In this document: positions 1 through 64,000 of the stretch, in pieces
Position numbering within the stretch: position 1 is the stretch's first letter
Layout: every line of letters begins with the position of its first letter
Notes under the pieces: model-generated
What the model was told of the DNA's origin: nothing
Databases searched by the model: none
Seen by the model: only the letters and a program-made list of their open reading frames with translations
Translations under genes and position numbers: made by a program
NCBI RefSeq assembly: GCF_023612095.1
Contig: NZ_CP086235.1
Coordinates: 269,001 to 333,000, forward strand
DNA length: 64,000 bases
Source of the DNA: Cytobacillus firmus
GTDB lineage: Bacteria > Bacillota > Bacilli > Bacillales > Cytobacillaceae
Direction: 5' to 3'

Positions 1-451
1 GCTTTGGGTAAATGCCCTTGGATAACATCAAATCCACAATTTCATTTTGGATCTTTAACGTGAACTTAAGTGTGATCTCAAAATAATCCCGGATATCTTT
101 ACGGGTGCTTTGACCCAGGGCACTTGGATATGTACTCAATGAAAGCTGGGTAATATCATGGCAAAAAAATAAAATAAAATGATCGGAGAATACTTTACCG
201 GCATTTATATTTATATCCTCATCCGTGAAACCAAGGGGCACGGACATGCTCTCTTTATGAAAAAAATCCTGGAGCTGCTTGAGGTTTTTACCGGACTGAT
301 GTAGCAGCCTTCCAACAATCTTTCTGACTTTGCGATCCTCAGCCGTTTGAAAAAAATAGGTAAAAAACTGCAGCTCCATGCTGTTTTTTAAATAAGATGA
401 CCAAATATTCGAGACCTCAGAGACCGTCAGCTCTTTAGAACGCACTGCCAT
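1..451 (-). CDS. DUF3231 family protein (partial, cut by window edge)
   Basis: The first 150 residues are visible on the minus strand, starting at an ATG behind AAAGGAGTG. The sequence runs on past the window edge without a stop. It opens MAVRSKELTVSEVSNIWSSY and resembles DUF3231 proteins, ferritin-like helical proteins of unknown function that usually have two repeats of the domain. It lies 17 bp after the DUF421 gene on the same strand, so the two are probably co-transcribed. Family assignment is from memory of the N-terminal pattern; function is unknown. Confidence 0.7.
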   Translation of the reverse strand, partial: MAVRSKELTVSEVSNIWSSYLKNSMELQFFTYFFQTAEDRKVRKIVGRLLHQSGKNLKQLQDFFHKESMSVPLGFTDEDININAGKVFSDHFILFFCHDITQLSLSTYPSALGQSTRKDIRDYFEITLKFTLKIQNEIVDLMLSKGIYPK

Positions 452-468
452 CACTCCTTTTAGTCAAA

Positions 469-1173
469 TTAATGATATAAAAATATCTTCATGGTTCCTT
501 TGCTGTCCATGGTAGCTAACAGAACATTATTAATTTCTGTCTGATAGAAACGTTCTAAATGGGCGATTAGCCATCTTTCGTCCTTTTGTATGGTTTGCAG
601 CACTTTTTTATCCACTTTGCCTTCCTTAATAATGGTTCTTGGCATATCGAATGGTTCTGTATCTCTTTGCAGGAAAGCAGGTGTAATAGGTTCATATTTG
701 GGATCCAAAAAGAAGGAAATGCTTCCGTTTGCTTCCCATAGAGCAAGCGCCACCTTTTTTACATCTTCTACTTTTTTCTCGCGTAATTCCTCCAGCAGCA
801 CATCAATGGAAATCCTTGCTTTATTTAAGCCCTTATAGATGATTTCTCCATTCTGTACGAGGGGGATGGGCTTGCTGTTTACCATTCTTCTAACCGCTGG
901 CCATTTCAGGATGCTGAATAAACTGATCAGGTAAAGAACGACAAGGACAATGGTTGTAACAATTGAACCCTTTAGTCCCAGCTCCTCATCTGATAAGGGG
1001 TGGGCAATAATATTGCCAATCACTAAAGCCATTACTAAATCCAGGAGTCTTAATTGGGAAATGGCACGCTGTCCCAGCACTTTGGCGACAATGACTAAGA
1101 AGAAATAAGCGATGACAGCCCTGAGTCCCCACTCCATGGCAGAAAGTGAGTGCTGACTCTGTAAAAAATCCAT
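469..1173 (-). CDS. DUF421 (YetF-type) membrane protein
   Basis: A 234-residue protein with about three membrane segments in the first 90 residues, followed by a soluble domain. The segment KPIPLVQNGEIIYKGLNKAR, then a DVLLEELREK stretch, is typical of the DUF421 family (B. subtilis YetF, YdfR, YrbG). The soluble part is the YetF C-terminal domain. The cellular role of the family is not settled, although spore and stress links are reported for some members. It is probably the first gene of an operon with the DUF3231 gene 17 bp downstream. Confidence 0.85.
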   Translation of the reverse strand: MDFLQSQHSLSAMEWGLRAVIAYFFLVIVAKVLGQRAISQLRLLDLVMALVIGNIIAHPLSDEELGLKGSIVTTIVLVVLYLISLFSILKWPAVRRMVNSKPIPLVQNGEIIYKGLNKARISIDVLLEELREKKVEDVKKVALALWEANGSISFFLDPKYEPITPAFLQRDTEPFDMPRTIIKEGKVDKKVLQTIQKDERWLIAHLERFYQTEINNVLLATMDSKGTMKIFLYH

Positions 1174-1324
1174 TTATGGCACATCCTTAAAAGTAAAGTA
1201 CAGCTTTATACAAGTGTTTTCCTATCCAGTTGCAAATATGCAAAAGGGAGGAAGATTTGTAAATTATTAACAATACATATATGATTTGTCTTTTTGAAAA
1301 ACTAAGCAAAAGGAGGTTATCTAT

Positions 1325-1474
1325 ATGAAAAAATACTTATTGATGCTTTTTCTATCTTTATCTTTCGTAACATTAACAGGCTGCGGAAACGATGAAAAGC
1401 CTGAAGAAGACGAACAGGTTGAAGATGTGGAAGAAGAGGATGAAATAGGCGACGGAGAAGTGGATGATGAGTAA
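1325..1474 (+). CDS. Small acidic lipoprotein, 49 residues
   Basis: A short gene with a strong AGGAGGT ribosome binding site at 1311-1317 and an ATG start. The protein has a lysine pair, a hydrophobic stretch and the lipobox LTGC (Cys20), so it should be lipidated and anchored on the outer face of the membrane. The remaining 29 residues are almost all Asp, Glu, Gly or Val. I do not recognise a family. Such tails suggest a cation-binding or surface-charge role, but that is a guess. The 52-bp repeat array starts 56 bp after its stop, and the first strong terminator lies beyond the array. Confidence 0.75.
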   Translation: MKKYLLMLFLSLSFVTLTGCGNDEKPEEDEQVEDVEEEDEIGDGEVDDE

Positions 1475-1530
1475 TTAAACTGCTTGGAGTTTGGAAAGAG
1501 GGTGCGCTGGATTTGAACCAGGAGCAGGTT

Positions 1531-2040
1531 CGGACACAGAATGCAGGAAAGCGCCAGTTAGAGTCCGAACTTAGGTTACTTCGGACACAGAATGCAGGAA
1601 AGCGCCAGTTAGAGTCCGAACTTAGGTTACTTCGGACACAGAATGCAGGAAAGCGCGAGTTAGAGTCGGAACCGGGGCCAACTTCAGACACAAAAAGCAA
1701 GAAAGCGCGAGTTAGAGTCGGAACCCAGGGCAACTTCAGACACAAAAGGCAGGAAACCGCGAGTTAGAGTCAGAACCCAGGCCAACTTCGGACACAAAAG
1801 GCAGTGTAGCGCCAGTTAGAGTCAGAACCCAGGCCAACTTCGGACACAAAAGGCAGTGTAGCGCGAGTTAGAGTCAGAACCCAGGCCAACTTCGGACACA
1901 AAAGGCAGTGTAGCGCCAGTTAGAGTCAGAACCCGGGGCAACTTCGGACACAAAAGGCAGTGTAGCGCGAGTTAGAGTCAGAACCCAGGCCAACTTCTGA
2001 CACAAGAAGCAGGCAATCGCCAATCAGAGTCAGAACCCGC
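1531..2040. repeat. Tandem array of ten ~52-bp repeats (array 1)
   Basis: Units begin at 1531, 1582, 1633, 1685, 1737, 1789, 1841, 1893, 1945 and 1997; the first two are 51 bp, the rest 52 bp, and the last decays. Each has a conserved block around TTAGAGTCAGAACCC and ACTTCGGACACAAAA, plus a short variable block (such as GCAGTGTAGCGCGAG). GAGTCNGAA and TTCNGACAC inside each unit form an imperfect inverted repeat with an 11-bp spacer. Open reading frames across it are by-products of the periodicity. The same conserved block recurs in the array at 37470. Confidence 0.93.
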
Positions 2041-2060
2041 CCCTGTCCAAAACCAGCCAA

Positions 2061-2093
2061 AGCCCCAATCACCAACAGATTGGGGCTTTTTTT
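2061..2093 (+). terminator. Rho-independent terminator after array 1
   Basis: Stem AGCCCCAATC / GATTGGGGCT with a seven-base loop, followed by a run of T on the plus strand. The only plus-strand gene upstream is the small lipoprotein, so its transcript may include the whole repeat array as a 3' untranslated region. Confidence 0.85.
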
Positions 2094-2577
2094 ATGCGGA
2101 TGGCAAGCACAACACCACAATCTTATAAGGCGTGGTCTGGGCAGGTATGCTCTTGGTTGACGGGCCATAGGTCACAACGAGGTCTCTGTTTGCAGGGCTG
2201 CCGGTAAAAGCCTGCCCATTGGTCAGCACCATCTGGGTATACGGCGAGATGTTTAATTGCAGCTGTCCATCGCTGCTGATGAGCTGGCTATTAAAGAAGT
2301 CCGTTTTCACATTTTGGTGAGAAGTATGTTTTACCACTACAAGCGCCCGGTATTGAGGGGGATATATCAGCGGAACAGGAGCATTTCCGTCATAATATCC
2401 GGTAATGATGTCCCCGGCTGACAGCCTGGTTTGATCTAAAACAAAAGTCGAAGGGGATACGATGAAATTGACTGTTCCTCCCATCCCGTTATCAGCAGAA
2501 ATCATCTTAAGGCAGCCTTCCCCGTTAAAATCAGAGATTTGCACAATAGTTCCCGTGAAGTATTGAAAATTGGTCAT
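2092..2577 (-). CDS. Hypothetical protein, 161 residues
   Basis: Starts at an ATG behind GGAGGAAGAAC. There is no signal peptide or membrane segment. The sequence is rich in beta-prone residues (FTGTIVQISDFNGEGCLKMI; QLQLNISPYTQMVLTNGQ) and could be a small all-beta or OB-like fold. I do not recognise the family. It stands alone: the flanking units end at a plus-strand terminator on one side and the subtilase terminator on the other. Confidence 0.7.
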   Translation of the reverse strand: MTNFQYFTGTIVQISDFNGEGCLKMISADNGMGGTVNFIVSPSTFVLDQTRLSAGDIITGYYDGNAPVPLIYPPQYRALVVVKHTSHQNVKTDFFNSQLISSDGQLQLNISPYTQMVLTNGQAFTGSPANRDLVVTYGPSTKSIPAQTTPYKIVVLCLPSA

Positions 2578-2664
2578 GTTCTTCCTCCGTTCTTTTAAAA
2601 TAAAGCCTCGGATGTAACCAATATATTAAAGCAGCCTAGTTTCCGTTCCTGAAGAGCCATTTTC

Positions 2665-2696
2665 AAAAAAATAAACCAGGCATAAACTGCCTGGTT
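2665..2696 (-). terminator. Terminator of the subtilase gene
   Basis: Read on the minus strand, the stem AACCAGGCA / TGCCTGGTT is followed by TTATTTTTTT. It lies 11 bp beyond the stop codon of the subtilase gene. Confidence 0.85.
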
Positions 2697-2706
2697 CATT
2701 TCTCCC

Positions 2707-5700
2707 TTATTTTAATCCATAAGCCTTAATGATCTCCTGAGTTACACGATTGCCTGCATCATCCCAAGCACTTGCACGCAGGGAGACAGAAGCTCCCTTC
2801 TTATTTGGATGCTTGATTTCGGCAGACCAGCCGTTTCCTTTAGCTGCTAATTTTGCCGCTTCCCATGTCTTTCCTTCATCAAAGGACACTTCAAGGCTGG
2901 CTCCTATTATTTTGCCATTTTCAGGAGCATCGGCTATTTGAACAGCTGATAAATCAAGCTTAATCTTCTTACCGGCCGTGGAGTTGCCGGCCATGTCCGT
3001 ATCCACTTTATAATCAAGAGAAATCAGTGGAAGTGCCGTCTGGTATTCTTCCTGCTGCTCGGACCAGAATGTCCACTCCGTATGTGTACGGACTGATGTG
3101 TTCCAGCGCTCTGCATCGCGGGCAGCATCACTTATGAGCTTGTACTGGGTTTTCTCTGCCGGAAATTCATTAAATAGGTAGATAGCCTGACCCTTTCCTT
3201 CTTTAACCAGCGTATCCCCCTGATATAGCTTTAATGTCTGATCACCAGGGTAATTCATGTCGGCACCTGTATGGCCGGCTCCTGAGTCAGCCCATGCAGG
3301 AACATTGAGAATCAAATAATTGCCTGTACGATATGGAGCCCAGAAACCATCACCAAAACGAGGGCGGACTACTGGTGAGAACCACTCTTCATTCAAGGTT
3401 TGACCTGGTTTGTATTCCACTTTTGGCTGTCTTACTTCCCACTGGGCATCAAGAACACCAGCCTGATGATACCAGGACGTTCCGTTTTGCGCCGATACCC
3501 ACTCTGTTCTGACGGACGGGAGTGACAGTCTTTGCAGGAAGCCGACACCTGCAAAGCTGTGCTCGAGGATATCGTAGCGGAACTCGGCACCCGGTGCAGG
3601 GCGATCTGATTTATATTCAGAGTTGATTTTGACAAGGTCCTTCGTTTTCGGCGAATAGTTCACTTTTTTAGGAACTGCCTTATGATGCATATCCACCAGG
3701 TCATATAAGTAATCCGAATCAGGAGTACCCTCAACCTTTAAGGTCAATCCGCCGGACTTGGCCGCTTCGATCAGTTCCTGGCCTTCATTTCCGCTGACTC
3801 CGGCCACAGAAAGAGGGCTATCGGAAAGTGAAAAATCTTCATTTTCTACGCCTGTCCATTCACTAAGCTCCTCTGGTCCGTCATTAACGGTAATTAATAG
3901 CTTGGCTCCTGCTGCCAGAGCTGCTGCAGCACGTTCTGATCCTGTTAATTCATCACTGCGCAGGACAATGGCGGCTTTGCCTTTAACATTCAGCTTTTGA
4001 TAATCCTCAGGTGTACCATTCCCAGCATAGACAGCTTCCAGTTTGTACTTTCCATTCAAAAGAGTGCTTCCTGCCTGCGGGATATCATCCAGTTCCTTTC
4101 CTTTATACCCAATTGTCAGCAGTGGTTCGGCCAGGCGCCAGCGCGTAGCCTGTGTGAATTCACCAGTGTCTACTTTCTCAGTAGGTGCAGCGTACATTTT
4201 ATCCACCACTGCCGGCATCAGGTAGATGTCATTCACCTTGTTTCCATCAATGCTGCGGAAGTATTCCATCTTCCGGTAATGGGCTTCTGTCTTTTTTGGA
4301 ACATCCACTGTAATCTCATTAGCCTCTCGCGCATCCAGCATAACGGTCTGAGGTCCATCCAAATGAACTTCCGGGTCACCGACAAGTGCGACCCCAGCAT
4401 GATCTGTATCTGTATCTACATCCATCATCGACATAACCGAATACGTTCCTTTCGGCAGTCTCAGCTCCTTTGTGCCGTCCACTGACATAAACTGCGGTTC
4501 GCCAGTTGGTCCCAACAGATAGAAGTAGGCAGAGGCAGCTTCGCCGTCACGGTCGATTGCATTAATGGTCAGCGGGTATCTTTCATCTTCTTTGATCATG
4601 CCAAGTGAAGTATGGACAATACTTTCTCCCTCTGATGAAGCGCTGATATGCCCCTGATATCGGGTGCCAAAATCACCTGCATTAGGGTCAAGTGTAACGG
4701 TGACATCCGCACTTCCTTTTGCTGGAACCGTCACTTTGTCAGCTGATAGCTCTACCATTCCAGAAGGTGCATCGGTATCATTGGCATCTTTGACAGACAC
4801 TGCCAAATCCAATGTTACATCCTGATCGCCATCATTTGTATACGTAATGGTTTTCTCAGCCGGACCATCATTCTCATGAGGCCAGTCATAGAAGCCAAAG
4901 TCAAGAGACCCTGTTGCCCTTACATGGCCAAGAGCGGCCACAGTATCCAGACGGCCTGTGCCGCCTTCAAAAGGCTTGATGTGTTCAAGCTTCTTGGTTG
5001 TGCTCATTAAAGCTTCCTTAAGCTGTTCACCGGTCCAGTCCGGGTGGCGCTGGGCGAGAATGGCTGCAGCTCCGGCCACATGAGGCGTTGCCATTGAGGT
5101 GCCATCCATGCTTATATAAGAGCCGCTTCCCTGGTTTGTATATTGAGAACGTGCTGCCATGATTCCAACTCCGGGAGCAGTAAGATCAGGCTTTAATCCT
5201 GCGCTTCCAAAGCTGGGCCCTTTAGAGGAGAACCATGCAAGGTTATCGGACTTGTCCACGGCACCAACAGTTAGCGCTTCCTCAGCTGCTCCTGGTGATC
5301 CAATCCCTTCCATGCCAGAGTTCCCGGCAGCAATAACAAACAGGGATCCTGTTTCTTTACTGAGATTGCTCACAGCTTGAGCCATCGGGTCTGTTCCGTC
5401 GCTTGGCTCAGGACTTCCCAGGCTCATATTGATGATTTTGGCATTTTCAGCAGCCCATTCCATTCCATCGATAATCCATGAATCCTGGCCAAAGCCTTCA
5501 TCATCAAGTACTTTCCCTACAAGGAGGCGTGCACCTGGTGCCACACCCTTATTCCGTCCCTCTGATGCTTCTCCGGTTCCAAGCACGGTGGAAGCCACGT
5601 GTGTTCCGTGTGCATATACATCGGTTACTTCTTCTCCCGGAACAAAGCTCACAGCCTTATCCAGCTGGCCAGCAAGATCCGGATGTCCTGAATCAATCCC

Positions 5701-6453
5701 GGTATCCAGAACAGCCACCTTCACACCAGTTCCGTCAAAGCCGGATTCCCAGGCTTTAGGGGCTCCAATCTGCGGGACACTCTGTTCAAGAGTTGCTTCG
5801 ACACGGCCATCCAGCCAGATTTTTTCAATGCCGGGTGTCAGTGCAGCCTTCGTTTTTTTAGAAGTCTTGCTGGTGATTTCTGACCAAAACTCCTTTGTTT
5901 CTTTCTTATCAGCGGAGACTGCAACACTGTCTATACTTTCAAGCACATGGGTTTTCGTTGAGCCTTTTGGGGCTTTAAAAGCAGCAGCTGAACGGCCCTT
6001 GGATTCGGAATATTGAATGATGACAGGCAATTCCTTCTGATTCTCGTCATCATAGCCATCTTTGATCAGTGCTGTGATATTGAATAAATCCTGGTCCAAA
6101 AATCCGGAAGCCAGATAAGGCATAGCCTTGTCAGGAATGACATACGTTTCCTTGTTGGCTGTTAAAATGCGTGCTCCACTGGCGGAAGGGTCAGCTGGTT
6201 CAACATGAATAATATTCTTTCCATCTGCGAATTCCGTTACAGTTACGACATCACCTGTAATAAGAGTGATGACATGCTTGCCTTTGCTTGCTTTGGCATT
6301 CATCCCTTGAAGGTCAGCTATAGCCGCTTTGCCATCAGCCCCTTTCAGGATGCTTTTCCCAGAATCGTCTGCAGAAGCCTGCAGGGGCGGAACAGTAAGC
6401 AAAGCTGCAGCCATGGCAGCGGTTAAATACTTTTTAAATCTGAAATCTCCCAT
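2707..6453 (-). CDS. Large secreted subtilisin-like serine protease (S8)
   Basis: A 1248-residue secreted protease if translation starts at the ATG at 6453, which follows GGAAGAGGAG; an in-frame ATG 14 codons earlier lacks a good binding site. Residues 1-28 form a signal peptide ending near LQASA. The catalytic triad is visible as D250 (AVLDTGID), H282 (AHGTHVAS) and S453 (GTSMATPHVAG), with N378 in AAGNSG as the oxyanion residue. After the catalytic domain come beta-sandwich regions and a protease-associated-like segment (KAAIVLRSDELTGSERAAAALAAGAK). It should degrade extracellular protein for nutrition. It is divergent from the NprR-like regulator at 6740, which suggests quorum control. Confidence 0.93.
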   Translation of the reverse strand: MGDFRFKKYLTAAMAAALLTVPPLQASADDSGKSILKGADGKAAIADLQGMNAKASKGKHVITLITGDVVTVTEFADGKNIIHVEPADPSASGARILTANKETYVIPDKAMPYLASGFLDQDLFNITALIKDGYDDENQKELPVIIQYSESKGRSAAAFKAPKGSTKTHVLESIDSVAVSADKKETKEFWSEITSKTSKKTKAALTPGIEKIWLDGRVEATLEQSVPQIGAPKAWESGFDGTGVKVAVLDTGIDSGHPDLAGQLDKAVSFVPGEEVTDVYAHGTHVASTVLGTGEASEGRNKGVAPGARLLVGKVLDDEGFGQDSWIIDGMEWAAENAKIINMSLGSPEPSDGTDPMAQAVSNLSKETGSLFVIAAGNSGMEGIGSPGAAEEALTVGAVDKSDNLAWFSSKGPSFGSAGLKPDLTAPGVGIMAARSQYTNQGSGSYISMDGTSMATPHVAGAAAILAQRHPDWTGEQLKEALMSTTKKLEHIKPFEGGTGRLDTVAALGHVRATGSLDFGFYDWPHENDGPAEKTITYTNDGDQDVTLDLAVSVKDANDTDAPSGMVELSADKVTVPAKGSADVTVTLDPNAGDFGTRYQGHISASSEGESIVHTSLGMIKEDERYPLTINAIDRDGEAASAYFYLLGPTGEPQFMSVDGTKELRLPKGTYSVMSMMDVDTDTDHAGVALVGDPEVHLDGPQTVMLDAREANEITVDVPKKTEAHYRKMEYFRSIDGNKVNDIYLMPAVVDKMYAAPTEKVDTGEFTQATRWRLAEPLLTIGYKGKELDDIPQAGSTLLNGKYKLEAVYAGNGTPEDYQKLNVKGKAAIVLRSDELTGSERAAAALAAGAKLLITVNDGPEELSEWTGVENEDFSLSDSPLSVAGVSGNEGQELIEAAKSGGLTLKVEGTPDSDYLYDLVDMHHKAVPKKVNYSPKTKDLVKINSEYKSDRPAPGAEFRYDILEHSFAGVGFLQRLSLPSVRTEWVSAQNGTSWYHQAGVLDAQWEVRQPKVEYKPGQTLNEEWFSPVVRPRFGDGFWAPYRTGNYLILNVPAWADSGAGHTGADMNYPGDQTLKLYQGDTLVKEGKGQAIYLFNEFPAEKTQYKLISDAARDAERWNTSVRTHTEWTFWSEQQEEYQTALPLISLDYKVDTDMAGNSTAGKKIKLDLSAVQIADAPENGKIIGASLEVSFDEGKTWEAAKLAAKGNGWSAEIKHPNKKGASVSLRASAWDDAGNRVTQEIIKAYGLK

Positions 6454-6739
6454 TCTTGTCCATTCTCCTCTTCCAAAGTATGTTGATGGAATCATAGATT
6501 GTAAGGCTCTCTATTAAAAAGTATAAAGAAGTTAGAACATTGTGTTAATTGGGGTAATTGAGGGGCGGCATAAGGGGCAAAAAACGGGACAAAGGGATTA
6601 AAATTCACTGAATTATGGGGATATTTGGATGGTATGCAGGTACTTATAACAATAAAATTTGGGGTTATTTAAGGAGCTTACAAAATAGGATTCTCTTTTA
6701 CTACAATAAATCTTATCCAGAATATAAGGGGAGTCTTTC
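6454..6739. promoter_or_regulatory. Divergent promoter region, subtilase / NprR-like regulator
   Basis: This 286-bp gap must hold promoters for both divergent genes. It is AT-rich, with runs such as GGGGTAATTGAGGGG and TTTGGGGTTATTT. I could not assign a convincing pair of promoter boxes or a clear regulator palindrome by eye. Confidence 0.4.
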
Positions 6740-7996
6740 ATGTTAGCTGGAGAAATTATTAAATTTCATCGTCAAAGGGCAGGTCTTACACAAGAGGATC
6801 TCGGCAGGGGCATTTGCTCGGTTACACATGTGAGCAAGATCGAGCGTGGGGTGACGCCGTTTTCCTCTGAAATTATCCAGATGTTTTCAGAACGTCTGAA
6901 CCTCGATATTGATCAGGAAATCAACCGGTTTGCCAATCTGGGAGAGCGGCTTCAGCACTGGCACAAGACGATCATCATGCAAAATATGAAGGAAGCAGAG
7001 AAAATTAAAAAAGAGCTTGAGGGCATTCCCATCAGCCTTTCTTCCAGCCATGCCGCCTTTTATGAATTGCTTCTTGCCCGATTGCACTTAAAAAAACTGG
7101 AATTGGAACAGGCGGAAGGGATTTTGATTCATATACAGAATGACTATCCTAATCTTCAAGCCTATGAGCAAAATATGCTTAAGCATGCCTGGGGAATCTA
7201 CTATATTTTAAGATACCGGGATTCAAAGGCCGGGAATTATCACAAAGCGATTGAATTCTTGAAGGATATAAACATGGAGGAATACGGGAATCACGAATAC
7301 TATTACCACTTGGCGGCCGCCTATTATTGGACCAATTCCAAGATAGCGGCTTATGCCTTTGCAAATAAGGCTCTTTTACACTTCAGGGAAACGGATAATT
7401 ACATCGGTGCGATTACGGCTGAGTCCCTTATGCTCGCACAGGAGGGCAATGATTTGCAGGCGGATTTCAGCGAACTGGAGAAATCTTATCAGAGATTAAT
7501 CCGTAATTGTGACCTGCTGAATTTGCCTAATAAAAAGTCTTTGCTGTTAAACAACTTAGGCTATGAGTATTGGAGAAGGAAGGAATACCGGAAGGCGCAA
7601 ACAGTATTAGAGGAGGCCCTTTGCCTGGTGGCTAAGCCATCTGCTCTGTATCTTCAGCGGCTGCAAAATTATATAAATGCCTGTCTGGAAGGGAAGCTGA
7701 TGCGAAAAGCATTGCTTCTGAAAAGAGCCCGGGAAGGCTTGTCCATGACAAAGGATTTGGAGAACAGGTTCTATAAAATCATATTCAAGCTCCTTATTCT
7801 GAGGATTGAAGACCAGAGTGAGCAATATTACAGATATATAGAAAACGAGGCGCTTCCTTATTTCCTTTCAATCAGCAATGCGATGTTTACCAACCGGTTC
7901 GGGAAGCAATTATATCAATATTATGTGGAGACGGAGCAATATGAGAAGGCTGTTCAGATTTCAAATATCTTTATTGAATCGATTCCCAGTGAATGA
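6740..7996 (+). CDS. NprR/PlcR-like HTH-TPR transcriptional regulator
   Basis: A 418-residue protein, close to the roughly 420 of NprR. An XRE-type helix-turn-helix covers residues 5-59 (HRQRAGLTQEDLGRGICSVTHVSKIERG). The rest is helical, with TPR-like repeats such as NNLGYEYWRRKEYRKAQTVLEEAL. This architecture is that of the RRNPP family, which bind small re-imported signalling peptides. AAGGGGAG precedes the ATG. It lies between a secreted subtilase and a thermolysin-type protease; in the B. cereus group NprR activates such protease genes. No clear cognate pro-peptide gene follows, which differs from nprR-nprX. Confidence 0.85.
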   Translation: MLAGEIIKFHRQRAGLTQEDLGRGICSVTHVSKIERGVTPFSSEIIQMFSERLNLDIDQEINRFANLGERLQHWHKTIIMQNMKEAEKIKKELEGIPISLSSSHAAFYELLLARLHLKKLELEQAEGILIHIQNDYPNLQAYEQNMLKHAWGIYYILRYRDSKAGNYHKAIEFLKDINMEEYGNHEYYYHLAAAYYWTNSKIAAYAFANKALLHFRETDNYIGAITAESLMLAQEGNDLQADFSELEKSYQRLIRNCDLLNLPNKKSLLLNNLGYEYWRRKEYRKAQTVLEEALCLVAKPSALYLQRLQNYINACLEGKLMRKALLLKRAREGLSMTKDLENRFYKIIFKLLILRIEDQSEQYYRYIENEALPYFLSISNAMFTNRFGKQLYQYYVETEQYEKAVQISNIFIESIPSE

Positions 7997-8005
7997 TAAA
8001 AGAAA

Positions 8006-8058
8006 AGCCATGATCCATTCAAACAGAACAGGTTCATGGCTTTTGGCTTTGTTTTTTA
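8006..8058. terminator. Terminator between convergent regulator and protease genes
   Basis: Stem AAAGCCATGA / TTCATGGCTTT with a loop of about 19 bases, then GGCTTTGTTTTTT on the plus strand. It closes the regulator gene and may also serve the convergent protease gene. Confidence 0.7.
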
Positions 8059-9771
8059 GTATACGCCTACAGAATCATAAGCGTTCATAACGGCTTGCGT
8101 CTCTGCAGATGGAGCACCATTTTTATCCGGATGCAGATCACGTGCAGCATTGATGGCTGCTTCCCTCATATCATGGAATCCGGATGAAGATGTTAAATAC
8201 AGAGCAAGGGCACGGTAATAGATTTTTTCTGTTTTGGATTTGCCAATTCCCTGTATGGTTATATCATTATTTGTGCCGCCCTCACTGATTAAGTAGGCTG
8301 CCTTATTGTTAATTCCGCTGTTGATATGAACGCCGCCTTTATCCTCTGTACCCAGGTAGCGGTCATCATAATGATCCGGATAGTGTCCTGAAGGCATTAA
8401 GCTTGTCTTTTTAGAAGCTGGATCACTCATGGAGCGAAGCCCGCCGTCACCTGGAATATTCGGGGTAGTGATATCTTCTCCCAGCTCCCATTCCACTTCT
8501 TGGGTCGTATAAATTTCTGCAAAATTCCCCAGGATATCAGCTAATGACTCATTGATGGCCCCAGACTCTCCTTGGTAAACCAGGTCAGCTGTATGTTCAA
8601 TCACGCCATGAGTCATTTCGTGTCCAGCTACATCCAATCCGCCGGAAAGGGAGCTGTATTTAATGCCGTCCCCGTCCCCGTACATCATTTGAATTCCGTT
8701 CCAGGCAGCATTATTCCACTTTGTGCCTATGTGGGCAGTGCTGATCAATTTCATTCCCTTATCATCCAGGCTGTTTCGCTTATGAACAATTTGATAGTAC
8801 CGGTTTACTTTATCCGAGTTGTAGTGTGCTGAAATGGCAGCAGGGTCATGGAAGAAGTTACTTCCGCTTGTAGTTGTTACTTCATAGCCTGTAAATCCAA
8901 ATAAACCACTGCCCAAGTTAAATAAAAGCGGATCAAAGGCTTTACCGTTGAATGTGGCCATCGGAACGGATGTTTTCAACCATACAGAAGGCCCATACAG
9001 ATAGCTCGTTCCTGTCTCCATGTCTTTTGCCGCATTAAATGACAACAGATTACCATGCACATCTAGCCCTCTTCCCAGTACCGGGGTAAGTGTCTCTTCA
9101 TCAACCGTGTGGATTTTATTGAAGCTGTCAATGACTTCTCCGCTCATTGCATCTACAAAGTAATGGAAGTAGCCAGGCTCCGGAAAGGAAGTGGAAGCTT
9201 TAACCAGGTATGCGAGATAGTATTTTCCTTTATTCGGGTAAATCAATAATTGGGACTTTATACCATCGTAATTTTTTACTTCGCCGATCTGTGATTCAAC
9301 CTGCTCCTTTACAATGCTGACAGCTTCGTCTTCTGAAAGGGAGGCCTCAGTTGGAATAATGGAGCGGGCCAGGTTTTGAGTGACTTTGCCAAGAGAAGCA
9401 TATACGTTATGGCTGGAGTCCAGTGCAACAGTTTGTCCGGAACCGTAAATAGGAATTCCTTTATATTGCTCCACAGTACGTACATGGTATGTACCTGTTT
9501 CAGAATCTTCCTGTTCGCTCACAATTTTAAATTGCTCCCCGGGATCTGCAAGTTTCACTTTAGGGGCTTGAACCTGTGATTGCAGATAAGCTTTTACCAC
9601 TTCATGCTTGCTTAATCCTTCTGCCTGGAATAGCACAGTTGCCGTGTTTGCTGTCTCTGCGGCTATTGCGGATGATGTTGGCAAAAGCCCTCCAAATGCA
9701 ACGGATAAGGCTAATACAGCTGGAATGGCTGCTTTCCTGCTTATCTTTTTCTTTTGACGCTTCTTTTTCAT
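8056..9771 (-). CDS. Thermolysin-like neutral metalloprotease (M4)
   Basis: A 571-residue secreted zinc protease. The ATG at 9771 follows GGAGAGGG and is preferred over an in-frame ATG 13 codons upstream; it opens MKKKRQKKK and a signal peptide ending near SAIAAE. FTP/PepSY-type propeptide sequence follows, to about residue 220. The catalytic domain has HEMTH (H384, E385, H388), the third zinc ligand E408 in GAINESLAD and the transition-state histidine H482 in VHINSG. It is convergent with the NprR-like regulator, the arrangement expected for a quorum-controlled extracellular protease. The exact paralogue (NprE, NprB or bacillolysin) cannot be fixed by eye. Confidence 0.95.
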   Translation of the reverse strand: MKKKRQKKKISRKAAIPAVLALSVAFGGLLPTSSAIAAETANTATVLFQAEGLSKHEVVKAYLQSQVQAPKVKLADPGEQFKIVSEQEDSETGTYHVRTVEQYKGIPIYGSGQTVALDSSHNVYASLGKVTQNLARSIIPTEASLSEDEAVSIVKEQVESQIGEVKNYDGIKSQLLIYPNKGKYYLAYLVKASTSFPEPGYFHYFVDAMSGEVIDSFNKIHTVDEETLTPVLGRGLDVHGNLLSFNAAKDMETGTSYLYGPSVWLKTSVPMATFNGKAFDPLLFNLGSGLFGFTGYEVTTTSGSNFFHDPAAISAHYNSDKVNRYYQIVHKRNSLDDKGMKLISTAHIGTKWNNAAWNGIQMMYGDGDGIKYSSLSGGLDVAGHEMTHGVIEHTADLVYQGESGAINESLADILGNFAEIYTTQEVEWELGEDITTPNIPGDGGLRSMSDPASKKTSLMPSGHYPDHYDDRYLGTEDKGGVHINSGINNKAAYLISEGGTNNDITIQGIGKSKTEKIYYRALALYLTSSSGFHDMREAAINAARDLHPDKNGAPSAETQAVMNAYDSVGVY

Positions 9772-10019
9772 AAAACCCTCTCCTTCAACCAAGTTTATAA
9801 AGTGTGACAATTCGTATTATTAAGAAAATAATTAGTTAAATCAATCTATTTCAGGAAATCCGGTATTGGTTTAATTTTTCATAGATTTCATGTGCCTTTT
9901 AATAAAAATCGCCGGAAATAGACAGATCTCGACGTGTTTTTAACCCATAATTAACCCAATTTAAAACTTCTGAAAATTTTGTATAATGATTCCCAGATGG
10001 ACAGGAAGGAGGAGCCCAA

Positions 10020-10784
10020 TTGAAAAAGTCCATGCCAAAGCGAATCATTCTTCCATGCTTATGCTGCTTGTCATTTTATGCCGGGCATCTGGCTGTCGGG
10101 GAAACAGAAGCCTTATTTTCAAGCCAGGCAGAATTGGAGCCAATGACGATAACATCTGCCTTCGTCTTTCCGGAAACGATTCAAAATCTCCGGAACCAAG
10201 CCGACGGGATCGCCGGCAGCATGAGACAGAACTTTAAGCTGGCCGCGGAGATATCATGGAATACAGAGTCAAAGCAGGAATTAGAAAATAAACTGGATGA
10301 GCTGGGAGAATTGGAAGAGCAGCTAAAGAAACAAATGGACAGGCTTGTCAGTATTGTGGATGAGCTGTACGCATACGAACAGCAAGCCAAAAGCAGCCAT
10401 ACCGGGAATCCTTCTTTCGCTTATATTCCTGAAGGATATCAGCATGCTGATCTATTACTGAGTGAAGTAAGGGCAGAAATGGATATTCAGAGGATAAAAG
10501 AGGCAGGCAGCGCCATCCGGCAGAAGATGATTGAGTTAGATGAGGAAGAAAAGGCTCGGGCAGCAGACAAGCCAGTTGAGCAGGGCTCGCCATCTGATTC
10601 AGGTGCAGAATTAAGCCAGGGAAAACCTGCTGAAATTGAGGGAGAAAAGGAACAGACTCTTGATGAGCCGATGCCTGACGCGAATGCATCAGGAAATCAA
10701 GATACTTCAGAAGAGGCATCCATAGAGATTAAAGACCAGGAGCTGGTGAGCGATGAAGAAAAAACTCTTGAAAATAGTGAGTAA
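10020..10784 (+). CDS. DUF4047-like secreted protein, first gene of a sipW operon
   Basis: Starts at TTG behind AGGAAGGAGG and encodes 254 residues. An N-terminal hydrophobic segment leads into VGETEALFSSQAELEP, a motif like the cleavage region of SipW substrates such as TasA and camelysin. The middle is a coiled coil (residues about 50-160) and the end is very acidic. Genes of this type (DUF4047) precede sipW and calY/tasA in the B. cereus group. The stop overlaps the sipW start by 32 bp, so translation is probably coupled. A TATAAT at 9982-9987 lies suitably upstream. Its role is inferred from context: the matrix or amyloid export locus. Confidence 0.75.
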   Translation: MKKSMPKRIILPCLCCLSFYAGHLAVGETEALFSSQAELEPMTITSAFVFPETIQNLRNQADGIAGSMRQNFKLAAEISWNTESKQELENKLDELGELEEQLKKQMDRLVSIVDELYAYEQQAKSSHTGNPSFAYIPEGYQHADLLLSEVRAEMDIQRIKEAGSAIRQKMIELDEEEKARAADKPVEQGSPSDSGAELSQGKPAEIEGEKEQTLDEPMPDANASGNQDTSEEASIEIKDQELVSDEEKTLENSE

Positions 10785-11298
10785 TATGATCGTGGCCCTT
10801 TTCATGATTGGAATCAGCCTGATTGCATTTGTGGTTCTTTCATCCAGAATTTCAGGAGGGGAGCCATCGCTGCTTGGGCACCAGTTTAAAGCGGTTCTCT
10901 CAGGATCCATGGAGCCAACCTTTCAAACAGGCTCGGTGATTGCAATTAAATTAAGTGATAACCAATCTTCTTATAAAAAAGGTGACGTTATAACTTTCCG
11001 CATGGAAGAGAAGTTAATTACTCATAGAATTACCGGGGTACAGGAACACAATGGACAAGCAGCCTTCAAGACTAAAGGAGATAACAACGATGGAGAAGAT
11101 CCATGGACTGTGTATCCTCATCATGTGGTTGGCAAGTATTACGGCTTCACTATTCCATACGCCGGGTATGCGCTGAATTTTGCGAGTTCAAAGGCAGGAT
11201 CTGCCCTTTTGTTGATTGTGCCGGGAGTATTATTATTAATTTCCGCAATCAGCACCATTATTGGAGCAAAAAGGGAGATTGAATCGAGTCAAGCATAA
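10753..11298 (+). CDS. sipW: Signal peptidase I, SipW (ER/archaeal) type
   Basis: A 181-residue membrane protein with an N-terminal membrane segment (about 10-31), the catalytic serine in LSGSMEPT (S52), the partner histidine in THRITG (H91, in place of the bacterial lysine), the TKGDNN motif and a C-terminal membrane segment. The Ser-His pair marks the SipW group, which in B. subtilis processes the matrix proteins TasA and TapA. Here it sits between a DUF4047-like gene and a camelysin-like gene, its expected substrates. Confidence 0.93.
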   Translation: MKKKLLKIVSNMIVALFMIGISLIAFVVLSSRISGGEPSLLGHQFKAVLSGSMEPTFQTGSVIAIKLSDNQSSYKKGDVITFRMEEKLITHRITGVQEHNGQAAFKTKGDNNDGEDPWTVYPHHVVGKYYGFTIPYAGYALNFASSKAGSALLLIVPGVLLLISAISTIIGAKREIESSQA

Positions 11299-11379
11299 GT
11301 GGTTAGATCTCCTATGTATCTGCAAACGTACATAAGAGTTTAATAAATTATCTATTACAAATTTAGGGGGAATGCAAGA

Positions 11380-11987
11380 ATGAGTTTTACAAAGAAGATC
11401 AGCCAGGGTGTTATGAGTGCAGCATTGGGGCTGTCACTAATTGGCGGGGAACATTTGCCTATTTTAGTGACACAGTTGACACGCAGAATACGTTTGCTTC
11501 CGGTACATTGGATTTAGGAATGAACCCAAGCGCGGTTGTGAATATCGACAACATTAAACCAGGCGATGAAGTTTACCGTGAATTCACACTGGAAAACAAT
11601 GGTACATTAGATATTCATAAAGTCCTCTTGAACACCCATTACAATGTGGCTGATGCAAAAGGGGATAATACAGATGACTTTGCCAAACATATTAAAGTAA
11701 CGATTATGTACAATACCAGCAGTGCAACAAACGCTGTTATAGAAACAACTCTGTATGAGCTGCAAAGCCAGCAGCCGGACCTGACAGAACTAAATACATC
11801 TGGCAGTCCAAAACCGGACGGCATTCCAGCTGGTGAAAAGGAAAAAATCTTTGTTCTGTTTGAGTTTGTGGACAATGGACAAGACCAAAACCAGTTCCAG
11901 GGTGATACGCTCGAGGTCAATTGGACATTTAATGCGGAGCAGGCTGCCGGCACCTACAACGATGATACGGATGAGAGCAGCAACTAA
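11380..11987 (+). pseudogene. calY: Camelysin/TasA-like matrix protein gene, broken by a 1-base frameshift
   Basis: The ATG at 11380 follows AGGGGG. The first frame gives MSFTKKISQGVMSAALGLSL then IGG, the classic CalY signal peptide, and stops at 11515. The -1 frame then continues as TFAYFSDTVDTQNTFASGTL and DLGMNPSAVV to 11987. Adding one base at the G4 run 11446-11449 restores a 202-residue protein of normal CalY length, with the SipW cleavage region intact. In the B. cereus group CalY and TasA are biofilm fibre proteins. The break is either a real mutation, a slippage hotspot or a sequencing error; three other genes here show the same kind of break. Confidence 0.88.
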
Positions 11988-11998
11988 TTTTAAACGGG

Positions 11999-12031
11999 CA
12001 GGACTGGCGGCAGCACCGCCAGTCCTGTTTT
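11999..12031 (+). terminator. Terminator of the sipW-camelysin operon
   Basis: Stem CAGGACTGGCGG / CCGCCAGTCCTG with loop CAGCA, followed by TTTTA. It ends at the stop codon of the convergent thioredoxin-like gene. Confidence 0.9.
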
Positions 12032-12359
12032 ACTCATCAATAACCCCTTCATATATCCTTTTCAAATCATCACGAAGCTTCTCGACCGGAATGAACCGCG
12101 CTTCCCTCAATACTTCTCTTCCATCCAGATATAAGGCAATCACAGGCACTGTAAAGGCCATCAGGTACCCGGCAATTTCAGTTACCTTTCCAGCATTCAC
12201 AAGCCGTGCTTCGATACGGGGGTAATCCTTTAACACTTCCTCCACCTGAGGAAGCAGACCATGACAGACGCTTCAGCTGTCATGCAGCACATAAATAAGA
12301 CCCAGCTCCGTGCTTTGAATAAATTGATGCACCTCTTCCATCGCTGTCAGCTCTTTCAT
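12030..12359 (-). CDS. Thioredoxin-like protein with in-frame UGA at the first CxxC cysteine (candidate selenoprotein)
   Basis: From the ATG at 12359, behind GGAGG, one frame runs 109 codons to the TAA at 12030, interrupted only by TGA at 12275-12273 (codon 29). The context is LIYVLHDS-(UGA)-SVCHGLLPQV, where related Bacillus thioredoxin-family proteins have CSVCH, so the UGA replaces the nucleophilic cysteine and Cys32 is the resolving one. The thioredoxin-fold features downstream are intact (FTVPVIALYLDG with the cis-proline). A hairpin begins 18 bases after the UGA. Either the codon is read as selenocysteine or it is a nonsense mutation that leaves only codons 30-109. Machinery for selenocysteine is not in this window. 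Confidence 0.75.
12236..12254 (-). promoter_or_regulatory. SECIS-like hairpin downstream of the in-frame UGA
   Basis: On the minus strand CTTCCTC pairs perfectly with GAGGAAG around the loop AGGTG, and two wobble pairs can extend the stem. The loop starts 25 bases after the UGA and has G in its first two positions. This agrees with the general bacterial SECIS pattern: a small apical loop with an early G, about 16-37 bases from the UGA. A seven-base stem can also occur by chance, so this is suggestive only. Confidence 0.45.
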
Positions 12360-12448
12360 TTTTATCCTCCTCCCGGCATTTTTTCCATTATACAATAGGA
12401 TTTCCAGAACCTATCCTAGAATACCTTATGGGAAAAGGAGTGGTTAGA

Positions 12449-13045
12449 TTGGCAAATTTATGGGAAGAGAAGTTTTCTCAAGAAGGCTATTTATATGGCG
12501 AAGAGCCCAATGAATTCATCAGAGAGCAGGCATGGCGGCTTGAAGGGCACAAACGAGTTGTCGCCTTTGCCGAGGGGGAGGGCCGAAATGCTGTATTCCT
12601 TGCAAGAAAGGGGTATGATGTAACAGCATGGGATTATACGCAAAGCGGGTTAAACAAAACACAGCAGCTGGCTGAGAGCCATCAGGTCAGAGTGGAAACA
12701 GGGCAGAAGGATCTGATTCATGATTCTGTGCCAACTGAGGAATATGACGCTTCGATTATGGTTTTCGGCCATTTTCTGAAAAAAGACCAAAAAACCGTAT
12801 TTGATAAGCTAGTTTCTGTTGTCAAGCCGGGTGGAATTGTCATGCTTGAGGTTTATTCAGAGGATCAGCTAAGCTATGGTACAGGCGGGCCGAAAAGTGT
12901 GGATATGGTCTATCATCCTGCAGATATTCTTCAATGGATTCAGGGTTATAAGGTCCTTCATTTCTTTTACGGCGAACAGGAAAGAGTGGAAGGAAAAGGC
13001 CATACAGGAACGGGACACGTCATCCAGGTGATCCTGCAAAAGTAG
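12449..13045 (+). CDS. Class I SAM-dependent methyltransferase (TehB-like)
   Basis: The TTG at 12449 lies eight bases after AAGGAG and gives a 198-residue protein opening MANLWEEKFSQEGYLYGEEP. An ATG 21 bp upstream would put the binding site inside the gene. The SAM-binding motif I appears as VVAFAEGEGRNAVFLARKG, and the acidic and post-I motifs follow (VTAWDYTQ; SIMVFGHFLKK). The family includes tellurite-resistance-type and other small-molecule methyltransferases; the substrate is unknown. It is a single gene ending in its own terminator. Confidence 0.85.
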   Translation: MANLWEEKFSQEGYLYGEEPNEFIREQAWRLEGHKRVVAFAEGEGRNAVFLARKGYDVTAWDYTQSGLNKTQQLAESHQVRVETGQKDLIHDSVPTEEYDASIMVFGHFLKKDQKTVFDKLVSVVKPGGIVMLEVYSEDQLSYGTGGPKSVDMVYHPADILQWIQGYKVLHFFYGEQERVEGKGHTGTGHVIQVILQK

Positions 13046-13077
13046 AAAAAGGAGGCAAAATGAGCCTCCTTTTTTTT
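13046..13077 (+). terminator. Terminator of the methyltransferase gene
   Basis: Stem AAAGGAGGC / GCCTCCTTT followed by a T run, directly after the stop codon. Confidence 0.9.
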
Positions 13078-13096
13078 AAGGATAAGAAAGTATATA

Positions 13097-13240
13097 ATTT
13101 TTGAACGTCGATAACTGTCTAGCTCCAGCGCCTACCCCCTCGAGGTCACAAGCCAATCCTCCCAAAAAGGCAAAGAACGCCTTTCCGGAAGGCTCGTCTT
13201 GTGCTTGTCGGGGGTGGGCAAGGCGCTTGCGCTTTTCTTA
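13097..13240 (-). repeat. GCGCC-type dispersed repeat, copy 1
   Basis: Starts with TTTTTGAACGTCGATAACTG then TCTAGCTCCAGCGCC, and ends GGCAAGGCGCTTGCGCTTTT. The same ends occur at 54056, 60613 and (inverted) 62333. It is internally self-complementary in places (AAGGCAAAGAACGCCTT). It fills the gap between convergent genes, and its GCGCTTTTC end runs straight into the stop codon of the MFS gene. Confidence 0.8.
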
Positions 13241-14413
13241 AGGTGTAATCGAATGGGTTCTGTTCACCTTGGCAGAATACACACGATACATGATGAATGC
13301 CAAACCGGAAAGCAGGATTCCCGTCAGGTACGGAGCACCGATGCTGATGGTGAACAGCCATCCTCCGAGCGGCGGGCCGATAATGCGTCCCAGGGAATCA
13401 AAGGATGACAGCAGGCCAGTCGTACTGCCGTGTCCAGTTTGAGATGTTTTTGTCAGCAGGGAAGAAACACTCGGACGGATAAATCCGTTCCCTATGCCGA
13501 AAATCGTCAGGAAAATCGCTGCAGTCGTAAAACTGTCAACCAGGAGAATCAATCCGAAGCCTATGGCGGAGACGATGGTCCCCAGCTGAATCACAGCTCC
13601 TTCTCCATACTTTTTCGTCATTCGCCCTACCAGGCCGCCCTGCACAAGGGCGCCTCCAAATCCCATAATCATAAAAATATAGCCCAGCTCCACGGTGCCA
13701 AGGCCGGCTTTTTCAGCCGCAAAATACGCAAAAGTTGCTTCCAGGCCTGCCAGTGACAGCGAAACAAACAGCTGAAGGATAAACAAAATGCCCGTGTTTC
13801 CTCTTAAAGCGGTCATCAGACCTGGACGCTTAGCTGTTCCCTGGCTGCGCTGCTCCGGTGAAAGGGATTCTTTCAGCACAAGCATGACAAGGAAAAAGGT
13901 GATAAACGAAGAAGTTCCTGCCGCGTAGAAAGGAAGGTTCAAACTTTCCCGGGAAAAGATGCCGCCGATCGCCGGGCCGAAAATGAAGCCTAAGCCCACT
14001 GCAGCACCAATGATGCCCATCCCTTTTCCGCGGTCTTCTTCAGATGTAATATCCGCTACATAAGCCATGACCGTCGGCATATTGGCAGATGACAGAAAGC
14101 CGCCGATGATTCTGGCTGCAAACAGCATCCACAGCTCAGTGGACAGGGCCATCATGAAGAAAGACAATCCAAGGCCAAAAATACCGATCATAATGACAGG
14201 CTTGCGTCCAATTTTATCGGAAACGCGCCCCCACATAGGCGCAAACAGCAGCTGCATCAGTGAATAAACGGCCATTAACAGGCCCAGTTCAGTGGGTGAT
14301 GCCCCTAATTCTTCCGCATAAAAGGGGATGACAGGAATAATGATTCCAAACCCCACCATCACAAGAAACATAACGGCGAATAAAAGAGGCAGTGCTTTTT
14401 TAGTATTCAACAT
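13238..14413 (-). CDS. MFS drug efflux transporter (Bmr/NorA/TetA-like)
   Basis: A 391-residue protein with 12 predicted membrane segments. The ATG at 14413 follows TGGAGTG and gives MLNTKKALPLLFAVMFLVMV. Visible family motifs are motif A (GRVSDKIGRKPVIMIG) after the second segment and the antiporter motif C (GAAVGLGFIFGPAIGG) in the fifth. The substrate cannot be told from sequence; drug/proton antiport is the family norm. It stands alone, with a dispersed repeat at its 3' end in place of an obvious terminator. Confidence 0.9.
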   Translation of the reverse strand: MLNTKKALPLLFAVMFLVMVGFGIIIPVIPFYAEELGASPTELGLLMAVYSLMQLLFAPMWGRVSDKIGRKPVIMIGIFGLGLSFFMMALSTELWMLFAARIIGGFLSSANMPTVMAYVADITSEEDRGKGMGIIGAAVGLGFIFGPAIGGIFSRESLNLPFYAAGTSSFITFFLVMLVLKESLSPEQRSQGTAKRPGLMTALRGNTGILFILQLFVSLSLAGLEATFAYFAAEKAGLGTVELGYIFMIMGFGGALVQGGLVGRMTKKYGEGAVIQLGTIVSAIGFGLILLVDSFTTAAIFLTIFGIGNGFIRPSVSSLLTKTSQTGHGSTTGLLSSFDSLGRIIGPPLGGWLFTISIGAPYLTGILLSGLAFIMYRVYSAKVNRTHSITP

Positions 14414-14601
14414 GTTCACTCCAGTTAAAGTCAAATTCCATCTAAGTATTATGATTATAACAAAAACACTCCCATACTTTCACCTTAGGTAAATTAGTTC
14501 TATTTATCATGGACTTAAAAGGCGGGTCTGTAAAAAGGTGAATAGTGCCAGAAGCTTTGGAAAATCTATAGCTATACTTCTAAATTAAAGGAGAGATAGA
14601 G

Positions 14602-14792
14602 ATGCCAAAGCAGCCGAATAAAGTAACAGAAGAACAGCAGATCGTATCAGCCCAAAACCAGGCGGACCAATTCAAAAAGGAATGGACACCGAATTTGCCC
14701 TTGAAGAAAACGTCCAGGATGCGGCAGCCAAAAGCCAGCAGTATGAGGCACAGAACCAGCAGCCGACCTATGAACCGAATAAGCCATTTTAA
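14602..14792 (+). pseudogene. Gamma-type small acid-soluble spore protein gene, frame broken by one base
   Basis: The ATG follows AAAGGAGAG. The first frame reads MPKQPNKVTEEQQIVSAQNQ then ADQFKK; the next frame continues GMDTEFALEENVQDAAAKSQ then QYEAQNQQPTYEPNKPF and stops at 14792. Restoring one G at 14679-14680 gives a 63-residue protein with the TEFAxExxVQ pattern of gamma-type SASP, which store amino acids in the spore core. As read, the first frame runs on to 14805 as unrelated sequence. The conserved reading on both sides of the break makes a sequencing error plausible. Confidence 0.75.
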
Positions 14793-14797
14793 TGAAA

Positions 14798-14836
14798 CAG
14801 CATGATGGGTATTGCGCCTGTCGTGCTGCTTTTTTG
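14798..14836 (+). terminator. Terminator after the spore protein gene
   Basis: Stem CAGCATGA / TCGTGCTG (one wobble pair) followed by CTTTTTTTG, a few bases past the restored stop codon. Confidence 0.7.
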
Positions 14837-14937
14837 TTTGGAATTCAGGGATCAGTCATCAGCCGCCTATGATTTTTTGAACCTATCCCCAAACTCTTGT
14901 AAAATAAGTGCAAACCAGATAGAAAAAAGGAGTCATT

Positions 14938-16079
14938 ATGAAAAGTCATATCGTAATTGGTGCAGGAATTCTGGGGGCCTCTGCTGCCTATCATTTGGCT
15001 AAGGCAGGTGCCAAAGTCACCATTATTGACCGCAAAGATCCGGGCAGGCAACAGATGCTGCGGCCGGAATCATATGCCCCTGGCTGTCACAGCGGCGGAA
15101 TAAAGCGTGGTATGCGCTCGCCAAAGGGGGAGCGGCTTATTATCAGACACTGATCAGGGAGCTTGAAAAAGACGGCGAGACAGAGACCGGCTATCAGCAG
15201 GCAGGCGCCGTCAGCCTTCATACCGATCCTGCAAAGCTCGAAAAAATGGAAGAACGGGCTTTGAAAAGGCGCGGAGATGCCCCTGAAATGGGGGAGATAT
15301 CACCCTTGTCTCCGGAACAGACATCCCGGCTGTTTCCGGCATTGGCTAAGGAATATGCCTCTGTGCATGTAAGCGGTGCGGCGCGCGTCAACGGCCGCGC
15401 ACTGCGCGACGCGCTCCTGCGGGCAGCTGAAAAGCATGGTGCGGAAGTGGTGCAGGGCTCCGCAGAACTTGTGTGCCAGGAAGATGAGATTACAGCTGTT
15501 ACAGCCAATGGAAAGCAATATGAAGCGGAAAGTGTGATTTCAGCGGCCGGAGCATGGGCAGGAGAGCTTTTTGAGCCGCTTGGAATCCAGCTGGATGTGA
15601 AGCCGCAAAAAGCGCAAATCGTCCATCTTCAGCTTGAAGGAGAAGATACGGCGGACTGGCCGGTTGTCATGCCGCCAAACAATCAATATATTCTGGCTTT
15701 TGAGGGCGGACGCATTGTCATTGGTGCGACCCATGAAGATGATATGGGCTACGATTTAAGAGTCACAGCAGGCGGGTTAAATGACATTTTTGAAAAAGCC
15801 CTGGCAATCGCCCCGGGATTATTGAATGGAACGTTTACAGAAGCACGCGTGGGATTTCGTCCCTATACACCCGGATTTCTGCCCATTATAGGCCAAATTC
15901 CTGGTCTCAGAGGTCTTTACATAGCAAATGGGCTTGGAGCCTCTGGGCTCACCGCAGGGCCGTTTCTTGGCGCTCAAGCGGCCAGGCTTGCTCTCGGGCA
16001 GGAGGTTGATATTGACCTGAGCCTCTATGATCCGGCTGGTGCCGTAAAAAAGAATAGGATCTCAAGGTGCCTGTTTTAG
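14938..16079 (+). pseudogene. FAD-dependent oxidoreductase (DAO/glycine-oxidase family), frame broken by one base
   Basis: The ATG follows AAAAAAGGAG. The N-terminus MKSHIVIGAGILGASAAYHL is a Rossmann FAD-binding motif. At 15042-15044 (GGG) one base is missing: the first frame ends at 15153, while the next gives QATDAAAGIICPWLSQRRNK and continues without a stop to 16079. With one base restored the protein has 380 residues, normal for DadA-like or glycine-oxidase-like enzymes, with the conserved end GFRPYTPGFLPIIGQIPGLR then GLYIANGLGASGLTAGP. The substrate is probably a D-amino acid or glycine-type amine. The intact second part argues against long-standing decay. Confidence 0.85.
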
Positions 16080-16097
16080 CAGCAGGCACTTATTTTT
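16064..16097 (+). terminator. Terminator overlapping the oxidoreductase stop codon
   Basis: Stem GTGCCTG / CAGGCAC, with the TAG stop in the loop, followed by TTATTTTTG. Confidence 0.75.
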
Positions 16098-16173
16098 GTA
16101 TCTGATAAGTTAATAAATCGCTTCATTTCGGGTATACACTAATGAAAGTGATGTTTCATTAGGAGGCTGAATC

Positions 16174-17025
16174 ATGAAGTGGAAGGGCAGAAGAGCGAGT
16201 TCGAATGTGGAAGACCGGAGAGGCATGGGCGGCGGGGGAAAAACCCTGATCGGCGGCGGCCTTGGCGGAATTATTATAGTATTGTTATTTACCTTCCTCG
16301 GTGGTGGTGATCCGGGTGAACTGTTAGGCAATATAACCGGAACAGATTCAGGTACATCTGTGCCATATGAAGAGTCTGAGCAGGAAAAAGAGCTTGCTGA
16401 CTTTGTCTCGGTTGTGCTGGCGGATACAGAGGAAGTCTGGACGGAAATATTCGAAGAGCAGGGGTTGCAGTATAAAGAGCCGACCCTTGTTTTATACTCA
16501 GGCAGTGTACAGTCTGCATGCGGGGCAGCGTCCTCTTCAGTAGGGCCCTTCTATTGCCCGGGCGACCAAAAGCTGTATATCGATTTAAGCTTTTACGAAG
16601 AACTGCAAAGGAAATTCCAGGCACCCGGTGATTTTGCCATGGCTTACGTTATTGCCCATGAAGTTGGGCACCATGTGCAAACACTGCTGGGGACAACTGA
16701 GGAAATCATGCCGCTCCGCCAGAAAATGAGTGAAGAAAAATTTAATAAATATCTCGTCCGGTTTGAATTGCAGGCCGACTATTATTCAGGCGTTTGGGCC
16801 CATCATGCCCAGGGAATGGGTTATTTAGAGGAAGGCGATCTGGAAGAAGCCCTGAATGCCGCGACGGCAGTAGGGGACGACACCCTTCAAAAACGGGCGC
16901 AGGGCTATGTCGTGCCGGAAAGCTTTACACATGGCACCTCAGAGCAAAGGAAGTCATGGTTTCACAAAGGATTCCAGAATGGAACCATCAAAGGCGGGGA
17001 CACGTTTAAGCAAAGCAGTTTTTAA
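16174..17025 (+). CDS. YpfJ-family neutral zinc metallopeptidase
   Basis: A 283-residue protein whose ATG follows TTAGGAGG. A glycine-rich N-terminus leads into one membrane segment (about 25-43), so most of the chain lies outside. The zinc motif is IAHEVGHHVQ (H162, E163, H166), with a downstream RFELQADYYSGVW acting as the distal ligand region. The order and spacing are those of the YpfJ/zinc-metallopeptidase family (PF04228). The physiological substrate is unknown. The cupin gene follows 19 bp later, so the two probably form one unit. Confidence 0.9.
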   Translation: MKWKGRRASSNVEDRRGMGGGGKTLIGGGLGGIIIVLLFTFLGGGDPGELLGNITGTDSGTSVPYEESEQEKELADFVSVVLADTEEVWTEIFEEQGLQYKEPTLVLYSGSVQSACGAASSSVGPFYCPGDQKLYIDLSFYEELQRKFQAPGDFAMAYVIAHEVGHHVQTLLGTTEEIMPLRQKMSEEKFNKYLVRFELQADYYSGVWAHHAQGMGYLEEGDLEEALNAATAVGDDTLQKRAQGYVVPESFTHGTSEQRKSWFHKGFQNGTIKGGDTFKQSSF

Positions 17026-17044
17026 TAAGAAAGGAGCGGATTGA

Positions 17045-17554
17045 ATGAATAGCGGCATCCAAACCACTCTGCTGGCTGATGATGGGCAAATACCCAACAA
17101 CCAAGATCTCCCGGTGATCATCTACAAGGCAGTTTTTAAGGAACAGCCCGGAGAAATCGAGCCTGCTTTCAACAGACACCAATGGACCGGAAGCTGGACG
17201 GGCGGAGTATATGATTACCACCATTATCACTCTAACACTCACGAAGTACTGGGAGTCAAAGCGGGGCAGGCCACCGTCCTGATCGGCGGCGATCAGGGTG
17301 AACGCCTCGAAATCAGCCAGGGCGACGTCATTCTCCTTCCTGCAGGCACAGGGCATAAGAGGATTGAAAGCAGCCCGGACTTCGAAGTCGTGGGTGCCTA
17401 TCCCGGCGGAACAAGCCCGAATATGAAGAAAAAAGACCCATCAGACCGTGTGCAGGCACTCGCAGATATAAAAAATGTTCCCATTCCGCAGATGGACCCC
17501 GTTTATGGTGAAGAAGGGCCGATGCTTGAGGAATGGAGAAAACCAAACAGATAA
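17045..17554 (+). CDS. Cupin-domain protein, YjlB-like
   Basis: A 169-residue soluble protein with ATG behind AAAGGAGCGG. The cupin metal-binding pattern is visible as YDYHHYHSNTHEVLGVKAG and, after the ISQGDVILLPAGTGH turn, a second histidine. It resembles B. subtilis YjlB, a cupin of unknown function. The close spacing after the metallopeptidase suggests co-transcription, but no functional link is evident. Confidence 0.85.
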   Translation: MNSGIQTTLLADDGQIPNNQDLPVIIYKAVFKEQPGEIEPAFNRHQWTGSWTGGVYDYHHYHSNTHEVLGVKAGQATVLIGGDQGERLEISQGDVILLPAGTGHKRIESSPDFEVVGAYPGGTSPNMKKKDPSDRVQALADIKNVPIPQMDPVYGEEGPMLEEWRKPNR

Positions 17555-17565
17555 TAAGTACACAA

Positions 17566-17600
17566 AAAAAGCCAGAAGAGCTAAACTCTTCTGGCTTCCA
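17566..17600. terminator. Bidirectional terminator, cupin / peptide transporter
   Basis: Perfect stem GCCAGAAGAG / CTCTTCTGGC with loop CTAAA. The minus strand has a clean TTTTTTT after it, while the plus strand has TTCCATTTTC. It lies between convergent genes. Confidence 0.9.
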
Positions 17601-17607
17601 TTTTCTA

Positions 17608-19101
17608 TTAACGTACACCCTTCATAAATCCTTGAATCTTAGGACTCAATAAGAATAAGATGATGGATAGCAGGATTGCTACTGCACCAATTACTCCGAA
17701 ATACGTCATTTCCGTTTCAGGTGTGTAGAATTTAACAATCTGTGCATTGATTGCCTGTGCTGCCGCATTTGACAGGAACCAAAGGCTCATCGTTTGCGCG
17801 GAAAACGCAGCAGGCGCTAATTTGGTTGTAGCTGAAAGTCCAACAGGTGATAAGCAAAGCTCCCCAAGTACAACAATGAAGTAGCTAAGAACCAGCCATA
17901 ATGGGCTTACAAGAGAATCTGTTCCGCCAAGGTAAGCAGGAAGCAGAATCACAAGGAATGATAAACCGGCAAACAATAGACCCAGTGAGAATTTCTGCGG
18001 CACTGAAGGCTGGCGGTCGCCAAGCTTCACCCATAGCCAGGCAAATACAGGCGCCAGGAAGATAATAAATAATGGGTTAAGAGACTGGAACCATGCCGGT
18101 GAAATATCAAGTCCCATAAACTCAAGCTGTGTACGCTTGTCCGCATAGTTCGCAAGAATCGTTGAACCCTGCTCCTGGATGGCCCAGAACATAACAGACG
18201 CAATGAATAATGGAATATACGCAATGATGCGTGAACGTTCCACTTCTGTTGTTTTCGGGCTGCGGTACATCATTGTAAAGTAAACAATTGGGAGACCGAT
18301 ACCCAGAATACCAACAAGTGCAATAAAGGAATCAAACGTTAAAAGACCAGTTGGGATGCCGACAGCGACTAAAATGGCAATAATAACAGCACCCAGGCCA
18401 ATTCTTGTATAAACTGTTTTCTTTTCATTTGCAGATAATGGATTAGAAATATAAGTTCCTGCTAACCCAAGATTTTTCTTTTTCGTAAAGACAAACACCA
18501 ATAAGCCAAAGAACATACCAACGGCTGCAATGGCGAAACCAAGATGGAAATTATATTTCATTCCAACTGTTCCGACAATTAACGGCGCAAGGAATCCGCC
18601 AAGGTTGATGCCCATATAGAAGATACTGAAACCGGCATCGCGGCGATTATCTTCAGGACTGTAAATGTCCCCAACGACGCTCGATACATTCGGCTTCAAT
18701 AAACCAGTACCTAAAACGATCAGAACCATGGAAACAAAGAACATAGCCAGGCTTCCAGGAATGGAAAGGGCAATATGGCCGAGCATGATTAAAATTCCGC
18801 CATAGAATACCGCTCTGGATGTGCCGAGTAATCTGTCAGCCATCCATCCGCCGATGATTCCTGACATATACACCAATGAACCATAAATGGACATGATGGC
18901 TAAAGCTGTTGGCTCATCAAGGCCTAATCCGCCTTTTGAAACCTCGTAGTACATATAGAAAACAAGGATTGCTCTCATTCCATAGTAAGAAAAGCGCTCC
19001 CAAAATTCCGTGAAGAAAAGTGTGAACAAGCCTTTAGGATGTCCAAAGAAACCTTTTTGAGGCACACTTTCAACAATTTTCTGCCTATTAAAATCTGACA
19101 T
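17608..19101 (-). CDS. POT-family proton-dependent di-/tripeptide transporter
   Basis: A 497-residue membrane protein whose ATG follows AAAGGAGGATGAAAT. The POT signature ExxERFSYYGMR is present near residue 32 (FFTEFWERFSYYGMRAILVF). The second family signature appears as FSIFYMGINLGGFLAPLIVG. About 12-14 membrane segments are predicted, including the extra pair common in bacterial members such as DtpT. It imports short peptides with protons, which fits a strain that secretes two large proteases. Confidence 0.95.
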   Translation of the reverse strand: MSDFNRQKIVESVPQKGFFGHPKGLFTLFFTEFWERFSYYGMRAILVFYMYYEVSKGGLGLDEPTALAIMSIYGSLVYMSGIIGGWMADRLLGTSRAVFYGGILIMLGHIALSIPGSLAMFFVSMVLIVLGTGLLKPNVSSVVGDIYSPEDNRRDAGFSIFYMGINLGGFLAPLIVGTVGMKYNFHLGFAIAAVGMFFGLLVFVFTKKKNLGLAGTYISNPLSANEKKTVYTRIGLGAVIIAILVAVGIPTGLLTFDSFIALVGILGIGLPIVYFTMMYRSPKTTEVERSRIIAYIPLFIASVMFWAIQEQGSTILANYADKRTQLEFMGLDISPAWFQSLNPLFIIFLAPVFAWLWVKLGDRQPSVPQKFSLGLLFAGLSFLVILLPAYLGGTDSLVSPLWLVLSYFIVVLGELCLSPVGLSATTKLAPAAFSAQTMSLWFLSNAAAQAINAQIVKFYTPETEMTYFGVIGAVAILLSIILFLLSPKIQGFMKGVR

Positions 19102-19295
19102 ATTTCATCCTCCTTTTAGCTATTCTATAATATCTTTCATAGTTGCTAATTGTCAAAAAAAATTTTATGTAGCGATGGTTATTATTGGCTTAAAAGGATG
19201 AATAAATAGATTTCCCCAGAGAATCTAATCAAAGTTTATTTTTTCAGAATAATGATAGTATTGGTAATTTTATAAAAAACAAAGGTATTATACCC

Positions 19296-19324
19296 GAAAA
19301 AACAGCCGCCAAAACCGGCGGCTG
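19296..19324 (-). terminator. Terminator of the diguanylate cyclase gene
   Basis: On the minus strand CAGCCGCC pairs with GGCGGCTG, followed by TTTTTTCGGG. Confidence 0.9.
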
Positions 19325-19332
19325 CGAATATC

Positions 19333-20601
19333 TTATGCGTTTGTCAGAACTGCTTCTGCAGATCTGGGCGGATGGACAGGCTCTTCCCTGCTGGATAGCC
19401 TGTTTTTACCCATTTCCTTGGACTGGAAAAGGAGTTGGTCTGCATAAACATACGCTTTTTCAATAGAAAGCAGATCGTTCACTTTATAGTAAAAAAGCCC
19501 AAATGATGCAGTATAGGAAATAGAAATGGACTCCTCTTTAAAATCAGCTTGAAAAGGGCTGTTTTCAACCCCTGTGCGTATCTTCTGAGCTAAATCCAGG
19601 CACTCTTCATATGTTCTGGATCTCAAAATTATCGTAAACTCTTCTCCTCCGCTCCTGAACAAGTAATCATCTTTGGAGAGGTAGCTTTTTAAAGTATCGG
19701 CAAAATGCCTGATTGCCTGGTCGCCAACCGCGTGATTATAGCTGTCGTTAATCCTCTTAAATTTGTCAATGTCAGCTACAACTATACCAATGCTTTCATC
19801 TGATTTATTAAGCTCTGTCATCTTTTTATCCATATAGGCACGGTTAAACACACCAGTCAGAAAGTCAGTATAGGCCATCTGCTCGAACTTATCACGTTCG
19901 ATTTTATTCTGAAGCATCTGTGATTTCGATAGGAAGGACCGGCTCACAAGATAGTTAAGGATAAACAGGCTTATGAGCATTTCCCATTTTCCCTCATTTA
20001 GGAATAGCAGCAAAAGGCCGTTCGTGAAGGCAATCTTCCCCATATCCAGCACACTTCTTGTTTTGATAAAGTCAATCGCTTCCTGCTTTGTTTTAATATC
20101 TCCTGTCAGTTTAAAAACAGTAATCAGGAAAAGGTCCGAAAGCAAAGAGGTTACGGTGATCAGCATCAGCATGACAACCCAAAAACCGAATGGCATACCC
20201 TGAAAGAGGGGAGATAACAGATGGAACATATAGAATGCGATGGAGTTGCTCATCACAAAGGAACCAATGTTATAAAACGTATGGAAAAATTCATCAGGAT
20301 CCTCTGTTTTTGAATGCTTTCTATAAAAATAGACGCAAAAACGGTAGATGACTTCAAAAATCAACAGACCTAATGGCCCCGTAAACAGTCCAATGGACAG
20401 ACTGTAATTAATCCCATAATCAATCGATGTACTTCCATTTCTGCTGATAATCCGCAAATGATAATACAGGCATGCAAACAGCAGGTATATACCCAGCGCT
20501 TTTATATAGACAGAGCTCTCGACACTGATACCCTCTGAGAAAACAGCAGTGCATACGGCAATGATAAAAAGCGAAACCATAAATATTCTGGAGCCTTGCA
20601 T
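19333..20601 (-). CDS. Membrane-bound diguanylate cyclase (GGDEF)
   Basis: A 422-residue protein with ATG behind AAAAGGAG. Residues 1-220 hold about seven hydrophobic segments acting as an integral-membrane sensor. The GGDEF domain starts near AYTDFLTGVFNRAYMDKKM and has the active signature GGEEF at 318-322. The metal-binding D277 in VVADIDKFKRIND and NHAVGDQAI are intact, so it should make cyclic di-GMP. The inhibitory RxxD site is absent (SKDD at the equivalent place), so product feedback may be lost. No paired phosphodiesterase is adjacent. Confidence 0.93.
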   Translation of the reverse strand: MQGSRIFMVSLFIIAVCTAVFSEGISVESSVYIKALGIYLLFACLYYHLRIISRNGSTSIDYGINYSLSIGLFTGPLGLLIFEVIYRFCVYFYRKHSKTEDPDEFFHTFYNIGSFVMSNSIAFYMFHLLSPLFQGMPFGFWVVMLMLITVTSLLSDLFLITVFKLTGDIKTKQEAIDFIKTRSVLDMGKIAFTNGLLLLFLNEGKWEMLISLFILNYLVSRSFLSKSQMLQNKIERDKFEQMAYTDFLTGVFNRAYMDKKMTELNKSDESIGIVVADIDKFKRINDSYNHAVGDQAIRHFADTLKSYLSKDDYLFRSGGEEFTIILRSRTYEECLDLAQKIRTGVENSPFQADFKEESISISYTASFGLFYYKVNDLLSIEKAYVYADQLLFQSKEMGKNRLSSREEPVHPPRSAEAVLTNA

Positions 20602-20794
20602 CTTTCTGAACTCCTTTTCCTATTGTTATACTCCTATTTTATAGGAATTTTTACCAAGAAAGTAGATTAATTTAGTATATTTTCTAAATTTTTTAATATT
20701 ACATGAATCGATTGCATTTTACTTAGATAGGATAAGGATATTATTTTATCTCATAAACTACCAAATTTTAAGAAAAAATCATGATAATCCGTTT

Positions 20795-20961
20795 GTAAAC
20801 AAATTTGATTACAAGTATACAATAATGTTTACAAATGTATACGAAAATGTAAACAAGTATACAAAACGGTGTACATGTTGGTATATAAGGATGTGTGCAC
20901 TTTTGTTTACATGTATACGGAAAGTGTATACAATGAAGGCAGATGTTTACATTTTGTTTAC
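20795..20961. repeat. Phased GTNNAC hexamer array upstream of parM-like gene (candidate centromere)
   Basis: About twelve hexamers of the form GTATAC, GTTTAC, GTAAAC, GTGTAC or GTGCAC start at 20795, 20815, 20827, 20837, 20849, 20857, 20869, 20895, 20905, 20913, 20926, 20945 and 20956, with GATTAC at 20807. Intervals are mostly 8, 10 or 12 bp, so many fall on the same face of the helix. A further copy, GTTTACATGTATA, lies at 22921 beyond the parR-like gene. ParMRC systems carry such iterons (parC), bound by ParR, upstream of parM. Confidence 0.75.
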
Positions 20962-21070
20962 GTTTTTACGCTTTGATTACTTTTTATTTCCTCTCATTGA
21001 TTAATCTCTCAATCTGAATTACTCTTAAAATAGCAGCTCTATATTATGGAGAATGAAAGGATTGAATGAT

Positions 21071-22252
21071 TTGACGAATTCACGAATTGCAGCAGTTGAT
21101 GTAGGAAACGATTCTATTAAAGCAATCTTTGGAAAATTGGATTCAGAATTAAATATACCGAATGTAATAGCAAGAGATGTTGAGGACCGGCCTGTTATCG
21201 GGATTGAAGAACTTGACAGCAAAAATCCGCTTGAAGGCATACATATTAGAGTTCACTCCCCTGCCCTGAAGGAAAACAATACGATTTACCGTGTAGGGCA
21301 CCTGGCGACAAAAAGCGACAACGCTACTGAATTGGATCCGGGCAGCAGCAAATCCGAAGAAGATCAGACATTGGTTATGCTTTTCACTGCTTTGGCATTG
21401 GATGCTGTACAGAACGGCGGTTCCACAGGCTTTAAGAAATCCGGTAATGTGGTTGATGCAAACTACACACTTGGCACAGGACTTCCGCTTCGTGAAGTAA
21501 AGGAAGGCAAGGATGCGGGCTACCGTTCCAAGCTGCTGGGCTCAGTCCATCAGGTTGAATTCCTTGTTACACCGAAGTACCAGGGACAAAAAGTTAATAT
21601 CAAGTTTGAAGAAATTAAGGTTTATCCTGAAGGGTTTGCAGCTTATATCAACCTTGTAATGGATAATAACTTAAACATCATTAATAAGGATTTAATTGAT
21701 AAGCGTATTTTAATCCAGGATATCGGCGGATTATCTACAGATATTGCTGTCATTAAAAACCGCAATGTGGATGATGATAAAGCGCAGGGCTTCAACCTTG
21801 GCGTGTCTGAAGCGCTTGAATCCATCCGTGAAGAGATCCGTTCGAAGCATGGGGTTGAGCTCGACAGCCGCACAGATGTCGTAGAAATCATCACGAAGAA
21901 AAATGACCGCAATCATATTATGGTTAAAGGAAGCCGCACAAGCGTGCATGATATTACAGACCGTATCCTGCTTGACCTGGCGAAGAAGCAGTACCGCCTG
22001 CTCCGCAACGTTTGGCAGAAAAACTCCCAGACGGAAATCTGCTATTTCGTCGGCGGCGGCTCTATTGTTCTAAAAGATTATCTGAAAACATTAAATAATA
22101 ATCTGGATGGCTATAACATTGATTTCTTCGAGGATGAAAAAGAAAGCATCTGGATGATGGCAAATGCTTATTACAAGCTGATCTCTGATTTTTCAAGAAG
22201 AACGAATAAAGATAAGGCAGACCAGGATAAGAAACCTGTAAAAGCCAACTAG
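21071..22252 (+). CDS. ParM/StbA-like actin-family ATPase
   Basis: TTG at 21071 follows AAAGGA at eight bases and gives MTNSRIAAVDVGNDSIK, 393 residues; an ATG at 21053 would add six residues but has a poorly placed binding site. The actin-fold nucleotide motifs are visible: phosphate-1 (VDVGNDSIK, residues 9-17), phosphate-2 (IQDIGGLSTDIAVI, 215-228) and adenosine (YFVGGGSIVL, 325-334). ParM-type proteins polymerise into filaments that push apart DNA bound by their adaptor. The parR-like gene follows 11 bp later and the hexamer array precedes it. The setting looks chromosomal, so the cargo could be the chromosome or an integrated element, or the role may have changed. Confidence 0.85.
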   Translation: MTNSRIAAVDVGNDSIKAIFGKLDSELNIPNVIARDVEDRPVIGIEELDSKNPLEGIHIRVHSPALKENNTIYRVGHLATKSDNATELDPGSSKSEEDQTLVMLFTALALDAVQNGGSTGFKKSGNVVDANYTLGTGLPLREVKEGKDAGYRSKLLGSVHQVEFLVTPKYQGQKVNIKFEEIKVYPEGFAAYINLVMDNNLNIINKDLIDKRILIQDIGGLSTDIAVIKNRNVDDDKAQGFNLGVSEALESIREEIRSKHGVELDSRTDVVEIITKKNDRNHIMVKGSRTSVHDITDRILLDLAKKQYRLLRNVWQKNSQTEICYFVGGGSIVLKDYLKTLNNNLDGYNIDFFEDEKESIWMMANAYYKLISDFSRRTNKDKADQDKKPVKAN

Positions 22253-22263
22253 GGTGATTTTTC

Positions 22264-22857
22264 ATGAGTAAAGCTTCCTCTTCTGAAATTAAGAGAGGAC
22301 AATCCATATCCTTTCGTGTACCATCTGACACTCCTGATCATATTCTGAAGCATCTGCAAAAGCTCAAGGAAACCGAAAAGCGGAATTTTTCGAGCAAGAT
22401 GGCCGAGTATGTGATGCAGGGAGTCAGCAGTTCACAATCAAAAGACCGGGAAACCATTACCATTCCCCTTCCAAAGGGGCTAAGCAAGGTTCAGCGCGAC
22501 TGGCTTAAGCATGAGCATTCAGAAGCGCTGCTCGGCAGCATCATTTATCAGCTGATCACAGACCCGGTGAGGGCAACATCTCTGCTGGCGTCCTTGAACA
22601 GCCGATCTTCTGATATAGATGAAGCTTTATATCTGCAGGAGGAGCCGAGTCCTGCTGTGAATCAGTATGATGCGGCAGCTGCGGCTTTAGAGGAAGACCA
22701 GCTATCTGAAGCTGATCTGACAGATGTTGAAGATGATTTGCTGGACTTTGATTGGGACAAAGCTAAACAGGAACAGCAGGAAGAAGAAACTGAAGAGGAA
22801 AGCGAAGAAGATCTCGATACTCTTCTTGGCGGCTTTCTTGCACATATGAATAAATGA
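22264..22857 (+). CDS. ParR-like DNA-binding adaptor
   Basis: A 197-residue protein whose ATG follows AGGGTGATTTTTC. Residues 10-50 (SISFRVPSDTPDHILKHLQK, then NFSSKMAEYV) look like the ribbon-helix-helix of ParR/StbB proteins. The C-terminal third is very acidic (EEDLSEADLTDVEDDLLDF-like stretches) and ends LDTLLGGFLAHMNK, a possible short helix for binding the filament. Function is inferred from gene order, size and fold pattern rather than from close identity to a known ParR. Confidence 0.7.
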   Translation: MSKASSSEIKRGQSISFRVPSDTPDHILKHLQKLKETEKRNFSSKMAEYVMQGVSSSQSKDRETITIPLPKGLSKVQRDWLKHEHSEALLGSIIYQLITDPVRATSLLASLNSRSSDIDEALYLQEEPSPAVNQYDAAAAALEEDQLSEADLTDVEDDLLDFDWDKAKQEQQEEETEEESEEDLDTLLGGFLAHMNK

Positions 22858-22862
22858 GTTTG

Positions 22863-22896
22863 AGGGGAGTTTCAGCGATGAGACTCCCCTTTTTGT
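22863..22896 (+). terminator. Terminator of the parMR-like operon
   Basis: Stem AGGGGAGTTTCA / TGAGACTCCCCT with a short loop, followed by TTTTTG. Confidence 0.9.
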
Positions 22897-22965
22897 ATTT
22901 AGAAGTGGAATTTCTGGGTAGTTTACATGTATAGACTTTTTTGGCATGAAAAGGAGGAATTCCAT

Positions 22966-23868
22966 TTGAATTATGATTGTCTGATTGTTGGAGGAGGGAT
23001 TGCGGGCCTGCAGGCTGCCATTCAGCTGGGCAGGTATAAGCATAAGGTGCTGGTGCTGGATTCCAATGATGGTCGTTCCGTGATATGCAAAAATTATCAT
23101 AATATCTTAGGCTACCCTGATGGTGTGAGCGGACCGGAGCTTCGTGAGCTTGGGAAAAAGCATGCCGAAAGCCTTGGAGTGGAGTTTGTTCATGAAAAAG
23201 TGGAGCGAGCTGAAAAGGCTGAAGGAGGATTTGTCGTTTCAGCAGAAAGCGGCAATAAATATTCCGGCAAACGGATTTTGCTGGCAACAGGAGTTATGGA
23301 CAGGATGCCGCCATTACCGGAAATGATGCCCTGTCTCGGCATATCTGTCTATGTCTGTCCCGACTGTGATGGATATGAAGTGAAGGATAAGCGCACCATT
23401 GTCCTTGGCTCTGGAAATGCCGGCGCTAATATGGCTTTAACCTTGTCATACTGGACAAATGATCTTGTTTTTATCAACCATGAAAAAAAGGTGCCGGATC
23501 AGGAATTTTTGGAGAAAATGAGAGAGAAAAATATTGAATACGTGGACGAAGCCATAGATAAAGTGCTCGCAGAAGATGATACTTTTAACGGTGTAAGGCT
23601 GGAAAGTGGCAAAGAAATTACAGGAGAAAGAGGGTTTATCGCATTTGGCGGAAATGAGATAAAATCCGGCCTGGCACAGCAGCTCGGTGCAGAGCGTCTT
23701 GAAAATAAGCATATCCTGACCGATCCGCGCTCGAAAATGACCAGTGTCCAAAATGTTTGGGCAGCAGGCGATGTGGCAGCCCATTCGGAACAAGTAACCA
23801 TTGCGATGGGGGAGGGTGCACAGGCTGCGATCTGGATCCATAAATCGCTTTTGCAGGATAAAAAATAA
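22966..23868 (+). CDS. Thioredoxin-reductase-like FAD/NAD(P) oxidoreductase
   Basis: TTG at 22966 follows AAAGGAGGAATTCCA and gives a 300-residue protein opening MNYDCLIVGGGIAGLQAAIQ, the FAD-binding motif. A CPDC pair (C131, C134) sits where thioredoxin reductases have their redox disulphide, and an NAD(P)-binding motif follows (VLGSGNAGANMA). The late WAAGDVAAHSEQVTIAMGEG matches the second FAD motif. It is shorter than most TrxB proteins, so the partner may be a thioredoxin-like protein or bacilliredoxin; the window's own thioredoxin-like gene lies 10 kb away. Confidence 0.85.
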   Translation: MNYDCLIVGGGIAGLQAAIQLGRYKHKVLVLDSNDGRSVICKNYHNILGYPDGVSGPELRELGKKHAESLGVEFVHEKVERAEKAEGGFVVSAESGNKYSGKRILLATGVMDRMPPLPEMMPCLGISVYVCPDCDGYEVKDKRTIVLGSGNAGANMALTLSYWTNDLVFINHEKKVPDQEFLEKMREKNIEYVDEAIDKVLAEDDTFNGVRLESGKEITGERGFIAFGGNEIKSGLAQQLGAERLENKHILTDPRSKMTSVQNVWAAGDVAAHSEQVTIAMGEGAQAAIWIHKSLLQDKK

Positions 23869-23974
23869 GGAATTTAGGTTTTATCGTCGAAATAAAAGGG
23901 TATATAATGGTTTATTTCTGTACACTTTTCTCATATAATAGCCTATAAGCTTTAAATAGAGAAAGGTGTTTGCG

Positions 23975-24427
23975 TTGAATAAAGAAAGCTTGGATCTAGT
24001 TGTTCATGAATTGCTGAAGAAATCGGGGAGTCAGGCGGACATTAAATTAGAGAAACATTTTCCGGGAAATCGTATAGCTGGCGGAAAATACAGCATGGGA
24101 ACACATACAGTTACCCTATATGTAGAAGAGATTAAGAACCAATGCCAGCAGCTGTTCATTTCTTCTGATCGTTTTTTGGACTATTTTGCCGTTGTGTTTG
24201 CTCATGAGTTAGGCCATGCAGAGGATGCGGAGCTGGAGCAATTGGCCAGCCATCTCGACGCCTGCATAACAGAGCAGGAACGCTGGCTCACAGCTTTGAG
24301 AATTGAGGAAAATGCCTGGGCATTTGCTGAAAAGCTGTTGCCGGACATGGATAAGGCATTCATGCAGAACATTATTTATCATTCATTAAAACCATACCGG
24401 GATCAGCTTCAAATGGAGCCAGCCTGA
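23975..24427 (+). CDS. Small HEXXH protein, putative metallopeptidase
   Basis: TTG at 23975 lies eight bases after AAAGG and gives 150 residues; an in-frame GTG nine bases upstream is possible. The core VVFAHELGHAEDAELEQLAS holds an HEXXH zinc motif followed by further acidic residues, as in IrrE/M78-like minimal metallopeptidases. Upstream, GKYSMGTHTVTLYVEEI is the typical beta strand before the helix. There is no signal peptide or membrane segment, so it should be cytoplasmic. I do not recognise a named orthologue; the peptidase call rests on the motif alone. Confidence 0.7.
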   Translation: MNKESLDLVVHELLKKSGSQADIKLEKHFPGNRIAGGKYSMGTHTVTLYVEEIKNQCQQLFISSDRFLDYFAVVFAHELGHAEDAELEQLASHLDACITEQERWLTALRIEENAWAFAEKLLPDMDKAFMQNIIYHSLKPYRDQLQMEPA

Positions 24428-24435
24428 CAATATTG

Positions 24436-24472
24436 GAAGCCGCAGCTGGGAGTGCTGCGGCTTCTTTGTTTT
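24436..24472 (+). terminator. Terminator of the HEXXH protein gene
   Basis: Stem GAAGCCGCAGC / GCTGCGGCTTC with a seven-base loop, followed by TTTGTTTT. Confidence 0.9.
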
Positions 24473-24584
24473 CGGTTTGTTCAACTCCTTTCAATGTTCG
24501 GCCTTACATCAAGGGAATTTCTATTTTGTAAAATTCACCATATCTTAACTAATATCAAAAGTTCCTCAAAGAGGAGTTATAAGC

Positions 24585-24851
24585 ATGCTGCGGGTTAAAT
24601 TTATGATTAAACAATTCCTAAAAGAGCCTTTATGGTTTAAAATCCTAATCTCTATAACTTTGCTTATTTCAATAATTTTTAGCAGTGCAATTTTTGCAAA
24701 TAATGCTTATTATGAAGGTTTCTCCAAATTGGCCGCCGCTATCTTTTTTTGTGCATATGGAATTAAACTTAGGAGTAACGGTTTAACTTCTGTCATCTTA
24801 TTATCTTCATCAGCTCTATGTATATATCTATCCATTCTGGCTATATCTTAG
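24585..24851 (+). CDS. Small membrane protein, 88 residues
   Basis: ATG behind GAGGAG. Three hydrophobic segments are visible (ILISITLLISIIFSSAIFA; LAAAIFFCAYGI; VILLSSSALCIYLSILAI). I do not recognise the family. It marks the start of an AT-rich stretch that continues through the MFS gene at 25239 and contrasts with the flanking genes, which hints at acquired DNA. Confidence 0.6.
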   Translation: MLRVKFMIKQFLKEPLWFKILISITLLISIIFSSAIFANNAYYEGFSKLAAAIFFCAYGIKLRSNGLTSVILLSSSALCIYLSILAIS

Positions 24852-24880
24852 TGAAGATTGTATTCTGTAGTTCAACATAT

Positions 24881-24918
24881 GAGTGCTTTGATCCTGGATG
24901 GATTAAAGCTCTTTTTTG
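24881..24918 (+). terminator. Terminator-like hairpin after the small membrane protein gene
   Basis: Imperfect stem GAGTGCTTTGATCC / GGATTAAAGCTC followed by TTTTTTGTT. The rest of the gap from 24919 to 25165 is AT-rich, and I see no gene in it. Confidence 0.7.
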
Positions 24919-25165
24919 TTGGACTTCTTATTGAAGTAAAGGGCAGGTTAGCATTACAATTATTTTTTATGAAATAATATTTGATTATTAAAAAAATGAC
25001 ATAAAAGAAAACTTAATGTATTACAATTATCTATGAATGGCTATTTCAAAAAAGTTACCTGGAAAGAAAGGAATTAACTTTTCAAAAAAAACCCTAAAAT
25101 AAAAATATATGTCCACTTAAACATATTTTATTTGTCCGATTACTTTCTTGTTTTTTAAAATCAGG

Positions 25166-25212
25166 AAAAGGAGGTATCGTCCATTGTAAAATTCCCTTTT
25201 TATCGTAAATAA
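25166..25212 (+). promoter_or_regulatory. Possible translated leader before the MFS efflux gene
   Basis: A very strong binding site, GGAAAAGGAGGT, lies 60 bp before the MFS start but not in front of it. At proper spacing it faces either TTG directly followed by TAA (25184-25189) or, one base earlier, ATT opening a nine-codon frame that would read M-VKFPFYRK and stop at 25212. Efflux genes for ribosome-targeting drugs often have such leaders for attenuation. No clear alternative hairpin pair was seen, so this is tentative. Confidence 0.35.
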
Positions 25213-25238
25213 ATAATAAGATATTAAGGGGTATTTTT

Positions 25239-26462
25239 ATGAAAAGTAAATCATTCCGCTTCCTCTGGGTAGGTCAATTATTTGCTAATCTAGGTGATGT
25301 TTTTTATATAGTTGGTTTGATCTCTATCTTATATTCGGTTACAGAATCTTCAATGTATTTGGTGCTGTTACCTTTTCTTAATATGTTAGGAAGATTTATA
25401 AGTGGAGCAATTTCACCTTTGCTGTTTAAAAAATTTAGATTGAAATCCCTCCTTGTAAGTTCACAGTTGAGTAAAACCGCCGTACTGCTAACACTATCAT
25501 TTTGGGTTAGTCTATACTCGATTTCGGGCATTTGGCTTATTATGATTTGTATCTTTATGATTGCCTTTTCCGATGGATGGGCACTTCCTGCAACAGATGC
25601 TTTCCTGCCTAGATTAGTCGAACAAGATGAATTAATGAAGGCAAATAGTTTTGTTTCTGTATTAGCTGAGTCAATTCAATTAGGTGGATGGGCATTGGGA
25701 GGAGTCCTAGTTGCAATGATAGGTGGGAAATATGTAATTTGGCTAACCTTCTCATTGTATGTAATTTCAACTATATTGATGCAATTAGTTGAAGACAAAA
25801 CCTCAATTCACTCTAAAGGTGAAAACCTTAAAACATTGGATACTTTACTGGAAGGTTGGATTAAGATCTGGAAAAATCCTATACTTCGCAGTATCCATAT
25901 TATGATTTCTATAGAAGCTCTGGCCAATGTTGTTTGGATAGCTGCCATCCTTTACGTATTTGTTATTGAAATATTAAATGTTACTGAAGAATGGTGGGGA
26001 TATATAAACACTGCCTTTTTTATCGGCTTAATACTAGGCGGTTTGGTTTGTTCAAAGTTTTCATTTTTATTGGAAAAATCAATCAAAATCACCCTGCTAA
26101 CCACTTCTTTCGGTGTTTCCATTGTCACATTAATATTTGGATTGAATTATATGAATTGGATAGCATTAATACTAGTCTTCCTTAGTGGTTTCATCCATCA
26201 AATAAAAGGCATTACCATACACACTTATTTACAAAAAATAACTAAAACTGAAGATTTGCCAAAGATATATAGTGCTCAACATACATTGGTGTCCTTGGTA
26301 TTTGGTTTTTCCACTTTAATATTTGGAGGAATTACGGAGTACGTTAGTGTTCAATTATCATTTATAATAGCTGGTTTATTATTAGTAGGTTCCGGATTTT
26401 ATCTTGTAGCAGTTAGACAGCGGTTCACACTAAGTAATATTTTGAAAGGGGAAGAAGGTTAA
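25239..26462 (+). CDS. MFS efflux transporter, AT-rich (macrolide-efflux-like)
   Basis: A 407-residue protein with about 12 membrane segments; ATG after AAGGGG. It opens MKSKSFRFLWVGQLFANLGD, the pattern of the MefA-like/DHA3 group (FRxLWxGQxxSxxGD). The loop after segment 4 has DAFLPRLVEQDELMKANSF, a DHA3 hallmark. Many DHA3 members export macrolides or other lipophilic compounds, but the substrate here is unknown. Codon use is much richer in A and T than in the neighbours, suggesting horizontal acquisition together with the gene at 24585. Confidence 0.85.
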   Translation: MKSKSFRFLWVGQLFANLGDVFYIVGLISILYSVTESSMYLVLLPFLNMLGRFISGAISPLLFKKFRLKSLLVSSQLSKTAVLLTLSFWVSLYSISGIWLIMICIFMIAFSDGWALPATDAFLPRLVEQDELMKANSFVSVLAESIQLGGWALGGVLVAMIGGKYVIWLTFSLYVISTILMQLVEDKTSIHSKGENLKTLDTLLEGWIKIWKNPILRSIHIMISIEALANVVWIAAILYVFVIEILNVTEEWWGYINTAFFIGLILGGLVCSKFSFLLEKSIKITLLTTSFGVSIVTLIFGLNYMNWIALILVFLSGFIHQIKGITIHTYLQKITKTEDLPKIYSAQHTLVSLVFGFSTLIFGGITEYVSVQLSFIIAGLLLVGSGFYLVAVRQRFTLSNILKGEEG

Positions 26463-26466
26463 TACT

Positions 26467-26496
26467 AAAGGCTGCATCATATGTGCAGCCTTTTAC
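26467..26496 (+). terminator. Terminator of the MFS efflux gene
   Basis: Stem AAGGCTGCA / TGCAGCCTT followed by TTACT. Confidence 0.85.
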
Positions 26497-26599
26497 TATA
26501 ACAAAATGGTTCTTGATGGTACCAAAAAACACTTGTTTTGTGAAGGATTTCACTTAATCTATAGGGTACTTTACTTAAATAAGAAACCTTCAAAAACAG

Positions 26600-26632
26600 A
26601 GAAAACCCGCTAATATGCGAGTTTTCTTTTTC
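26600..26632 (+). terminator. Second terminator-like hairpin, 26.6 kb
   Basis: Stem AGAAAACCCGC / GCGAGTTTTCT (one wobble or mismatch) and a T run. No gene lies between it and the previous terminator, so it may insulate malL from upstream transcription. Confidence 0.65.
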
Positions 26633-26671
26633 TATAAATCCTAATTTAATTAGGGTATTGAAAAATTGAAT

Positions 26672-26754
26672 TGTAAGCGTTACACTTACTGTAGTAGTAT
26701 GCACATGCTTTAAGCAGGCAGCTTTTTTTATGCCGCTTAATGCAAACGTTTGCG
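26672..26754 (+). promoter_or_regulatory. Two LacI/CcpA-type palindromes upstream of malL
   Basis: TGTAAGCGTTACA at 26672-26684 and TGCAAACGTTTGCG at 26741-26754 both have the central CG and flanking symmetry of LacI-family operators or cre sites. Between them, TTAAGCAGGCA and TGCCGCTTAA form a third inverted repeat around a T run (26710-26740). This fits sugar-responsive or catabolite control of malL. No regulator gene is adjacent. Confidence 0.55.
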
Positions 26755-26806
26755 CATCGGAATTGCAATTATAGAAAAGAAATTTATATATAATGAGGGT
26801 GTTAAC

Positions 26807-28468
26807 ATGAAAAAGGTATGGTGGAAAGAAGCAGTTGGATATCAAATTTATCCCCGCAGTTTCCAGGATTCAAACGGAGATGGAATTGGCGATCTTCAGG
26901 GAATTATTCAGCGGCTGGATTATATTAAAGGGTTAGGCATTGATGTCATCTGGATTTGCCCAATGTACAAATCCCCTAATGATGATAATGGATACGATAT
27001 TTCAGACTACCAGGATATCATGGAGGATTTCGGTTCGATGGAGGATTTCAATCAGCTGATGGATGAGGTCCATAAGCGCGATATGAAGCTGATTCTGGAT
27101 CTTGTGCTGAACCATACAAGTGATGAGCACCCTTGGTTTATTGAGTCCCGTGAGTCCAAAGAGAACCCGAAAAGAGACTGGTATATTTGGAGAGACGGAA
27201 AGAATGGCAAGGAGCCAAATAACTGGGAAAGTATTTTCGGCGGATCGGCATGGGAATACGATGAGAAGACGGAGCAGTACTACCTGCATGTTTTTTCCAC
27301 CAAGCAGCCTGATTTGAACTGGGAAAATAAAGAGGTCCGCGAGGCATTATATGATACGGTGAACTGGTGGCTGGATAAGGGAATCGACGGCTTCCGGATT
27401 GACGCCATCAGCCATATCAAAAAGCGTGCCGGCCTGCCTGATATGCCGAACCCGAAGAAGAAAAAGTATGTTTCTTCCTTCGATATGCATATGAACCAGG
27501 AAGGCATTCACGAGTACTTAAAGGAATTTAAAGACCGCACCTATGCGAACTACGATGTGATGACAGTCGGCGAAGCAAACGGTGTTACCGTGGATGAAGC
27601 TGACCTTTGGGTCGGTGAAGAGCAGGGAAAAATGGATATGATTTTCCAATTTGAGCACCTTGGCCTTTGGGACGCGGAAACAAACCCCGAGGTGGATATT
27701 GTCGAGCTGAAAAAGGTTCTGACCCGCTGGCAGAAAGGTCTGGAAGCGGACGGATGGAACGCGTTATTCATCGAGAACCATGATAAGCCGCGTGTCGTTT
27801 CCACATGGGGAAATGATGAAGAATACTGGCATCAAAGCGCAACAGCTATGGGTGCTATGTACTTCCTGATGCAGGGTACGCCATTCATTTATCAGGGACA
27901 GGAAATCGGCATGACTAATGTCCAGTTCCCTTCCATTGATGATTATGATGACGTTGCGGTAAAGAACCTGTACCGGCTGAAGAAAGAGGAAGGCATGTCC
28001 CATCAGGACATTATGGACATTATCTGGGCTTCTTCCCGCGATAACAGCCGTACGCCAATGCAGTGGTCCACTAAAGATAACGCAGGATTCACAACAGGTC
28101 AGCCATGGATGAAGCTCAATCCGAACTTTAAGAACATCAATGTGGAGGTCCAATCGCTGGACGGCGACTCTATCCTTTCTTTCTATAAAAAAATGATTCG
28201 ATTGAAGAAGGATAATGAGGTCTTCACCTATGGCCAATACGATCTGCTTCTTGAAGATGACCAGCAAATTTATGCCTATACCCGTACATCTGATGATGAC
28301 AAGGTAGTCGTGATTACAAACCTTTCAACAGAGGAAGCATCTTTTGAAACAGATGATAAGCTTTCTTATGAGCAGCTTTTATTGAATAACTATCCGGTTG
28401 AAAAACATGGTGATATGGATTCATTTACACTTAAGCCTTATGAAGCCCGTGTGTACCGATTGAAATAA
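26807..28468 (+). CDS. malL: GH13 alpha-glucosidase (oligo-1,6-glucosidase type)
   Basis: A 553-residue cytoplasmic glycosidase; the ATG at 26807 follows GAGGGTG. An upstream in-frame ATG at 26750 falls inside the operator palindrome and is not used. The GH13 catalytic residues are D199 (GFRIDA), E256 (TVGEANG) and D326 (ENHDKPR), with DLVLNHTSDEHPWF for region I. Length and motifs match Bacillus oligo-1,6-glucosidase/MalL, which hydrolyse isomaltose, maltose or sucrose-type oligosaccharides. No transporter is next to it. Confidence 0.93.
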   Translation: MKKVWWKEAVGYQIYPRSFQDSNGDGIGDLQGIIQRLDYIKGLGIDVIWICPMYKSPNDDNGYDISDYQDIMEDFGSMEDFNQLMDEVHKRDMKLILDLVLNHTSDEHPWFIESRESKENPKRDWYIWRDGKNGKEPNNWESIFGGSAWEYDEKTEQYYLHVFSTKQPDLNWENKEVREALYDTVNWWLDKGIDGFRIDAISHIKKRAGLPDMPNPKKKKYVSSFDMHMNQEGIHEYLKEFKDRTYANYDVMTVGEANGVTVDEADLWVGEEQGKMDMIFQFEHLGLWDAETNPEVDIVELKKVLTRWQKGLEADGWNALFIENHDKPRVVSTWGNDEEYWHQSATAMGAMYFLMQGTPFIYQGQEIGMTNVQFPSIDDYDDVAVKNLYRLKKEEGMSHQDIMDIIWASSRDNSRTPMQWSTKDNAGFTTGQPWMKLNPNFKNINVEVQSLDGDSILSFYKKMIRLKKDNEVFTYGQYDLLLEDDQQIYAYTRTSDDDKVVVITNLSTEEASFETDDKLSYEQLLLNNYPVEKHGDMDSFTLKPYEARVYRLK

Positions 28469-28476
28469 TTTCTTTT

Positions 28477-28514
28477 AGCAGGATTCTCTTTTGGGGGATC
28501 CTGCTATTCTTTTG
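28477..28514 (+). terminator. Terminator of malL
   Basis: Stem AGCAGGAT / ATCCTGCT around TCTCTTTTGGGGG, followed by ATTCTTTT. Confidence 0.8.
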
Positions 28515-28580
28515 CCTGCACCTTTTTGAAACCGGCCAAAAATGCTAAAATGAGGAAAATAACCAATGGAGGCGCAGGCA

Positions 28581-29057
28581 ATGGCAAAGGGTAAAACAAA
28601 TGCGATGCGTATGCTCGATGCTCAAAAGGTCGTGTATGAACTGATTACTTATGAGAGCCAGGACGGGAAGATTGATGGTGTTTCGGTTGCAGAGAAAATC
28701 GGCAAAAATCCTGAAGCCGTTTATAAAACTTTAGTTGCTCAAGGCGTGAGCAAGCAGATCTTCGTGTTCATCATACCCGTGGCAGAAGAGCTCGACCTGA
28801 AAAAAGCCGCAAAAGCTGCCGGCGAAAAGAAAGTGGAAATGATCCCGGTCAAAGATATCCAGAAGCTCACCGGCTACATCCGCGGAGGCTGCTCCCCGGT
28901 CGGAATGAAAAAGCTGTTTCCTTCTTTCATCGACAGAAAGGCAGAAGAACTGGATCTGATCATAGTCAGCGGCGGCAAAATCGGCATGCAGATGGAGCTC
29001 AAGGTGGATGACCTGCAGAAGGCCATTGGGGCTGAACTGGCGGATTTAATCAAATAA
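28581..29057 (+). CDS. ybaK: YbaK/EbsC-type Cys-tRNA(Pro) deacylase
   Basis: The ATG at 28581 lies eight bases after GGAGG; an ATG 15 bases upstream would have no site. The 158-residue protein belongs to the YbaK/aminoacyl-tRNA editing domain: KTLVAQGVSKQIFVFIIPV, then DLKKAAKAAGEKKVEMIP, and the conserved GYIRGGCSPVGMKK. Such proteins hydrolyse Cys-tRNA(Pro) in trans, correcting errors of prolyl-tRNA synthetase. The stop codon abuts the AAGGCT-type dispersed repeat. Confidence 0.9.
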   Translation: MAKGKTNAMRMLDAQKVVYELITYESQDGKIDGVSVAEKIGKNPEAVYKTLVAQGVSKQIFVFIIPVAEELDLKKAAKAAGEKKVEMIPVKDIQKLTGYIRGGCSPVGMKKLFPSFIDRKAEELDLIIVSGGKIGMQMELKVDDLQKAIGAELADLIK

Positions 29058-29170
29058 AAGGCTGTTTACGCAAGGTCAAGTAGTTCGGATAACGTGGAGA
29101 AAACTTAAATTCGCAGTCCAAATAACATACATTTTCGTAGTATAAATAGTGAATTAACAATACAATTAGC

Positions 29171-29203
29171 ACAGAAAAAAAGCTTGGGTAATCCCAAGCT
29201 TTC
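29171..29203 (-). terminator. Terminator inside the insertion
   Basis: Perfect ten-base stem AAAGCTTGGG / CCCAAGCTTT with loop TAAT (ATTA on the minus strand); the minus strand continues TTTTCTGTG. It follows the small membrane protein gene. Confidence 0.8.
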
Positions 29204-29288
29204 TGTTATGAATGTATGTTGCTGTGCTTATTCAGTTAAAGCTCACGGTTAGCGAAAGAAAGCCTTTATTCATCTTTATAATCCCATT

Positions 29289-29456
29289 TTAAAATTTTCT
29301 AAATAAATTATAACCGAGGAGTATTATAACTATTACCATAACCGTCCACATAATGAAGCGACCCCATTGTTCATCCCATATAAAGTAATAGGTAAATATT
29401 AAAGTACCAATAATACTTATAATTTGAAGTATTACATAGAAACTCCTTTTACCCAA
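29289..29456 (-). CDS. Small membrane protein (55 residues) inside the insertion
   Basis: TTG start six bases after AAGGAGAGG. The protein opens MGKRSFYVILQIISIIGTLI and has two hydrophobic segments separated by IWDEQWGR, ending LLGYNLFRKF. The pattern suggests a helical hairpin with both ends in the cytoplasm. I do not recognise a family; membrane proteins this small can be toxins, regulators of transporters or bacteriocin-immunity-like proteins, but nothing here decides. It has its own terminator at 29171. Confidence 0.6.
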   Translation of the reverse strand: MGKRSFYVILQIISIIGTLIFTYYFIWDEQWGRFIMWTVMVIVIILLGYNLFRKF

Positions 29457-29701
29457 AGTTATCCTCTCCTTCTTGTTTATTGTAACATTTTTGAATGTTT
29501 ATATATTTCTATCCTGCATCGGTAGTTGAAGAGCTAAATCCCCACAAAAAACTGAACTACTTATCGCAAGGTTTGTTGCTTTTTATGACGCGTAGCGTCG
29601 AGGAGGCTCACCGCCTGCCCCACGGTTCGCTGAGCATCCTGGAGCGGAAATCAACGGACCACATTGACAGGTGAATAACAACAATTTATACGAATAAAAG
29701 C

Positions 29702-29738
29702 AAGAGTGCTGAATCACCCTGATTCAGCACTCTTTTTT
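29702..29738 (+). terminator. Strong terminator before the double P-loop ATPase gene
   Basis: Fifteen-base perfect stem AAGAGTGCTGAATCA / TGATTCAGCACTCTT with loop CCC and a following T run. Confidence 0.9.
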
Positions 29739-29810
29739 CATAGGCTTTCACCCATCCCGCTCCCTTTGCATACTGTAAGGTGAAAATGCATTTCGAAAGG
29801 AAGTGTAGGA

Positions 29811-30908
29811 GTGGCTGGGAAAATATTAAAATACTTCGCCGGCGGGAATACAGCCCGGGGATTCCACAATTTATTCGACTCAAACCTGGCAGGGCTTGAC
29901 CGCCTATATATTTTAAAAGGCGGACCGGGAACAGGCAAATCATCCCTGATGAAAGCAATCGGGGCAGACCTGTCCGAAAAAGGCTATGACCTGGAATACA
30001 TTTATTGCTCATCTGACAGTCAATCGCTCGATGGCGTCATCATTCCTTCTTTAAAAGCAGGCATTGTCGATGGAACAGCCCCGCATGTGATCGAACCGAA
30101 AGCACCCGGCGCGGTCGAAGAATATATCAATCTTGGCGAAGCCTGGGATTCAAGGGCACTGGCTGCATGTAAAGAAGAGATTACCGTACTGTCGGGCCAA
30201 ATCAGCAATTCCTTTGCAACAGCCTATGACACGTTTGCCGAAGCACTGAGGATTCATGATGAGTGGGAAAAAATCTATATAGAAAATATGAATTTTCAGA
30301 AGGCGGATGAACTGACGAAAAAGCTGATTGCGACCTTCTATGCAAATACGAAATTAAATAAGACTCCAACTGTGAAGCATCGTTATTTAGGGGCAGCCAC
30401 TCCGATTGGAGCGGTGGATTTTGTGCCGAATCTTACGGAGGATATTCAAAAAAGATACTTCATAAAAGGGCGTCCGGGTTCCGGCAAGTCCACCATGCTG
30501 AAGAAGCTGGCAAAAGAAGCTGAAAGCCGGGGATTTGATATTGAAATCTATCATTGCGGTTTTGATCCGCACAGCCTGGATATGATCATTGTGCGTGAAC
30601 TGGGCCTCGCTATCTTTGACAGCACGGCTCCGCATGAATATTTTCCGAATCGGGATGGTGATGAAATCGTCGATATGTATGAAATAACGATCAACTCAGG
30701 CACAGATGAAATTTACGCTGAACAGCTAAAGGATATCAGCACCCGTTATAAAAATAAAATGACAGAAGCCATCTCTTATCTGGCACGGGCAAAAACCCAG
30801 CGCGACACACTGGAAAAAATCTATGTAAATGCTATGGACTTTTCAGTGGTGGACCGGATCAAAGAGCAGATCCGCTCAGAATTGCTGCTGATTGCAGAAA
30901 AAGTTTAA
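29811..30908 (+). CDS. Double P-loop ATPase, PRK06851-like
   Basis: GTG start nine bases after AAGGAA; 365 residues. Two Walker A motifs are visible, GGPGTGKSS near residue 37 and GRPGSGKST near 217. Each is followed by similar sequence (KGYDLEYIYCSSDSQSLDGV against RGFDIEIYHCGFDPHSLDMI; IVDGTAPH against IFDSTAPHE), so the protein is an internal duplication. The family is widespread in spore-formers, with no established role. The Gly/Pro-rich gene follows 19 bp later and is probably co-transcribed. Confidence 0.8.
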   Translation: MAGKILKYFAGGNTARGFHNLFDSNLAGLDRLYILKGGPGTGKSSLMKAIGADLSEKGYDLEYIYCSSDSQSLDGVIIPSLKAGIVDGTAPHVIEPKAPGAVEEYINLGEAWDSRALAACKEEITVLSGQISNSFATAYDTFAEALRIHDEWEKIYIENMNFQKADELTKKLIATFYANTKLNKTPTVKHRYLGAATPIGAVDFVPNLTEDIQKRYFIKGRPGSGKSTMLKKLAKEAESRGFDIEIYHCGFDPHSLDMIIVRELGLAIFDSTAPHEYFPNRDGDEIVDMYEITINSGTDEIYAEQLKDISTRYKNKMTEAISYLARAKTQRDTLEKIYVNAMDFSVVDRIKEQIRSELLLIAEKV

Positions 30909-30927
30909 TCACGAAAGGAGTATCAAA

Positions 30928-31449
30928 ATGGATTATATGAACTATCCGTTTTATCCCTATATGTATGAGCAAAATGAACATGGACGCATTTTTCCGGGCG
31001 GAGGATCAGGAGGAGGCTTCAGCATCCCTGGTTTTCCAGGCGGAGGATCAGGAGGAGGCTTCGGCATCCCGGGATTCCCGCCGGGTGGAGGGTTCGGACC
31101 ACCAGGACCGCCACCAGGTGGACCGGGCGGCGGATTTGGACCTCCGGGACCACCACCGGGACCTCCAGGTGGTGGAGGAGGCCCTGGAGGACAGGATGGA
31201 CCACCATCAGCTCCTCCGCCAAACTTTACACCTCAAATGCAGCAGGTTAGCACATTTGCTGTTGATCCTGGTGCCATAAGAGGCTGCTTATTCCGCAATA
31301 CCTTTGTATGGCTGCAAAACGGAAACAGCTTCTGGTTCTACCCAACCTTTGTCGGCAGAACCTCTGTTGCCGGCTGGCGCTGGAGAAACTGGCGCTGGAC
31401 GTATTACGGAACAGATTTGAGGAGAATTCGTTCCTTTCAATGCTTCTAA
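30928..31449 (+). CDS. Gly/Pro-rich protein with aromatic C-terminal domain (surface or spore type)
   Basis: The ATG at 30928 follows AAAGGAGTATCAAA. The 173-residue protein has a short aromatic head (MDYMNYPFYPYMYEQNEHGR), a low-complexity Gly/Pro region at residues 20-90 built from near-repeats such as FPGGGSGGGFGIPG and PPGPPPG, and a conserved-looking Cys/Trp-rich end (GCLFRNTFVWLQNGNSFWFY, GWRWRNWRW, SFQCF). Similar endings occur in Bacillus proteins of unknown function. There is no classical signal peptide, which would suit a spore or inner coat protein. The DNA carries a 42-bp direct repeat in the glycine region. Confidence 0.7.
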   Translation: MDYMNYPFYPYMYEQNEHGRIFPGGGSGGGFSIPGFPGGGSGGGFGIPGFPPGGGFGPPGPPPGGPGGGFGPPGPPPGPPGGGGGPGGQDGPPSAPPPNFTPQMQQVSTFAVDPGAIRGCLFRNTFVWLQNGNSFWFYPTFVGRTSVAGWRWRNWRWTYYGTDLRRIRSFQCF

Positions 31450-31454
31450 CATAC

Positions 31455-31490
31455 AAAAGAGGTATCCCGCATAAGGATACCTCTTTTCGT
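31455..31490. terminator. Bidirectional terminator, 31.4 kb
   Basis: Stem AAAAGAGGTATCC / GGATACCTCTTTT between convergent genes. Confidence 0.9.
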
Positions 31491-31493
31491 ATA

Positions 31494-32858
31494 TTAAAAA
31501 AGAAGATGTGCAGCCAGCACGATCACCGGCAATGTAATCAGCGTCCGCTGGATAAAGATAATAACAAGATCCCAGAAAGATACAGGTATCTTAGAGCCAA
31601 GCAGAAGTCCGCCCACCTCTGACATATAAATCAGCTGGGTAACAGATACTGCAGCGACAATAAAGCGGGTCATCTCACTTTCAATGCTTGCTCCGATCAC
31701 GGATGGCAGGAACATATCGGCGAAACCGACCACAAGTGTCTCAGAGGCGGCTCTTGCTTCCGGAACCTGCATTAATTCAAGCAATGGAATGAACGGCATT
31801 CCCAGATACGTGAAAACCGGCGTGTATTCGGCTACGATCAGAGCCAATGTTCCCAAAGCCATGACAATCGGAGCTACACCCATCCACATATCCAGAATAT
31901 TTTTAGCGCCATCCTGGAAGAAGGCTTTCAGGCTTTGATTGGTGCGTGCTTTATCTAACGCCTGCTTAAGCCCCCAGCTGAAAGGAGTATGTCCTTCAGG
32001 AATATTTTCATCAAGCTCCGCTTCCTGCCCGTTATAATACGTATCAGGTTTTTTTGCCAGAGGCCAAATCCTCGGGCTGATGATGGCGCAGATGAAACCT
32101 GCCGCGGTGATGGTCAGATAAAAAGGCACAAACATATGGCCAAGATTCACCTGTGAAATCACGACAAGGCTGAAGGTAATGGATACGACAGAAAACGTTG
32201 TGCCGATAATGGCTGCTTCCCTTTTCGTATAATAGCCTTCTTCATACTGCTTGCTGGTCAAAAGAACACCAATTGTGCCATCTCCAAGCCAGGAAGCTAC
32301 ACAGTCAATTGAAGACCTTCCAGGCAGCCTGAATACCGGACGCATGATTTTTGTTAAAAGCGATCCAAAGAATTCAAGCAATCCGAAATTCAATAGCAAA
32401 GGAAGGAAAAGCCCCGCAAATAAAAAGACCGAGAACAGGATCGGCAGGAGGTCATTTAAGAGAAGTCCTCCTGTGTTTTCGGACCAGATCTGTTCGGGCC
32501 CGATTTGAAATAGGGTGATAACGGCAAAAACAGCGCCTATGAATCTTGCTGCTGCCCAAATATAGGGAACATCAAATAAGTTTTTGAAAAATGGGCTATT
32601 TTCTATAAAAGCAGGCTTGGCGAATTTCGCCAGCAGAGTGCCCAAAAAAGTAATTACAATAATAAAGGCCATAATTTCCGGAAGGTAGTCTGTAAGCAGA
32701 TTTTGAATCCAGCCTGAAAAAATTGCTATAGGGATCGTAATATCCCCCTGGTATTTGATCGGAACCATGAATAAGCTGATTCCCATTAAAGACGGTATGA
32801 GAAATTTTATCAGATCGGAAGAAGAATGCTTCTTTCTGGATGCATCAATCAATATCAT
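31494..32858 (-). CDS. YjiH-family membrane protein (nucleoside-recognition/Gate domains)
   Basis: A 454-residue protein with about ten membrane segments. The Gate-domain signatures are present: FRLPGRSSIDCVASWLGDGT followed by TSKQYEEGYYTKREAAII, and later FADMFLPSVIGASIESEMTR. This is the YjiH pattern, a transporter-like family without a known substrate. The ATG at 32858 follows AAAAGGTG closely; a TTG two codons on is an alternative start. It is a single gene, with an AT-rich gap of about 170 bp to the divergent ABC operon. Confidence 0.85.
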   Translation of the reverse strand: MILIDASRKKHSSSDLIKFLIPSLMGISLFMVPIKYQGDITIPIAIFSGWIQNLLTDYLPEIMAFIIVITFLGTLLAKFAKPAFIENSPFFKNLFDVPYIWAAARFIGAVFAVITLFQIGPEQIWSENTGGLLLNDLLPILFSVFLFAGLFLPLLLNFGLLEFFGSLLTKIMRPVFRLPGRSSIDCVASWLGDGTIGVLLTSKQYEEGYYTKREAAIIGTTFSVVSITFSLVVISQVNLGHMFVPFYLTITAAGFICAIISPRIWPLAKKPDTYYNGQEAELDENIPEGHTPFSWGLKQALDKARTNQSLKAFFQDGAKNILDMWMGVAPIVMALGTLALIVAEYTPVFTYLGMPFIPLLELMQVPEARAASETLVVGFADMFLPSVIGASIESEMTRFIVAAVSVTQLIYMSEVGGLLLGSKIPVSFWDLVIIFIQRTLITLPVIVLAAHLLF

Positions 32859-33031
32859 TCACCTTTTTCTTATATTTATAAACCACATGTTATTTTAATT
32901 CATTACCCCTAAAAAGCCAACCCTTTCTCTTAAATTCCACCGTTTACCTTCTTTTTAAACTTCTTATTTATTGTCTCCCATATTATGTTAAAATATGAAA
33001 TAATCAAAAAAATCAAAAAGCGGGTGTAGGG

Positions 33032-33835
33032 ATGTTCAGGTTTCGGTTATATTGGACCTTCACGAAGAAGGCCTTTCTTCGCTCGGCCGTTTATCGGTTT
33101 GATGTATGGTCACGGCTCGGCTCAAACCTCATTTTTCTGCTGATGTGGGGCTCGATCTGGACAGCATTATATGCCGGCAGGGAAGAGGCTGGCGGCGTCA
33201 GCTTTGAGTCCATGCTGACATATATTGTGGTCAGTCAGTTTTTAACGGGAGTTAATGGGGCAGGCACCCCGCTATGGGAAATCCAGGAGAAGGTTCGTAC
33301 CGGCGATATTTCCTTGGAATTAATGAGGCCGTTTGATGTGCCGCTCCGCTACCTTTTTGCCGACTTTGGCAGTGTAGCCTTTTACATACTGACAGCGCTG
33401 CTCCCTTTATATACCGTCATGTTCATTTTTATGGATTTGACATTGCCTTCAGGATGGGAGACCTGGGCGTTGTTTATCGTATCCGCTTTTATAGGATTCC
33501 TGATCCGTTATTGCATTGAAATGTCCTTCGGGCTGCTTTCCTTTTTCCTCGTTGAAACGGGAGGAATTGTCGATGTCTTTTACTTCGCCATGTCCCTTCT
33601 GTCCGGTTCCGTCATCCCGCTGTGGTTTTTCCCGGGCTGGCTGGAAACGATGGCGCTTTACCTGCCGTTTCAGGGGATCTATTACATACCAAATGCCATT
33701 TTTATAGGCAAAATCTCTGGTACGGAGATTCTGCTTTCCCTGGGTGTCCAATTATTCTGGGCTGCAGCCAGTTATCTGCTGTTACGGTTTGTCTGGAATC
33801 GAGCATCCCAAAAAGTGGTGGTACAGGGGGGATAA
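33032..33835 (+). CDS. ABC-2 type transporter permease (DUF990 family), subunit 1
   Basis: A 267-residue membrane protein with about six segments. It begins MFRFRLYWTFTKKAFLRSAV, and the first cytoplasmic stretch includes EIQEKVRTGDISLELMRPFD, the signature of the DUF990/ABC-2 permeases that work in pairs with a DrrA-like ATPase. It is the first gene of a three-gene operon; the second permease starts 3 bp after its stop. The substrate is unknown. Confidence 0.87.
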   Translation: MFRFRLYWTFTKKAFLRSAVYRFDVWSRLGSNLIFLLMWGSIWTALYAGREEAGGVSFESMLTYIVVSQFLTGVNGAGTPLWEIQEKVRTGDISLELMRPFDVPLRYLFADFGSVAFYILTALLPLYTVMFIFMDLTLPSGWETWALFIVSAFIGFLIRYCIEMSFGLLSFFLVETGGIVDVFYFAMSLLSGSVIPLWFFPGWLETMALYLPFQGIYYIPNAIFIGKISGTEILLSLGVQLFWAAASYLLLRFVWNRASQKVVVQGG

Positions 33836-33838
33836 AGT

Positions 33839-34645
33839 GTGAGTGTTTTAAACTATTTCGATTTGTATTTCAAGCTCATCTCCGCAGGGGTGAGAGCCCA
33901 GCTGCAGTACCGGTTTGCTTTTGTCATGAGGATTGTGGGCCTCATTACATCCTATACAGGCACCGCTCTTACGATGTGGATCATGCTTTATCAGTTTCAG
34001 GAACTCGGCTCTTGGACGTTTTACGAGATGCTGTTTCTTTTTGCTGTCTCTGTTTTATCCTGGGGGTTTTGCATCATTCTCTTTTTCCACTTCAGGGGAT
34101 TGGACACCTACATTTTAAACGGCACGTTTGACCGCTTTCTTGTCAGGCCAATCAATCCTTTTTTTCATTTCATGGCAATGAAATTTGATGTCGCCTCTTT
34201 TGGGCAGTTCATCTTCAGCATCGGCATTTTTATTTTGGTCAGCTTTAAGCTGCAGCTGGATTGGACAATGGGGAAAAGCTTGTTTCTGCTGTTATCTGTG
34301 GTGGGGGGCATCCTTATTCAGGGAGGACTGCTTGTCATGATTTCTGCCCTCGCTTTCTGGACGACGAAATCGGAGCAATTTTATTGGGTGGCCATGTTTC
34401 CTGCCCGAAATCTGACCAATTATCCTTTGGTCATTTATCCGAAAGCCGTCCAATGGTTTACGGCATTTGTGATCCCATTCGGCTTTGTGAACTATTTTCC
34501 TGCGGCCGTCCTCCTTGAAAAAGAAACACCCTTTTTCCCGGAGAATATCGGGTATTATTCGCCGCTTGTCGGCATTGTCTTTTTCGCTATTGCTTATTCA
34601 ATTTGGATGCTGGGTTTAAAGCGATATAAAAGTACAGGTTCATAG
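33839..34645 (+). CDS. ABC-2 type transporter permease (DUF990 family), subunit 2
   Basis: GTG start behind CAGGGGGGAT; 268 residues and about six membrane segments. The equivalent motif is GLDTYILNGTFDRFLVRPINPFFHF, so it is a homologue of the first permease and probably forms the other half of a heterodimeric channel. The ATPase gene starts 11 bp after the stop. Confidence 0.87.
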   Translation: MSVLNYFDLYFKLISAGVRAQLQYRFAFVMRIVGLITSYTGTALTMWIMLYQFQELGSWTFYEMLFLFAVSVLSWGFCIILFFHFRGLDTYILNGTFDRFLVRPINPFFHFMAMKFDVASFGQFIFSIGIFILVSFKLQLDWTMGKSLFLLLSVVGGILIQGGLLVMISALAFWTTKSEQFYWVAMFPARNLTNYPLVIYPKAVQWFTAFVIPFGFVNYFPAAVLLEKETPFFPENIGYYSPLVGIVFFAIAYSIWMLGLKRYKSTGS

Positions 34646-34656
34646 GAGGACTGTAA

Positions 34657-35664
34657 ATGCCGATTATTGAGGTTGAACATCTAATGAAGGACTTTATGAT
34701 TGCCAAGCGGGAGACAGGCTTCCTTGGCGCTGTGAAGAGCCTTGTCAAAAGAGAACATATTAAAAAAGAAGCTGTGAAGGACATCAGCTTTTCGATCAAT
34801 GAAGGAGAAATGGTCGGCTATATCGGACCGAATGGCGCCGGAAAATCCACCACCATCAAAATGCTGACGGGCATTCTGGTTCCAACCTCCGGAAGTGTGA
34901 AGGTGAGCGGCATCATTCCTTATGAGAACAGACAGGAAAATGCCAAGAATATCGGAGTGGTTTTCGGCCAGAGAACACAGCTATGGTGGGATCTGCCTAC
35001 TATTGAATCGTTTGAGCTGCTGAAGGAAATCTATCAGGTTCCGGATACGCGGTATAAGGAAAATATGGACACCTTCACCGAGATACTGGGGCTGGATGAA
35101 TTCCTGAACACGCCGGTCCGCCAGCTCTCCTTAGGGCAAAGGATGAGGGCTGACATTGCCGCATCCCTGCTGCATGACCCGCCTATCCTGTTTCTGGATG
35201 AGCCGACGATTGGCCTGGATGTCGTCGCAAAGGAAAAAATGAGGACTTTCATAAAAGAGATTAATAGGGAGCGCAGCATAACCGTCATTTTAACCACCCA
35301 TGACATGGAGGATATTGAAAAGCTCTGTGAGCGGATGATCCTCATCGACCATGGGCAAAAGGTGTATGACGGGGAGATTGCAGTCGTCAAGGAGCGTTTC
35401 GGCAAAACGAGGACACTCATCGTGGACCTGGAGGAATCATCACACAGCCTGAAGCTTAAGGGCGGTGAAGTGTATAAAGAAGAAGCAAGCCGCTTCTGGA
35501 TAAGGTTTAACCGGGATGAAGTGTCAGCTTCAGGACTGATTGCGCAAATTACCGAAACACATAATATCAAGGATCTGACAGTGGAAGAGCCTGCCATCGA
35601 ATCGATCATCAGCCGCATTTATCAGGAGGGCTATCAGGACCTGCCGGAAACCGTAAAAGTGTAA
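34657..35664 (+). CDS. ABC transporter ATP-binding protein of the ABC-2 exporter
   Basis: A 335-residue DrrA/NatA-like ATPase with ATG behind AGGAGGACTG. Walker A is GPNGAGKST, the Q-loop GVVFGQRTQLWWD, the signature LSLGQRMRAD and Walker B ILFLDEPTIGLD, followed by the switch TTHD. It has an early insertion (KRETGFLGAVKSLVKREHIKKEA) typical of ATPases paired with DUF990 permeases, plus a C-terminal regulatory extension of about 100 residues. It drives export through the two permeases upstream. Confidence 0.93.
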   Translation: MPIIEVEHLMKDFMIAKRETGFLGAVKSLVKREHIKKEAVKDISFSINEGEMVGYIGPNGAGKSTTIKMLTGILVPTSGSVKVSGIIPYENRQENAKNIGVVFGQRTQLWWDLPTIESFELLKEIYQVPDTRYKENMDTFTEILGLDEFLNTPVRQLSLGQRMRADIAASLLHDPPILFLDEPTIGLDVVAKEKMRTFIKEINRERSITVILTTHDMEDIEKLCERMILIDHGQKVYDGEIAVVKERFGKTRTLIVDLEESSHSLKLKGGEVYKEEASRFWIRFNRDEVSASGLIAQITETHNIKDLTVEEPAIESIISRIYQEGYQDLPETVKV

Positions 35665-35730
35665 AAAATAGGCTTGGTCAATATGTCAATATTTTCTGAA
35701 AAAATGATATACTATATAGAGGTGATCAAA

Positions 35731-35922
35731 ATGATTCTCTATTTGCTGGGCTTTTGTGCAGTATTGCTGGGAACAGGCGTGTTTGTGGACTGGTGGCATA
35801 GAAAGCATGGGGTTGACGATTTTGACCCTGGGGAAAATGAAAAGCATGTATCTGAGTCAGAGAGAGCCTACATGGAGTCCTATATGCATAACATGAAAAA
35901 TGATCATCATAATGGAATGTAA
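35731..35922 (+). CDS. Small single-span membrane protein, 63 residues
   Basis: The ATG at 35731 follows GAGGTGATCAAA, and a TATACT at 35709 lies upstream, so it may have its own promoter. The chain opens MILYLLGFCAVLLGTGVFVD, one membrane span, then a charged tail rich in His, Asp and Glu (DFDPGENEKHVSESERAYME) ending MKNDHHNGM. An upstream ATG at 35674 has no binding site. I do not recognise the family. Confidence 0.65.
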   Translation: MILYLLGFCAVLLGTGVFVDWWHRKHGVDDFDPGENEKHVSESERAYMESYMHNMKNDHHNGM

Positions 35923-35952
35923 GCCTCCCGATGAGGCTTCTGCTCATAATAG

Positions 35953-35984
35953 AAGAGCATGGCGGGTGCCATGCTCTTTTCGTT
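35953..35984. terminator. Terminator between the small membrane protein and atoE-type genes
   Basis: Stem AAGAGCATGGC / GCCATGCTCTT followed by TTCGTTTT on the plus strand. A smaller hairpin AAGCCTC / GAGGCTT lies just before it at 35921-35939. Confidence 0.8.
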
Positions 35985-37304
35985 TTAGAAAAATAAGAAT
36001 CCCATGGAAATGATCACGCCGCTGACCAGGAGAGTCAGCACGCAGAATCCCATGATGTCTTTCGCCTTTAACCCCGCAATGGCGAGTGCCGGCAGCGCCC
36101 AGAAAGGCTGGATCAAGTTGGTCCAGGCATCACCCCATGCGACCGCCATGGCTGTCTTAGGGATGGAAGCTCCCATTGACTGAGCCGCTTCAAGCATAAT
36201 CGGAGCCTGAACAGCCCACTGTCCTCCGCCTGAAGGAACGAAGAAGTTCACAAGCCCCGCGCTTAAAAACGTGAAGAAATGGAACGTGTAATCATTTGAA
36301 ATGCTGACAAACGCTTCGGACATCACCGCCGCCAGTCCTGAGGCGGTCATCATGCCCATGATTCCGGCATAAAACGGGAACTGAATAATGATTCCGCTGG
36401 CTCCTTTTACCGCATTCAGGACCGCTTCGAGGAACTGTTTTGGCGTGCCGTGGAAAAGAATCCCCAGGAACAGGAACAGGAAGTTCACGATATCAAGATT
36501 CAGAGTAAAGCCATTTGATGCGAAATAATAAAATAAGAACGCAAGTCCAAGAATCCCCGCAAGCAAGGAAATGATGCGGCTGTTTTCCAGGCGTTCAGCA
36601 GGTGTCATCGCCTCTTTTTCGAGTGCAGCTGCCTGGATGTCTTCTTGAAGAAGGGCAGGATCAACCACGATTGTTTCCTCTTTCGATGGCATCATAAAGC
36701 GGTTTACAAACGGAAGAACCAATAATAAGGCGACAACAATAAAAATATTGAAGCCGGCGAAAATCGTCTGATCAGTAGAAATGACGCCAATCATACCTTC
36801 AGAAAAGTGGCCCGGCGTAGCAATGGTTAATGGAATCGAGCCGGAAATTCCCCCGTGCCAGACAACGAATCCTCCGTAAGCGCTTGCAATTAACAGGCGA
36901 TAATCCACATTTTTCACCTTTTTGGCAAGCTCTTTTGCAAACAAGGCACCGATTACAAGGCCGAAACCCCAGTTAATTAAACTTGCAACCATCGACACAA
37001 ATGACACAATCAGGATGGCCTGGCCGGGTGATTTGGCCAAGGATGCCAGGGCGCCTAACCCCTTTTTAAACAGCCTGCTGCTGGCCAGCACATGTCCTGT
37101 GACTAAAACCAGCACCATCTGCATGGAAAAAGTCAGGAGACCCCAAAACCCATTTCCCCAATGCTGAACCATCTGGTAAGGTCCATTATCTGTAAAAATC
37201 AAGCCCAATCCAAAAACCGCAAAAGTTAGGATAATGACAAATAAAAATGGATCCGGCAAATACCGCTGCATAATGCGGTTAAAAAATGATACAAGAACCT
37301 TCAT
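35985..37304 (-). CDS. atoE: Short-chain fatty acid transporter, AtoE family
   Basis: A 439-residue membrane protein with about 11-12 segments. Typical AtoE sequence includes IMQRYLPDPFLFVIILTFAV at the start, NWGFGLVIGALFAKELAKKV, and SAYGGFVVWHGGISGSIPLT then IATPGH. The late FVPSGGGQWAVQAPIMLEAA is also conserved. The family is linked to uptake of acetoacetate or other short-chain acids. There are no acyl-CoA or thiolase genes nearby, so the substrate stays open. It is a single gene, with the second repeat array behind its promoter. Confidence 0.9.
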   Translation of the reverse strand: MKVLVSFFNRIMQRYLPDPFLFVIILTFAVFGLGLIFTDNGPYQMVQHWGNGFWGLLTFSMQMVLVLVTGHVLASSRLFKKGLGALASLAKSPGQAILIVSFVSMVASLINWGFGLVIGALFAKELAKKVKNVDYRLLIASAYGGFVVWHGGISGSIPLTIATPGHFSEGMIGVISTDQTIFAGFNIFIVVALLLVLPFVNRFMMPSKEETIVVDPALLQEDIQAAALEKEAMTPAERLENSRIISLLAGILGLAFLFYYFASNGFTLNLDIVNFLFLFLGILFHGTPKQFLEAVLNAVKGASGIIIQFPFYAGIMGMMTASGLAAVMSEAFVSISNDYTFHFFTFLSAGLVNFFVPSGGGQWAVQAPIMLEAAQSMGASIPKTAMAVAWGDAWTNLIQPFWALPALAIAGLKAKDIMGFCVLTLLVSGVIISMGFLFF

Positions 37305-37469
37305 GCTGCAACCCCCTAATAATTTTTTCTCGAACCTAGTATACTTTCTTTAAAATTCAGTTTATTCCTTCTTTTCTGAAATGATTCTTGTATAAAGGCG
37401 GGGCAGGCAGCTGTGGGGCAGTTTGTGAAGGTGGAATGAGATTAATAGATTGAATCGCGGGGAAGACTT

Positions 37470-38190
37470 CGGACTCAGGAAAGAGAAAAGCTGGTGTTAG
37501 AGTCAGAACCGGGATCAACTTCGGACACAAAAAGAGAAAAAGGGTTGCTTAGAGTCAGAACCCGGATCAACTTCGGACACAAAAAGAGAAAAAGGGTTGC
37601 TTAGAGTCAGAACCCGGTGCAACTTCGGACACAAAAAGAGAAGAAGAGCGGCTTAGAGTCAGAACCCGGATCAACTTCTGACACAAAAAGAGAAAAAGGG
37701 CGCTCCAGAGTCAGAACCCGGATTAACTTCGGACACAAAAAGAGAAAAGGGTTGCTTAGAGTCAGAACCTGGATCAACTTCGGACACAAAAAGAGAAAAA
37801 GGGTTGCTTAGAGTCAGAACCCGGTGCAGCTTCGGACACAAAAAGAGAAGAAGAGCGGCTTAGAGTCAGAACCCGGATCAACTTCGGACACAAAAAGAGA
37901 AAAAGGGCGGCTTAGAGTCAGAACCCAGATCAACTTCGGACACAAAAAGAGAAAAAGGGTTGCTTAGAGTCAGAACCCGGTGCAACTTCGGACACAAAAA
38001 GAGAAGAAGAGCGGCTTAGAGTCAGAACCCGGATCAACTCGGACACAAAAAGAGAAAAAGGGTTGCTTAGAGTCAGAACCCAGAACAACTTCGGACACAA
38101 AAAGCGAAAAACGGCGCTCCAGTGTCAGAACCCAGCCCAGCTTCAGACACAAAAAGAAAAAATCCGCGCCCCAGTGTCCAAGCCGCCAGC
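37470..38190. repeat. Tandem array of fourteen ~52-bp repeats (array 2)
   Basis: Units start at 37470, 37522, 37574, 37626, 37678, 37730, 37781, 37833, 37885, 37937, 37989, 38040, 38092 and 38144 (last partial); the spacing is 52 bp, twice 51. The conserved block is TTAGAGTCAGAACCCGG, two variable bases, then CAACTTCGGACACAAAAAG, as in array 1. The variable block cycles through a few types (AGAAAAAGGGTTGC, AGAAGAAGAGCGGC, AGAAAAAGGGCGGC), giving a higher-order pattern. It lies between two minus-strand transporter genes. Frames through it are not genes. Confidence 0.93.
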
Positions 38191-38220
38191 TCCCCGCAAC
38201 ACCCCCCCAACAAACAAAAT

Positions 38221-38250
38221 CAAAAAAACAGACCCCCTACCAGAGGTCTG
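38221..38250 (-). terminator. Terminator of the BCCT transporter gene
   Basis: On the minus strand CAGACC pairs with GGTCTG and is followed by TTTTTTTG, just beyond the stop codon. Confidence 0.75.
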
Positions 38251-38255
38251 CCCAA

Positions 38256-39769
38256 TTATTTTTTCCGCTTAACAGGTATTGTCTCCCTGCGCAGCATTTT
38301 CAATAACGATATACACATAAAAATAAGGATAATGGTGAATGGAAGCGCCGACACCAGCGAGGCTGTCTGCAGGCCTTCGAGTCCGCTGCTTAAGAGCAGG
38401 ACTGCGGCAATGGCTCCCATTAGCAAGCCCCAGACAATCCGCGGGAATAGCGGCGGGTTCAGGGTGCCGTTAGCGGTCATAACGCCCAGGATATACGTTG
38501 CCGAGTCAGCTGATGTAATCAAGAATGTCAAAATCAGCAGAATGGACAGCACTGAAACCAAAAAGCTGAAAGGCAAATGGTTATAGGTCTGGAACAGCGC
38601 AGAAGTCACATCATTGTTAACGGCTTCCGCAATCTGTGTGCCGCCGAATAAATCAAAGTGCAGCGCTGTACCGCCAAATACGGCAATCCACACAAGCGCG
38701 ATGAACGGAGGAACGATCAGGACGCCGACAACAAATTCGCGGATCGTTCTCCCCTGGAAACACGGGCAATAAAGGCGCCGACAAAAGGGGACCAGGCAAT
38801 GGCCCATGCCCAGTAAAAAATTGTCCAATCGCGGATCCATGTGCCTCCCTTGTAGGGGGTTAAGCGCAGGCTCAGCTTAATAAAGCTTGAGATATAGTCG
38901 CCGATTCCAAGTGTAAAAGTATTTAAAATAAACACAGTCGGGCCGGTAACCAGTACAAAAATCATCAAGGCCAGTGCCAGTCCGAGATTGATGTTGCTCA
39001 AGTATTTGATTCCTTTATCAAGACCTGTCGAGGAGGACAGCAGAAACAAAGAAGTCATTACCGCAATAATCAGAATCTGAGTCATAGTGCTCTGCTCAAT
39101 GCCGAATACTGCGTCAAGGCCGCCGTTAATCTGCAGAATGCCCAGTCCAAGCGAGGTCGCAACCCCCATGACTGTGGCAATAACGGCCAGGATATCAATG
39201 ACCTTTTTCAGCAGGACAGGATCTTTTTTCTTGCTGAATAAAGGAGTTAAAGTGGTAGAGATCAGTCCGTTTTCTCTCCTCCTGAATTGGAAATACCCCA
39301 TGGCCAGTCCCACGATCGTAAACACAGACCATTGGCTGACTCCCCAGTGGAAAAACGAGTAGCCCATCGCCTCGCGGGCGGCTTCAGCTGTTAAAGGATC
39401 CATGCCTTCCCTTGGCGGAGTGAAATAATGGCTCATCGGCTCTGCAATTCCCCAGAAAACCAATCCAATCCCAAACCCTGCACTGAATAACATCCCGATC
39501 CATGTGAAAAATGGATAATCTGCTTTATCTTCATCATTCCCAAGCTTGAGGCGGCCATATTTGCTGACAGCCAAAAAAATACAGAATAAGACAAAAAACA
39601 AGACCGAAATTAAGTAAAACCAGCCAAATGCGTATGTAGTAAAATTGAAAGCTTTTGTTGCACCACTGGCGAACAGATCAGGAGCCAGGGCCCCCAGTAA
39701 TACTAAGAATGTTATAACTACGGCTGAAACCCAAAATACACTGTTTATACTGCCGGATTTATCATTCAA
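38256..39769 (-). pseudogene. BCCT-family betaine/carnitine/choline transporter, frame broken by one base
   Basis: TTG at 39769 follows AGGGGGGATTTTA and gives MNDKSGSINSVFWVSAVVIT. The frame runs through the BCCT signature MGYSFFHWGVSQWSVF to FIARVSRG and is then lost. The neighbouring frame continues RTIREFVVGVLIVPPFIALV with no stop to 38256. One missing base at the C4 run 38751-38754 (G4 on the coding strand) explains it; restored length is 504 residues, normal for OpuD-like transporters. They import compatible solutes with sodium. Both halves look fully conserved, so sequencing error is a strong alternative to pseudogenisation. Confidence 0.88.
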
Positions 39770-39974
39770 TAAAATCCCCCCTAAATATGAATCACATTTG
39801 TATTTTGGCCTTCTTTTCTGTCTAATCATTCATTGGGATTTGTAAAGTGCAGGTAAAATGGGATTAAATAGAAGGGGAAAAGCTGTCCGAAAACGGAGAA
39901 AGCACAAATCTCTTTGATACCTTACCCTGAACACGATGACATAAACCCGTTTTGATGGAAAAAGGAGTGCTCTT

Positions 39975-40637
39975 ATGGATATCCAATTATTAACTGAGCT
40001 TTTTGAAGAAAACCGGGACAAAGAAAAAGCGATGCCCATGCAAAACTATATGAAAAACCACTTTCCCTTCCTGGGAATCAAGTCACCTGAAAGAAGAGCC
40101 CTGTTAAAGGAATACTTCAATAAGACAGGCCTGCTGAAGCAGGAGTTTAATCCAGCATTTGTGGAAGCCTTATGGACCATGGAGGAGCGTGAATATCAGG
40201 CTGCCGCCCTCGATTACATAGGGAAATTCACCAGGAAACTGGACAAAAGCCATCTGGCATTTGTAGAAAAACTGGTTACAACAAAATCCTGGTGGGATAC
40301 TGTTGACATGCTGGCCACCCACGCAGTGGGCGCCATCGCGGCCAAAAACCCGGAAGTCATCCCCGAAAAAATAGAGGGATGGGCGACCAGCGAAAACATG
40401 TGGCTCCGCAGGACTGCCATCCTATTCCAGCTGAAATACAAAAACGGCACTGACGAAGAGCTGCTCTACCGCTACATCCTTCTAAACAGTGAGAGCAAGG
40501 AATTCTTCATCCAAAAAGCCATCGGCTGGGCGCTCAGGGAATACTCGAAAACAAATCCCGAGTCAGTAAAAAGGTTTATTGAATCAAACACACTTGCAAA
40601 ATTGAGCATCAGGGAAGGGAGCAAGTATGTAGGCTAG
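39975..40637 (+). CDS. AlkD-like DNA alkylation repair protein
   Basis: A 220-residue helical-repeat protein with ATG behind AAAAAGGAG. The family pattern is clear: MPMQNYMKNHFPFLGIKSPE, then KSWWDTVDMLATHAVG and MWLRRTAILFQLKYK. These surround the aromatic and acidic residues that AlkD uses to expel positively charged 3- and 7-alkylpurines from DNA. It is a single gene, with no adjacent Ada-type regulator. Confidence 0.9.
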   Translation: MDIQLLTELFEENRDKEKAMPMQNYMKNHFPFLGIKSPERRALLKEYFNKTGLLKQEFNPAFVEALWTMEEREYQAAALDYIGKFTRKLDKSHLAFVEKLVTTKSWWDTVDMLATHAVGAIAAKNPEVIPEKIEGWATSENMWLRRTAILFQLKYKNGTDEELLYRYILLNSESKEFFIQKAIGWALREYSKTNPESVKRFIESNTLAKLSIREGSKYVG

Positions 40638-40728
40638 GAAGAGCAATTATTTAAACTAAGCGTAAGAACATGATAGAATGGCAAATAAGTTTTTTAGAAA
40701 AATACTACAGCCAGAAGGTGAATCTTAA

Positions 40729-41586
40729 ATGATCAAATGTATTGCCAGTGATATGGACGGAACGCTATTAACCGCCACACAGAAAATTACGCCTGAAAAT
40801 TTAGAAGCCATTAAAGCCGCACAGGAAAAAGGGGTTGAAGTGGTCATCGCGACCGGGCGCTCCTATTTCGAAGCAAGCTTCGTCCTCGATGAAGCCGGAA
40901 TTTCCTGTCCGATTATTTGCGTAAATGGGGCAGAAGTAAGAGCCTCGGACGGGAAAGTCGTATCCTCCAGCCCGCTCGATAAGGACCTGGCCAAAAAAGC
41001 AGCCTATATCCTTGTTCGGAACAATGTGTATTTCGAGGTTTACACCAACCAGGGTACCTATACCATTGATGAAGACCGCGGCGTGTCCATTATTGTCGAC
41101 ATCTTTTTAAGCGGAAATCCGGAAGCGGATATTGATGAAGTGACCAAAGCGGCACAAGAGCGCTTTACAAAAGGGCTTGTCCATAAAGTGAACAGCTATG
41201 ACGAGCTTTTCAACAGTGACGAGCATCAAATTTACAAGCTGCTGGCCTTCTCCTTTGAACCGGATTTTCTCGTTTCCGCGAAAGAAGACCTGCTGAAGCT
41301 TGAAGGCATGGCCGTAAGTTCTTCAGGGGATGAGAACCTGGAGCTGACAAGTGTGAACGCCCAAAAGGGAATTGCCCTTGAAGCATTTGTGAAAGAAAAA
41401 GGAATCTCGCTTTTGGAAACCATGGCCATTGGCGATAATTATAATGATTTGTCCATGTTCAAACGCGCAGGAAGATCGGTTGCCATGGGAAATGCCGATG
41501 ACATCATTAAAGCACAATGCGATGCGGTAACATCCGCAAATGAAGAAAGCGGTGTAGCAGAGGCAATCTGGGAAGTCCTGAAGTAA
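40729..41586 (+). CDS. Cof-type HAD-superfamily phosphatase
   Basis: A 285-residue protein. HAD motif I is DMDGTLL (residues 8-14), motif II IATGRS, and motif IV AIGDNYNDLSMFKRAG, which with the C2 cap fold marks the Cof/YcsE-type subfamily. Members dephosphorylate sugar phosphates, FMN or PLP; the substrate cannot be told here. The next gene starts 24 bp later and may share a transcript. Confidence 0.9.
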   Translation: MIKCIASDMDGTLLTATQKITPENLEAIKAAQEKGVEVVIATGRSYFEASFVLDEAGISCPIICVNGAEVRASDGKVVSSSPLDKDLAKKAAYILVRNNVYFEVYTNQGTYTIDEDRGVSIIVDIFLSGNPEADIDEVTKAAQERFTKGLVHKVNSYDELFNSDEHQIYKLLAFSFEPDFLVSAKEDLLKLEGMAVSSSGDENLELTSVNAQKGIALEAFVKEKGISLLETMAIGDNYNDLSMFKRAGRSVAMGNADDIIKAQCDAVTSANEESGVAEAIWEVLK

Positions 41587-41610
41587 ATTTCAAGGGAGGC
41601 TGAAGGCTGG

Positions 41611-42696
41611 ATGAAACAGGTGTTAGGTTTAGGGCTGCTCGTCTTGGGCCTGCTGGCCGGGTGTTCAAGTGCAGGCGAGAATGATAACGGGAAGCAAATC
41701 GAGGATCAGGAGGCCAGCCTTCCTGCCGGTTCAGAGCCGGAAATAGTAGCAGATGAGCTTGATATTCCCTGGTCCATTGCCAAAGCAGGCGAAACCTTTT
41801 ACATGACGGAAAGACAGGGAAGCATTGTGAAGGTCGAGGACGGAAAGAAAGAACGCCAGAAAGTGGAGCTGGCAAAAAAGCTTTCTACCGCTTCTGAAGC
41901 AGGCTTGCTCGGCTTTGTGCTGGCCCCTGATTTTTCACAATCAAACGAAGCGTACGCCTATTACACCTATGAAAACACATCAGGCCAGTTTAACCGGATT
42001 GTCATCTTCAAGCTTCAGGATGGGACTTGGAAAGAGGACAAGCTTTTGCTTGATAAAATTCCAAGCGGGCAGTACCATCATGGCGGCCGGCTTGAAATAG
42101 GCCCGGATGGAAAGCTTTATGCAACGGCAGGCGATGCTGCGACCGATCCCGAAATTGCCCAGGACGTGAATTCCCTCGGAGGAAAAATCCTAAGAATGAA
42201 TCCCGACGGCAGCGTACCAGCGGATAATCCGTTCAGCGGCTCTTATGTCTACAGCTACGGCCACCGCAATCCGCAGGGGCTTGCCTGGGCTGAGGATGGG
42301 ACTTTATATGAAAGTGAGCACGGCCCATCAGCCAATGATGAAATCAATAAGATCCTTCCCGGGAAAAATTACGGATGGCCCGTCATAAAAGGGAACGAGA
42401 AGAAGGAAGGCATGGAATCTCCGCTGTTTACCTCGGGGGATGACGAAACCTGGGCTCCTTCCGGGATGGCCTATTATAAAGGCAAGCTTTACACCGCCGC
42501 CTTAAGAGGTAATGCCGTTCTGGAGTTTGATCTGGAAACGAAGAATGTCAGAAAGGTTGTGTCGAATTTAGGCAGAATCCGCGATGTCTTCATTGAAGGG
42601 GATGTGCTTTATTTTATCAGCAATAATACAGACGGACGCGGCAATCCGCTTGAGAAGGATGACAAGCTTTATAAAATTCAGCTTTCCGATATATAA
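41611..42696 (+). CDS. PQQ-dependent-type soluble sugar dehydrogenase lipoprotein
   Basis: A 361-residue protein with a lipoprotein signal (MKQVLGLGLLVLGLLAGCSS; lipobox LLAGC), so it is anchored outside the membrane. The six-bladed propeller pattern of the YliI/GdhB family is visible: LDIPWSIAKAGETFYMTERQ, GGRLEIGPDGKLYATAGDAA, YSYGHRNPQGLAWAEDGTLY then ESEHGPSANDEIN, and GKNYGWPV. Related enzymes oxidise aldoses using PQQ, though many Bacillus members have no proven activity and PQQ synthesis is not evident here. Confidence 0.87.
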   Translation: MKQVLGLGLLVLGLLAGCSSAGENDNGKQIEDQEASLPAGSEPEIVADELDIPWSIAKAGETFYMTERQGSIVKVEDGKKERQKVELAKKLSTASEAGLLGFVLAPDFSQSNEAYAYYTYENTSGQFNRIVIFKLQDGTWKEDKLLLDKIPSGQYHHGGRLEIGPDGKLYATAGDAATDPEIAQDVNSLGGKILRMNPDGSVPADNPFSGSYVYSYGHRNPQGLAWAEDGTLYESEHGPSANDEINKILPGKNYGWPVIKGNEKKEGMESPLFTSGDDETWAPSGMAYYKGKLYTAALRGNAVLEFDLETKNVRKVVSNLGRIRDVFIEGDVLYFISNNTDGRGNPLEKDDKLYKIQLSDI

Positions 42697-42730
42697 AAAA
42701 GCCTGGCAGCAGTGCCAGGCTTCAGTTTTT
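42697..42730. terminator. Bidirectional terminator, 42.7 kb
   Basis: Stem AAGCCTGGCA / TGCCAGGCTT with loop GCAG, a T-rich tail on the plus strand and TTTTTT on the minus strand. It slightly overlaps the stop of the TetR gene. Confidence 0.9.
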
Positions 42731-43372
42731 AGCTGAAAGTCCATGCATGATGAATTGTATGGTCAGCTCGATTTCTTTTTCATCATCCCAGTCGGCTTCA
42801 GGCAAGATTAAATACCTCGCGATAAGAAAGCCGAATATCGACGTAAAGGTCATTCGGACGGCACTATAGGGCGGGATATCAATCACTTGCCCTTTTTTCT
42901 GGTAGAATTCAGCCAAACTGGCAAAACGATCGAATACTTTCATGGCGATATGCTCTTTAAACTGTTCCTTGAGTTCAGGGTGGAACGGAATTTCCTGAAT
43001 CAGGATCTTGATAAGAGGCATATTGTTTTTAAGGAACTCGATCCGGTTTTCCATCATGGCCCGTAAAAAGTCTTCAAAATGTTCATATTTATGATCGATG
43101 ACTTTATACAAATCTTTAATGACGAACGGAGCAATCAGCTTTGCCATCATCGGCGAAACGATCCCCATCAGCAAATCCTTTTTGGTTTTATAGTGCCTGA
43201 AGATGGTTCCTTCGGCTACTCCTGCCTTCTTGGCGATTTCGCTTGTCGAAGTGGCGGCAAAGCCCTTTTCAGAAAACGATTCAATCGCAGCCATGATAAT
43301 TTTCTTCTGCTTCTCCGTAAGCTTTTCTTCTTCCTGAAATAACTCTTCTAAAATGGAATCCTGCTCTGGCAT
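42722..43372 (-). CDS. TetR/AcrR-family transcriptional regulator
   Basis: A 216-residue protein whose ATG follows AAAGGAG. The N-terminal helix-turn-helix is clear (MAAIESFSEKGFAATSTSEI then AKKAGVAEGTIFRHYKTKKD, about residues 27-66). The C-terminal ligand domain is helical. The ABC exporter gene pair lies directly upstream on the same strand, and its promoter carries two copies of a TetR-type palindrome, so this is probably the repressor of that exporter, as with B. subtilis YfiR and YfiLMN. Confidence 0.9.
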   Translation of the reverse strand: MPEQDSILEELFQEEEKLTEKQKKIIMAAIESFSEKGFAATSTSEIAKKAGVAEGTIFRHYKTKKDLLMGIVSPMMAKLIAPFVIKDLYKVIDHKYEHFEDFLRAMMENRIEFLKNNMPLIKILIQEIPFHPELKEQFKEHIAMKVFDRFASLAEFYQKKGQVIDIPPYSAVRMTFTSIFGFLIARYLILPEADWDDEKEIELTIQFIMHGLSAKN

Positions 43373-43440
43373 GGTAAGCTCCTTTATACGTGCAAAATCT
43401 ATAGCTTTATTATAAAGGAATGAAATTATAAAAAGAAATT

Positions 43441-44469
43441 TTATATTTTCCGGTACCGTCTTAGGGCAGCAATATTCAGAACCATAAAGAGCAGGGAGAA
43501 AGCGAGCAGCATCAGCAGATCTTTATAAATCATATCCCATCCAAAACCTCTCACCATTACATTTCGTAATGCTTCAGCCGCATAATATAAAGGTGTGAAA
43601 GGGCCGACCCAGCTGAGCCACTCTGAAATGGTCTCAAGATTGAACAGCCCCGAGAAAAAGATCTGCGGAACCACTATAATGGGAATGAATTGGATCATCT
43701 GCAGCTCATTGTTGGCAAACGATGACAGCAGGATTCCCAGAGTCAATGCTGTCAGCGAAAGAAGCAATGTGATCAGAAGGACATAGCCAAAAGAGCCTTC
43801 CATTATCATGCCAAGCACATAGATTGTGTACCAGGCAATGATGGCTGCCTGGATCATCGTGAAAATCCCAAATCCAATAATATACCCTGTAACAATTTCC
43901 CATTTCCTGAGCGGACTGGTCAAAAGCCGTTCGAGTGTTCCGGTGGTCCTTTCCCTTAAAAAGGATACCCCGGCAATCAGGAATACAAAGAAAAAGATAA
44001 AGAATCCAAGCAGAACCGGCCCGAAATAATCAAACTGCCCCATGTCCTCGGAGCCGAATAAATAATCGGTTTTTACTTCCTGATTCCCGCCATTTGGCTG
44101 CAGTGGCTTCAATGCACCCTTAACCCATCTCATCACAGTCCCGTTGATATTTGGGTCACTGCCTTCGAGAACGACTGACGTCGGCGTTTGATCAAACATC
44201 AGATACGCATCCAGCTTCTTGTCTGATAAGTCCTTTTCCGCGAGCTTCTCTGTTTCATAGTATTCGAGCTTGGCATGTTCCAGGTTGAGCTGAGCCTCTA
44301 TTTTTTCAGGCAGATCCACGAGGCCGATTTTTGGCGTATATTCATCTCCGTTAAACACAAGATGAAGCATGGTCATGACCAGGATCGGGGCGAGGATCAA
44401 TAGAGCCATTGTCCGTTTATCTCTTACAATCTGGCGCAGTATTCGAATAACCAGAGCCATAATCCTCAT
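43441..44469 (-). CDS. ABC-2 type exporter permease
   Basis: The ATG at 44469 lies six bases after GGAGGTG and gives 342 residues; an ATG ten codons upstream lies inside the ATPase gene. There is one N-terminal membrane segment, a large extracytoplasmic domain of about 120 residues, then five C-terminal segments (GVSFLRERTTGTLERLLTSPL, IIVVPQIFFSGLFNLETISE), the layout of YhfI/LinM-like ABC-2 permeases. It starts one base after the ATPase stop, so the two are translationally coupled. The substrate is probably a lipophilic or toxic compound, judging from the TetR control. Confidence 0.88.
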   Translation of the reverse strand: MRIMALVIRILRQIVRDKRTMALLILAPILVMTMLHLVFNGDEYTPKIGLVDLPEKIEAQLNLEHAKLEYYETEKLAEKDLSDKKLDAYLMFDQTPTSVVLEGSDPNINGTVMRWVKGALKPLQPNGGNQEVKTDYLFGSEDMGQFDYFGPVLLGFFIFFFVFLIAGVSFLRERTTGTLERLLTSPLRKWEIVTGYIIGFGIFTMIQAAIIAWYTIYVLGMIMEGSFGYVLLITLLLSLTALTLGILLSSFANNELQMIQFIPIIVVPQIFFSGLFNLETISEWLSWVGPFTPLYYAAEALRNVMVRGFGWDMIYKDLLMLLAFSLLFMVLNIAALRRYRKI

Positions 44470-44470
44470 G

Positions 44471-45190
44471 TTAGGCACCTCCATATGCCAGGAAGGCATC
44501 TTCTATATTGGCCGCGCCTGCTTGCTGCATTAATTCTTCCGGTGTCCCTGCTGCAATGAGCTGTCCGTCTCTGATCATGCCCAGCCTGTCGCACTTTCCT
44601 GCTTCATCCATGACATGAGTGGTCACAAGGATGGTAGTCCCTTTCTCCTTCAGGCGTTTAAACGATTCCCAGATGCTTCTTCTGAGGACGGGATCAATTC
44701 CTACAGTAGGTTCATCAAGAATGAGGAGACCGGGACTATGCAGAAGGGAAATGGCAAGGGAAAGTCTTCTCTTCATACCTCCTGAATAGTCGGAAACCAT
44801 TTTATGAAGGTGGTCTGTTAATGAAACCAATTCCATCACCTCATTCATCCGCTGCCTTTTTTCTTTGCCGCCTAAACCGTACAGAGCCGCAAAGAATTCC
44901 AGATTTTCCTTTGCTGTTAAGTCGGTGTACAGAGCATCGGATTGGGCCATGTAGCCGATTCGTTTGATCAGGTCCAGCCTGGGCATTTTTTCGCTGAAAA
45001 TATAATTTTCACCCTGTGCTGGCTCCTCCAGGCCTGCCAGCTGTTTAACAAGCGTCGTTTTGCCTGCTCCGGATGGGCCGAGCAGGCCGAAAATCTCCCC
45101 TTCATAAATCTCAAGGCTGATGTCATTTAGAACCTGATGTTTTCCGTAATTTTTGGATACATGTTGAATGGAAACGATTGGATTATTCAT
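44471..45190 (-). CDS. ABC exporter ATP-binding protein
   Basis: A 239-residue ATPase with ATG behind AAAAGGAG. Walker A is GPSGAGKTT, the Q-loop YMAQSD, the signature YSGGMKRRLS and Walker B LLILDEPTVGIDP, then TTHVMDEA. It forms one exporter with the permease just downstream. Its promoter has the paired palindrome at 45212 and 45262. Confidence 0.93.
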   Translation of the reverse strand: MNNPIVSIQHVSKNYGKHQVLNDISLEIYEGEIFGLLGPSGAGKTTLVKQLAGLEEPAQGENYIFSEKMPRLDLIKRIGYMAQSDALYTDLTAKENLEFFAALYGLGGKEKRQRMNEVMELVSLTDHLHKMVSDYSGGMKRRLSLAISLLHSPGLLILDEPTVGIDPVLRRSIWESFKRLKEKGTTILVTTHVMDEAGKCDRLGMIRDGQLIAAGTPEELMQQAGAANIEDAFLAYGGA

Positions 45191-45211
45191 TTGTTCACTC
45201 CTTTTTCAAAA

Positions 45212-45277
45212 GTGAGTAATCACTCACTCCCATCGTAAATGAACCACCGCCTGTTTGTAAAGTGAGTAATCACTCAT
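45212..45277 (-). promoter_or_regulatory. Paired TetR-type operators of the ABC exporter
   Basis: GTGAGTAATCACTCAC at 45212-45227 and GTGAGTAATCACTCAT at 45262-45277 are two nearly identical 16-bp palindromes 50 bp apart, directly upstream of the exporter ATPase gene. They fit operators of the TetR regulator encoded at the end of the cluster. Confidence 0.75.
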
Positions 45278-45309
45278 TTTGGTTAATATTCTGCTTAAGA
45301 TGAGCGTTT

Positions 45310-45325
45310 TGTGAGTTAAGTCACT
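45310..45325 (+). promoter_or_regulatory. Crp/Fnr-type binding site upstream of the Fnr-like gene
   Basis: TGTGA, six bases (GTTAAG), TCACT. This matches the Fnr/Crp consensus half-sites TGTGA-N6-TCACA except for the last base. It lies about 60 bp before the start of a Crp/Fnr-family gene, suggesting autoregulation. Confidence 0.55.
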
Positions 45326-45385
45326 TCTTCACAAGCGGGTCTCAGCTAGAATATTTCTTAAGAATGGTAAAAGCGGGGGATGGGA

Positions 45386-46108
45386 ATGGAATATGAAAAG
45401 CAGGATCATAGGCCGTTAATCAACGAATTTTTAGGCAAGATTGAGATTTTTAAAGAGCTCCCCATTGAATCTCTAGAGCGGATCGATAATCGAATTATTA
45501 AGAAAGCTTATTTAAAAGGCGAAAGAATTATGTCTGAATATGAGATTGCCCAGGGAGTTTACTTTGTGCACTCCGGCATTGTGAAGCTGACGAAGCAGGA
45601 TGAACATGGAAATGAGCTGATTGTCTGCATTAAGAAAAAGGGCGAAATTTTTGCTGAAGCCAACCTCTTTAATCAGGAGGGCCATACGTATCCTGCGACA
45701 GGTACCATGGTGCAGGATGGTGAAATCTATTTTCTGAAGACCGATGAACTGGAGCAGGAGCTTCTGTATTCGCCGGAAATGGCCGTACAGATTATCCGCT
45801 TTATGAGTGAATCTCTGCGTGATATGACCTCGATTATGAGGGATATTGCGCTGCTTGATGTGTATACGAAAACAGTCCGGACTTTGGAAAGGCTTGCGGA
45901 AAAGTTCGGCGCCAACTACTGCAACCGGATGCACCTTGAGCTTCCGATAACCGTCCAGGAATTCTCCACCCTTGTTGGAACATCCCGGGAAAGTGTCAGC
46001 CGTGTTTTTTCCAGGCTGAAAAAAGAAGGCATCATCGAAATTACAGGCAGGAAAATCGTTATTGTGGACTGGTGCAAATTTTGCTCCCTTTACCGCCAGA
46101 AGCTGTAG
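45386..46108 (+). CDS. Crp/Fnr-family transcriptional regulator
   Basis: The ATG at 45386 is well placed after AAGCGGGGGA; 240 residues. It has a cyclic-nucleotide-binding-type beta barrel (KGERIMSEYEIAQGVYFVHS then GIVKLTKQDEHGNELIV), a long dimer helix, and a C-terminal winged helix (ITVQEFSTLVGTSRESVSRV then FSRLKKEGII). The end is VDWCKFCSLYRQKL, a CxxC close to the C-terminus. B. subtilis Fnr uses C-terminal cysteines for its iron-sulphur cluster, but it has three. This protein might bind a cluster with Cys elsewhere (YCNRM) or be a different oxygen or redox sensor. Confidence 0.87.
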   Translation: MEYEKQDHRPLINEFLGKIEIFKELPIESLERIDNRIIKKAYLKGERIMSEYEIAQGVYFVHSGIVKLTKQDEHGNELIVCIKKKGEIFAEANLFNQEGHTYPATGTMVQDGEIYFLKTDELEQELLYSPEMAVQIIRFMSESLRDMTSIMRDIALLDVYTKTVRTLERLAEKFGANYCNRMHLELPITVQEFSTLVGTSRESVSRVFSRLKKEGIIEITGRKIVIVDWCKFCSLYRQKL

Positions 46109-46182
46109 GGAACCGTCTTTACTCCAGCCTGCTTTTTTGTTATATAATAGAGTCATAGACTTATGACTCTGAGGTGCAAAGC

Positions 46183-46617
46183 ATGGCTGATTTTCGTTCG
46201 AGTGAGATTATCAAAAAACCTGTACATGAAGTATTTGATTATATGATTAAGATGGAAAATGTCTCTGAACTTATGCCGTTTGTCGTGAAAGTGGAAAAAC
46301 AGACCGAGGGAGAGACCGGAAAAGGAACAAAGTTTGTGGAAACACGCATGGTCAGAGGGAAAAAGATCAGCGCAGAAGTTGAAATCATTGATTTTGAACA
46401 GGACAGAACCTATACCACCCGCAGCAATGCCAATGGACTGATCACCGAATATAAATATGATTTTCATGAAATAGAAGAAGGAACCCAGGTGGAGATGGAA
46501 GCAACCGTCAAAACCAGCGGGCTTGTTGCCAGATTGACGAGGCGTTTCATCGTGAATATTGTGAAGCAGGAAGACGGAAGCCAGCTTCAGTATTTGAAGG
46601 AAATGATGGAGAAGTAG
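46183..46617 (+). CDS. SRPBCC (START-like) family protein
   Basis: The ATG at 46183 follows GAGGTG at six bases; 144 residues. The pattern SSEIIKKPVHEVFDYMIKME, then GTKFVETRMVRGKKI, is that of polyketide-cyclase/SRPBCC proteins with a hydrophobic ligand cavity. The ligand and role are unknown. Single gene with its own terminator. Confidence 0.85.
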   Translation: MADFRSSEIIKKPVHEVFDYMIKMENVSELMPFVVKVEKQTEGETGKGTKFVETRMVRGKKISAEVEIIDFEQDRTYTTRSNANGLITEYKYDFHEIEEGTQVEMEATVKTSGLVARLTRRFIVNIVKQEDGSQLQYLKEMMEK

Positions 46618-46620
46618 CAG

Positions 46621-46648
46621 AAAAGGGAGCGGAAGGCTCCCTTTTTTC
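46621..46648 (+). terminator. Terminator of the SRPBCC gene
   Basis: Stem AAGGGAGC / GCTCCCTT followed by TTTTCT. It meets the stop codon of the convergent bshB2. Confidence 0.85.
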
Positions 46649-47316
46649 TATATTTTATAAGTCCAAAAGCGCTCTTTATACATTCTTGCCAGTACTTCCG
46701 GATCCTGATTTTTAATGCTTTCTTCCATGTTCGCTGCCATCAGCTGTGTCTGGGAGGCGTGCGCCTTAATGGCTGCGATTTTCCGGTCGATAACCGCACT
46801 TACATCATTGACCACATCAGCCTGGCCGATTTCTTCCTCACAGTTATTGGAGAAGGCGACACAGTGAACCTTCGGACGCTTGTCAGCAGGCAGGTCTTTT
46901 ACCGCACGGATGACAGCAGCTCCTGTCGCGTCATGGTCCGGGTGCACAGCATACCCCGGGTAGAACGTGATGACAAGGGAAGGGTTCGTCTCGCCGATGA
47001 TGGCTCCGAGCCTGTTTGCAAGCATTTCCTCATCTTCAAATTCGACAGTTTTATCCCGGTACCCAAGCATCCTTAAATCCTGGATGCCCAAAACCCTGGC
47101 TGCTTCCTCCAGCTCTTCTTTGCGGATTTTCGGCAGGGTTTCTCTGGTGGCGAAAGGGGGATTTCCCATATTGCGCCCCATTTCTCCAAGCGTCAGGCAT
47201 GCGTAGGTGACGGGTGTGCCATTATCGATATGTAAGGAAATCGTTCCTGATACGCCAAATGCTTCATCATCCGGATGAGGGAAGATGACGAGTACATGTC
47301 TTTCCTTTTCCATCAT
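46648..47316 (-). CDS. bshB2: Bacillithiol biosynthesis deacetylase BshB2
   Basis: A 222-residue PIG-L/LmbE-fold zinc deacetylase; ATG behind AAAGGAGC. The zinc site is HPDDE (H14, D16, D17) and the second motif HPDHD (H125-D129). BshB2 removes acetyl from GlcNAc-malate in bacillithiol synthesis. It follows the yojF gene by 28 bp on the same strand, the arrangement of yojF-yojG in B. subtilis, which separates it from other LmbE-like proteins. Confidence 0.93.
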   Translation of the reverse strand: MMEKERHVLVIFPHPDDEAFGVSGTISLHIDNGTPVTYACLTLGEMGRNMGNPPFATRETLPKIRKEELEEAARVLGIQDLRMLGYRDKTVEFEDEEMLANRLGAIIGETNPSLVITFYPGYAVHPDHDATGAAVIRAVKDLPADKRPKVHCVAFSNNCEEEIGQADVVNDVSAVIDRKIAAIKAHASQTQLMAANMEESIKNQDPEVLARMYKERFWTYKI

Positions 47317-47344
47317 GGTCGTGCTCCTTTCCTTTCATGTCCTC

Positions 47345-47692
47345 TTATTCAAAAGGAGTTTCACTAATTTGCAGGGCGACTGCCAGCTTGCCGCTGAAAT
47401 CATGGCCGGCTAAAAGGAGCCTGTTCTCTTCATCCACTTCAAAGTGGGTAATTCCTTCAGCATACACCCAGCCAAAATTCATTTTCAATCCAACCCGGTA
47501 AGGGCCCTTGCCGGTGACCTTTCCATGTTCATAAACCAATTGGGCATTGCGGATATAGGCGCCTGAAGAAAAGAAGGTTTCATCAAAATGGGAAGCGTAT
47601 GCCCCGTTTGTTGTTTCCAGATGAATAAAGACCTCTTTCCCGGCAAGACGGTCGATCTCTTTTTGCACATGTTCCATTACTGCTGGTTCCAT
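47345..47692 (-). CDS. yojF: YojF family protein
   Basis: A 115-residue soluble protein with ATG behind AAAGGGGG. It matches YojF in size and position (DUF1806), directly upstream of bshB2. The sequence has a conserved KGPYRVGLKMNFGWVYAEGI stretch. Function is unknown; the conserved pairing hints at a link to bacillithiol or to BshB2. Confidence 0.9.
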   Translation of the reverse strand: MEPAVMEHVQKEIDRLAGKEVFIHLETTNGAYASHFDETFFSSGAYIRNAQLVYEHGKVTGKGPYRVGLKMNFGWVYAEGITHFEVDEENRLLLAGHDFSGKLAVALQISETPFE

Positions 47693-47827
47693 TTAATAGT
47701 CCCCCTTTCATATTATCTTTCTGTTTATCTTACTAAAAAAGGGAATGAAAAGCGAAAAAGTAATCTCATCGTGGACCGCTAAATTAATATCGCGGGAATT
47801 TATTTTTATCTGCTAAACCGCCCATAG

Positions 47828-47858
47828 CCAAAAGAACAGAGCCCATCCGGACTCTGTT
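47828..47858 (-). terminator. Terminator of pdxK
   Basis: On the minus strand AACAGAGTCC pairs with GGGCTCTGTT (one wobble) around GGAT, followed by CTTTTGG. It lies at the start of the 176-bp gap before yojF. Confidence 0.75.
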
Positions 47859-47868
47859 CCCCTCATTT

Positions 47869-48696
47869 TTATTCTGATTCAGTACGGCCTGCGCCATATT
47901 TGCGGTATGCACCCGGCATGGTCGGGCCCACATATTCATTTAATTGGAAGCCATGGTTGATGGCCGCAGTAATGAAGTCCTTCGCTGTTTGAACGGCTTC
48001 TTTGACAGGCTTGCCTTTTGCAATTTCTGCTGTGATGGCAGAAGAGTAGGTGCAGCCGGCGCCATGAGTGTAAGTCGTTTCAACGCGTTCGCTCTCATAA
48101 AGAGTGAACTCTTGTCCATCATATAGAAGGTCGACGGCTTTTTCGTGCTGAAGCTTGCTGCCGCCCTTGATTAATACATATTTAGCGCCAAGTTCATGAA
48201 TTTTAACAGCTGCTTCCTTCATGTCTTCAACCGTCTTGATCGGACCGGTTTTAGCCAGCTGCCATGCTTCAAACAGGTTTGGTGTGACCACTGTTGCAAG
48301 CGGGACAAGCAAATCTCTTAATGCTTCGTTCAATTCAGGATGAATCGGCTCATCTTCGCCTTTGCAGACCATAACCGGATCGATGACTACGTGATCCAGG
48401 CTGTTTTCCTTAATAGTCTTTGCGGCAATTTTGATCACTTCTTCAGAACCGAGCATGCCTGTTTTCATTGCATCGATTCCTGTCGAGATAATCGTTTCGA
48501 TCTGTGTTTCCAGAATATCTGTAGAAATCGGGAACACGTTGTGGCTCCAGTTATTTTTAGGGTCCATCGTCACGATCGTAGTCAGCGCAGTCATTCCGTA
48601 AACGCCAAGCTCCTGGAATGTCTTAAGATCAGCCTGGATGCCGGCGCCGCCGCTCGTATCCGAACCTGCGATGGTCATTACTTTTTTCATTGTCAT
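47869..48696 (-). CDS. pdxK: Pyridoxine/pyridoxal/pyridoxamine kinase (ThiD-like)
   Basis: A 275-residue ribokinase-fold protein; ATG behind AAGGAGGAATTAGGCAT. Motifs are TIAGSDTSGGAGIQADLKTF at the N-terminus, VVIDPVMVCKGED, and the anion-hole YTHGAGCTYSSAITAEIAKG with the catalytic Asp position replaced by Cys (GAGCT), as in the ThiD/PdxK group of Bacillus. B. subtilis YwdB, once called ThiD, is now known as PdxK. It phosphorylates vitamin B6 compounds. Confidence 0.9.
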   Translation of the reverse strand: MTMKKVMTIAGSDTSGGAGIQADLKTFQELGVYGMTALTTIVTMDPKNNWSHNVFPISTDILETQIETIISTGIDAMKTGMLGSEEVIKIAAKTIKENSLDHVVIDPVMVCKGEDEPIHPELNEALRDLLVPLATVVTPNLFEAWQLAKTGPIKTVEDMKEAAVKIHELGAKYVLIKGGSKLQHEKAVDLLYDGQEFTLYESERVETTYTHGAGCTYSSAITAEIAKGKPVKEAVQTAKDFITAAINHGFQLNEYVGPTMPGAYRKYGAGRTESE

Positions 48697-48839
48697 ATGC
48701 CTAATTCCTCCTTGCTGATATCTTTTACTAATTATAACAATAAGTGAAAAAGGGAAAAACTATAACGAATCGATTAGATGATTTCTCAGCATTAAGTTGT
48801 CCGCTATTGTTTTCAAAAATACAAAAGAGATCAATGAAA

Positions 48840-48877
48840 CAAAAAAGGAGCTATTCCTCAAAGAAGAATAACTCCAG
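48840..48877 (-). terminator. Terminator of the amidase gene
   Basis: On the minus strand GGAGTTATTC pairs with GAATAGCTCC, followed by TTTTTTG. Confidence 0.75.
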
Positions 48878-48886
48878 GCCAGTCTT

Positions 48887-50785
48887 TTAATTTACAACTT
48901 CTACATCGCTTTTCTTCACGAATCCTAAACGATGGTTGTAAAAAATCTGATAGTATTCATCATTTCCTTTTACAACCTTATTCGTAGCCGGATCATTATA
49001 ATACTTTGCATGATAGTAATCGGACTGAATTGGTGCTGTTGCTGTATAGATTTGGCCAGCCGGCATCTGGTATAGAACCTGTGCTTTTCCTCTTGCCCAT
49101 TCTGCAATTCCGGCCTCATCGTAAGCTGCGTCGTCCGGATAGGCAGCACCATATACAGGAATGGAATCAAGCCCTTCTTTTGGCGTGATGAGAGTCCCGC
49201 TGCCTGGGACGCTATTTTTATTGTTCGGATTATAGAACCAGGCTGTTTGGCCGCTGTAGTAAATAGCTGTCCAATCGCCTTCCTGACCGGCTTTATAGAA
49301 ACTCTGTCCAATCGCAGCTTTATTGCCCCAGTCATTAATATTTTTTGTGCTGGTGCCGCCAGGATGAAGCAGGGGATCACTGACCAATGGTGCCTCAAAG
49401 CTTGGTTCGCTGTATAAATGAATCAGGCTTGAAGACTCAGGCTCCTGTTTAATTCCTCTGTACGTAAAGTCTGGCTTATTTGTATTGAAATTTGGGCGGA
49501 TTGTGACGATATTACTGTCTTTGTCTCCTCTGCTTGGATTAATGGAAGCTCCAAGAAGGTCGAAAAAGTGTCCCCAATCCCAATAAGCGCCCGGATCCCA
49601 GTGCATGCTCTTATGTTTTGCTGTTGTTAAGCCAGGTATCTCATCATGGCCGATAATGTGCTGTCTGTCCAAAGGGATGTTGAATCGGTCTGAAAGGTAT
49701 CTTACAAGCTTTGCAGTAGAGCGGTACATTTGCTCACTGTACCAGTCTGCTCCTTCTGCAGCATACCCTTCATGCTCCAATCCGATTGAATGCATATTAA
49801 AATACCAGTTTCCTGCATGCCATGGCACATCTTCAGGACGGACCATCTGGGTGATTTTTCCGGTCTCTGAATCTATGACATAGTGTGCACTAACGTAGGA
49901 TGGATTCTGGAAGTGGCTGATGGCGGATTCTGCCGTGCCCTCAATATCATGGATAATAATATAGCGAATATCTAAATCGTCCTTTGGCCGATTGGCGATA
50001 TCGTAGTTGCCGTAATTACTTGTGCTGCTTGAAAATTGCTTATAAGCAGCAGGAATGAAAGTGCAATCAAGGCCATTGGGACAGTCGGTATTTGTGTATT
50101 TGGTGTTGCGAAGAGGGATAGTGCCAGCTGTAGTCTTATTTGGTGTAATTTCCTTGGCGTTTAATACGACTCTTTGTCCATCAAGGTTTTTTCTGGCAGC
50201 ACCTTGCTGAATGGTCTCAAAGACTTGATCTGCAAAGTCCTTAGCAATGGCTTCCTGGTCTGTTCCGCTGTATTTAACGACGGCACCGTACCAATCTGCT
50301 GCATCGGAAGGAAGTTCCCCTGTCGTTTGGCGTGCAAACTCTGCTAATAAAGCTGCACCGCCCCGGATATTTTGTTCAGGGTCTTTTTTTAAGATTTCCG
50401 GATCTTCATTTAGAAGGTTTGCGGCTGTTTTAAGCGTGCTATTCTCGCTATCCGAAACCGCAATGATTCCGTCGTCATGCTTGCCCCTGGCGCTCATGTC
50501 GGCTGGCAAATCTGCCAGGTTCATAATGCCATAGCCTCCGACCTCGCTTTGGCCTTCATGATGCTCCCAGCGTGACTGGTTATAAGCGACGGCGAGAAGG
50601 ACAGATTCAGGTACTTCAAATTCCTTCGCCGCTTTTTCAAATGCCTTTTGCAAGTGGTGCGATTCTATGCTGTTTTCTGTTGAGGCTGCGGAAGTTACGC
50701 TTGGTGTAAAGTCAGCGGGGATAGCCAAAAGGCTTGCGGTTAAGGAGAACGTTAAAATGACGGATGATAGCTTTTTAAATCTCAA
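48887..50785 (-). CDS. Secreted N-acetylmuramoyl-L-alanine amidase (Amidase_2)
   Basis: A 632-residue exported protein with signal peptide (residues 1-34, ending SAAS). Residues 40-195 are helical and resemble a lysozyme/transglycosylase-like or cell-wall-binding module (SVLLAVAYNQSRWEHHEGQS then GYGIMNLADL). The amidase domain spans about 265-410, with zinc ligands H279 (YIIIHD) and H395 (HWDPG) and the acidic EHEG. The last 200 residues look like SH3-type repeats (GQSFYKAGQEGDWTAIYYSG). It should cleave the bond between MurNAc and L-Ala in peptidoglycan. No holin or prophage genes are nearby, so it is probably for wall turnover. Confidence 0.9.
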   Translation of the reverse strand: MRFKKLSSVILTFSLTASLLAIPADFTPSVTSAASTENSIESHHLQKAFEKAAKEFEVPESVLLAVAYNQSRWEHHEGQSEVGGYGIMNLADLPADMSARGKHDDGIIAVSDSENSTLKTAANLLNEDPEILKKDPEQNIRGGAALLAEFARQTTGELPSDAADWYGAVVKYSGTDQEAIAKDFADQVFETIQQGAARKNLDGQRVVLNAKEITPNKTTAGTIPLRNTKYTNTDCPNGLDCTFIPAAYKQFSSSTSNYGNYDIANRPKDDLDIRYIIIHDIEGTAESAISHFQNPSYVSAHYVIDSETGKITQMVRPEDVPWHAGNWYFNMHSIGLEHEGYAAEGADWYSEQMYRSTAKLVRYLSDRFNIPLDRQHIIGHDEIPGLTTAKHKSMHWDPGAYWDWGHFFDLLGASINPSRGDKDSNIVTIRPNFNTNKPDFTYRGIKQEPESSSLIHLYSEPSFEAPLVSDPLLHPGGTSTKNINDWGNKAAIGQSFYKAGQEGDWTAIYYSGQTAWFYNPNNKNSVPGSGTLITPKEGLDSIPVYGAAYPDDAAYDEAGIAEWARGKAQVLYQMPAGQIYTATAPIQSDYYHAKYYNDPATNKVVKGNDEYYQIFYNHRLGFVKKSDVEVVN

Positions 50786-51062
50786 TGTATTCCCTCCCGT
50801 ATATAGAGATATATGAAGTTCTTTCTAATAGCTGAAGGATTATACCTGCACATTACATGTTAAATGATTCCATCGGTTTATAGGATTTTCTAAAAAAAGG
50901 TAATTGGTAGCAGAATGGAGATAGGGAGAAAGTAGGGGGGATTCAAAGCGATCCGCACAACCGGCAGGCCTTTTTCAAAGAAACACATTGGATTAGATGG
51001 TAAAATAAAACGATAAGGATAGTACGTCGCTGTTCCACATCACACAAAGTCAGGTGAAGGAA

Positions 51063-51674
51063 ATGAGTACAACAGGCATTATTTTGGCAGGAGGGCATTC
51101 GAGCCGTATGGGGGAGAATAAGGCTCTGCTAAAAATACAGGGAAAAACAGTGATTGAACGCATCGCCGATTCATTGGCTTCTTATACATCCCAGATGATC
51201 GTCGTTGCGAATAAACAGGATGAATACCGGTTTCTTGGGCTTCCGATAGTCAGTGACAAATGGATAGAAAAAGGTCCGCTTGCAGGAATTCAAGCAGGGC
51301 TGTCAGCGTCAACAACCCAAAAAAATCTGATTGTTGCCTGTGATATGCCCTTCATATCCGTGGATTTAGGGAGAATTCTGCTAGAAGAACTAAACAGCCG
51401 TCAGGCCGCTGTACCGGAAATGGAAGGCCGCCTTCATCCTCTGTTTGCTGCTTACCGAAAAGATGCTAAAGAAGCAGCTGAACATGCTTTAAGGAATAAT
51501 CAATTAAGAATCCGTGAGTTTTTAAATGAAATAGACACTGCCATATTAAAGGATGAAGAACTGAAGAAGAGAGGTTTTCTCGCCGAGGATGCCTATTTTT
51601 TTAATATGAATCATCCGGATGAGTACCAGCAGGCTCTAAAAATGGCAGCTGAAGAGGAAGGAAAATTATATTAA
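51063..51674 (+). CDS. mobA: Molybdenum cofactor guanylyltransferase MobA
   Basis: The ATG at 51063 follows AGGTGAAGG; a GTG nine bases earlier is possible. The 203-residue protein opens MSTTGIILAGGHSSRMGENK, the nucleotidyltransferase signature (LAGGxSxRMGxxK). VACDMPF holds the metal-binding Asp. It adds GMP to molybdopterin to form the dinucleotide cofactor. It is first in a cluster with moaE, moaD and moeB. Confidence 0.92.
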   Translation: MSTTGIILAGGHSSRMGENKALLKIQGKTVIERIADSLASYTSQMIVVANKQDEYRFLGLPIVSDKWIEKGPLAGIQAGLSASTTQKNLIVACDMPFISVDLGRILLEELNSRQAAVPEMEGRLHPLFAAYRKDAKEAAEHALRNNQLRIREFLNEIDTAILKDEELKKRGFLAEDAYFFNMNHPDEYQQALKMAAEEEGKLY

Positions 51675-51763
51675 GCAATCATCCATTTCACTTCCGGCAC
51701 AGGTTATGTCAAAATGAAACAAATAAGGCTAGAATAGGTTTTTTATATAAATGAGGTGATTCC

Positions 51764-52228
51764 ATGAATTTTGAGATTTCAAAAGATCCGATCAATATTC
51801 AAAGTGTGATCGATAAAGTGGTACAGCGCGAAGCAGGAGCGATTACGACTTTCATCGGAACCGTCCGCGAGCTGACTCACGGTAAAAAAACACTGTACTT
51901 AATCTATGAAGCATACGAGTCCATGGCTGTGAAAAAACTGGAGCAGATTGGAACCGAGATAAAAGAACGCTGGAACGGGGCGGAAGTGGCGATTACCCAC
52001 CGCACAGGCAAGCTGGATATTACCGATGTAGCGGTGGTCATTGCCGTTTCCACTCCACATCGTGCCGATTCTTATGAAGCAAACCGCTATGCGATTGAAA
52101 GAATTAAAGAAATTGTGCCGATCTGGAAAAAGGAACATTGGGAAGATGGCGAAGAGTGGATCGGCAACCAGCTGGAAACAGTGGCATATCCAAAAGGGAA
52201 GCCGGAGGGGGAAGATTTAAATGAATAA
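51764..52228 (+). CDS. moaE: Molybdopterin synthase catalytic subunit MoaE
   Basis: A 154-residue protein; ATG behind AATGAGGTG. Family motifs are GAITTFIGTVRELTHGKKTL, YEAYESMAVKKLEQI, and HRTGKLDITDVAVVIAVSTP followed by HRADSYEANRYAIERIKEIV and the catalytic-lysine region PIWKKEHWEDGEEWIGN. It transfers sulphur from thiocarboxylated MoaD into precursor Z. Its stop overlaps the moaD start by 8 bp. Confidence 0.95.
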   Translation: MNFEISKDPINIQSVIDKVVQREAGAITTFIGTVRELTHGKKTLYLIYEAYESMAVKKLEQIGTEIKERWNGAEVAITHRTGKLDITDVAVVIAVSTPHRADSYEANRYAIERIKEIVPIWKKEHWEDGEEWIGNQLETVAYPKGKPEGEDLNE

Positions 52229-52451
52229 AATCATGTTTTTTGCCCATTTGCGGGACCGTGTTGGAGAAGAGTCTGTAGCAAGGGATTTCAGCGGCAAAAC
52301 CATCGCTGAACTGAAACAGCTGCTTGAGGAAGAATTCGGGCTGAAGCTTGATTCAGTCATGGCAGCTGTGAACGAAGAATTCGCTTCAGATGATGAAGTC
52401 ATTCAGAATGGAGATACGGTTGCGTTTATCCCTCCAGTCAGCGGCGGGTGA
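52221..52451 (+). CDS. moaD: Molybdopterin synthase sulphur carrier MoaD
   Basis: A 76-residue ubiquitin-fold protein that ends FIPPVSGG; the terminal Gly-Gly is adenylated and thiocarboxylated by MoeB. The start overlaps moaE, which suggests translational coupling and equal dosage of the two synthase subunits. Confidence 0.95.
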   Translation: MNKIMFFAHLRDRVGEESVARDFSGKTIAELKQLLEEEFGLKLDSVMAAVNEEFASDDEVIQNGDTVAFIPPVSGG

Positions 52452-52485
52452 TGCAGCTTTTCTTTCATTGAGAGGAGGGGCCCTA

Positions 52486-53505
52486 TTGTCTGAAAGGTAT
52501 TCACGCCAGACCCTGTTTGCGCCGATTGGAAAAGAGGGACAGGAAAAAATCCGCTCTAAGCATGTGCTGATCATCGGCGCCGGCGCACTTGGTTCTGGAA
52601 ATGCGGAATTGATGGCGCGTTCCGGGGCCGGCAAACTGACGATTATTGACCGCGATTATGTCGAGGAAAGCAATCTGCAGCGCCAGCAGCTTTTTGCAGA
52701 AAGCGATGCCGCGGAAAAAATGCCGAAAGCGGCTGCTGCAGAAAAACGGCTTAAACAGATTAATAGCGAGGTTGAGATCCGCTCGATTATTGGTGATGCT
52801 ACTCCGGAGAAGCTGGAAGAGCTTGCTGAAGGGGTCGATCTGATTCTCGATTCAACTGACAACTTTGAAACCAGAATGGCTATTAATGATATCTCCCAGA
52901 AATATTCTATTCCGTGGATCTATGGAGCCTGTGTCGGCAGCTTTGGCATGAGCATGACCATCCTTCCGGGGAAAACGCCATGCATGAATTGCTTACTGAA
53001 AAAAATCCCGATCCAGGGGATGACCTGTGACACCGGCGGGATCATTGCGCCTGCTGTACAAATGGTCGTCGCCCATCAGGCGGCAGAGGCACTGAAAATT
53101 CTGGCAGAGGACTGGGAAGCGGTCCGGACTGCCATGGTCAGCTTTGATTTATGGCGAAACCAGTACACAAGCATGAAGGTGTCAAAAGCGAAGGATGAAG
53201 GCTGCTTATCCTGCGGAAAAGAACGAACTTATCCTTATCTGCAGGCGGAAAACATGATGAAATCCACCGTTCTCTGTGGAAGGGACACCGTTCAGATCCG
53301 CCCTCCGAAAGAACTCGTAATCGAGTTCACGGAAATCGCCCGGCAGCTGAAATCACTCGGCTATCAGGTAAAGGGAAATCCATATCTGCTTTCCGTCGAC
53401 TTGGAGGAGCAGCGGATGGTCCTTTTTAAAGACGGACGCGCCCTGATCCATGGCACAAAGGATTTAGCGCATGCGAAGTCCATTTACCAGCGGATTATGG
53501 GGTAA
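52486..53505 (+). CDS. moeB: MoeB/ThiF-type adenylyltransferase
   Basis: TTG at 52486 follows AGAGGAGGGGCCCTA and gives 339 residues; an in-frame ATG at 52390 lies inside moaD and is unlikely. The ATP-binding motif is IIGAGALGSG (residues 29-38), with IDRDYVEESNLQRQ for the nucleotide. Zinc cysteines are CMNC (166, 169) and CLSC (about 242), and Cys181 in MTCDTGG is the candidate catalytic cysteine. It activates the C-terminus of MoaD. It is about 80 residues longer than E. coli MoeB, with no rhodanese domain recognised in the extension. Confidence 0.9.
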   Translation: MSERYSRQTLFAPIGKEGQEKIRSKHVLIIGAGALGSGNAELMARSGAGKLTIIDRDYVEESNLQRQQLFAESDAAEKMPKAAAAEKRLKQINSEVEIRSIIGDATPEKLEELAEGVDLILDSTDNFETRMAINDISQKYSIPWIYGACVGSFGMSMTILPGKTPCMNCLLKKIPIQGMTCDTGGIIAPAVQMVVAHQAAEALKILAEDWEAVRTAMVSFDLWRNQYTSMKVSKAKDEGCLSCGKERTYPYLQAENMMKSTVLCGRDTVQIRPPKELVIEFTEIARQLKSLGYQVKGNPYLLSVDLEEQRMVLFKDGRALIHGTKDLAHAKSIYQRIMG

Positions 53506-53611
53506 GCTGAAGATTCAATCAGTGAAGTTGAACTAAAACTAGTGCTTATTTATCATATATAACCCTCTTCCTTTTCTGTAAAATAAATACAAAAGAATAG
53601 AGAGGTTACCA

Positions 53612-54010
53612 ATGATTACATTTATGTATTTTATCGGGTATTTATTTGATCAGCTGCTGATTAATTTTATTGGGTTCGTTATGATTCTATACAGTTTTAT
53701 CATGCCGGTTACGCCATTGTATAAAAACAAGCGTCCTGCCGATCTGATCGTCCATATCAGCCGGATTCTTTTCGCTATCATTCTCCCGTTCCTGAACTTC
53801 TTCTACTTTTTATTCAATAGCGGAGATTGGGCGACAGGAAACGGCATGATAGCGCCGGAGCATTTTTATACGTTTATCTGGATTCAGGCAGGGTTGATTG
53901 TATTGCCTGAACTCGTATTTTTCCTATTGTCAAAAGTCAATATAACCAGAGTATGGTGGTATGCACTGTACCCGATTCTGCCTATAGGGTTATGGGTTTG
54001 GATGTTTTAA
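53612..54010 (+). CDS. Hypothetical four-span membrane protein
   Basis: A 132-residue protein with ATG behind AGAGAGG. About four hydrophobic segments are visible (FIGFVMILYSFIMPVTPLY; ILFAIILPFLNFFYFLF; FIWIQAGLIVLPELVFFLL; WYALYPILPIGLWVWMF). I do not recognise a family. Single gene. Confidence 0.65.
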   Translation: MITFMYFIGYLFDQLLINFIGFVMILYSFIMPVTPLYKNKRPADLIVHISRILFAIILPFLNFFYFLFNSGDWATGNGMIAPEHFYTFIWIQAGLIVLPELVFFLLSKVNITRVWWYALYPILPIGLWVWMF

Positions 54011-54016
54011 CGGCAC

Positions 54017-54050
54017 AAAAAAAGCGATGAAAAAAATCATCGCTTTTTTT
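54017..54050 (+). terminator. Terminator of the four-span membrane protein gene
   Basis: Stem AAAAAAAGCGATGA / TCATCGCTTTTTTT with a six-base A loop. The A and T tracts suit termination in both directions. Confidence 0.9.
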
Positions 54051-54055
54051 ATATT

Positions 54056-54118
54056 ACTGTCTTGCTACAGCGCCGACCCCCGAGGTGGGGGGTGAGCAAG
54101 GCGCCGCCGCTTTTCTAA
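54056..54118 (-). repeat. GCGCC-type dispersed repeat, short copy
   Basis: A 63-bp version keeping both ends: CTGTCTTGCTACAGCGCCGA then CCCCCGAGG, and GGGGGGTGAGCAAGGCGCCG then CCGCTTTTCTA. It looks like a deletion derivative of the longer copies. Its GCTTTTC end abuts the stop codon of the YflT-like gene at 54119. Confidence 0.7.
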
Positions 54119-54448
54119 TTATTTTGCTTCATCTGTACCCACAATAACTAACTTGCCTTCATCCAATACTTTTTCATATTGTTCTGCTTCTACTGTTGTT
54201 AACCCAACAGATTCAAATTTTGAACGAAGCTCATCTCCGCGCTTTTTGAAGACATTTCCGACAGAGTCGAATAAGCCCTGTTCCTTCATGCCGACTTCGC
54301 CTGTATCTGTCGCATCAGAAAGGTGCTCGGAGCGATCCTTGTCATGTGCGAAAAGATAGATGTTTTCCTTATTGAATCCCTGGCTTTGCAGCATTCCAAT
54401 CGCATCAGTAGCTTGTACACCATTTTCGACAACTTCGATTTTATACAT
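54119..54448 (-). CDS. YflT-like general stress protein
   Basis: The ATG at 54448 is spaced correctly after AAGGAGG; an ATG nine bases earlier overlaps it. The 109-residue protein starts MYKIEVVENGVQATDAIGML and has the ...GFNKENIYLFAHDKDRSEHL pattern of the general stress protein 17M-like domain (YflT). B. subtilis YflT belongs to the SigB regulon. I saw no convincing SigB promoter here. Function is unknown. Confidence 0.85.
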   Translation of the reverse strand: MYKIEVVENGVQATDAIGMLQSQGFNKENIYLFAHDKDRSEHLSDATDTGEVGMKEQGLFDSVGNVFKKRGDELRSKFESVGLTTVEAEQYEKVLDEGKLVIVGTDEAK

Positions 54449-54631
54449 ATATAACATCCTCCTTAAAAGATTTAGCAGATTTATTTTTTAGGGCAGCTCT
54501 TCCTGCCCGTTCTATATATTACATATCCGCTCAGAGATTTTTTAAACATGTATGCAAGAATGCTAGATTATGGCATGATAGCCATTGGGTATGAGAGTAA
54601 CAGTTCAAACAAGAGGAGGGAGAGATGGCAA

Positions 54632-55309
54632 ATGAAGCGTATCTTAAGAAATGACTGGCAGGAAATTTTGGCTGAGGAGTTCGGGAAACCCTATTATCTT
54701 CATCTTCGTGAATTTTTGAAAAAAGAATATGAGGAGCAGACCATTTATCCGAAGCAGGAGGATATATTCAATGCACTCCAATATACGGCTTATAAAGATG
54801 TAAAGGCAGTGATATTGGGGCAGGATCCTTATCATGGACCGGGGCAGGCACATGGATTAAGCTTTTCGGTTCAGCCTGATGTAAAGCTGCCTCCTTCACT
54901 GAAAAATATATTCAAGGAAATGCAGGAGGATCTGGGCTTCAATGTGCCAGATAATGGCTATTTAATAAAATGGGCTCAGGAAGGGGTACTGCTCCTGAAT
55001 ACCGTTCTGACCGTCCGCAAAGGGCAGGCGCATTCGCATAAGGGGCAAGGATGGGAAACGTTCACCGACACGGTTATCCAAAAATTGAATGAGCGGGGAC
55101 AGCCCATTGTTTTTATCTTATGGGGAAAACCGGCACAGGAAAAAGAAGTGCTGATTGATGCTTCCAGACACTTTATCATAAAATCTCCTCATCCCAGCCC
55201 GTTTTCGGCCAGAAAAGGTTTTTTTGGGAGCAGGCCATTTTCAAAGACGAATGAGATCTTAAAGAAGCTTGGAGAGGAGCCGATTGACTGGCAGATTCCT
55301 AATCTCTGA
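54632..55309 (+). CDS. ung: Uracil-DNA glycosylase
   Basis: The ATG at 54632 gives a 225-residue protein of standard length; the in-frame ATG at 54548 would add 28 unconserved residues. A purine-rich site GAGGAGGGAGAG precedes it. The water-activating loop is GQDPYHGP with catalytic D65, and the DNA-minor-groove loop is [18 protein letters not shown]. It removes uracil from DNA in base excision repair. A parS site begins 13 bp after its stop. Confidence 0.95.
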
Positions 55310-55321
55310 TTCGTTTCGCCA

Positions 55322-55337
55322 TGTTTCACGTGAAACA
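55322..55337. promoter_or_regulatory. parS site (ParB/Spo0J binding)
   Basis: TGTTTCACGTGAAACA is a perfect 16-bp palindrome identical to the parS consensus TGTTNCACGTGAAACA. It lies between ung and a small gene. ParB loads at such sites for chromosome segregation and SMC recruitment, and they cluster near the replication origin. B. subtilis also has a parS site in its ywd region, near 334 degrees. Confidence 0.93.
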
Positions 55338-55393
55338 TACCGTTTTTTGCAGGAAGTGCTCGAAATATGCTCTGTGCATAAAGGAGAAATGAA

Positions 55394-55564
55394 ATGAGTT
55401 CACAGAAAATCGATTGTTTTAAGTGTAAATATTTCTATGTGACCTGGGATCGGAACCATCCAAAAGGCTGCAGGGCGTTTCAGTTTAAAACAAGGCAGCT
55501 GCCCTCTCTCGAAGTTTTCCGGGCATCCGGCCATCCCTGTTTGCGTTTTGAAAAGAAAACCTGA
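55394..55564 (+). CDS. Small four-cysteine protein, 56 residues
   Basis: ATG behind AAGGAG. The protein opens MSSQKIDCFKCKYFYVTWDR and has Cys8, Cys11, Cys26 and Cys49 in a CxxC...C...C arrangement, suggesting a small zinc-binding fold. Such proteins occur next to ung in Bacillus genomes and are sometimes mislabelled as uracil-DNA glycosylase. Function is unknown. Confidence 0.75.
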   Translation: MSSQKIDCFKCKYFYVTWDRNHPKGCRAFQFKTRQLPSLEVFRASGHPCLRFEKKT

Positions 55565-55670
55565 TAAACTTTATATGCCGGTCATTCTGGCCGTTTTTAG
55601 GCAGGCAGTTTCCCTCCCGGAATGCGGGGGATGGACAAGCATTGCTTTTTTATAGAAAGAGGTGTAGAGG

Positions 55671-55946
55671 TTGAATATCTCTGTTCAGAAGCTATTAGGA
55701 AAGATGGAAAAGGAATTGCTGGAAGCGAAAAGCAGCTCTTCCGACGCCAGAATCAGAGAAAGAGTGCAGGCGATCAAGTCGTTATGCGAGCTGGTTTTGG
55801 ATGAGTCGGATGCAGGAAGTGCGGCTGCTGTTTCGACTATTAGCCATACATACAATGCGCCGCCAGCAGCTCAGCCGGCGAATCTGCAGCCAAAGAAAAT
55901 GCAGATGGATGATGAGGCGAACGGCGATTCATTGTTCGATTTTTAA
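55671..55946 (+). CDS. ywdI: YwdI family protein
   Basis: TTG start behind GAGGTGTAGAGG; 91 residues. It is a helical N-terminal half (MNISVQKLLGKMEKELLEAK) with a low-complexity Ala/Pro linker and the acidic end SLFDF. Size, sequence pattern and position between ung and ywdK match B. subtilis YwdI, function unknown. The stop codon is followed directly by the AAGGCT-type repeat. Confidence 0.85.
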   Translation: MNISVQKLLGKMEKELLEAKSSSSDARIRERVQAIKSLCELVLDESDAGSAAAVSTISHTYNAPPAAQPANLQPKKMQMDDEANGDSLFDF

Positions 55947-55947
55947 T

Positions 55948-56172
55948 AAGGCTGTTTTCGCAAAGTTTTTTGCTATTTATATTATATTTACTGAGTTGAT
56001 TGGAGTGGAAGGTGCGAGACTCCTGCGGGAGTAGCGGGACAGGTGAGACCCCGCAGACGCAGAGCGTCGAGGAGGCTCACCGCCCGCCCCGCGGTTCGCT
56101 GAGCAGCCTGGAGCGGAAATCAACGGACAACATTGATAAGCGAAAAACAACAATTTATTCGAAAAGAGCCTT
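55948..56172. repeat. AAGGCT-type dispersed repeat, intact copy (MITE-like)
   Basis: A 225-bp element with terminal inverted repeats AAGGCTGTTTTCG and (from the right end) AAGGCTCTTTTCG. The inside holds GACTCCTGCGGGAGTAGCGG then GACCCCGCAG and GCGTCGAGGAGGCTCACCGC, capable of long-range pairing. It starts one base after the ywdI stop and ends 30 bp before the ywdK start. A split and shortened copy lies at 29058. Confidence 0.8.
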
Positions 56173-56201
56173 TAATAAAGAGATAAGAGGTGCAGGGGAC
56201 T

Positions 56202-56573
56202 ATGAAGCTATTTATTATCATTGGGGCAATTAATGCCTTTTTATCAGTCGCATTAGGGGCTTTCGGAGCTCATGGACTTGAAGGAAGAGTGGAGCCGAAG
56301 TATTTAGAGACATGGCAAACAGGTGTAACCTACCAGATGTTCCATGCAACAGGCCTTTTAATCATTGGCGTTCTTCTTGGCAAGCTGCCGGCATCATCTT
56401 TATTATCGTGGTCAGGCTGGCTGATGGTAATCGGCATCATCCTGTTCTCAGGAAGCTTATATGTGCTGACTTTAACGAAAATCAGCGTGCTTGGTGCCAT
56501 CACACCGCTTGGAGGAGTCTCATTCCTTGCGGCTTGGGTGCTTGTGATCATTGCGGCAGTCAAATATTTATAA
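56202..56573 (+). CDS. ywdK: DUF423 membrane protein YwdK
   Basis: The ATG at 56202 gives 123 residues, the length of B. subtilis YwdK; a GTG at 56190 is less likely. The family opening MKLFIIIGAINAFLSVALGA then FGAHGLE is clear, followed by YQMFHATGLLIIGVLLGK. Four membrane segments are predicted. Function is unknown. Confidence 0.92.
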   Translation: MKLFIIIGAINAFLSVALGAFGAHGLEGRVEPKYLETWQTGVTYQMFHATGLLIIGVLLGKLPASSLLSWSGWLMVIGIILFSGSLYVLTLTKISVLGAITPLGGVSFLAAWVLVIIAAVKYL

Positions 56574-56577
56574 AAGG

Positions 56578-56612
56578 AAAGGAGCTTTGACTTGGGGTCA
56601 AAGCTCCTTTTT
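56578..56612. terminator. Terminator between ywdK and gerQ
   Basis: Stem AAAGGAGCTTTGAC / GTCAAAGCTCCTTT with a short loop and a T-rich tail on the plus strand, between convergent genes. Confidence 0.9.
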
Positions 56613-56670
56613 GTTGCGGAAGATGGCAATGTCCTGACGTTTTCAGCCGCCAGAAGCAAAGCATTTCCTG

Positions 56671-57177
56671 TTATCTCGGCGAATACTGCGACATTCCCTG
56701 TCCTCCGCCAAATGGATATTCATATTCGATCTCTTCATCAAACGTCACATAGTCTAAGTAGATCATCGGAAGGAGGATGCGCTGGCCTGTTTGAGGATCG
56801 CTCAGAATCAAGTGATCACGTCCGGCCGCCTCAATGAGGCCTTTGAATATTTTGGCGTTCCATTCCGTGTTGTTCTCAAATGTGGCATATACAGTCGCAA
56901 GTTTTCCTTTGTTCAGGCGAAGAATGTTTTCGATATAGGATTGTTCAAGCGGAAGCATTCCCGGAACAGATGGAGAAGCTGTCATGCCGCCCATTCCGCC
57001 GCCAGCGCCTGCTGCACCTGGAAACATTCCGCCCGAGCTCGCACCTGGCATGGCTCCGCCTGTCTGTGCCGGCTGAAACTGCGGCTGGGCCTGAAAGTTC
57101 TGCGGCATTTGAGTGCCGTCGCTATAACGCTGCTGGTAACCATAATAAGGGTATTGACCATAATTTGATTGACTCAA
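56671..57177 (-). CDS. gerQ: Spore coat protein GerQ
   Basis: TTG start behind TAGGAGGGACTAAA; 168 residues. The N-terminal half is rich in Gln, Tyr, Gly and Pro (MSQSNYGQYPYYGYQQRYSD), and the conserved half has LPLEQSYIENILRLNKGKLA and YATFENNTEWNAKIFKGLIE then AAGRDHLILSDPQTG. GerQ (YwdL) is crosslinked into the coat by transglutaminase and is needed to place the cortex lytic enzyme CwlJ for germination. The long glycine-rich linker is within normal variation. Confidence 0.95.
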   Translation of the reverse strand: MSQSNYGQYPYYGYQQRYSDGTQMPQNFQAQPQFQPAQTGGAMPGASSGGMFPGAAGAGGGMGGMTASPSVPGMLPLEQSYIENILRLNKGKLATVYATFENNTEWNAKIFKGLIEAAGRDHLILSDPQTGQRILLPMIYLDYVTFDEEIEYEYPFGGGQGMSQYSPR

Positions 57178-57319
57178 TTTAGTCCCTCCTAAGTATTAAA
57201 ATCAGCATGTTCTATCCGCGTATTTGAGAGTAGACTGCCGGACAGTCCTGCGGGTTGAATTTAAAATAGAAACTCACTATTTCATTACTATGTAGGGGCA
57301 TGTTTTTTTATAACCGGAA

Positions 57320-57351
57320 GAAAAAGAAAAACTCCCAGCCGAAGCCGGGAG
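57320..57351 (-). terminator. Terminator of hemQ
   Basis: On the minus strand CTCCCGGC, the tetraloop TTCG and GCTGGGAG form a hairpin followed by TTTTTC. Confidence 0.8.
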
Positions 57352-57360
57352 CTTTCATCC

Positions 57361-58104
57361 TTATATGTGAAGGAACTGTTCTACTTTGTCCTCTGCGAGG
57401 ATGTTTCCAACGAAGAAAGAGCCGAATTCGCCGTAGCGGGCACTTACTTCATCAAAGCGCATTTCATATACAAGCTTTTTAAATTGAAGAACATCGTCAG
57501 AGAAAAGGGTAACGCCCCATTCGTAATCATCGAAGCCGACAGAGCCTGTGATGATCTGTTTTACCTTGCCTGCATACTGGCGGCCGATCATGCCGTGGCT
57601 GCGCATCATATTGCGGCGGTCTTCCATCGGAAGCATGTACCAGTTGTCATTGCCCTGGCGGCGCTTGTCCATCGGATAGAAGCAGACATGCTTCGCTTTT
57701 GGAAGCTCAGGGTAAAGGCGAGCCAGGATCTGCGGATTCTGGTATGGATCTTCTCCTGCCGGCAGATAGTTGCTCAGCTCGACAACAGACACATATGAAT
57801 GAACCGGAACCGTGAATTCAGCTAATTTTGATTTGTTGAATTCGTTTTCAATTTCATTCAGCTCTTCCATAGTAGGCCTTAAGATCATCATCATAAAATC
57901 AGCTTTTTGGCCGACAATTGTATAAAGGGCATGACTGCCGTTTTTCTCGCTTTGTGTTGTGTTCCACTTGTCCACTAGGGCCATAAATTCGTGGATCGCT
58001 GCCTGGCGCTCTTCGCTGGGTACCATTTTCCAAGTTGTCCAATCAACTGTGCGGAAGTCATGTAAACAATACCAGCCATCAAGCGTTACTGCTGCTTCAC
58101 TCAT
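57361..58104 (-). CDS. hemQ: Coproheme decarboxylase HemQ
   Basis: The ATG at 58104 lies six bases after AGGAGTG; 247 residues. It has the chlorite-dismutase-like fold pattern [20 protein letters not shown] and, in the heme site, [17 protein letters not shown] with Y143 and RRNMMRSHG with H170, matching the catalytic tyrosine and axial histidine of Bacillus HemQ. It makes protoheme from coproheme in the Gram-positive pathway. Its place before pta matches ywfI in B. subtilis. Confidence 0.95.
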
Positions 58105-58203
58105 TATAATCACTCCTAATATGTACTGAAATTCTCATCCCTACTATACCATAGTTTCTCCAATTAACATGTGTACAAAACTTGAAATGTTGGAATTCCT
58201 GCT

Positions 58204-58254
58204 GGTGACAGGTACCTATACCAGTTCGCCTAACTGGTATAGGTACCTGTCACC
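58204..58254. repeat. 23-bp perfect inverted repeat (GGTGACAGGTACC hairpin)
   Basis: GGTGACAGGTACCTATACCA then GTT, a five-base spacer CGCCT, and the exact reverse complement. There is no T run after either arm, so it does not look like a terminator. It stands in the 388-bp gap between hemQ and pta. Related GGTGACAGG-type palindromes are common in Bacillus intergenic DNA, to my recollection. Confidence 0.85.
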
Positions 58255-58370
58255 ACCATTAAAACCCGTTTACAAAGAGTGCATTATGGATATCTTAAAA
58301 AAGGTATGAAGCTGCGCCAGCAGAAGGTTATTTATTATTGGAAATTTACCGAAAACAAAAACATTTTAGT

Positions 58371-58425
58371 TGGAAACGCTATCAGCGGGTGAACTCCTTG
58401 AAATTCTTAGGATGAAGAGTATTCT
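58371..58425 (+). promoter_or_regulatory. cre-like site and promoter of pta
   Basis: TGGAAACGCTATCA at 58371-58384 matches the CcpA cre consensus TGWAARCGYTWNCW with one mismatch. A promoter follows: TTGAAA (58398-58403), 16 bp, TATTCT (58420-58425). The cre thus lies roughly 55 bp before the likely start site, the position from which CcpA activates pta in B. subtilis. Confidence 0.7.
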
Positions 58426-58492
58426 AAGGGAGTATATAGGAGAAATTCTATTAATTTGAACGGAAAAAATTATGGCCGTAGGAGGAATTTGC

Positions 58493-59470
58493 ATGAGTGA
58501 CTTATTCACAGTATTGAAAGAAAAAGTAACAGGGCAGAATTTACGAATCGTTTTTCCGGAAGGACAGGATGAGCGTATTTTAGCGGCTGCCGGAAGATTG
58601 GCTGCGGAAAAAATCATCACTCCGATCCTGATTGGAAACATCGCCGAAATTGAAGCGAAAGCAAAAGACATGGATATCAGCCTGGATTTAGCTGAGATTT
58701 ATGACCCAAGCAGCTTTTTAATGATGGATGAGCTTGTGGCTGCATTTGTTGAAAGACGCAAAGGAAAAGCGACAGAAGAAGATGCACGCCGGATCCTTCT
58801 GGATGAAAACTATTTCGGTACTATGCTTGTCTATGCGAACAAAGCAGATGGCCTGGTGAGCGGTGCAGCGCATTCGACAGCTGATACGGTGCGCCCGGCA
58901 CTTCAAATTATTAAAACGAAAGAAGGCGTGCGCAAAACATCAGGTGTCTTCATCATGGTCCGTGACGATGAGAGATATGTTTTCGCCGACTGTGCCATCA
59001 ACATCTCGCCTGACAGTCAGGACCTGGCGGAAATTGCGATTGAAAGCGCCAAGACAGCCAGAATGTTCGATATCGAACCGCGTGTAGCAATGCTTAGCTT
59101 CTCGACAAAGGGCTCAGCCAAGTCTTCGGAAACGGATAAGGTTTCGGCAGCACTTGAAGCAGCTAAGATTCGTGATCCGCTATTGATCATCGATGGGGAA
59201 TTCCAATTTGATGCGGCATTTGTTCCATCTGTAGCTGAGAAAAAAGCTCCGGATTCACCAATCCAGGGTGATGCGAATGTATTTGTATTCCCTAGCCTGG
59301 AAGCCGGCAACATCGGCTACAAAATTGCCCAGCGCCTTGGAAACTTCGAAGCAGTGGGGCCAATCCTTCAAGGCCTGAACCGCCCGGTTAATGATCTGTC
59401 CCGCGGCTGCAACGAGGAAGATGTCTATAAGCTTGCTTTAATTACAGCAGCTCAGGCCTTAAATCAATAA
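58493..59470 (+). CDS. pta: Phosphate acetyltransferase
   Basis: The ATG at 58493 follows GTAGGAGG; 325 residues, the length of Bacillus Pta without the extra N-terminal domain. Typical motifs are RIVFPEGQDERILAAAGRLA, ADGLVSGAAHSTADTVRPAL, and LSFSTKGSAKSSETDKVSAA and the C-terminal NRPVNDLSRGC. It interconverts acetyl-CoA and acetyl phosphate in overflow acetate metabolism. A cre-like site upstream points to CcpA activation. Confidence 0.96.
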   Translation: MSDLFTVLKEKVTGQNLRIVFPEGQDERILAAAGRLAAEKIITPILIGNIAEIEAKAKDMDISLDLAEIYDPSSFLMMDELVAAFVERRKGKATEEDARRILLDENYFGTMLVYANKADGLVSGAAHSTADTVRPALQIIKTKEGVRKTSGVFIMVRDDERYVFADCAINISPDSQDLAEIAIESAKTARMFDIEPRVAMLSFSTKGSAKSSETDKVSAALEAAKIRDPLLIIDGEFQFDAAFVPSVAEKKAPDSPIQGDANVFVFPSLEAGNIGYKIAQRLGNFEAVGPILQGLNRPVNDLSRGCNEEDVYKLALITAAQALNQ

Positions 59471-59686
59471 TACAGCATTTGAGAAGCCGGTCCCTTGTGA
59501 CTGGCTTTTTTGCTATAATGTATCTGGATATGGCCATTGGCCGGTAAAGGTTCGAATATGGCCGATAAAAATGATCATTAAACGATAAAGCTGCAGTTTA
59601 GGCCATTAATCTAATTGATACTGCGATTACAATAGATAAATTCTGCCGGTTACCTGATATTATCGGCAAAAGGGGATCAAATAAAG

Positions 59687-60529
59687 ATGAATTCGCAACA
59701 AGATTTGCTTTTTCAGGAAGAATGGCGGGTCATTGACCAGTCTGCTGCGGGAATCCACTTAAATGCCCTGCACTCATTTGGAATGGATGATACGCTCTGT
59801 GCTTCTGTCGGCGCCGGCGCGGCGCCTGCCACTGCGAGGACATGGGTGCATCATAATACAATCGTGCTTGGCATACAGGATACGAAGCTTCCTTTTCTGA
59901 ATGAAGGCATTCACTTTCTAAGAAGCCAGGGGTTTGAAGTGATCGTCCGAAACTCCGGCGGCCTGGCAGTTGTCCTGGATCAGGGGGTCCTGAATATTTC
60001 GCTGATTTTTCCTGAAAGGGAAAAGGGAATTGATATCAACCGCGGCTATGATGCGATGTGGCTCCTCATTCAGGAAATGTTTTCCGATTTTCATAAGGAA
60101 ATAGAAGCCCGTGAAATTGTCGGCTCCTATTGCCCGGGAAGCTATGATTTAAGCATCGGGGGACAGAAGTTTGCAGGCATCTCGCAGAGGCGCCTCCGCA
60201 ATGGCGTGGCTGTGCAAATCTATCTGTGTGTGGATGGCAGCGGAAGTGAGCGGGCCGATCTGATTGGCAAATTCTATTCTCTTGCTAAAAAAGAGGAACT
60301 GACGAAATTCGAATACCCTGAAATTCAGCCAGCTGTCATGGCATCACTGTCGGAATTGCTGGGGACAGAGCTGACGGTTCAGGATGTAATGCTCCGCTTT
60401 CTCCAGGCCTTGAAAAAGAAATCCGGCCGCCTTTATGCAGGGCAGCTGGCAAATGAGGAAGCAGGCCTGTTTGAGGGCTATTATCGACGTGTGATTGAGC
60501 GGAATGAGAAGGTGCTTGGCAGCGAATAA
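59687..60529 (+). CDS. lipL: Octanoyl-[GcvH]:protein N-octanoyltransferase LipL
   Basis: A 280-residue member of the LplA/LipB fold; ATG behind AAAAGGGGATC. The catalytic cysteine is C149 in [20 protein letters not shown], with K161 following, and [20 protein letters not shown] is the lipoyl-pocket motif with Gly-Gly in place of the RR of LplA. In Bacillus LipL moves octanoate from GcvH to the E2 subunits of the 2-oxoacid dehydrogenases. It matches ywfL by position after pta. Confidence 0.93.
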
Positions 60530-60612
60530 ATAAAAGAAGAGCCGCAAGACTCCAGGTCTGCGGCCCTCCTTGAAAGGCATTGCTGCCAGCTTCTCCTGCT
60601 CCGGATGCCGGG

Positions 60613-61002
60613 AAAATTTTGAACTCTGATAACTGTCTAGCTCCAGCGCCTACCCCCTCGAGGTCATAAGCCTGTCTAGTTTCGGCTCCTAGGGACTCGG
60701 GGTCATAAGGCGGTTCCTTTCAGAAGGAAAAACCCCTTCTTACAGGAACCGCCTTATGCCTGTCGTCCCTGAGCAGTCTCCTCCACTTTTCGAGCAATCC
60801 TCCCAGCAAGGCAAAGAACGCCTTACCGTGAGGCTCGTCTTATGCTTGAGGCCCACAGGACAAGGAAGGCTCCGTCAGCATAAACATCGCACGACCAAAA
60901 GCGACAGCTTTTGGGAGGATGTGGGTCATGCAGGCGTTGCCACAGGACGTGGCGTACTTAGTCTGCGTTCCTTCGTGAGCAAGGCGCTTCCGCTTTTCCT
61001 TA
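60613..61002 (-). repeat. GCGCC-type dispersed repeat, long composite copy
   Basis: It begins AAAATTTTGAACTCTGATAA then CTGTCTAGCTCCAGCGCC and ends GAGCAAGGCGCTTCCGCTTT then TCC, like the copy at 13097. It is far longer, with internal segments repeating the theme (GGTCATAAGGCGGTTCC and its inverse GGAACCGCCTTAT; AATCCTCCCAGCAAGGCAAA as at 13153). It seems to be two or more nested units. Its right end runs into the rsfA stop codon. Confidence 0.75.
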
Positions 61003-61752
61003 TTCCGCGACTCTCTCCAAATTGCCGTTGCGGTCCATTTTAAACTTGGATGCCGGCCTTTCTTCTTCATCAAACAGAACAAAATTGCGGGCTCTGTTCA
61101 TAATTTTCATCAGTGTCTCGTAATCTTCCTGAATGGTTACGGTATTCTGCTCCAGCTTGCCGATTTTACTCTCAAGCTCTTCATTTTGGCTTCTGAGATC
61201 TGCATTTTCGCGCTTCAATCTTTCATTCTCATTCTTTAGTATATCAACCTGAATACCCGAATGATTCAATGTTTGCAAGTATGCGATAACGGTATCCATA
61301 TCCAGCTGTGCAGGTGCCGTGTAAACCGGCTCTGAATAGGTGTAGGATGGGGCTGATTCTGTCTGCACAATCGCTTCATCCTCTGTGCGCTCCTCGTAAA
61401 AATCTGCCGGTGACGGCGGTACGATGGCATTTGTCTGAACTGGCGCTGCTGAGACCTCCTGCATCGTCGGAACCGGCGGAGAGTATAAGAGTTTCTTTTT
61501 GCCGCCCTGATCCTTTCCTAGCATTCTTTGTCTCTGCTTGCGCTGTTTTTTGGCCAGCCCAAGCGCTTTTTCATATTGATGCCTCACCACAGCGTTCCAG
61601 CGGAATCCGCATGCCGCTGAGGTGCGGTTCAGCTTGTCTCCGACTTCCTCAAATGCGTTTAACTGAGTGCTGCCTTCCCTCACATGCCGTAAAACGGTCT
61701 CTGCCAGCAATAAATCGTTTTCATCTGTCCAAGCGTCCTGACGTATTTTCAT
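61000..61752 (-). CDS. rsfA: RsfA-family prespore transcription factor
   Basis: A 250-residue protein. Residues 1-55 are Myb/SANT-like ([20 protein letters not shown] then [20 protein letters not shown]), the RsfA signature. A Pro-rich linker follows, then a coiled coil at about 165-215 ([20 protein letters not shown]). RsfA tunes SigF-dependent genes in the forespore. Its place between lipL and ywfO matches ywfN. Its stop codon lies in the end of a dispersed repeat. Confidence 0.92.
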
Positions 61753-62110
61753 ATAACCTCAACTCCCTAATTATTACTTTTTGCTGTTGCCTTAGTTAAA
61801 GGATGGACAAACCTGGCAGGTTTTATACAAAGGTGATTAAAAGGATAGTAGATTATTTTAAAAATTTTTATTTTCGCTAGATACGTATGGCAGTTTTGTG
61901 AAGTTTACTAAGATTCACCACCCAAGTTAATGATTACAGCTTGCAATGAAAGTCGATTAGTTTTAAAATAGCCTGTAGCAGTTGGGCAGGGCAGTCCATT
62001 AGTTTGAATAGGAATGCCGTGCAGCGGACATGCTTTAACGAAGAAGATACTTAGGCGCAAAAAGCGCCGGGACTATATAAAAGATTGACCGCAGAAAGGG
62101 TTGTACTAAG
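61753..62110. other. 358-bp gap between rsfA and the DUF1450 gene
   Basis: It holds the divergent promoters of both genes. It is AT-rich near 61840-61900. I see no open frame with a binding site, no hairpin with a T run and no known riboswitch pattern. Confidence 0.5.
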
Positions 62111-62332
62111 ATGGCAAACGAATTCCGTGTTTGCGACGATTGTCAGGCAGTAAATCTGAAGACATTGGTACCGCGATTAAAAGAAATAGATCCAGAAGCA
62201 AAAATTGATGTCGGCTGCCAGTCCTATTGCGGACCAGGCCGCAAAAAAACATTTGCTTTCGTCAATAACCGTCCCCTTGCCGCACTGACGGAAGAGGAAT
62301 TGATGGAGAAAATTAATAAAAAGCTGAAATAA
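62111..62332 (+). CDS. DUF1450 family protein (YuzB-like)
   Basis: A 73-residue protein with the family pattern [40 protein letters not shown] and [15 protein letters not shown]. Cysteines occur as CxxC and CxxxC, suggesting metal or redox chemistry. Several paralogues (YuzB and others) are usual in Bacillus; function is unknown. A GCGCC-type repeat starts directly at its stop codon. Confidence 0.88.
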
Positions 62333-62425
62333 GAAAAGCGTAAGGCGCCCGCCTATCGGCGACAAGCTTATGACCTCGAGCCGATGGCGCCTGGAGCTGG
62401 ACAGTTATCGACGTTCAAAATTTTA
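62333..62425 (+). repeat. GCGCC-type dispersed repeat, inverted copy
   Basis: Read on the minus strand it begins AATTTTGAACGTCGATAACT then GTCCAGCTCCAGGCGCC and ends GGGCGCCTTACGCTTTTCTT, the same ends as at 13097. It is oriented so that the GCTTTTC end again abuts the neighbouring stop codon, here of the plus-strand DUF1450 gene. Confidence 0.78.
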
Positions 62426-62440
62426 TACATAGTCGTAAAT

Positions 62441-62482
62441 AAAGATCACCCTGACTCCTGTCCTGAGGTGATTTTATTTTTT
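62441..62482 (+). terminator. Terminator-like hairpin before ywfO
   Basis: ATCACC pairs with GGTGAT across a 16-base partly paired interior, followed by TTTATTTTTT. It probably ends the DUF1450 transcript after the repeat. TTGACA followed by an AT-rich TATAATAGG stretch lies further on, near 62632-62660, and may hold the ywfO promoter, but the spacing is not ideal. Confidence 0.55.
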
Positions 62483-62724
62483 GCCTGAGTTTATGATTTA
62501 GCCGTGATTGGTAAATAGACTTAGGAGGCAATATTGTTTTTAGAAAAGTCGAAAAATATTTCTTGGCCAGATGATTGCTGTATCGCGGTTTCTGTCGAAC
62601 TGCCATGAAAAACGGTGAATTTTGTGATGAATTGACACCCTAATCGGGATATAATAGGTATACGCCAGAAATTGGGAACAACAAGCTCGGATTGCGTGGA
62701 AACAGGAAAAGCGGAGGGTACGGA

Positions 62725-64000
62725 ATGGCATATTCAGCGGAAAAGTTAAATGAGGAAAAAGTATTCAAAGACCCTGTTCATCGGTACATACATGTCAGGG
62801 ACAGAGTCATCTGGGATTTAATCGGGACAAAAGAGTTCCAGCGCCTCAGAAGAATTAAGCAGCTCGGGACAACTTATTTAACCTTCCATGGTGCTGAGCA
62901 CAGCCGCTTTAATCACTCGCTCGGAGTTTACGAGATTGTGCGCCGCATTTCCGATGATGTCTTTTTGGGAAGGCCGGAATGGGATGAAGAAGACCGCATC
63001 CTGACTTTATGCGCGGCACTTCTCCACGATTTGGGGCACGGTCCGTTCTCGCACTCTTTTGAAAAAGTATTCGACCTGGATCATGAGCATTATACGAGGG
63101 CGATCATTCTCGGAGACACCGAGGTCCATCATGTGCTTACAAGGGTAAGTGCCGATTTTCCGCAGAAAGTGGCGGATGTGATTGCCAAAACGTCTAAAAA
63201 TAAGCTGGTCGTCAGCCTGATTTCCAGCCAGATTGATGCGGACCGGATGGATTATCTGCAGCGGGACGCTTATTTTACCGGTGTCAGTTATGGCCATTTT
63301 GATATGGAGCGGATTCTGCGTGTCATGAGACCGCGGGAAGACCAGGTCGTGATTAAGCAGAGCGGGATGCATGCTGTTGAGGATTACATAATGAGCCGCT
63401 ACCAGATGTATTGGCAGGTGTATTTCCACCCGGTTACCCGCAGTGCAGAGGTCATCCTGACGAAGATCCTGCATCGCGCAAAAGATCTGCATGAACAGAA
63501 ATACAAATTTAAATATGATCCGATCCATTTTTATTCTTTATTCAATGGGGAAATCACTCTTGAGGATTATATAAAGCTTGATGAAGCTATTATTCTTTAT
63601 TATTTTCAGATGTGGCAGGAGGAAGAAGATCCGATTCTGAAGGATCTCTGCTGCCGCTTTATGGACAGGAATTTATATAAATATGTCGAATTCGACCCGG
63701 CGAAAGAATACAAGAAGCTGGCAGAGCTGTCGGCATTGTTTAAAAAGGCAGGCATGGATCCTGAATATTATCTGGTCGTCGATTCTTCATCAGATTTGCC
63801 TTATGATTTTTACCGTCCGGGCGAGGAAGAAGAAAGACTGCCGATTCATCTGCTGCTGAAAAATGGGGATATCCGCGAGCTTTCCCGTGAATCAGAGATC
63901 GTAGATGCCATTTCAGGGAAACGCCGAACAGATCATAAGCTGTACTTTCCGGCTGATTTTATTGCAGACGACAGCAAAAAACCAAACATTAAAAAGCAGA
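62725..64000 (+). CDS. ywfO: HD-domain phosphohydrolase YwfO (partial, cut by window edge)
   Basis: The ATG at 62725 follows GCGGAGGG; 425 residues are visible and the frame is open at the edge. The HD motif is seen as HSRFNHSLGVYEIVRRI, CAALLHDLGHGPFSHSFEKV (H-D) and SSQIDADRMDYLQRDAYFTG, the dGTPase-like HD family. B. subtilis YwfO has this sequence and position next to rsfA. It is likely to act on nucleotides, but the physiological substrate is not established to my knowledge. Confidence 0.92.
   Translation, partial: MAYSAEKLNEEKVFKDPVHRYIHVRDRVIWDLIGTKEFQRLRRIKQLGTTYLTFHGAEHSRFNHSLGVYEIVRRISDDVFLGRPEWDEEDRILTLCAALLHDLGHGPFSHSFEKVFDLDHEHYTRAIILGDTEVHHVLTRVSADFPQKVADVIAKTSKNKLVVSLISSQIDADRMDYLQRDAYFTGVSYGHFDMERILRVMRPREDQVVIKQSGMHAVEDYIMSRYQMYWQVYFHPVTRSAEVILTKILHRAKDLHEQKYKFKYDPIHFYSLFNGEITLEDYIKLDEAIILYYFQMWQEEEDPILKDLCCRFMDRNLYKYVEFDPAKEYKKLAELSALFKKAGMDPEYYLVVDSSSDLPYDFYRPGEEEERLPIHLLLKNGDIRELSRESEIVDAISGKRRTDHKLYFPADFIADDSKKPNIKKQ

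Follow-up and report, generated by a model that had tools for sequence, protein, structure and literature searches.

A thioredoxin-like gene of Cytobacillus firmus carries an in-frame TGA at the place of the family's catalytic cysteine, which raises the question of whether this codon is a lesion, a genuine stop or a signal for the insertion of selenocysteine (Sec). The gene lies within a 64,000-nucleotide stretch of DNA that was analyzed as a whole (hereafter, the window), and the features on which the question turns are these:

12030-12359, minus strand: Sec-thioredoxin gene of 109 codons, codon 29 being UGA, ended by the stop TAA
12273-12275, minus strand: UGA codon 29, putatively encoding Sec
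12264-12266, minus strand: Cys32, the resolving Cys of the U-S-V-C motif
12366-12374, minus strand: Shine-Dalgarno-like GGGAGGAGG, read by eye

When the minus strand is read from 12359 with TGA taken as U, a 109-residue frame is obtained whose sole TGA is codon 29 (context HDS-U-SVCHG), at the first Cys of the thioredoxin CxxC motif; a plus-strand reading of the same stretch from 12030 contains stops. The original prediction, which was made from the sequence of the window and named no strand, had proposed this full-length frame, this placement of the TGA and a strong start. The frame and the TGA were borne out, and the Shine-Dalgarno-like element lies at 12374-12366. The predicted fold is the thioredoxin fold of the thioredoxin superfamily, with a first helix at residues 7-16, a strand at 19-25 and the active-site residue at 29. 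With C typed for Sec, the protein scored 20.2 bits against a Pfam gathering score of 23.5 for PF00085 (E 0.00062), and it fell below the curated NCBIfam cut-offs of the TrxA equivalogs TIGR01068 (20.5 vs 96.8 bits) and NF047697 (27.3 vs 140 bits). Its likeness to SaoT (NF040730; 13.8 vs 65 bits) and to the SelL-related thioredoxin-like family (NF040769; 14.1 vs 120 bits) is weak, and by score it is a member of neither. The closest solved sequence is chain A of PDB entry 4euy, an 'Uncharacterized protein', a match of sequence only (E 5.7e-15, residues 5-99). Cys32 is present in 54 of 55 UGA loci; the sole exception, L139, is a UGA form that reads U-S-V-G, with Gly replacing the resolving Cys.

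The TGA is shared widely among relatives. Of 36 genomes of the same genus (host included), 23 hold the gene, 19 with exactly one TGA and four without a stop. The 18 other TGA copies are 80-96% identical and have the TGA at the same codon, and the four stop-free copies are 37-41% identical with Cys at the site. Among the 36 genomes, only three lack selA and selB, and all three are Cys holders; the fourth Cys holder (G011) has both genes. At the family level, 65 of 193 genomes gave a match: 50 with TGA, seven stop-free with Cys (E < 1e-18) and eight weak only. All 50 orthologues of the UGA clade have TGA, and no close relative found has Cys, which answers the check on TGA or TGY in close orthologues that the original prediction had suggested. 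In one of the 50 copies (L110, in G096), a further TAA occurs in frame close to the C-terminus. Beyond the family, an order-level search of 397 genomes yielded at least four further TGA members, and a TGA member is found in Planococcus salinus as well; the order-level counts are lower bounds, taken from the matches listed. Throughout, L086-L097 were omitted from the counts as repeat genomes or species, L098 was counted as UGA and L099 as Cys.

The presence of the UGA form goes together with that of selB, which was found in 49 of the 50 TGA holders in the family (the exception being a 66% complete genome) and in three of the seven Cys holders. This co-occurrence gave a Fisher p of 0.010 over the 193 genomes and of 0.0004 for the 50 Sec against the seven Cys forms, both with relatedness ignored. 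Selenoproteins had been expected to be rare in Bacillaceae, an expectation that is not supported here, with selB in 170 of the 193 family genomes. Moreover, the UGA form is absent from 17 of the 36 same-genus genomes, of which 14 have selB, and therefore other selenoproteins must exist in the genus and the Sec-thioredoxin is not the sole reason for Sec decoding there.

In the host genome itself, the search for selA, selB, selC and selD that had been proposed as a check found three of the four whole: selA (544.7 bits), tRNA-Sec (59.7 bits, anticodon TCA) and selD (422.1 bits), the last with its own TGA within GGUGCK. The fourth, selB, is present and scores over the cut-off, but is split into two frames (776-2664 of locus L001, near 2689490-2691380 of host contig C1), and, compared with each of five aligned relatives, it is one base short in a six-base homopolymer (1523-1528 of L001). 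In the other 32 same-genus genomes with selB, the gene is a single frame of at least 626 residues without internal stops. Taken at face value, the split would mean that the family is a true selenoprotein family that this strain cannot decode. We regard this as unlikely: some assemblies often get the length of homopolymers wrong, and other frames of the window are also broken in comparison with a relative, which makes an assembly error likelier than a true break as the cause of the split. The original prediction had counted four frame breaks in the window; in 45,434 bases aligned with the relative G007, we instead counted 12 indels that change the frame within open frames of 150 amino acids or more, although some may cancel each other out. 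Such indels relative to G007, at 11446 and 14871-15045, affect two neighboring genes, of which by eye one is secreted-protein-like and the other FAD-oxidase-like. Another genome of the genus, G016, carries two selA and two selB genes over contigs C12, C14 and C16, with one of each on C16.

The ten formate dehydrogenase (FDH)-family matches in the host genome include none with an internal stop. SelD and the Sec-thioredoxin are therefore the only Sec genes found here in the three families covered (FDH, SelD and Sec-thioredoxin), which do not make an exhaustive list.

Bacterial Sec insertion further calls for an mRNA hairpin, the SECIS element, downstream of the UGA, for which the window offers the following candidate:

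12236-12254, minus strand: bacterial SECIS hairpin with a 7-bp stem and the loop AGGTG, beginning 18 nt past the UGA

The perfect seven-base stem (CTTCCTC/GAGGAAG) and its loop, which starts 25 nt after the TGA, lie at 12254-12236 just as had been predicted. The 22-nt hairpin piece folds at -9.1 kcal/mol, a value equaled by eight of 200 shuffled sequences, and the 50 nt from the UGA onward show no folding advantage over their shuffles (z -0.38; 61 of 200), so that folding energy alone gives no evidence for the hairpin. It is conservation, not energy, that raises the predicted hairpin above chance. Across 50 orthologues (L119, whose N-terminus is lost at a contig end, was left out of this test), synonymous diversity in 98 six-codon windows is lowest at codons 36-41 (0.124, against a mean of 0.494 over the 62 scored codons). 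Of 20,000 random five-codon sets, none matched the low value of the five stem codons, although three of the 57 other scored codons were singly as low as the least conserved of the five. The third base is almost invariant at Pro37, Glu40 and Glu41 and seldom changed at Leu36, although it does vary in the gene's remaining Pro, Glu and Leu codons; it is invariant at Gln38, for which the gene has no like codon for comparison. The Cys32 codon, unlike the invariant TGA, varies freely between TGT and TGC.

All 51 sequences have AGGT in the loop; three of the four upper stem pairs are likewise kept in every one of them and the fourth in 49. Across the entire 7-bp stem, pairing holds for 95.7% of cells, as compared with 44-71% when the stem is slid by one to three columns. 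None of the seven pairs is altered on both sides, i.e., there are no compensatory base changes (a supporting rather than defining criterion), and the covariation score of the hairpin is not above that of shuffles. Of 55 UGA loci, 53 carry the core CCTCAGGTNGAGG with the same spacing, as against none of 24 Cys loci; with the third base left free, the counts become 55 of 55 and one of 24. In the 4.38-Mb host genome, the pattern CTTCCTCAGGTNGAGGA occurs once, in the Sec-thioredoxin gene.

Section 5 of PMC13188914 gives a rule for bacterial SECIS elements: an apical loop of 3-9 nt on a stem of 4-16 bp, a G as first or second base of the loop, a distance of 16-37 nt to the UGA, and a minimum free energy of at most -7.5. 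The window hairpin lies within these limits (loop AGGTG, 25 nt, -10.6 kcal/mol), as do 40 of 51 loci when the stem must be contiguous and 52 of 55 UGA loci when bulges are allowed, three failing. Four of 24 Cys forms pass as well, which makes the rule weak evidence when taken by itself. The SECIS of the host's selD has a CAGGTT apex in common with the Sec-thioredoxin hairpin, as would be expected if one SelB reads both; the two genes are alike in having a UGA and a downstream hairpin with this apex, whereas SelD is an unrelated protein that makes selenophosphate. A second hairpin, CATGACAG/CTGTCATG, which would hold the UGA in its loop in the window copy, folds well there over 62 nt (z -2.79); it was rejected as a conserved element, since no more than 59.2% of cells pair when the relatives are compared, whereas the SECIS hairpin reaches 95.7%.

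How the gene is represented in public data raises two further readings. A search of 5.8 billion proteins returned 21 matches (nine of which had their sequences inspected), and 16 of these are pieces of 66-76 amino acids, several named thioredoxin by NCBI. One could thus hold that the functional product is only this piece downstream of the TGA, as the databases list it. Such a piece would lose the first helix, the following strand and the active-site residue of the predicted fold, distant Cys relatives keep the whole frame, and the codons ahead of the UGA are under in-frame purifying selection: within the genus, median dN/dS is 0.135 over codons 1-28 (range up to 0.763; 135 usable pairs of 171) and 0.053 over codons 30-103 (166 usable pairs of 171). 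The low value before the UGA argues against a protein that starts only past it, and we consider this reading highly improbable. That most matches are such pieces instead means that the clade is public yet largely mis-annotated in the searched databases.

Of the remaining five matches, two are Cys forms and three, of 98-109 amino acids, carry W at the UGA place, which would suit a UGA read as Trp, or by ordinary suppression, in place of Sec. These W entries are probably gene calls made under a code in which TGA is Trp. Against such a decoding, the UGA falls precisely at the family's catalytic Cys, tRNA-Sec and the other sel genes are present, and the codons of the hairpin are constrained; there is very little chance that it is correct. 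Lastly, that the TGA arose by nonsense mutation or through an error in sequencing and the gene is a pseudogene, a view to which the frame-changing indels of this assembly (that in selB included) lend some color, can hardly be entertained, as the same TGA recurs in the 18 other same-genus genomes, in 50 of 193 family genomes (host included) and across several genera, and the low dN/dS on both sides, where sequence conservation had indeed been predicted, speaks strongly against decay after a nonsense mutation.

Taken together, these comparisons support the selenoprotein interpretation, which none of the refuting observations that were looked for overturned. Judged from sequence, the gene very probably encodes a small thioredoxin-like oxidoreductase that uses Sec as its nucleophile (U29-S-V-C32) and is made by the bacterial Sec route. 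In this route, SelD would supply selenophosphate, SelA would convert Ser to Sec on tRNA-Sec, and SelB would deliver the Sec-tRNA while bound to the hairpin in the mRNA, which begins 18 nt past the UGA. The resulting protein, presumably cytosolic, would be redox-active as a catalyst of thiol-disulfide (selenylsulfide) exchange.

The Cys-form homologues of the same order (24 loci) share the frame and mostly have a C-S-V-C-H motif, but are only 37-50% identical to the window protein; all 24 have TGC or TGT where the UGA forms have TGA, and all 24 lack the CCTCAGGTNGAGG core. In a tree built with the Sec/Cys column masked, they stand on the opposite side of a branch from the UGA forms, with all Sec rows on one side (support 99/95, and 100% of 200 bootstrap trees). 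The tree comprises 53 Sec and 24 Cys rows (77, from 79 after identical rows were merged) and 108 columns; many of its internal nodes are open, and some of the outer rows sit on long branches. Under midpoint rooting the Sec group is nested among Cys forms, and the simplest reading is therefore a single Cys-to-Sec replacement, a direction that agrees with the general trend given in the abstract of PMC1794560.

As regards genomic surroundings, a divergent gene is conserved next to the Sec-thioredoxin gene:

12428-13045, plus strand: TehB-like class I SAM methyltransferase, divergent, conserved neighbor

It scores 35 bits for Pfam TehB (cut-off 20.4) and is found beside the Sec-thioredoxin gene at 41 of the 51 UGA loci but at none of the eight Cys loci; in these counts L119 has no upstream sequence and the Cys locus L040 little, and the UGA forms L095-L097 are in neither. 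In the group g14 (mainly Mesobacillus), selB lies 126-2629 bp from the gene in all of the 19 holders, out of 21, for which both positions are listed, while in the host Cytobacillus genome the two are far apart. We treat the proximity of the methyltransferase and of selB as functional hints only.

At the other end of the gene, a 12-bp inverted repeat with a short T run (11999-12027) lies between two convergent genes and looks terminator-like by eye. Rfam gave two sub-threshold matches only in the window, both at this inverted repeat just past the gene end; sigma-70 and terminator scans gave no match, the inverted repeat included, and a tRNA scan of the window found none. Elsewhere in the window, at 1515-2039 and 37460-38160, short internal repeats cross-match many places of a relative in 52-base steps.

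Sec-containing thioredoxin is a known kind of protein, already reported from other lineages. Table 1 of PMC13188914 lists a Sec-containing thioredoxin (Trx, PF00085, UxxC) as experimentally verified, and Table 3 of PMC1794560 has thioredoxin among the selenoproteins of Geobacter, Anaeromyxobacter, Carboxydothermus and Treponema. The former is like the window protein in being a thioredoxin with Sec replacing the first CxxC Cys, but differs in that the window clade is from Bacilli and below the PF00085 cut-off; the two are set side by side here by description, as given in that table. The main text of PMC13188914 contains none of the names Bacillus, Bacillaceae, Bacilli, Bacillota, Firmicutes or Cytobacillus. 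Table 2 of PMC1794560 credits Firmicutes/Bacillales with three selenoproteins in three families, and an earlier sighting of the Bacilli clade may lie within these three. A description of the clade was not found in searches of a PMC collection that is mostly without subscription papers, nor in passages of PMC5029168, PMC1794560, PMC9312934 and PMC13188914, nor by terms in PMC12013277. As far as these searches go, what is new is the conserved Bacilli clade, with its apparent single origin, near-invariant SECIS core and methyltransferase neighbor.

The finding thus adds to the Sec thioredoxins a conserved clade of Bacilli whose members appear mainly as shortened pieces in the searched databases, and offers a one-origin case for asking why Sec replaced Cys. 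A more tentative, and rather doubtful, suggestion is that the Sec-thioredoxin and the TehB-like methyltransferase form a module acting on selenium or another metalloid, so that the former would not be a general thioredoxin, and that in genomes like this one the protein, rather than FDH, is a main client that maintains Sec decoding; if so, the thioredoxin might, for example, reduce selenium for SelD, and the methyltransferase methylate the excess. The Sec-thioredoxin would also offer a reason for keeping the Sec machinery in such genomes.
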